Shown: piece by piece, positions 1 to 20,351 of the stretch | Position numbering within the stretch: the stretch's first letter is position 1 | Layout of the letters: the number at the start of each line of letters is the position of its first letter | Virus record (IMG/VR): IMGVR_UViG_3300031963_005539 | Location: 1 to 20,351 of that record | Direction: 5' to 3' (one strand) | From: a virus | Length of the DNA: 20,351 nt | Made by a program: the position numbers and the translations under genes | Notes under the pieces: generated by a model | What the model saw: the letters and a program-made list of their open reading frames with translations, nothing else | Told to the model about the DNA's origin: nothing | The model's database searches: none

Positions 1-77
1 CCTTGTTCTTTCCAACGAATAGCTCTCTTAGCTGCCGCCTTCATACCAGCGGTGGGCTTGTATCCTTCTTTAGCCAT
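1..77 (-). CDS. Start of a small phage protein, cut by the window edge
   Basis: Only the first 25 codons are present. The peptide starts MAKEGYKPTAGMKAAAKRAI and is basic and alanine-rich. The start is supported by AAAGGAG upstream and by a TGATG overlap with the gene at 77-220. From memory, similar N-termini (KP..GM..AAKRA..WKE) occur in a short conserved tailed-phage protein of unknown role; I could not check this. It is the last member of the downstream series and may open a structural or accessory block beyond the window. Confidence 0.6.
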   Translation of the reverse strand, partial: MAKEGYKPTAGMKAAAKRAIRWKEQ

Positions 78-220
78 CACTTCTCCTTTACGCTGACAAC
101 TTTGACATTTCTGACTTCGTCATCAACTCCGAATATGTCGTTTAAATAGTCTACAGCATCATTCTCGTCAAATGCCTGTACTTCTGCTTCAATCTCTAAT
201 TTTACCTTATATGTCTTCAT
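77..220 (-). CDS. Small hypothetical protein, 47 aa
   Basis: A 47-residue reading frame that exactly fills the gap between the endolysin and the next gene. The ATG overlaps the endolysin stop (TAATG) and the TGA overlaps the next ATG (TGATG), so translation is probably coupled on both sides. The peptide begins MKTYKVKLEIEAEVQAFDEN and is acidic. Alternating hydrophobic positions at both ends suggest a small beta-alpha-beta fold, with a DAVDYL segment resembling the helix of small ferredoxin-like phage proteins. No function can be assigned. Confidence 0.72.
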   Translation of the reverse strand: MKTYKVKLEIEAEVQAFDENDAVDYLNDIFGVDDEVRNVKVVSVKEK

Positions 221-759
221 TATGCTTTGAACTTAGGGCGTCCAAATCCTACTATGGAGATAGGTACATTCTTCTTATTCTTCTTAAATGCACGAAGTTG
301 CCTGCAGGCTTCCCCGCCATTTCTTTGACTTCCCTTTTTGCTGCTTGAAGTATTTCCTTCAATGCACCATACAGTTCCATCTTCATTGTCTTCAACAACG
401 ATTCCAACATGCGAAATCCTATCTACTCCATCTCCAGGGAAATCAAAATAAGCAATATCTCCTGGCTCTGGATCTGCAACATCTACATCTATCCATCTTC
501 CAGATTTCTTAAATGCGGCTGCACCACCTGGAGTATAAACTGTATTTGGAACCTTTACGCCAGCCTGATTTGCACACCACATTACGAATGATCCGCACCA
601 TGGCTGGAAGTTAGCTTTTGTAAACGCACCATACTTTGTCTCATTGTCTTTTGGACCTTCAATATATCCAACTTGAGATTTAGCAACTTGAATTAAACGG
701 GCAGCGCTTCCTTTAGGAGCCTTTGCCGTTTCTTCTGGTACTAGAAAGTTATCTGACAT
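220..759 (-). CDS. CHAP-domain endolysin (peptidoglycan amidase/endopeptidase)
   Basis: This 179-aa protein is a single CHAP (NlpC/P60-like cysteine peptidase) domain that should cut peptide bonds in host peptidoglycan at lysis. The catalytic Cys55 lies in PWCGSFV, the His117 in ISHVGIV, and Glu134/Asn136 in IEGNT; GDI at 100-102 is the usual strand before the histidine. There is no signal peptide and no separate cell-wall-binding domain, so export would need a holin. The ATG lies one base after the stop of the two-helix membrane protein at 761-1204, a typical holin-endolysin arrangement. A virion-associated hydrolase is a less likely alternative because no structural fusion is present. Fold assignment is strong; bond specificity is unknown. 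Confidence 0.88.
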   Translation of the reverse strand: MSDNFLVPEETAKAPKGSAARLIQVAKSQVGYIEGPKDNETKYGAFTKANFQPWCGSFVMWCANQAGVKVPNTVYTPGGAAAFKKSGRWIDVDVADPEPGDIAYFDFPGDGVDRISHVGIVVEDNEDGTVWCIEGNTSSSKKGSQRNGGEACRQLRAFKKNKKNVPISIVGFGRPKFKA

Positions 760-760
760 T

Positions 761-1204
761 TTAATCTTTATCCCATTCTGTATCTACTGGCTGTTCTGCT
801 GGCATTTGATCATTTGGCTTTGCATCAAGACGAGCCCTGACTGCATCTGCTTCTACTTCAGCCTTTAATTCATTAATTTCTAATTCTGATTCAAGCTTCT
901 TATCTGCTTGAGTATTCTTTGCATCTATTTCTTTGTTTGCCATTTGCGCCGCCATAACATCTTTAGCACCAGATTGACCGATCAATAGACCTGCAAGAGT
1001 ACCTGTGATAAATGTTGCAACGCTACCAAGCACATTAAAGAACATTTTATCATTTTCTGACTGTGCTCCAATTGGCTGGGTTACAAATATAAGAGCGTAC
1101 AAAATACCTAGTGATGTACACAATAAAATTGTTCCAAGCGTGATGCCAAGAATAAATTTTAATCTTGCATCAAGATCTGCTGGGGTTAATCTTTCTCTAG
1201 CCAT
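761..1204 (-). CDS. Two-helix membrane protein with coiled-coil tail, candidate holin
   Basis: The 147-aa product has a short charged N-terminus, a hydrophobic helix at about residues 16-41, a second at 54-77 (VLGSVATFITGTLAGLLIG), then a highly charged region at 83-128 that should form a coiled coil and an acidic end. Two membrane helices, a charged tail and position directly before the endolysin fit a class II-like holin. The cytoplasmic tail is longer than in most small holins, so it could also be a structural membrane anchor. The ATG overlaps the end of the lipoprotein gene and has AAAGG at a suitable distance. Membrane topology is clear from the sequence; the holin role is inferred from context. 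Confidence 0.6.
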   Translation of the reverse strand: MARERLTPADLDARLKFILGITLGTILLCTSLGILYALIFVTQPIGAQSENDKMFFNVLGSVATFITGTLAGLLIGQSGAKDVMAAQMANKEIDAKNTQADKKLESELEINELKAEVEADAVRARLDAKPNDQMPAEQPVDTEWDKD

Positions 1205-1418
1205 TCTTTACCTTTGATTTCTGGTACTCATCCCATACTTCCTGTCCAACTAAATCTCTTGAACAAGTTCCAGTAGTCTCACAAATTGGAGGATTGCATT
1301 CTGCCTTTTCCCAATTTGCTGGGTCTTGGCATTCATAACGGAATGAACCATCAAAATTACACGATGTAACTGTGAGGGCTAGCATTATACTAGCTAATGA
1401 GGCACCTAATTTTCTCAT
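1197..1418 (-). CDS. Small cysteine-rich lipoprotein in the lysis region
   Basis: The 73-aa product starts with MRKLGAS and a hydrophobic stretch ending in the lipobox V-T-S-C at residues 17-20, so Cys20 should be lipidated and the protein held on the outer face of the membrane. The mature part is about 53 residues with four more cysteines at 30, 41, 46 and 52 (YECQDP, AECNPPICE, GTC), which suggests disulfides or a metal site. It lies between two membrane proteins and just before the endolysin. A spanin-like or lysis-accessory role, or superinfection exclusion, is possible but not shown. A TATAAT box lies six bases before the ATG, so the transcript may begin at the start codon. Confidence 0.72.
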   Translation of the reverse strand: MRKLGASLASIMLALTVTSCNFDGSFRYECQDPANWEKAECNPPICETTGTCSRDLVGQEVWDEYQKSKVKNG

Positions 1419-1424
1419 GCCTCT

Positions 1425-1433
1425 ATTATAGCA
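1425..1433 (-). promoter_or_regulatory. Extended -10 promoter before the lipoprotein gene
   Basis: On the minus strand TGC-TATAAT is followed by AGAGGC and the ATG at 1418. Seven bases past the hexamer is exactly the A of the start codon, which predicts a leaderless mRNA. TCGAAA, 17 bases upstream of the hexamer, is a weak -35 match. Confidence 0.5.
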
Positions 1434-1436
1434 TTT

Positions 1437-1631
1437 CTATTCTTCTTTTCGAAGAGGGATGGTAGCAAGCCAAATAACAGTAGCAATTACTGTTGCTACG
1501 CCCACTACCTGCTGGGCGCTACCCGTTAGGGTCAACCATGCTATAAAAAACCCTAGGAGGGTAAATATTTGGGCAATGCTTTCTTTAATTACCTCCCAAA
1601 TATAATTTAGGATTCCCTTAATTATTTTCAT
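1437..1631 (-). CDS. Small membrane protein with two helices, possible holin
   Basis: The 64-aa product has an amphipathic N-terminal part (about residues 1-18), a hydrophobic helix at about 20-36 (IFTLLGFFIAWLTL) and another at 41-58 (QVVGVATVIATVIWLATI), then the charged end RKEE. Size and topology fit small phage holins or antiholins. Its ATG overlaps the stop of the large exported protein as TAATG, and the Shine-Dalgarno AGGAGG lies in the last codons of that gene, so both are translated from one message. With the other membrane protein at 761-1204 it could form a holin/antiholin pair; this is inference. Confidence 0.62.
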   Translation of the reverse strand: MKIIKGILNYIWEVIKESIAQIFTLLGFFIAWLTLTGSAQQVVGVATVIATVIWLATIPLRKEE

Positions 1632-3655
1632 TATATCCTCCTTGTCATGGCTGCTGCCACAATATTGCTTGCAATAATTACTGGCACAATTACTTCCTGT
1701 GCCTTTTCTCTTTGGTCATCTGTCATATCTTTGCCCCACTCTGACGGGCTAAATACTTTTTCAAAATCTATATTTGTAAATGCTCCTATAGGATCTGATA
1801 ATAATTGTTCCGCCGCCAATTCTGTAGTCGCATCTGCTAATGTATATGGCATAGGAGCATCAGCATTTTCTTCCGCCCTATTAGAAAATTCTACCACTGC
1901 CGCCGCTAAAATAGGATTTTCTTTCATCGCTTCAGCAATCACTGCAATTTCCGCAGCCTTAATTCCTAATTCTTCTGCAACTTCCTGCTTTGCTTCTGCT
2001 GATAATTCCACTAAAACATTTGCCACAGCTGCAGCTTGCTCTGGAGTTAATTTAACAATTACATTATCTTTACTAGTTAAATTAGCTAGCGCACTCAAAT
2101 CATCTGTGATACTATTACCTGATGGTTCTTTTGAAGGTTCAGCAGGAGTTGGTTCTGGTTCAGGAGTTGGCTCTGGATTTATATCCGATGGCAGAGGTGA
2201 AGGCTCTGGTGAAGGCTCTGGAGTGGGCTCAGGATCAACAGTTGGTTCTGGCTTCGGCTCATCTGTGGTTTCAGGCGTTGGCTCAGGAGTGGGATCGACT
2301 GGTTCAGTTTGCTCAGGTGATGGTTCAGGAGAGGGGGTAGGCTGTGGAGATGGTTCTGGTTCTAGGGTCTCTTCTGGCGTTGGCTCTGGTGTGGGTTCTG
2401 GGCTATTGGATTGCTCAGGGGTAGGTTCTGGTTTAGGTTGATTCGCTGCAGCATTTGCAGCAGCTTGTGCAATTGCAATTGCAATTTCTCTAGCTAATTG
2501 TTCTTCATAATAATTCCAAGCATCATCAATAGCATTATTTAAATCTATAATTGATTGATTATAAGCATCTATAGTATTATTTTTTGCGGTTAAAGCATTA
2601 GATGTGTTTGTAATTGCAGTATTATGTGCAGCTGTTTTATTTGTTAAAGTTTGATTGTAAGTTGTTAAAGTTGAATTAGCAGAATTATATTGAGATAACG
2701 CTGTTTGATATTGAGAATATTTGGTATCACGATCTGCTTGCAAAGAGGCTCTATCGTCTATTTGTTGTTGTGTTAATGGAGATCCATAGGCAATCCACTC
2801 TGCTGGAATTCCGCTCCACCATTGATTTGTTCCAACTCCGACATGCATATTTCCTGGACCACCGCCGTTATACCACCAAGCTTGCAACTGTAATGTTTTA
2901 TCAGAAGATGTATCAAACCATTGAGTATATGGGCTCCAAGAAGTTCCCTGTTCTTGCCATTGTTCTGTAGCTAAAACTCCATCAACATAAAGTCTAAATC
3001 CATCATCAGTAGATCCAGCAAATTTTACTGCATCTATTTCGGCTGGTACTGTGATAGTTGCTTCAAATATACCAATTATATTTTGAGATAGACCACAAAT
3101 AGCCCCAGACCCAGCCCATATATCAAATGTAGGAATAGTTCCATGACACATTAATCCAGCTCCTTGAGCTAAATATGCGTAATTACCCATACGAGACAAT
3201 GGGTATATTCTAAAATAAACACCTGTACTTCCGCCATTTCCATATGTTGCGATATGTGCATTAAGTGCTATTTGTGCAGAATTGTAAGTGTTATACTTAT
3301 TATTTTTATCAGTTAGCTTTGTAGACACTATAGCAGTCTGGGTATCAACTGCGGTTTGAGCTATTTGTTTTTCAGATAAAGCTGTTTCTTCTGCTGCTAC
3401 CGCCGCATCATAAGAATCTGAAGCATCGTCTCTTGCGTCTTTTGCAGCTACTGCAGCATCATATTTATCTTCTGCTTCAGAAATTAAAAATTGAAATTCT
3501 TCTTTGTAATTTAAATCAGCGACACTTGCGTTTAATTCTTGTATTTCTTGAGCGGCTAAACCCAATGGATCATCACTATATGCAGGCGTTAAAAACAGCC
3601 AACCAAAGCCTAAAATGGCGGCTAATGATAATCTCCATAATTTAGTCCTAGTCAA
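1631..3655 (-). CDS. Large exported protein with PA14-like domain, coiled coils and Pro-rich linker
   Basis: This 674-aa protein has a clear Sec signal peptide (basic start, hydrophobic 9-23, likely cut after AYS at 27). Next come a helical alanine-rich coiled coil (about 35-135), a compact aromatic domain (about 145-290) with PA14-like features (FAGSTDDGFRLYVDG at 212-226, then a strand containing LQLQAWWYNGG), a second coiled coil (295-400), a proline-rich linker of PEPTPEPTPE type (407-512) and a helical C-terminal part ending in a hydrophobic run (655-669) and TRRI. PA14 domains commonly bind carbohydrate. It may be a surface-exposed adhesin or receptor-modifying protein in the host envelope, or a virion fibre. 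The start is TTG with AAGGAG eight bases upstream; the first internal Met is residue 156, so TTG is required. No LPXTG motif is visible. Confidence 0.75.
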   Translation of the reverse strand: MTRTKLWRLSLAAILGFGWLFLTPAYSDDPLGLAAQEIQELNASVADLNYKEEFQFLISEAEDKYDAAVAAKDARDDASDSYDAAVAAEETALSEKQIAQTAVDTQTAIVSTKLTDKNNKYNTYNSAQIALNAHIATYGNGGSTGVYFRIYPLSRMGNYAYLAQGAGLMCHGTIPTFDIWAGSGAICGLSQNIIGIFEATITVPAEIDAVKFAGSTDDGFRLYVDGVLATEQWQEQGTSWSPYTQWFDTSSDKTLQLQAWWYNGGGPGNMHVGVGTNQWWSGIPAEWIAYGSPLTQQQIDDRASLQADRDTKYSQYQTALSQYNSANSTLTTYNQTLTNKTAAHNTAITNTSNALTAKNNTIDAYNQSIIDLNNAIDDAWNYYEEQLAREIAIAIAQAAANAAANQPKPEPTPEQSNSPEPTPEPTPEETLEPEPSPQPTPSPEPSPEQTEPVDPTPEPTPETTDEPKPEPTVDPEPTPEPSPEPSPLPSDINPEPTPEPEPTPAEPSKEPSGNSITDDLSALANLTSKDNVIVKLTPEQAAAVANVLVELSAEAKQEVAEELGIKAAEIAVIAEAMKENPILAAAVVEFSNRAEENADAPMPYTLADATTELAAEQLLSDPIGAFTNIDFEKVFSPSEWGKDMTDDQREKAQEVIVPVIIASNIVAAAMTRRI
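2120..2437 (-). repeat. Proline-rich PEPT/PEPS repeat-encoding tract
   Basis: About 106 codons (residues 407-512 of the exported protein) encode degenerate Pro-Glu-Pro-Thr/Ser units. The DNA has matching short repeats of GGTTCTGG/GGCTCAGG type on the plus strand. Such linkers are extended and cross cell-wall space in bacterial surface proteins. The tract also creates a long glycine-serine frame on the plus strand that is not a gene. Confidence 0.85.
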
Positions 3656-3664
3656 CTATAACTC

Positions 3665-3699
3665 CTTGTTACAACTTTTGCAACAAGTTAATTATAACA
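3665..3699 (-). promoter_or_regulatory. Extended -10 promoter and leader hairpin of the exported-protein gene
   Basis: TGT-TATAAT on the minus strand (hexamer 3696-3691) lies about 36 bases before the TTG start. The leader contains a 6-bp inverted repeat, CTTGTT at 3665-3670 and AACAAG at 3682-3687, whose downstream arm (read on the minus strand) includes the first bases of the AAGGAG ribosome site. This could lower translation. No convincing -35 box is seen. Confidence 0.45.
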
Positions 3700-3704
3700 T
3701 TGAA

Positions 3705-3887
3705 CTATTTAGCGTTATCTGTTTTGTAAAAGCCTGTGCCTTTAAACTGAATGCCGAATGTGTTGAATTGTTTAACCATTGCCGCACCGCATTTTTCACA
3801 AAGCTCTACTGTGTTGGCTTGTGTTATTGGCTTAGGTATTTCTTTTGTGTATGAACAAATCACACACTTGTAATCATAAGCTGGCAC
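3705..3887 (-). CDS. FmdB-type zinc ribbon protein
   Basis: The 60-aa product matches the small FmdB/CxxC zinc ribbon family: MPAYDYKC start, Cys8-x2-Cys11, Cys30-x2-Cys33, and the typical ending FGIQFKGTGFYKTD. Family members are small zinc-binding proteins sometimes called regulators, but their biochemical role is poorly defined; phages carry copies. The start is GTG with AGGAG five bases upstream. The gene has its own promoter (TTGAAA-18-TATAAT) and a GC-rich leader of about 70 bases that can fold over the ribosome site. It follows hsp20 and precedes the exported protein. Confidence 0.82.
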   Translation of the reverse strand: MPAYDYKCVICSYTKEIPKPITQANTVELCEKCGAAMVKQFNTFGIQFKGTGFYKTDNAK

Positions 3888-3960
3888 TCTATCTCCTAAA
3901 TTTAAAGGAGCAGTTTAGCCGCATGCTCAGGCGGATCCTAGGCTGCGATGCCCAGGTTAC
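3888..3960 (-). promoter_or_regulatory. GC-rich structured leader of the FmdB-like gene
   Basis: This gene-free stretch is clearly richer in G and C than its surroundings. It can form a hairpin CCGC/GCGG (3919-3922 with 3931-3934) and, next to the start, a 5-bp hairpin CTCCT/AGGAG (3893-3897 with 3906-3910) whose downstream arm is the Shine-Dalgarno itself. A short open frame (ATG at 3924, 11 codons, MRLNCSFKFRR, TAG at 3891-3889) runs through this hairpin and ends one base before the GTG start. Translation of this frame could open the ribosome site. All of this is inference from pairing. Confidence 0.35.
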
Positions 3961-3961
3961 T

Positions 3962-3991
3962 ATTATACTATTTCTTCTTCTTACGTTTCAA
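3962..3991 (-). promoter_or_regulatory. Promoter for the FmdB-like gene
   Basis: On the minus strand TTGAAA (3991-3986) and TATAAT (3967-3962) are separated by 18 bases, the best two-box sigma70-type promoter in the window. It overlaps the last codons and stop of hsp20. Confidence 0.6.
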
Positions 3992-4477
3992 GAGGCCTTC
4001 TTTTTCTGCCTGCTCAAGCATTTCATCCTGCTCTGCGCCAGAAATTGCGGCTAATTCATCACCATCAGTAATTGAAAATACTTTTGGTTTTGCTTCCTCT
4101 GGAACCCTTTTAATTAAATTAACTATTAGCATTCCTTGTAGCATTATAGCGCTATGTACTTCAACATATTCTGCAAGAGAAAATGTTCTTGTAAAATTGC
4201 GGCCTCCAATACCTCTGTGAATGTAGGTGCTACTGGTATCCGATTTGCTTTCACCAGTAATCGTTAAAACATTTTTTTCCTGCTTTACTGTGATGTCTTC
4301 TTTGCTGAATCCTGCCAAAGCAATTTCAACAGCATAGGAGTCTTCTCCAATTTGTTTTAGATTGTATGGCGGGTAATTAGTAGATGCACCCATAAGTTTT
4401 TCAAGATCTTTAAAGTGGCGATCCCAGCCAATAAAAAATGGATCTTTAAAAAGATCCAATGATAGGTTTGTAACCAT
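3968..4477 (-). CDS. Hsp20/alpha-crystallin small heat-shock chaperone
   Basis: The 169-aa product has the IbpA-type layout: N-terminal arm with FIGWDRHFKDLEKL, an alpha-crystallin domain from about residue 36 (YPPYNLKQIGEDSYAVEIALAGF) to 135, and the conserved end LIKRVPEEAKPKVFSI at 121-136, then a helical tail ending in lysines. Such proteins hold unfolding clients in the cytoplasm without ATP. Small heat-shock proteins are known in T4-like cyanophages and may help virion protein folding. The ATG has a strong AAGGAGGA site. A promoter with a perfect inverted repeat lies just upstream. The polylysine C-terminal tail and long acidic extension are less usual. Confidence 0.93.
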   Translation of the reverse strand: MVTNLSLDLFKDPFFIGWDRHFKDLEKLMGASTNYPPYNLKQIGEDSYAVEIALAGFSKEDITVKQEKNVLTITGESKSDTSSTYIHRGIGGRNFTRTFSLAEYVEVHSAIMLQGMLIVNLIKRVPEEAKPKVFSITDGDELAAISGAEQDEMLEQAEKEGLLKRKKKK

Positions 4478-4505
4478 TTTATTCCTCCTTCAAGCGAATA
4501 AATTA

Positions 4506-4536
4506 ATATGTGGGCCCCTAACGGCGACCCACATAT
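4506..4536 (-). promoter_or_regulatory. Perfect 9-bp inverted repeat at the hsp20 transcription start
   Basis: ATATGTGGG (4506-4514) and CCCACATAT (4528-4536) flank a 13-base spacer. The repeat begins directly after the -10 box, so the expected start point lies within it. It could be a repressor operator. If transcription starts early in the repeat it could instead fold as a 5' RNA hairpin. It does not cover the ribosome site at about 4485-4491. Confidence 0.5.
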
Positions 4537-4565
4537 ATTATAGCAAAAAGCTTTTTAGATTACAA
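4537..4565 (-). promoter_or_regulatory. Promoter for hsp20
   Basis: TTGTAA (4565-4560), 17 bases, then TATAAT (4542-4537) preceded by TGC, an extended -10 element. The -35 box overlaps the last codons and stop of the upstream 59-aa gene. The spacer contains the palindrome AAAAAGCTTTTT. Confidence 0.6.
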
Positions 4566-4739
4566 GATGCGCTTTTTCTTTTCTTTCATCTTTTCTTCAT
4601 TTGCTGTTGCAGCATACAAAGCCCTCTGGTGAGCCAAAGCTCTACCTCTGCTTGGGTGGCATCCTTTGAGTTCGCCTTTGTCATTGACTACTGCAAACCC
4701 TCTGCAACCTGCTACATTTTGTTTAATGTCGTATGGCAT
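4560..4739 (-). CDS. Small conserved-looking phage protein, 59 aa
   Basis: A 59-residue frame starting at ATG with AGGAG six bases upstream, placed between two other genes with no wasted space. The product has a short beta hairpin (CRGFAVVNDKGELKGCH, residues 12-28, with Cys12 and Cys27) followed by a helix rich in Ala and Arg (RGRALAHQRALYAA, 31-44) and a very basic end. From memory, small phage proteins with the pattern C..(F/W)AVV....L.GCH....A.A..RALYA are common, often near structural or packaging genes; their job is unknown to me. The two cysteines could pair or bind metal. Confidence 0.78.
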   Translation of the reverse strand: MPYDIKQNVAGCRGFAVVNDKGELKGCHPSRGRALAHQRALYAATANEEKMKEKKKRIL

Positions 4740-4747
4740 TTTATCTC

Positions 4748-5053
4748 CTATTCGTTTGGCGTGTCTGGGAAATCCATTTGGATTAAACCCATTTCTTTCG
4801 CCATTTGTTGTCCTTCTGGACTTAAATGTAAAGTGGCTTCTAGATTTTCATCATATTCCACTTCCATTAAACCTTTTTCATATAATTTAATTAAAGATTC
4901 GTCAATATGCTGGATGTGTGCCTCCCATAATTCTGGGGCTACATCTTTTGCTTTTTCATGGATAGCAAAAATCATTTCGCCATTTTCATCCACGCCCTCT
5001 AGGGTTATCGCACCTATTTCTAAATAGTATTGCAGTTCCATGTCCTCATCCAT
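4748..5053 (-). CDS. Hypothetical acidic phage protein, 101 aa
   Basis: An acidic 101-aa protein: strand-like start (LQYYLEIGAITLEGV), then EMIFAIHEKAKDVAPELWEAH and a helix plus beta wing (LIKLYEKGLMEVEYDENLEATLHLSPEG, 54-81). The layout resembles a winged-helix domain, with the last part as the wing, so binding to nucleic acid or protein is possible despite the acidity. No catalytic motif is visible. The ATG lies six bases after a TATAAT box and has no clear ribosome site, so the mRNA may start at the ATG. It lies between the tRNA gene and the 59-aa gene. Function unknown. Confidence 0.72.
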   Translation of the reverse strand: MDEDMELQYYLEIGAITLEGVDENGEMIFAIHEKAKDVAPELWEAHIQHIDESLIKLYEKGLMEVEYDENLEATLHLSPEGQQMAKEMGLIQMDFPDTPNE

Positions 5054-5059
5054 ATCTCT

Positions 5060-5065
5060 ATTATA
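5060..5065 (-). promoter_or_regulatory. -10 box before the 101-aa gene
   Basis: TATAAT on the minus strand, followed by AGAGAT and the ATG at 5053. Seven bases past the box is the A of the ATG. It lies just after the tRNA gene, so it may restart transcription after tRNA processing. There is no TG extension and no clear -35 box. Confidence 0.4.
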
Positions 5066-5075
5066 CTCTCTTTTG

Positions 5076-5149
5076 TGTGGCGTGTAGGACTTGAACCTAC
5101 GACGACCAAATTATGAGTTTGGGGCTCTGACCAACTGAGCTAACGCCAC
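5076..5149 (-). tRNA. tRNA with anticodon CAT (elongator Met, or Ile after C34 modification)
   Basis: The minus strand gives a full 74-base cloverleaf: acceptor stem GTGGCGT/ACGCCAC (7 bp), D arm GCTC-AGTTGGTCA-GAGC, anticodon arm CCAAA-CTCATAA-TTTGG, 5-base variable loop, T arm GTAGG-TTCAAGT-CCTAC and discriminator A. The 3' CCA is not encoded. The first pair is G-C, so this is not an initiator tRNA. Anticodon CAT alone cannot separate elongator Met from a lysidine-modified Ile(AUA) tRNA. It starts seven bases after the stop of the 83-aa gene and so is probably cut out of the same transcript. Confidence 0.95.
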
Positions 5150-5155
5150 AGGGTC

Positions 5156-5407
5156 TTATTGTATTGTCCCGTCCTCATTTTTGTCAATAGTTGTTTCTAC
5201 CAACTGCTGGACATAGTCAGAGAAGTGTTTTCTGACGCTTCCTGGCGGTCTTGATCCAAGAGATTTCCACAGCCTCTTGTATTCAATTACATTTGCAAAT
5301 GTTGTAGGACACAGCATGTACCCAGCGTACTCTTTTAAAGTAGTTGGAAGCGGCACATGCTTTCCACAGCACTTACATTCTCTTGCTTTTTCTTGGTATA
5401 TGCTCAT
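5156..5407 (-). CDS. Small Cys-containing protein after the large terminase, 83 aa
   Basis: The 83-aa product has an N-terminal cysteine group (ECKCCGKHVPLP, Cys11, 13, 14) and Cys33 in YMLCPTTF, giving a probable single zinc site, then a basic helix (NVIEYKRLWKSLG) and a polar tail. Its ATG overlaps the terminase stop as ATGA and GGAA lies upstream. Position after the large terminase suggests a packaging or head-related accessory role, or a small DNA-binding protein. No family can be named. The tRNA gene follows after seven bases. Confidence 0.72.
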   Translation of the reverse strand: MSIYQEKARECKCCGKHVPLPTTLKEYAGYMLCPTTFANVIEYKRLWKSLGSRPPGSVRKHFSDYVQQLVETTIDKNEDGTIQ

Positions 5408-7194
5408 AGTATTTCCATTCCGTCTAGTACATCCGCCAATTTTGAAGGCATTTTGGGAGGCCTAATTACATTTAATCTAATATCTTCTTCCTGTCTATCA
5501 TTTCTACGGGCTATTGAGTCATATGTATGAACATCAATTTCTCTGTTTGCTTCAAACTTAGTTTTACTTATAGCATTATATATTGAGCCACAGACTGCGT
5601 CAGCTAAGTCTTTTGATCCTTTTCTTGGGTGATCAACCTTATCACGCATAATTTTCAGCTGCAACAACTCGTCTATAAGAAGTGGTATATGTGGGCCAGA
5701 AAGCCTGTCCTCTGCGACCACCATTGCCATATCATCATAATGTTTTTTAGCAACAGATAGGGTTTCTGTATTAATTCCATATTGTTTTAATTGTTGCATC
5801 ATATCATGTGAGTTCCATCGGTCAAATGTACATAATCTTATTTTAAATCCTTTTGTTCTTAGAGAAAGAATATAGTCTTTGACCTCAGTAAAATCTACTG
5901 ACTTATCTGCAGTAGGAGTCCAATATCTAACTGCATCTACTTCTACGATTGGCGCAGGCTGGGAGTATGTGTCGGTTACTTTTACATTTACCCACTTTTG
6001 AACGTGAGCCATAGATACGGCACAATGGTCATGCTTTTGTGCCAAGTCTACATGTATAAAGTATTCCTTGTCTGGGTCTGGTGCGAACCAATTTTCAAAT
6101 CTGCCAAATTGATCTACGGCTAATGCCATATTGTTAAAAGCTTTTTCTATTTTTTCTCTTGACTTAAAGAATGCATCAATCGCTTCTGGTGGCATGCAAG
6201 CAAAACGACCAAGAGCGTCTGGCATATTCTTGTAGAATTCTACTTTAAAATTTTCTATAGTCTTTGTAGGATTTATTTCCCACGTAGGTCTTTTCAAAGC
6301 ATAAACTTTAGGAATTGTATAAGACACAATGTGATCTTCTTCCCATTCAACAGTTATTTCATTTCCATCTGTTCCGTCTGGCAAGCTTTCATCCATCTTC
6401 AAAGTCTTAGTTCTGACTACAGTTTCTTTTTCAGCAATTACAGAATCATAAAATTTTTGAATTGGGTCATTCTTAAATCGTGGAAACGAAAGTAAAATTA
6501 CTTTACCATAGTCTGGGAAACGTGATACGACAGATCCACGATACATATCATAGATAGCGTCTGCTGTTTTTGCTTGGTCATGCCCAGTCGTATTCTCTGT
6601 AGCGAAACCTGAAATTTCATCTAGGATAACTGCTATTACGTTATACCCCTCCCAAGCTTCACGTTCCGAGTGGCCAGAATGAACTGTTATAGCTTTATTA
6701 AATTTCATTTCAGATGCCTTAGCCTCATACTTACCAATAAACCAAGGAGATCTATCTACTCTAGTTTTAAACCCTTTAAAGAAAACGTTGTTGGCCTGTT
6801 GAGCGTTAATAGCAATATTAAGAATATCTATAGAGTCTCCAGGAGGTTTTCCGTAATATGTTGCTGGATCTTTGAGGCAGAGCAATAGATATACCATATA
6901 AGATACTGCTATAGTTGAACAGTAGTCTTTTCCGCTACCCTTACCTAATTGTGCAATTACTTCATTGCAGGTTTGCTTAAACCTACGACGACCTTCGTCT
7001 TCCCCAAAAAGTTTAATAAGAGTAGACTCTTTATATATTTGAGAACTTTTTTCAATTAATGTGTATTGATATTCAGAAAGCGGTGGAAGGCCAAGATAAT
7101 CTGGACTAGTAACAAATGTCTTTAAATCGACTGGCCTCTCATCGAATTCCTCACCATCAAGGATATCAATTAGATCATTGAAATTAAGATCCAC
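5404..7194 (-). CDS. terL: Large terminase subunit (packaging ATPase and nuclease)
   Basis: This protein powers DNA packaging into the head and cuts the genome. Counting from the TTG at 7212: Walker A QLGKGSGKD at 88-96, Walker B VIAVILDEI at 192-200 (Asp198, Glu199), a motor-coupling region with SFPRFKND at 242-249, then an RNase H-like nuclease with HVDLA (Asp389), CTFDRWNS (Asp464) and DLADAV (Asp535, Asp538). About 600 residues is normal for tailed phages. I place the start at GTG 7194, which has GAGGA seven bases upstream; TTG 7212 adds six residues but has no ribosome site. It overlaps the small subunit by a few codons. Confidence 0.93.
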   Translation of the reverse strand: MDLNFNDLIDILDGEEFDERPVDLKTFVTSPDYLGLPPLSEYQYTLIEKSSQIYKESTLIKLFGEDEGRRRFKQTCNEVIAQLGKGSGKDYCSTIAVSYMVYLLLCLKDPATYYGKPPGDSIDILNIAINAQQANNVFFKGFKTRVDRSPWFIGKYEAKASEMKFNKAITVHSGHSEREAWEGYNVIAVILDEISGFATENTTGHDQAKTADAIYDMYRGSVVSRFPDYGKVILLSFPRFKNDPIQKFYDSVIAEKETVVRTKTLKMDESLPDGTDGNEITVEWEEDHIVSYTIPKVYALKRPTWEINPTKTIENFKVEFYKNMPDALGRFACMPPEAIDAFFKSREKIEKAFNNMALAVDQFGRFENWFAPDPDKEYFIHVDLAQKHDHCAVSMAHVQKWVNVKVTDTYSQPAPIVEVDAVRYWTPTADKSVDFTEVKDYILSLRTKGFKIRLCTFDRWNSHDMMQQLKQYGINTETLSVAKKHYDDMAMVVAEDRLSGPHIPLLIDELLQLKIMRDKVDHPRKGSKDLADAVCGSIYNAISKTKFEANREIDVHTYDSIARRNDRQEEDIRLNVIRPPKMPSKLADVLDGMEIL

Positions 7195-7723
7195 TAGCTT
7201 CCTCAGTCTCAATTACAACTGGCTCAACAACTCCTGTTATTTGAGATAAACGCTTGGCAACTTCCATCTTACACTTAGGACATGTTGCTGTAACTTCTTT
7301 TAGAATCTTAACTAGAACATCCTGTTTGCGTTCTGTTTCTGCTACCTGCGAAGCCAACTCTTGATTATCAAGTAAGCCAACCTCTTGTAGCATCCCAATT
7401 CTTTTACCTTCAATATCTGCAATTAGTTTTAATGCCGTTGCTTTTATGTTTAATTGTCCTGCTTGATCTGCATCCTCTACGGTCTTCCAGGCCTCTTTTA
7501 TTAACATGGCGTAATGTTGGTCTGCTCCAGATATGGCTTCCTTTGCCCTGTCACGAGCTCCAGAATCGCTTTTAACGACCTCTTTCCACTCGTCTATATA
7601 CCCTAAGACCTCTGCACGTTTAAAACCAGTTATAGAGGCGATTTGAGTTGGATTGTTACCTTTAAGTAGTTCTTCAACTACCTTGTTCATGCGATCAAAA
7701 TGATCAGCTAATTCAATGTCCAT
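7184..7723 (-). CDS. terS: Small terminase subunit (DNA recognition)
   Basis: The 179-aa product sits directly upstream of the large terminase and overlaps it. Residues about 12-48 form a helix-turn-helix (KVVEELLKGNNPTQIASITG, then a recognition helix), followed by a long helical segment suited to oligomerisation and a C-terminal part with a CPKC pair (148-151) that would contact the large subunit. This layout is typical of ring-forming small terminases. The assignment rests on position, size and HTH rather than on a strong motif. The ATG has no clear ribosome site; TATAAT lies eight bases upstream, so the message may be nearly leaderless. Confidence 0.75.
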   Translation of the reverse strand: MDIELADHFDRMNKVVEELLKGNNPTQIASITGFKRAEVLGYIDEWKEVVKSDSGARDRAKEAISGADQHYAMLIKEAWKTVEDADQAGQLNIKATALKLIADIEGKRIGMLQEVGLLDNQELASQVAETERKQDVLVKILKEVTATCPKCKMEVAKRLSQITGVVEPVVIETEEASGS

Positions 7724-7731
7724 ATATAGAT

Positions 7732-7740
7732 ATTATACCA
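7732..7740 (-). promoter_or_regulatory. Extended -10 promoter of the terminase operon
   Basis: TGG-TATAAT on the minus strand, then ATCTATAT and the ATG of terS. It lies in the 33-base gap after the preceding gene. The expected start point is within two or three bases of the ATG. An inverted repeat GACT-N6-AGTC overlaps the preceding stop codon just upstream. No good -35 box. Confidence 0.45.
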
Positions 7741-7756
7741 TCTTAGTTGACTAAAA

Positions 7757-8086
7757 TCAGTCTTGAATTTGCTTGGCTATTTTTAATAAAACTAAATATC
7801 CAATTAAATCGTCAATATCATTATCTCCTGGATAATCTGTGCCCTTCATAAGTCTATTTAATTTGTCATCAATTCTGACATGGAGTTGTTCTCTTGGTCC
7901 CGCCTTTGAAAATATACGAACAGGGTCAAGGGCTGAATTGCCGTAGGCAATATTCTTTTTGACCAGCATATGTGCAATTTCATGGCAGGTATTCCAAATT
8001 TCTTTTCCTGCTTCTGTACCTACAGTAAGTAAATATAAATCCTGGCACTCAAATTGTTTTGAGTCTGGAAATACGGGCTCTAACAT
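7757..8086 (-). CDS. MazG-like / DUF1599-type all-alpha protein
   Basis: The 109-aa protein is helical with three conserved-looking blocks: KNIAYGNSALDPVRIFSKA (44-62), EQLHVRIDDKLNRL (66-79) and DIDDLIGYLVLLKIA (90-104). These match my memory of small phage proteins of the DUF1599 (nucleotide modification associated domain 1) type, related to MazG-like nucleotide hydrolases; the acid pairs RIDDK and DIDDL would hold metal. A role in nucleotide metabolism or modification is therefore plausible but not proven. AGGAG precedes the ATG. It lies between the sugar cassette and the terminase genes. Confidence 0.6.
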   Translation of the reverse strand: MLEPVFPDSKQFECQDLYLLTVGTEAGKEIWNTCHEIAHMLVKKNIAYGNSALDPVRIFSKAGPREQLHVRIDDKLNRLMKGTDYPGDNDIDDLIGYLVLLKIAKQIQD

Positions 8087-8094
8087 ATCCGCTC

Positions 8095-9501
8095 CTATTG
8101 AACTTGAGACTGATATTTATCATCAATCTCTATCCCGCCAGCGATTTCTGGCTGGAATGTGTAAACATTAAATATACCTTTTGAACCATGTCTAAATATG
8201 AACCAGTCTGTCGGGTAGTCCATTCCTGTTTCTTTTACATACTTCAAAAGCTTTTTTGCTCCAGAATTTGAAACTACGTAGCATAAAGTAGACCAGTCTT
8301 GATATCCTTTTGCTATACAAGGATTTATTATATCATTATGATTAAATCTTGGGAACTGGTTGGGGTGCACGAAGATACTAAATATATCATAATCTTTGGG
8401 GCAAAAATCTAAAAACAAATTATATTTATCTATAAAAGAATTATTTATTTTCGCATCGTCTTCAAAAACTAGCAGGCTGTCAAGATTATTTTCATCTACA
8501 TATTTCCAAGCAAGGTAATGGCTAGCAAAATTTCCTAGTTCACCAATTTTAAAAGAGTCCCAGCCTAATTTAAAATCTTTATTTTCATTAAAAAAGCTTT
8601 CTTTTTCTATTTCATTTCTAGCATTTAATGATTTTATATTATGTTTATTTCCATTTAAATAAGAGTCTATATCTTTTCTATTAGATTTTCTTTCATCATT
8701 TATATATATAATATGGTAATCAATACTTATTTTATTTTTAGTCAAGTCAAAATCTTTTCCATAAAATGAATTTAAATCCATACAGTTCTTGTCATGAGAC
8801 ATTCTTGCATATATTTTATTTACAGTCTGACTATCTTTTTCTGAAAACTCTTTAAACGTTTCAAATATTTTTATGGTTTCGTTTGTAGCTTTATCATGAC
8901 TATAAGACGATCCGACGGGGTGAGTTATTAAATTTTTGCTATCTCTTAAAATTATTTTATCCTTTGATATGGCTAAAGAAGAATGTACAATATCAATAGC
9001 CCATCCAGATACCATGCCCTCCCAGCCATGCTTTTGCTCAAAATAGTTAAAGAAGTCTAACATGTCCTTTACGATATCTTTGTGCATAAAAAACATAATC
9101 CCATTTGTATTTGTGGCAATAGAGAGATTGTTGTCCAGGATTGAAACTTTTAAATTTGTAGAGTTAAATCCCCATGCATCATTTGTAAAATGTGGAGCGT
9201 ACAGACCTATATTTTCGTAAATAGAAAGCACATGTAGCGATCTTTTAATAACACTATTCCAATCAGAATAACTTATATCTCCGCACATAAATAACATATA
9301 GTCATTATTAAAATCAAAATCTTTTAATGCATAGTAGAACTGCCTATAGTATCTTATGTCTCCGAGATTATTCCATCCTTCTCTTGGTGTACCAGAATTA
9401 ATAATTTGTAAATTAAGTCCAGAAGCTTTAAACTGAGAATCAATATCTAATACATTATCATAGTAATCGTCCCAACATACTAGATACCCTTGTACTTTCA
9501 T
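8095..9501 (-). CDS. Two-domain glycosyltransferase (GT-A N-terminus, GT25-like C-terminus)
   Basis: The 468-aa protein seems to hold two transferase domains. Residues 1-235 look like a GT-A fold (MKVQGYLVCWDD strand, MLFMCGDISYSDW at 69-81, then GWAIDIVHSSLA and an ITHPVGSSY block). Residues about 258-460 match glycosyltransferase family 25: YHIIYINDERKSNR start, GELGNFASHYLAW (320-332), the DXD-like VFEDDA (345-350) and TDWFIFRHG near the end. It may add two sugars in sequence to a glycan, virion protein or DNA. The ATG overlaps the cytidylyltransferase stop (ATGA). The middle of the gene is notably AT-rich, even for this genome, which hints at separate origin. Confidence 0.8.
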   Translation of the reverse strand: MKVQGYLVCWDDYYDNVLDIDSQFKASGLNLQIINSGTPREGWNNLGDIRYYRQFYYALKDFDFNNDYMLFMCGDISYSDWNSVIKRSLHVLSIYENIGLYAPHFTNDAWGFNSTNLKVSILDNNLSIATNTNGIMFFMHKDIVKDMLDFFNYFEQKHGWEGMVSGWAIDIVHSSLAISKDKIILRDSKNLITHPVGSSYSHDKATNETIKIFETFKEFSEKDSQTVNKIYARMSHDKNCMDLNSFYGKDFDLTKNKISIDYHIIYINDERKSNRKDIDSYLNGNKHNIKSLNARNEIEKESFFNENKDFKLGWDSFKIGELGNFASHYLAWKYVDENNLDSLLVFEDDAKINNSFIDKYNLFLDFCPKDYDIFSIFVHPNQFPRFNHNDIINPCIAKGYQDWSTLCYVVSNSGAKKLLKYVKETGMDYPTDWFIFRHGSKGIFNVYTFQPEIAGGIEIDDKYQSQVQ

Positions 9502-9923
9502 TGCATTCTTCCTCTAATTTTTGTAGACGATATAGTTTGAGTATAAGGCACATAAACAAGACCTATTCCTCTTTCATCTAACCATTCCTGAGTAAAAGAC
9601 ATTTGTGAATAATAATCTTTTTTGGCCCAGTCAGATCCAACGACTATATAATTAGGTCCTACCATTTCTATTGAAATCCTTGAGTCTTGTCCGCCGACAT
9701 TCATGACAACTTCATCTACATATTTGCAGGCTAGCAAAACATCTAGCCTTTCTTGTTCGCTGCATATGGGCTTTTTATTTTTGAATTGAAATATGAAATC
9801 ATCTGTATTAAGAGCGACTACCACTTTACCATCGACGCCAGCAACTTCTCTACATCTCTTTAAAAGATTAACGTGCCCTGAATGAAACAAGTCAAATGTA
9901 CCACCAGTATAGACTATATTCAT
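9498..9923 (-). CDS. Cytidylyltransferase-family nucleotidyltransferase (TagD/RfaE-like)
   Basis: The 141-aa protein has the family's hallmark motifs: GGTFDLFHSGH at 7-17 (HxGH, His14 and His17), an ALNTDDF strand, and ISSTKIR at 131-137. Members join CTP or ATP to a phosphorylated small molecule (glycerol-3-phosphate, heptose-phosphate, ethanolamine-phosphate) to give an activated donor; the exact substrate cannot be told here. The length is close to TagD. It is coupled by ATGA overlaps to the FkbM methyltransferase upstream and the glycosyltransferase downstream, so it most likely makes a precursor for the latter. Confidence 0.87.
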   Translation of the reverse strand: MNIVYTGGTFDLFHSGHVNLLKRCREVAGVDGKVVVALNTDDFIFQFKNKKPICSEQERLDVLLACKYVDEVVMNVGGQDSRISIEMVGPNYIVVGSDWAKKDYYSQMSFTQEWLDERGIGLVYVPYTQTISSTKIRGRMQ

Positions 9924-10591
9924 TGAGATATCCTATCATATAAGTCTTTTGAAACAAACCAGCTGTCCCATTTTGATTCCTCTGGCATTATCATTACATA
10001 TCCTTTACTTGTTAAAAGATCTGCAATCAAGTCTTTTGTATATGTATTATTATGCTCAACTGTAATTAGATTAAATTTGGTTGAGAAGTCATACGAATTT
10101 AGTATATGGTATTCGGATCCCTCTGTATCTATTGATAAATAGTCTACTGTTTCTGGGCACGAATGCTTCTCAAGCAAATCTTTTAAAGATATGGTGTCTA
10201 CCATATAGTTGTTTCCATTGTGCTTTCTTGTCTCAGTATGAACATCATTATATGCATATTCTGCTATCCCAGAAAGACCTTCAAAATTTTCTACTTCTAC
10301 AAATTCTATTTGATCCCCGCTTTTATCTGACACACACAAGGTGTCTATCTTTGCCGTTCTTTTTGAAGGAAGTATTTTGTTATAATGTTTGGAGGGCTCT
10401 ACTAATAAGCCTTGCCACCCATAATAAGTTTCAAGTAGGAATGTATTTGAAAGATATACTCCATCACACGCTCCAAACTCTACAAAATATCCTGGCTTGT
10501 TACCAAAACAAAACAATGCCAATAGGTCTTGATTTATTTGTGAATAGCTTTCTTTTGTAGCACAGAAATATCTAAAATTATTTAGAATCAT
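9920..10591 (-). CDS. FkbM-family SAM-dependent methyltransferase
   Basis: The 223-aa product follows the FkbM pattern: SYSQINQDLLALF at 15-27, the SAM-binding strand-turn YFVEFGACDG (35-44) with LSNTFLLE, GWQGLLVEPS (58-67), and VDYLSIDTEGSE (149-160). These enzymes usually O-methylate sugars or polyketides. Together with the next two genes it suggests a methylated sugar or glycan product. The ATG overlaps the stop of the small HTH gene (ATGA). The protein is cytosolic with no signal or membrane segment. Confidence 0.88.
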   Translation of the reverse strand: MILNNFRYFCATKESYSQINQDLLALFCFGNKPGYFVEFGACDGVYLSNTFLLETYYGWQGLLVEPSKHYNKILPSKRTAKIDTLCVSDKSGDQIEFVEVENFEGLSGIAEYAYNDVHTETRKHNGNNYMVDTISLKDLLEKHSCPETVDYLSIDTEGSEYHILNSYDFSTKFNLITVEHNNTYTKDLIADLLTSKGYVMIMPEESKWDSWFVSKDLYDRISQ

Positions 10592-10728
10592 TTTATAAGT
10601 CCATTATCTTTTAGGGCACGATAAATTGTCATGGTAGTAACGTTACATTCTTTGGCAATTTCTTCCATAGTTTTTTTCTGCACAACATACCGTCTGTAAA
10701 GCCAGTCTTTACTTTTATATAACTTCAT
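10588..10728 (-). CDS. Mini helix-turn-helix protein, 46 aa
   Basis: A 46-residue frame linked by ATGA overlaps to RuvC upstream and FkbM downstream, with GGAG just before the ATG. The product is almost only a helix-turn-helix: basic start MKLYKSKDWLYRRY, then TMEEIAKECNVTTMTIYRAL at 20-39, where EIA and the recognition helix TTMTIYRALK are typical. It should bind DNA, probably as a dimer, and might regulate the sugar or recombination genes. Similar HTH segments occur at the ends of phage homing endonucleases, so a remnant is possible, but no nuclease sequence is seen. Confidence 0.8.
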   Translation of the reverse strand: MKLYKSKDWLYRRYVVQKKTMEEIAKECNVTTMTIYRALKDNGLIK

Positions 10729-11291
10729 CGCTCCGTCAATACTGTATTGGAATAGTGTGCAATGCCGAATGCATCTGCCACATCAAAATCATCTAACTGC
10801 AAATTATATTTATTATTAAAGTAATCTACAGTCCTTTGCTTTCTGATCTCCCGCATTTTTGCTTTATACCAAGAGTCAGCATGTCCTGGATTTTCAAATC
10901 TAAGTTTATCTTTCTCCATTTTTGTTGGGTTCTTATTTCCAATATAAGCCTGCCAAGATGTAGGAGAAATAGTAATAACACTAGCCCCACTAGACATAAG
11001 CTCAGCAATGACGACACCGTATACATAAGACAATTTTATCACGGCATCTGGGGATTTGACAAACACCGCACCTTCTACAACAATATAGTCAGACTTTAAT
11101 TCGTCTAGCATGGCATGCATTTTAACTTTAGCATCATGTATTTTCTCATATATGTCTGATCCAGAAAATTCTACCTTGCCCCATTTAATTGGTTTATCAT
11201 TTTCCATAAGGCAAAAGGCAACCGAATTAGTGGAGGCATCTATACCTAAAACCCTATTGGCTTTAGTCTTAATTAATTCACCCAATCTCAT
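10725..11291 (-). CDS. RuvC-like Holliday junction resolvase
   Basis: The 188-aa protein has an RNase H-like fold with the RuvC acidic set: Asp18 in VLGIDASTNSVAF, Glu73 in YIVVEGAVF, and Asp170/Asp173 in FDVADAFGIAHY. It should cut four-way junctions made by the RecA-like protein and clear branched DNA before packaging. An insert at about 110-150 (SPTSWQAYIGNKNPTKMEK) is longer than in E. coli RuvC and is typical of phage and fungal-like versions. AAGGA precedes the ATG, which overlaps the upstream zinc-finger gene by 14 bases. No RuvA or RuvB is present. Confidence 0.85.
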   Translation of the reverse strand: MRLGELIKTKANRVLGIDASTNSVAFCLMENDKPIKWGKVEFSGSDIYEKIHDAKVKMHAMLDELKSDYIVVEGAVFVKSPDAVIKLSYVYGVVIAELMSSGASVITISPTSWQAYIGNKNPTKMEKDKLRFENPGHADSWYKAKMREIRKQRTVDYFNNKYNLQLDDFDVADAFGIAHYSNTVLTER

Positions 11292-11556
11292 CGATCATCC
11301 TTAACAGTTTGTTCTTTTGATTTATATCAATCTTTTTTTGGCAACCAGAACATACACTTGATTCATTGTATCTACTTAATCTAGCATTACATTTTTTGCA
11401 AGATCTTTTTGCTCCGCCTCTAATTGCCTTCTTCTCATAATATTTTTCCATGATTCTACGATTAGTAGCAATACGGCAACATTCATCTGAGCAGTACTTT
11501 TGATTATGCGTCTTTGCCTCAAAGTCTTTTGCACATTCTTTATTAGCACAAATCAT
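11278..11556 (-). CDS. Double zinc-finger protein, 92 aa
   Basis: Two cysteine clusters are visible: Cys3, Cys8, Cys22 and Cys26/27 (MICANKECAKDF, KYCSDECC), and Cys53, Cys56, Cys69 and Cys72 (CKKCNARL, CSGCQ). They are separated by a basic helix (ATNRRIMEKYYEKKAIRGG). The first cluster looks like a treble-clef finger and the second like a zinc ribbon. A nucleic-acid-binding role in recombination is likely given its place between the Cas4-like nuclease and RuvC, which it overlaps on both sides (TAATG and 14 bases). The N-terminal part resembles bacterial small zinc fingers of unknown function. No catalytic residues seen. Confidence 0.78.
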   Translation of the reverse strand: MICANKECAKDFEAKTHNQKYCSDECCRIATNRRIMEKYYEKKAIRGGAKRSCKKCNARLSRYNESSVCSGCQKKIDINQKNKLLRMIDEIG

Positions 11557-12338
11557 TATTTCTGCACCTCATATGGTTCTATTTGAACTTCCCCTGTAGG
11601 GCCAGACCAGCATTCTTTTTTAATCGGGCAACCCTTACAGGCATAACTTGTTTTTAGAAATGGCCTCATTGGAAGCCCGCCATCCTTATAATTATCATAA
11701 ACTTCACATAGCCATACAAATAAATTATCAATAAGCTCTTTGTTTTTATCATTCATCTGTATCGGAATAATAAGTATCTCTTGTGTATTTTTGTTTTCAT
11801 ACAAGAAGAATGCTTCTTTAACATTACGAAGCTTCATATATGTGAGCAACTGAAGCATATGGTTTGCTGATGGTGACATTTCTGCCTGCCTTGTATCCCA
11901 AACCTCTTGCTTAGCAGTTTTTATTTCTCCAAGAATTTCTTCATCATCCCAATTAATTACAAGATCTATAAAGCCACGGATAGGAGGATATTCATTCTTA
12001 ATTTCCATTTCAGTCTGTACTGACTTTATGTGACCTCCCATTTTTTCAATAAGACCTTGTATTCTTTCGTGGGCCTGAGTACCTTGAGCCATATTTGCAA
12101 CAGCCTGAGAGTCATTGCTATCTACAAAGTTTGCTCCGCTAAAAGCCATATACCAGTATCTCGGACAATTACCATTACCATATCCAAAGCTGCTTGGACT
12201 AAATGTATACTTAGTCATTTCTCCATCTGCACGTTTTGTAGCAAGATAGGCTTCATCAAGCATCTTAGCAAACTCTTTAGGGTCAAACTTGCCCTCATAC
12301 TTTTTAAACTTTAAATTTTTTACTATGTCTCTAGCCAT
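11556..12338 (-). CDS. Cas4/RecB-like PD-(D/E)XK exonuclease with Fe-S cluster
   Basis: In the 260-aa form the motifs match Cas4-type nucleases: Cys58 in NCPRYWYM, His90 in GTQAHERI, Asp125 in RGFIDLVI, Glu138-x-Lys140 in LGEIKTAK, QLLTYM (163-168), and C-terminal Cys234, Cys237 and Cys243 in ACKGCPIKKEC, which with Cys58 would hold a 4Fe-4S cluster. Such phage enzymes resect DNA ends for recombination. The frame is open back to a TTG at 12371; I choose ATG 12338 because it overlaps the preceding stop by only a few bases, though no strong ribosome site is seen. No CRISPR repeats or other cas genes are in the window. Confidence 0.87.
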   Translation of the reverse strand: MARDIVKNLKFKKYEGKFDPKEFAKMLDEAYLATKRADGEMTKYTFSPSSFGYGNGNCPRYWYMAFSGANFVDSNDSQAVANMAQGTQAHERIQGLIEKMGGHIKSVQTEMEIKNEYPPIRGFIDLVINWDDEEILGEIKTAKQEVWDTRQAEMSPSANHMLQLLTYMKLRNVKEAFFLYENKNTQEILIIPIQMNDKNKELIDNLFVWLCEVYDNYKDGGLPMRPFLKTSYACKGCPIKKECWSGPTGEVQIEPYEVQK

Positions 12339-12666
12339 TATAACGAACGACATACTTGAGGGCATCCACAAGCTTGTCTATCGACTCCTTCGCTGAATAA
12401 TATATATTCTTCTTATTGTTGTTTACTGTGCCAGCTTTATCCTTAGCAATTGTTGAATATACTGAGGCTAGCATAGAAAACTTTGTAGACATTGCCTGTA
12501 ATTCAATAATAAGATGTGGTGCTTTTGCTGCTGGAACATCTGGGTTAAGTAGAAGCTTTACCACAATGGCAAGCGCTTTATCAAGCTGTTCATCCTTCAT
12601 GTACTCATGTAGATCATTGAACTCTGTTATATCATTGATTAATTCAAGAGTATTTTTTTCTGTCAT
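12331..12666 (-). CDS. Hypothetical helical protein, 111 aa
   Basis: The 111-aa product is almost wholly alpha-helical with no cysteine. Blocks DKALAIVVKLLLNPDVPAAK (29-48) and a helix pair AMSTKFSMLASVYSTIAKD followed by KKNIYYSAKESIDKLVDALK suggest a four-helix bundle. I recall similar sequences as unknown phage proteins near recombination genes. Its ATG overlaps the stop of the XapX-like gene (ATGA) and its stop lies inside the start of the Cas4-like gene, so it is strictly part of the operon. It might be a partner of the nuclease or SSB. Function unknown. Confidence 0.75.
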   Translation of the reverse strand: MTEKNTLELINDITEFNDLHEYMKDEQLDKALAIVVKLLLNPDVPAAKAPHLIIELQAMSTKFSMLASVYSTIAKDKAGTVNNNKKNIYYSAKESIDKLVDALKYVVRYNG

Positions 12667-12821
12667 GCTAATACCTTTGTAACTATAGCGTACCCGATCC
12701 AGAGTCCAACAATTCCCATAAGGCCAGCAAATACTGGAGGGGCTGGAATGGGAAGTTTAAATGCGCTAAATACTCCGCCCACAACAGCTCCAACTAATGT
12801 TGTCATAAATATGTCTCTCAT
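12663..12821 (-). CDS. XapX-like small membrane protein
   Basis: Starting at the ATG that overlaps the preceding stop (ATGA), the product is 52 aa: a helix at 5-21 (FMTTLVGAVVGGVFSAF), the turn KLPIPAPP (22-29), and a second helix at 30-48 (FAGLMGIVGLWIGYAIV). This is the pattern of the XapX domain, a short two-helix membrane protein with a conserved LP.PAPP turn found in many bacteria and of unknown function. A longer frame to ATG 12860 adds 13 basic residues but overlaps the upstream gene by over 40 bases. Why it lies among recombination genes is unclear; a membrane anchor or holin-like role is possible. Confidence 0.72.
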   Translation of the reverse strand: MRDIFMTTLVGAVVGGVFSAFKLPIPAPPVFAGLMGIVGLWIGYAIVTKVLA

Positions 12822-13117
12822 TCGTGCCACTTTTCTACTAACTGTTCCAGTAATGACCATTCAATTACTGCTAATCTTGTCTTGCTATTATCTTCGCCTA
12901 TTACTAATTTTAGTACAGGATAGTATGCTCTGCTTACTTTAAATGTATCTGTGCATACTTTAGCCCACATTTCTTTTGACACCGCCACAGACTTACCAGA
13001 CTCTTTATAATCTACAACAAAGCCTTTCCATATTGCATCACCTTTTTGGTAATCGCCTCTACCGCTGTTCTTTTGCTGCTTTGCTCCATCACGTTTTGCT
13101 TCTGATCTTTCAGACAT
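12818..13117 (-). CDS. Small PD-(D/E)XK-like nuclease candidate, 99 aa
   Basis: The 99-aa protein begins with a basic stretch (KRDGAKQQKNSGRGDYQKGDA) followed by Asp27 and the DXK signature VVDYK (Asp36-Tyr37-Lys38). It continues with a serine-lysine block (ESGKSVAVSKEMWAKV) and a C-terminal strand RLAVIEW. Gly-Asp followed by a strand with D-x-K fits a minimal PD-(D/E)XK core like archaeal Holliday junction resolvases, with Lys38 as the catalytic lysine. The neighbours RecA, Cas4-like and RuvC support a recombination role. The protein is short for this fold, so this is a candidate only. Its ATG overlaps the upstream stop (TAATG). Confidence 0.6.
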   Translation of the reverse strand: MSERSEAKRDGAKQQKNSGRGDYQKGDAIWKGFVVDYKESGKSVAVSKEMWAKVCTDTFKVSRAYYPVLKLVIGEDNSKTRLAVIEWSLLEQLVEKWHE

Positions 13118-13299
13118 TAATTTATCCTATACAAATTTTTATGACCGTCTGGGCAAGTCCAAGTCATTTCTAAAGTTTGCTGATTCCAATAGTAAAATTC
13201 AGAATCCTTATTACATTTAGAACACGGTCTAGACTCATCTATCTTATCTAGACCTGGCTCTGGATCTTTATTCTGTATAAACTCATTAAGATTTGGCAT
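13117..13299 (-). CDS. Small zinc ribbon protein, 60 aa
   Basis: The 60-aa product has Cys26-x2-Cys29 (CSKCNKDSEFYYW) and Cys49-x3-His53 (TCPDGH), a probable single zinc site within a beta ribbon rich in aromatics. Such ribbons often bind nucleic acid or a protein partner. ATG 13299 is preferred over TTG 13302; a weak AAGG is upstream. The start overlaps the end of the recombinase gene by 14 bases, so expression is coupled. No further function can be given. Confidence 0.72.
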   Translation of the reverse strand: MPNLNEFIQNKDPEPGLDKIDESRPCSKCNKDSEFYYWNQQTLEMTWTCPDGHKNLYRIN

Positions 13300-14290
13300 C
13301 AATAGCCTTAACCAATTTGTCTACCACTTTTGGATTATCACGAAGGAACTGCACGGCTTTTGCTCTACCTTGTAGCCGCTCCCCTTCCACGGTGTACCAA
13401 GCGCCACCTTTTTCCACGACTCCGCACATTTCGGCAACATCAAGGACTTCTCCTATTCTATCAATACCAACAGTTTCTCCTTGGTAATAAAAATCATACT
13501 GACCAGATAGATTTGGTGGACCTAACTTATTATAATCAATAATCCAGTTTACTGGTCTTCCTACCCTTTGCTCAATAATCTTATCGCCAACTTTAACGCC
13601 AGCTTTGATCGCATTCGCTTCAGCTTCCGAGCTCCATAATTTAACAACAGTAGATGAGAAGAATTTAACCGCCATTCCACCCGTCGGAATATGCGAAGCA
13701 TGCATAGACCCAAACTGATTACGCTGTTGTGATATGAGGACAAGAAGCGTGTTCTTATTCGCATAGTTAAGCATTTTAACTGCATGAGTCATATCCTTTG
13801 CTTCTGCGCCTATCTGTTTGGTATCTTCTAACTTTTTTAACTCTGAACTATCTTTTTCAAAATAGATTGCTGGAAGTAGCGCAGATATAGAGTCAACTAC
13901 AATTAAGTCTACGTTTGCCTCCATTAATTGTGTAGCAACGTCAACCATATCGTTAATTGTTTTTGCTGGTGAGTAAATTAGTTTAGATGAATCAACACCT
14001 AACTTTTCCGCCCAACCTTTATCATATGATGCTTCTGCATCAATCCATGCACAGGTTTTGCCGTTCTTCTGTGCCTCTGCTATCATCTGTAGGCAGAAAG
14101 ATGACTTACCAGCAGACTTGTTTCCCCAAACTAAGACTTGTCTTCCAAAGCCAAGTCCTCCTTTTAAGGCTAGGTTCAAACCAATGCTAGGCGTTGGTTG
14201 TCGCTCTACTTGAACATCTACTGCTGATTGTACTCTTGATCTTGTTTTTGGATCTAACTTTGCTAATATATCATCTATTACAATTGTCAT
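13286..14290 (-). CDS. recA: RecA/UvsX-like recombinase
   Basis: The 334-aa ATPase has Walker A GNKSAGKSS at 56-64, the catalytic Glu86 in IDAEASYDKGW, Walker B DLIVVDSIS at 128-136, and the DNA-binding loop region ISQQRNQFGSMHASHIPTGG (186-205). It should form filaments on single-strand DNA and drive strand exchange for repair and recombination-dependent replication. The sequence is RecA-like in core layout but divergent, and the short N-terminal domain and C-terminal helix (KAVQFLRDNPKVVDKLV) are phage-like. It has its own extended -10 promoter and a purine-rich AAAGAG site, so it can be expressed apart from the polymerase genes. Confidence 0.92.
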   Translation of the reverse strand: MTIVIDDILAKLDPKTRSRVQSAVDVQVERQPTPSIGLNLALKGGLGFGRQVLVWGNKSAGKSSFCLQMIAEAQKNGKTCAWIDAEASYDKGWAEKLGVDSSKLIYSPAKTINDMVDVATQLMEANVDLIVVDSISALLPAIYFEKDSSELKKLEDTKQIGAEAKDMTHAVKMLNYANKNTLLVLISQQRNQFGSMHASHIPTGGMAVKFFSSTVVKLWSSEAEANAIKAGVKVGDKIIEQRVGRPVNWIIDYNKLGPPNLSGQYDFYYQGETVGIDRIGEVLDVAEMCGVVEKGGAWYTVEGERLQGRAKAVQFLRDNPKVVDKLVKAIDAKS

Positions 14291-14310
14291 TTATTCTCTT
14301 TCTTTCTACT

Positions 14311-14319
14311 ATTATAGCA
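14311..14319 (-). promoter_or_regulatory. Extended -10 promoter of the recombinase gene
   Basis: TGC-TATAAT on the minus strand in the 30-base gap after the MazG-like gene; the expected start point is about 14 bases before the recA ATG. The sequence AATGCTATAATAG is the same as that before the lipoprotein gene at 1418. No -35 box at 17 or 18 bases. Confidence 0.55.
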
Positions 14320-14320
14320 T

Positions 14321-14668
14321 TTAGAACAGGTTCCCGTGAAGCTTTGGACGCTGTTTATTTTTTTCCATTTTATTATGTAGGACCTCGTCAAGGCTATGGA
14401 GCACCTGCTCTTCATTTCTCATTGCTGCATATACATCAAGAATTCGAATAATAATATCCGCTATTTCTTCTACCACTTTTTCAGATCCCTGACTCTTACG
14501 AATAGCCTCTAAAACCTCTGTGACTTCGGAGTGAACTAAAGCCAATTTATTTCCAATTTTGTCATGGTTATATTCTCCATCCCAAAATCCTTTTTCTCGT
14601 GCAGTTTCATGTAAAATGGCTGCAAGAGCATCTAGTCCATATTCGCTTACAATATCATGACTGTTCAT
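14321..14668 (-). CDS. MazG-like nucleotide pyrophosphohydrolase
   Basis: The 115-aa all-alpha protein has the metal-binding E-x2-E ... E-x2-D set: Glu48 and Glu51 in HSEVTEVLEA, then Glu68 and Asp71 in VEEIADIIIR. This is the hallmark of MazG/dUTPase-like NTP pyrophosphatases, which hydrolyse (d)NTPs to monophosphates. Phage copies are proposed to adjust nucleotide pools or alarmone levels during infection. The ATG has a strong AAGGAG site. It overlaps the small 64-aa gene by 14 bases. Substrate unknown. Confidence 0.85.
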   Translation of the reverse strand: MNSHDIVSEYGLDALAAILHETAREKGFWDGEYNHDKIGNKLALVHSEVTEVLEAIRKSQGSEKVVEEIADIIIRILDVYAAMRNEEQVLHSLDEVLHNKMEKNKQRPKLHGNLF

Positions 14669-14849
14669 TTTTACTCCTTAAACTAAATTTAAATTTAAAC
14701 ATTTCATTGTCGTACTCAACAACTAATTCTTTATCTTCAGAGGCTGCTTCAACAAATCTAGTAGTCGGTACCGATAACATTCCATGCTCTTCTAGCAAGG
14801 CCACTAGTATCTTATTCAGGCTCATAGACTGAATAATTTCTTCTGTCAT
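14655..14849 (-). CDS. Small hypothetical protein after dnaE, 64 aa
   Basis: A 64-aa protein with an N-terminal helix (IIQSMSLNKILVALLEEHG), a short PTTRF segment and a beta hairpin (KELVVEYDNEMFKFKFSL). It starts by an ATGA overlap with the polymerase stop and ends inside the MazG gene, so it is clearly a translated link in the operon. The fold might be a small helix-plus-hairpin binding module. No motif or family is recognised. Confidence 0.75.
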   Translation of the reverse strand: MTEEIIQSMSLNKILVALLEEHGMLSVPTTRFVEAASEDKELVVEYDNEMFKFKFSLRSKNEQS

Positions 14850-17800
14850 TTTATTTCCTTAATCATCAATGTGCCGTCATCTAGTTTTGACAACACAGGC
14901 TTACATTTCATTCCATCACGCATTTTTGCTAATGTTATTTTATACATTGAGGGGAATGCAATTGCTCTAGTAAGATTTTTATCCTTATCAGACATAACAA
15001 TATGAGACATTGTCTTGCCATTCTTAGTCTGGTACGGGCTAAAGTTTACCACAATCTTCTCATCTTCTTCAAGACTATATTCTTTACGATATAAAAAGTC
15101 TACAAATATATCCGCAGAATTAGGATTAATATCAGCAACATCTACATATCTTGCTATACGGTTATCTCCTACAAGAATAAAGTACATCTTTCCAGACTCA
15201 ATCTGTGTCTGCTCGTGATGAAAAAGACCTATGCTACCAGTTTCATCTACCAGCTCAACTCTTGCCCAGCCTTTGCCACGCTTAATACTTTTAACCATGC
15301 CAAACATTACGAATGATCCAAGTGGGTCAAACTGGTCTATAGTTATTGCTTGTGCTTTAATTCTAGGCGGAATATTTTTTAACTCAAATGATGGTATGCC
15401 TAGGAATTCGTAGTAGTTTTCTTTTTCTTGACCGCTCCTAGGATTATCCTCAAAGGCAGCACCACCAATAGCGTTAAGAGAGCTAATAGCCCTACTATTA
15501 ATGCCGCTTCCTTTCTTTGAGGCTTTTTCAATAAATTCTTTATAATTTGCATATGGTCTTCCTTCTATGATTTTATTTGCAATGCTGTCTGATATAAATT
15601 TAATTTCTGCCAGTCCAAATCGCAAAGAGTCTTTCTGTAAAGAAAAGTATACATCGGATTCGTTTATATGAGGCAATTGTACCCTTAGTCCAAGTCGCTT
15701 TGCTTCGATGAGGTATTCTGTTCTTGTGTCTTTGTCTCCTTCATTTTTGAGCGCTGCGAAAATAAACTCCAAAGGATAATGTAACTTAAGCCAAGCGGTA
15801 TAATAAGAAAGCATAGAGTAAGCAACAGCGTGAGACCTATTGAACGAGTATCCAGCATGTGCTTCAAAGTCGTGCCAAAGTTTTTCTGCCTGCTTTTTAG
15901 AAATGTGCTTTGAAGCACCTTCAATAAATTTATCCTTGAATTGGTCGAATTCTTTTGCATCTTTTTTCTTTCCAATAATTTTGCGGACCTTGTCTGCTTC
16001 AGACCAAGTCATGCCACCAAGATGAACGCAAGCCTGCATAACTTGCTCTTGATAAACAATTACACCGTATGTATTTTTAGTAAATGGCTGCATGATAGGG
16101 TGTACATACTCCACTGCTTCATTGCCATGTTTTCTATTTATATATGAAGCACCAACTGTATTCATAGCGCCTGGGCGTACCAAAGCGTTAGAAACAATAA
16201 GATCTTCAAATTCTGTTGCGCCCATCTTAATCAGTAGGTTCGTGTAAGGCGTCGCTTCAGCCTGAAAGATACCTTTGGTATATCCTTCGCTTAACATTTT
16301 ATAAACCTCTGGGTCGTCAAATGTCATCTTAGATAAATCAATATTCTTGCCTGTACGTTTTCTAATTGAATTTACAGTATCAGCAATAACTGATAAGCAC
16401 TTAAGTCCAAGAGCATCAAGCTTAATTAGTCCAATATCAGCAACAGTATCCATATCATAAGCAATAACTGGTATGCGACCAGAAGCTTTATCTTCACGGT
16501 CTTCTCTAGTTTCGACTGGTCCATAGTTACGAATATCATCTTTAGCAACAATAACTCCTGCAGCATGGATACCTGTACTTCTGATCTTGCCACGCAATCT
16601 TTCTGCAAGCCAAGTAACTTCAGGATATTTCATTCTAAATTCTTTTGTGTTGGGCGAAGTTGCATACTCTTCAAATGTATCTACAGACTTTAAGGCATGG
16701 TTAACATCTGAGAGTGGGACTAAAAATGCACGAGCAGCATCACGAACTACACCTTTATCCTTAAAATAAGTAAATGTAGAAATTGATGCTACGTGCTTAA
16801 ATTTCTTTTTAAGATAATCCTTGACTTCTTTGCGACGACGGTCTTCAAAATCTGTATCAATATCTGGGAAATCGTTACGCTCAGGATTAATAAATCGGAA
16901 AAACAGTAGGTCATATTCAATTGGGTCTACATCTGTAATACCTATGGAATAGCATACCAAAGATCCCGCCGCCGAACCACGGCCAGGTCCAACCATGATC
17001 TCTTGACCCTTGGCCCAATTAATCATATCTGCCACAATTAAAAAGTAGGAGGCAAATTTCTTATCCTTAATAACTGCCAACTCTTCCTCTAGGCGAGCCC
17101 TATAGACCTCATCTGAGGCCTTCCCAAGCCGTTCTAAACCCTTTTCAGCCAGGTCCCGTAGCTTTTCATCAGCATTGGTCTTTGGGACTGGCAGAAGGTC
17201 AAGGTTTCGATATAGGTCATATTCGCCTACCTTATCTGCTATTTCTAGGGTATTATCAAATATATCTGTTCTATTTATTCCAGCCTTCTTAAAATCCGCC
17301 TCAATTTCCTCACGAGTCTGCATAAATAGATTCATGCCTTTAAATGACATACGGCGGTCAGGATATAAATAATCAAATCTATCCCCCATGTCTCTCATCT
17401 GACGAGACATTTCAAAGTCTGCATCTTTATTCATTTTAGGGTTGGTAGAAATAATTAATAGGGCTTCTTCTAATAATCTATCTTCTTCTTTGGCAAAATG
17501 TATATCGCCTGTTGCCACCGCCTTAATTTTTAATTCATCTGCCAACTCAAGAAGCTTTGCATTTATTTCTTGCGGATTGTGAGATTGTACCTCAACATAA
17601 AAATCTTCATTAAAAGTTTTCTTAAAATTTTGAAGTAAAAGTTTGGCCTCTGAAAAATCTCCCTTTTCGATAGCCTTACTAACAATACCATTGAGACATC
17701 CAGACAGTACGATAATACCTTCTGCATACTCGTTCAATACCTCTCTATCAATACGTGGCTTGGAATAGAATCCTTCTGTCCATGCTATTTCTTGCAACTT

Positions 17801-18115
17801 GTGAATATTCTCTAAACCTTTTTTATTTTTTGCTAATAGAATAATATGATTATAAGCTTGAATACTTTTATCTTTAAATGATGATCTATCAAATCTATCT
17901 GTTGGCGATATGTATGCCTCTACACCAAGAATTGGCTTTACGCCATATTCTTCACAAGCAATTTGCATTTCACGATGCGATGATAGTGTGCCATGATCTG
18001 TAATGGCAATAGCAGGCATGCCAAGTATCTTGGCCTGCTTTACTAATTCATCTGGTGAATTTAATCCATCCATTGTTGAATAATGGGAATGGACATGCAA
18101 ATGTATAAAACTCAT
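14846..18115 (-). CDS. dnaE: DNA polymerase III alpha subunit (C-family, PHP-type)
   Basis: A 1089-aa C-family replicative polymerase. The PHP domain keeps its metal residues (HLHVHS at 5-10, DHG at 40-42, TGDIHF at 202-207), so it may be active in proofreading as in some actinobacterial DnaE. The palm has GPGRGSAAGS (376-385), PDIDTDF with Asp418 and Asp420, and IKLDALG with Asp567 as the third catalytic acid. The fingers contain GYSFNRSHAVAYS, and an OB domain (SFVMFGMVKSIKRG, WARVELVDETG) lies near the C-terminus. The protein is slightly shorter than cellular DnaE. No separate epsilon, clamp or clamp loader is in this window. It is preceded by a hairpin after ssb and has a short AAAGG site. 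Confidence 0.96.
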   Translation of the reverse strand: MSFIHLHVHSHYSTMDGLNSPDELVKQAKILGMPAIAITDHGTLSSHREMQIACEEYGVKPILGVEAYISPTDRFDRSSFKDKSIQAYNHIILLAKNKKGLENIHKLQEIAWTEGFYSKPRIDREVLNEYAEGIIVLSGCLNGIVSKAIEKGDFSEAKLLLQNFKKTFNEDFYVEVQSHNPQEINAKLLELADELKIKAVATGDIHFAKEEDRLLEEALLIISTNPKMNKDADFEMSRQMRDMGDRFDYLYPDRRMSFKGMNLFMQTREEIEADFKKAGINRTDIFDNTLEIADKVGEYDLYRNLDLLPVPKTNADEKLRDLAEKGLERLGKASDEVYRARLEEELAVIKDKKFASYFLIVADMINWAKGQEIMVGPGRGSAAGSLVCYSIGITDVDPIEYDLLFFRFINPERNDFPDIDTDFEDRRRKEVKDYLKKKFKHVASISTFTYFKDKGVVRDAARAFLVPLSDVNHALKSVDTFEEYATSPNTKEFRMKYPEVTWLAERLRGKIRSTGIHAAGVIVAKDDIRNYGPVETREDREDKASGRIPVIAYDMDTVADIGLIKLDALGLKCLSVIADTVNSIRKRTGKNIDLSKMTFDDPEVYKMLSEGYTKGIFQAEATPYTNLLIKMGATEFEDLIVSNALVRPGAMNTVGASYINRKHGNEAVEYVHPIMQPFTKNTYGVIVYQEQVMQACVHLGGMTWSEADKVRKIIGKKKDAKEFDQFKDKFIEGASKHISKKQAEKLWHDFEAHAGYSFNRSHAVAYSMLSYYTAWLKLHYPLEFIFAALKNEGDKDTRTEYLIEAKRLGLRVQLPHINESDVYFSLQKDSLRFGLAEIKFISDSIANKIIEGRPYANYKEFIEKASKKGSGINSRAISSLNAIGGAAFEDNPRSGQEKENYYEFLGIPSFELKNIPPRIKAQAITIDQFDPLGSFVMFGMVKSIKRGKGWARVELVDETGSIGLFHHEQTQIESGKMYFILVGDNRIARYVDVADINPNSADIFVDFLYRKEYSLEEDEKIVVNFSPYQTKNGKTMSHIVMSDKDKNLTRAIAFPSMYKITLAKMRDGMKCKPVLSKLDDGTLMIKEIK

Positions 18116-18128
18116 AACCGCCTTTGTG

Positions 18129-18150
18129 TTGGGGCCCTTTCGGGCCCCAA
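18129..18150 (-). promoter_or_regulatory. Strong hairpin with GAAA tetraloop between ssb and dnaE
   Basis: On the transcribed strand TTGGGGCCC-GAAA-GGGCCCCAA is a perfect 9-bp stem closed by a GNRA tetraloop. It starts five bases after the ssb stop and ends 13 bases before the dnaE ATG. There is no T-run, so it is not a normal intrinsic terminator. It may protect the ssb message end, pause polymerase, or lower dnaE translation relative to ssb. Confidence 0.8.
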
Positions 18151-18154
18151 ACTA

Positions 18155-18823
18155 TTACCAATCTAAGCTACTGCTAGTTGCAGACTCAGCTTCTTCGGAT
18201 CCGCCTTCTCCATTAAAGAAAGCTTCTTGCTCTGCGTAAGGTAAATCACGCACAGCAGTTTCTTCTAACTTATACAATTCAATGGCTGTGCTATCAAATG
18301 GAGTTTCATCCTTTGCTAGCGGAATAATTGTATAACTTGTTTCGGTCTTTAGACCAGTTCTCTTGATGCGCCACATGAGATTTGTGATTGAACCCATTTC
18401 TCCTGCGTACTCAATAAGTGTAGGTGTAACGGTTTTACCGCTTGAACCCTGTGAAAGAATTGCTACATATGGCTCTTCCTTGCCATCATCTACAAGTACA
18501 TTGATGTAAAGTCGTGAACGACCCTTCCATCCCGCCTTGTAATCCTTGCGATGTTGTTCGCAACCATAGCACTTGCCCTGATCATCAGTTGTGCATAGCG
18601 CCTTGCGACGATAATCTTTAGGATTTGTGTGCTCTACTGCAATAAAACCCAGTCCAAGCTTTTCATTATAGTTTGGTGAATCTGGATCTAACTCCTGAAG
18701 GAAGCGAATCTTTACGCTTTCTCCATCTTCAAGCTTTACCCATTTTGCCTTGTTGCCTTCGCCAGATGATTGTGGCTTATCTAGCGCTTTGTTGAGGTCT
18801 TTAAGACCCTTTACGATACCCAT
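18155..18823 (-). CDS. gp32-like zinc single-strand DNA-binding protein
   Basis: The 222-aa protein has the T4 gp32 zinc pattern: His65 (VEHTNPKD), Cys77 (KALCTTD), Cys85 and Cys88 (KCYGCEQH), close to His64-Cys77-Cys87-Cys90 of gp32. It is followed by the aromatic/basic stretch WKGRSRLYINVLVDD of an OB-like core and an acidic C-terminal tail (GGSEEAESATSSSLDW) like those that recruit partner proteins. It should coat single-strand DNA at the fork. It has its own extended -10 promoter, a 5' hairpin, a strong AAAGGAG site and a stable hairpin after the stop, all consistent with high expression. Confidence 0.85.
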   Translation of the reverse strand: MGIVKGLKDLNKALDKPQSSGEGNKAKWVKLEDGESVKIRFLQELDPDSPNYNEKLGLGFIAVEHTNPKDYRRKALCTTDDQGKCYGCEQHRKDYKAGWKGRSRLYINVLVDDGKEEPYVAILSQGSSGKTVTPTLIEYAGEMGSITNLMWRIKRTGLKTETSYTIIPLAKDETPFDSTAIELYKLEETAVRDLPYAEQEAFFNGEGGSEEAESATSSSLDW

Positions 18824-18843
18824 ATAGTTTCTCCTTTATAGTT

Positions 18844-18860
18844 GACGGTATAGATCCGTC
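18844..18860 (-). promoter_or_regulatory. 5' leader hairpin of the ssb message
   Basis: GACGG-ATCTATA-CCGTC forms a 5-bp stem near the predicted 5' end of the mRNA and well clear of the AAAGGAG site. A hairpin at the 5' end can protect a message from decay. Confidence 0.5.
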
Positions 18861-18869
18861 TGTTCTTTC

Positions 18870-18878
18870 ATTATATCA
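18870..18878 (-). promoter_or_regulatory. Extended -10 promoter of the ssb gene
   Basis: TGA-TATAAT on the minus strand; the TGA is also the stop codon of the primase gene. A leader of about 40 bases follows. The upstream coding end holds the near-palindrome CGATATCGAATATCG, a possible operator. No clear -35 box. Confidence 0.55.
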
Positions 18879-19874
18879 TGGGTTCCAAGATCGATATTCG
18901 ATATCGGAAACTGCGTTTTTAATACAGGTGATAATCTCTTTTTCTGTCATATCTCCAGCATCTTTTGCATCATGTGGGTATATCTTACCATATTCATACG
19001 ATGCCCACAAGATATCTTTATTCTTTAATCTATTGGCTATGCTAAATCCTAATTCTCTGCCAGCCAAATCTGCATCTGTCATAATTGTTATACGATTAAA
19101 ATATCTATTTAGTAATGCTAAATTTTCTTTTGATAAATGTCCGCCTAAAGTTGCAACGACATTTGGGAATCCAGCCTGATGAATACGGATGGCATCGAAG
19201 CTTGATTCAACAACTATAACATTCTCACCAATTCTTTTAGCTCTATGTATATTGAACATAGTTTTATTCTTTGGTAAATTTGTACTATTCTTAAATCTTT
19301 TTTCTTTAATGGATCTTCCAACAAGACCAACTGGCATGCCGTCTGGGCTATGTACTGGCACAATCACCATATCCATTTTGCTGGAGTACCCTAGTTTAAA
19401 ATAATGCATTGACTCTTCATTTATTCCCCTGGACTTGAAGTATTCTTTTGCCTCTTCTGAATTGCCTAATTCTGTATAAAGATTGTCTAGTGTCTCCTGT
19501 GGAAATTCTTCAAAGTCTGGCTTATCTTCAAACAATGAGTTCAACGTGTCTTCAAATATATCGTCTGCCTCTGACTTTTTAGACATAATAAATCGTAATA
19601 CTTCAAACTCATTCTTGCCTAGTATTCTTTTTACTAAATCTTTTAAGCCGCCCGCCTCTCCGCATGACGGATTAAAGCAGAGCCAAGCTCCAGTTCTTTC
19701 GCTGATATAGAAGCATGGGGTGTTTACATTGTTATGGAAAGGACAATATAGCACAAGGTTATCGTTAGACTCGCCAATTATATTTAGTCCAAGACCTTTT
19801 ACTATTGCTTTGACGTGACTTGGCGTATAGAACGAGGTATCAGTTTGCCCTGCGTAATCCCCTCTGATTCCCAT
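18876..19874 (-). CDS. DNA primase (CHC2 zinc finger and Toprim)
   Basis: In the 332-aa form the protein has a CHC2-type zinc finger (Cys44-x2-His47 in YCPFHNN, Cys66 and Cys71 in LCFNPSCGEAGG), a linker region and a Toprim core: Glu223 in VIVVESSFDAIRI and Asp267/Asp269 in IMTDADLAGRE. It makes RNA primers for the DnaE polymerase. It is much shorter than cellular DnaG (about 600 aa) and lacks a separate helicase-binding domain. The frame is open to ATG 19925, but that would overlap the upstream gene by over 120 bases; ATG 19874 has the purine-rich site AGGAAAGAAG and is preferred. The start is the least certain point. Confidence 0.87.
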   Translation of the reverse strand: MGIRGDYAGQTDTSFYTPSHVKAIVKGLGLNIIGESNDNLVLYCPFHNNVNTPCFYISERTGAWLCFNPSCGEAGGLKDLVKRILGKNEFEVLRFIMSKKSEADDIFEDTLNSLFEDKPDFEEFPQETLDNLYTELGNSEEAKEYFKSRGINEESMHYFKLGYSSKMDMVIVPVHSPDGMPVGLVGRSIKEKRFKNSTNLPKNKTMFNIHRAKRIGENVIVVESSFDAIRIHQAGFPNVVATLGGHLSKENLALLNRYFNRITIMTDADLAGRELGFSIANRLKNKDILWASYEYGKIYPHDAKDAGDMTEKEIITCIKNAVSDIEYRSWNP

Positions 19875-20101
19875 GCCTTCTTCTTTCCTACATAAACTCC
19901 ATGGATTGTCATTATGAACTTCCATGTCTCGCCTGTGAATTCTACCGAAAATGCTGGGTCTATGTCAAGGACTCTTGCATATCCCTTGCTTCTCATGTCA
20001 TGAGTAAGCACATTCTCATATTGATTTTTAACTCTGATCATATCAGAATCATCTGCAAATTCTACACGAATTTGAAATCTTTTAATTTGTCGATGAGTCA
20101 T
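19802..20101 (-). CDS. Hypothetical protein between helicase and primase, 99 aa
   Basis: The 99-aa product is basic at both ends, with strand-rich parts (FQIRVEFADD, FSVEFTGETWKFIMTIHGVYV) and a closing segment WESEGITQGKLIPRSIR. No catalytic or zinc motif is visible. It overlaps the helicase end by 20 bases and reaches into the primase start region, so it is firmly part of the replication operon and may be an adaptor for helicase or primase. I do not recognise a family. Confidence 0.75.
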   Translation of the reverse strand: MTHRQIKRFQIRVEFADDSDMIRVKNQYENVLTHDMRSKGYARVLDIDPAFSVEFTGETWKFIMTIHGVYVGKKKAWESEGITQGKLIPRSIRQVTSKQ

Positions 20102-20351
20102 TCTTCATATTTGGTAGATTCTCATAGATAGGTTTGATAATACCTCTATTGATATCCCAATCTAAGTAGAAATCAAACTCATGTCCATGACGGTTCTTTC
20201 GGCTAACCACTTCAATCATATTTGTATTTGGATATCTGTGAATAGCCATAGCCATATCTGCATCATATTCAATTGCCTTTGACCAAGCAACTTGGCTCAT
20301 CATTGGCGGTTCATCTTGGTCCGATATGTCGTCTGCCGTTGCAGCGGTGAT
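20082..20351 (-). CDS. C-terminus of a DnaB-like replicative helicase, cut by the window edge
   Basis: The open frame continues to the window edge; the last 89 or so codons are present. The sequence DISDQDEPPMMSQVAWSK followed by AIEYDADMAMAIHR and then MIEVVSRKNRHGHEFDFYLDWD matches the end of the RecA-like domain of DnaB/gp41-type helicases (S.AI..DAD..., then a K.R.G strand). It would unwind DNA ahead of the polymerase and partner the primase. The Walker motifs would lie upstream, outside the window. An internal ATG at 20303 is not the start. Confidence 0.78.
   Translation of the reverse strand: MTAATADDISDQDEPPMMSQVAWSKAIEYDADMAMAIHRYPNTNMIEVVSRKNRHGHEFDFYLDWDINRGIIKPIYENLPNMKNDSSTN

Follow-up and report, generated by a model that had tools for sequence, protein, structure and literature searches.

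The occurrence of sugar-modifying genes between the recombination and packaging genes of a phage raises two questions: what the encoded enzymes make together, and to what they attach it. We consider both for a locus of a lake phage, in a 20,351-base IMG/VR virus record, the whole of which is called the window here. The explanation that we judge on balance to be the probable one is that the locus is a glycan-assembly cassette, swapped as a unit among related phages and most likely acting on a virion protein. The original prediction, made from the letters alone, had named an FkbM methyltransferase (9920-10591), a cytidylyltransferase (9498-9923) and a double glycosyltransferase (8095-9501); all three genes are confirmed there on the minus strand, with RuvC to one side and the terminase genes to the other. 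The features of the locus are as follows.

5404..7212, minus strand: large terminase (phrog_2, 1.8e-15)
7757..8086, minus strand: conserved gene without assigned function, downstream flank of the slot (phrog_1485, 1.5e-12)
8095..9501, minus strand: double glycosyltransferase, 468 aa
8095..8730, minus strand: GTc, its C-terminal GT25 domain, residues 258-468 (PF01755, 2e-12)
8574..8874, minus strand: AT-richest stretch, 20.3% GC over 300 nt (composition)
8828..9501, minus strand: GTn, its N-terminal GT-A-like domain, residues 1-225 (AlphaFold, Foldseek and alignment)
9498..9923, minus strand: NT, HxGH-type nucleotidyl/cytidylyltransferase, 141 aa, putative donor activation (PF01467)
9920..10591, minus strand: SAM-dependent methyltransferase of the FkbM family, 223 aa, putatively O-methylating a sugar (PF05050, TIGR01444)
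10588..10728, minus strand: helix-turn-helix (HTH) protein, 46 aa, first gene of the run (open reading frame; ATGA overlaps with RuvC and FkbM)
10725..11291, minus strand: RuvC-like resolvase, upstream flank of the slot (phrog_159, 1.3e-23)

Read along the minus strand, the order is RuvC, HTH, FkbM, NT, double glycosyltransferase, the 7757..8086 gene, a phrog_9507 gene and the large terminase. The HTH gene had been overlooked; it joins FkbM by an ATGA overlap and overlaps RuvC by 4 nt, and RuvC, HTH, FkbM, NT and the glycosyltransferase gene are all chained in this way. The ATGA overlaps noted between the three sugar genes are real, but their reading as a lock is less secure: 4-nt overlaps join 7 of the window's 30 pairs of adjacent genes and, being frequent across this phage, are weak evidence for a set-apart cassette.

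The window phage groups with WhiB-bearing actinophages related to the Streptomyces Stanwilliamsviridae. Its terminase is 64% identical to gp90 of Kenrey, a Streptomyces phage of that family, and the order DnaE, MazG, RecA, Cas4, RuvC, HTH, cassette, terminase is common to both. Of 19 related records, 14 score above cut-off for WhiB, and of 14 control genomes only an actinobacterium does; whiB served as an actinophage marker in a study of freshwater actinophages (PMC10202952). The low G+C content and metagenomic origin of the IMG/VR record suggest that the hosts are low-GC freshwater Actinobacteria, such as Nanopelagicales. Anti-phage defence models gave no match, and a tRNA was the sole structured RNA of the window.

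Predicted enzymes of the cassette

The FkbM protein matches PF05050 (2.5e-18; 67.2 bits against a cut-off of 22.7) and TIGR01444 (42.9 bits against 37.7), and its putative SAM site, FVEFGACDG and SIDTEGSE, is largely kept in 12 relatives; sequence profiles found no credible relative of it in the PDB. NT belongs to the superfamily of PF01467 (2e-19; 70.5 bits against a cut-off of 21), and its motifs HSGH and ISSTKI fit the HxGH and ISSTxI signature. Profile matches to ethanolamine-phosphate cytidylyltransferase (3.7e-26), TagD (1coz, 1.9e-22) and Fom1 (7.5e-14) place it, by sequence, apparently closest to enzymes that use CTP. The predicted cytidylyltransferase holds at superfamily level and no further, NT falling below the equivalog cut-offs of both TagD and HldE. 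As a glycerol-3-phosphate cytidylyltransferase of the TagD type (TIGR01518) it reaches 71.1 bits where at least 165.4 are required, and as the adenylyltransferase C-domain of HldE, acting on heptose-1-phosphate (TIGR02199), 71.6 bits where at least 181.5 are required, although phrog_7878 carries that name. The HxGH superfamily is what it has in common with TagD, ethanolamine-phosphate cytidylyltransferase and the HldE C-domain; the profile match to TagD is full-length, but the arginine of the TagD motif RTEGIST is a tyrosine in NT, as it is in Fom1.

The double glycosyltransferase appears to contain two transferase domains, as originally proposed, the C-terminal one recognised by Pfam and the N-terminal one by modelling and structure comparison. 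GTc matches the GT25 family PF01755 over residues 270-432 (47.9 bits against a cut-off of 24), and its acidic motif EDD (E347-D348-D349), of the kind that binds metal, is invariant in 33 sequences. GTc also matches gp38 of Coruscant (BLAST, 7e-13) and superimposes on the glycosyltransferase of TunaTartare with a TM score of 0.91; GT25 structures are among the best fold matches of the whole protein. GTn has no Pfam match, and sequence profiles yielded no credible PDB relative. The AlphaFold model of the double enzyme (pLDDT 91.5, built from a 33-sequence alignment; an earlier model from 11 sequences, at 67.6, was discarded) shows a second GT-A-like domain in the N-terminal half, and in Foldseek both halves align to the two-domain enzyme COLGALT1 (E 7e-16). 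Residues W43, D75, GW166-167, D170, D187 and H194 are invariant in an alignment of 19 GTn sequences, which suggests an active enzyme, and the fold lets us infer that GTn is a transferase in its own right. A homology between GTn and gp80 of the Streptomyces phages was considered and rejected: parts of their alignment look suggestive, but the hhalign probability is 1.6% (P 0.033).

The AT-rich middle that had been predicted for this gene is the GC-poorest 300 nt of the window (window mean 37.4, sd 4.0). It corresponds to codons ~210-309, that is, to the inter-domain linker and the start of the GT25 domain, and the low GC of the gene is found again in all relatives compared.

COLGALT1 (GLT25D1), the collagen hydroxylysine galactosyltransferase, resembles the double glycosyltransferase in having tandem GT-A domains with GT25 at the C-terminus and is the best PDB match over both. 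Sequence identity between the two is 14-15%, and the overall TM score of about 0.3-0.36 means that the domain arrangement is not matched. A collagen-like system, in which a hydroxylase would work with a COLGALT-like transferase on Gly-X-Y repeats, was also rejected. The two long relatives with a fused glycosyltransferase (G001 and G002) contain 7 and 9 matches to 2-oxoglutarate oxygenases; a collagen-like acceptor is unsupported because both of them are free of collagen repeats, and the Streptomyces phages lack 2-oxoglutarate oxygenases.

A constant slot with exchangeable sugar genes

Comparison of related loci shows that the slot between RuvC-HTH and the terminase is constant, while its sugar cargo varies. 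HTH is the upstream border in relatives that have this slot, including Kenrey (gp78), and the 7757..8086 gene is the downstream flank in nearly all freshwater relatives. The contents take the following forms.

Window type: after HTH, FkbM, NT and the double glycosyltransferase (GTn with GTc)
FkbM-less type: NT and the double glycosyltransferase (e.g. L045-L052, L057, L058, L070)
MobA-like type with FkbM: double glycosyltransferase, MobA-like nucleotidyltransferase, FkbM (L012-L019)
MobA-like type: double glycosyltransferase, MobA-like nucleotidyltransferase (L125-L127)
Triple-fusion type: HTH, NT, then GTn-GT25-FkbM in a single 702-aa frame (L134)
Epimerase type: GT25, NAD epimerase (L143, L145)
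Streptomyces type: GT25, gp80, NT
L066: gp80-like glycosyltransferase, GT17, NT, a further gene, epimerase, GT25, then a gene of the 7757..8086 type

The syntenic slot of Kenrey runs HTH, GT25 (gp79), a second glycosyltransferase (gp80) and NT (gp81), so that the counterpart of GTc is a separate gene in the Streptomyces phages. GTn can also stand alone beside NT (L061, L062, L064, L080), and a fusion of GTn, GT25 and FkbM occurs a second time in L133, as a single 691-aa frame after NT. In L012-L019 and L125-L127, which lack NT, a MobA-like nucleotidyltransferase (PF12804, 5.5e-8 in L012) adjoins the glycosyltransferase; it showed no relation to NT in profile comparison, and sequence profiles found no credible PDB relative of it. 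An NAD-dependent epimerase occupies the slot in L143-L145 and L066 (PF01370, 1.8e-62 and 1.3e-49). Separately, several relatives have a gene resembling IMP dehydrogenase/GMP reductase inserted beside the cassette.

From gene content and its variation we consider it very probable that the cassette serves to activate a sugar, add two in series and methylate the result. This agrees with the original proposal, in which a donor is activated, one or two sugars are transferred and the product is methylated, and for which the fusions, the replacement of NT, the epimerase in the slot and the co-distribution of FkbM with GTn argue well. Replacement of NT by an unrelated MobA-like enzyme suggests that nucleotidyl activation is a common need, and the GTn-GT25-FkbM fusions argue for methylation as a step in making that same product. 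The presence of FkbM requires five changes on a tree of RuvC and TerL but one on a tree of GTn, which, with the comparisons between cassettes, ties donor activation, serial transfer and methylation into one pathway; it may further mean that FkbM has the unit contributed by GTn as its substrate. Since GTn and NT occur without GT25, and GT25 and the epimerase without NT, GTn may use the product of NT, and GT25 a UDP-sugar. In the pathway we propose, NT would activate a phosphorylated sugar or polyol with a nucleoside triphosphate, probably CTP, and the double enzyme would transfer two units serially: GTn very likely the unit activated by NT, the GT25 domain a unit from a UDP-sugar. FkbM would then O-methylate the product, most likely on the unit added by GTn, and the acceptor would most likely be a virion protein, for example the major capsid protein.

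The variation among close relatives has a sharp edge. In L122, L046 and L051 the flanks are 82-88% identical in DNA to the window up to base 10588, which is the junction of HTH and FkbM; there the similarity ends, and FkbM is gone. Their backbone proteins remain close to those of the window (RuvC 90-93% identical, TerL 91-93% where covered), while their cassette proteins diverge (NT 74-77%, GT25 59-60%, GTn 41-42%). The clade defined by the backbone, a group picked after the trees had been seen, is rejected by the GTn data (p-AU 6.6e-47) and by the GT25 data (5.1e-5). These patterns suggest that close relatives swap the cassette as a unit, giving related phages different surface glycans, and that pressure leads a phage to alter its coat of sugars by such swaps. 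More tentatively, and at somewhat less than even chance, the slot might be a coat-type switching locus of actinophages, through which the particles of near-identical phages would come to differ in the methylated disaccharides they bear. Its borders would be fixed, with RuvC and HTH upstream and the 7757 gene and terminase downstream, and whole assembly lines (activation, two transfers and methylation, sometimes in a single polypeptide) would be exchanged between them. We liken this to the exchange of capsule loci in bacteria.

Candidate acceptors

Three targets had been proposed for the product: virion proteins, host envelope glycans and hypermodified DNA. The virion is favoured, on account of relatives of NT that lie by a capsid gene and the precedent of the mycobacteriophage Corndog; the case for DNA is weakened and that for the host envelope gained no positive support. 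Relatives of NT, 59-66% identical, occur in other freshwater phages, in loci that run prohead protease (PF04586), HK97 capsid (PF05065), GT-B, GT-A, NT and gp6 connector (PF05135). A recognisable capsid gene is reached, in that fixed order, on 15 of 24 contigs; most of the others start at the GT-B gene or no more than about 130 bases from it, and L083 has 461 bases before that gene without a capsid match. In the cultured Pontimonas phage phiPsal1, a capsid gene is followed by a glycosyltransferase, a SAM methyltransferase, a GT2 and a neck gene. The genes that lie between portal and protease in Corndog encode an O-methyltransferase, two glycosyltransferases and a GlcNAc transferase (PMC4351075), and Corndog gp38, like gp110 of Che8, is described as essential for capsid glycosylation in PMC12363180, which cites Freeman 2023 for Corndog gp38. 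The window cassette likewise has its putative glycosyltransferases and O-methyltransferase in a single gene block. In its own phage group the cassette itself lies in the RuvC/terminase slot, where its neighbours are genes for recombination and packaging and none for the capsid; the argument for a virion target is therefore drawn from other phages, through the relatives of a single component, NT. By analogy with them, we consider a virion protein the probable acceptor for the window.

It is unlikely, though the best of the alternatives, that the cassette modifies a glycan or glycolipid of the host envelope on its cytoplasmic face, masking the receptor and so excluding superinfection. Bacterial GT25 enzymes usually help to build envelope glycans, the name of PF01755 refers to lipopolysaccharide biosynthesis, and swapping of the cassette would also fit matching to varied host surfaces; such a role has been proposed for the glycosyltransferases of Ca. 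Planktophila phages (PMC10202952). Against it, membrane segments are absent from all cassette proteins (19-residue hydropathy at most 1.01), neither a flippase nor a ligase gene was recognised in the slot, and the relatives of NT sit within capsid operons. Serotype converters of the gtrABC kind come with flippase- or ligase-type partner genes, unlike the slot, and neither a membrane flippase nor a membrane-bound bactoprenol glucosyltransferase was found in the cassette or slot.

We regard glycosylation and methylation of hypermodified phage DNA as less likely still. Phage glycosyltransferases are known as DNA modifiers, and this would suit neighbours concerned with DNA metabolism (DnaE, RecA and RuvC), as would the DnaQ and dNMP kinase genes that come after NT in Kenrey. 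Yet none of 19 related records, two of which exceed 100 kb and carry the cassette, contains a thymidylate synthase/hydroxymethylase (PF00303) or a Tet_JBP match above cut-off, absences that are not proof because many of the records are partial, and a DNA cytosine methylase was found in Kenrey only. Nor would a DNA target lead one to expect that FkbM is restricted to one GTn clade and that NT relatives lie by a capsid gene.

An acceptor secreted by the phage, rather than one in the virion, seems very improbable. The candidate is the protein encoded at 1631-3655, which begins like a signal peptide and in one stretch of 100 aa has 84 that are P, T, S or E; a related P/T/S-rich gene lies within two genes after NT-GTn in L061 and L064. 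No more than 8 of 19 related records nevertheless have such a protein, some of them with weak partial matches, and the Streptomyces phages are without it; for this or any other secreted protein, moreover, the cytosolic enzymes would need to act before export. It is barely credible that the cassette is a moron, decayed or neutral, whose genes share no function: frames are split in L011 and L020 and the identical gene set is absent from sequenced phage isolates, but the putative catalytic motifs are invariant over 33 relatives and the same functions have been assembled repeatedly, including by unrelated replacements and fusions.

Significance and relation to known systems

If the acceptor is on the virion, the locus would supply pairs of phages, natural and nearly isogenic, whose main difference is the sugar of the coat. 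Few systems have been shown to have glycosylated phage particles, and the natural selective pressure behind them is still a question; the freshwater actinophages of this study, which are abundant, trade entire glycan cassettes at one fixed site, with a gene-exact border and the backbone unchanged. The triple fusion and the tracking of one transferase domain by FkbM also yield predictions about enzyme order. If the target were instead DNA or the host surface, the locus would give a handle on those systems.

The cassette is a real, conserved and modular set of genes, predicted to assemble a glycan and, by analogy, to work like the capsid-glycosylation sets of mycobacteriophages. Its likeness to gp35-gp38 of Corndog and other cluster O mycobacteriophages is one of gene content, several glycosyltransferases and an O-methyltransferase in an actinobacterial phage. 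The Corndog genes, however, lie inside a structural operon and no nucleotidyltransferase has been described among them, whereas the cassette has a putative donor-activating enzyme, fused glycosyltransferases and a methyltransferase of FkbM type in a RuvC/terminase slot. The Stanwilliamsviridae (Kenrey gp78-gp81, Coruscant) share the syntenic slot, the HTH border (in Kenrey), a GT25 homologue and an NT that is 53% identical, but their two glycosyltransferases are separate, the second (gp80, phrog_14945) lacks demonstrable homology to GTn, and there is no FkbM. The blocks of phiPsal1 and of the L085-type phages, in which capsid, two glycosyltransferases, NT and connector follow one another, are similarly compact and combine glycosyltransferases with NT or a SAM methyltransferase; they differ from the cassette in lying directly downstream of an HK97 capsid gene and in using GT-B and GT2-like enzymes rather than GTn-GT25.

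Slot border and neighbouring genes

The slot that holds the sugar cassette retains an HTH protein, conceivably with a part in regulation or exchange, on its upstream edge while the cargo varies. Two different cassette types carry an IMP dehydrogenase/GMP reductase-like insertion immediately adjoining the sugar genes.

Window 10588-10728 (minus strand): 46-aa HTH protein, upstream border of the slot
L011 6081-7100, L018 8735-9775, L038 7843-8862 (related phage contigs), plus others: IMP dehydrogenase/GMP reductase-like gene, insertion adjoining the cassette
Window 3968-4477 (minus strand): Hsp20-family small heat shock protein

The Hsp20-family protein is only 40-46% identical in several relatives, in some of which adjoining genes are more than 90% identical, and so it may be a further exchanged gene.

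Secreted-type protein and oxygenases

Window 1631-3655 (minus strand): 674-aa protein with a signal-peptide-like start and a P/T/S/E-rich stretch

These four residues make up 84% of one 100-aa stretch in this protein, which has neither a Pfam nor a PHROG match. Relatives occur in 8 of 19 records, and in L061 and L064 a similar gene lies near the nucleotidyltransferase and N-terminal glycosyltransferase domain (NT-GTn); this secreted-type protein is a possible glycan acceptor. Among long relatives, PF13640 (2-oxoglutarate/Fe(II) oxygenases) has seven matches in the L126 record (112 kb) and nine in that of L015 (104 kb), several in tandem (~81-86 and ~73-78 kb, respectively).

Split reading frames and Kenrey gp80

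L011 4749-6070, L020 5986-7294: double glycosyltransferase as two frames
L002 8290-10116: large terminase as two frames (465 + 132 aa)
L031 (Streptomyces phage Kenrey) 8346-9002: gp80, match to phrog_2675

The L020 glycosyltransferase breaks close to the AT-rich linker; since the large terminase of L020 is likewise split, assembly error is possible. Apart from its terminase split, L002 is identical to the window across the genes compared. Kenrey gp80, a separate second glycosyltransferase in the syntenic slot, has a further match in phrog_2675, a family of 599 positions that bears the annotation 'DNA methyltransferase'; the match covers its N-terminal third. This hints that the family may comprise glycosyltransferase-methyltransferase fusions under a misleading name.
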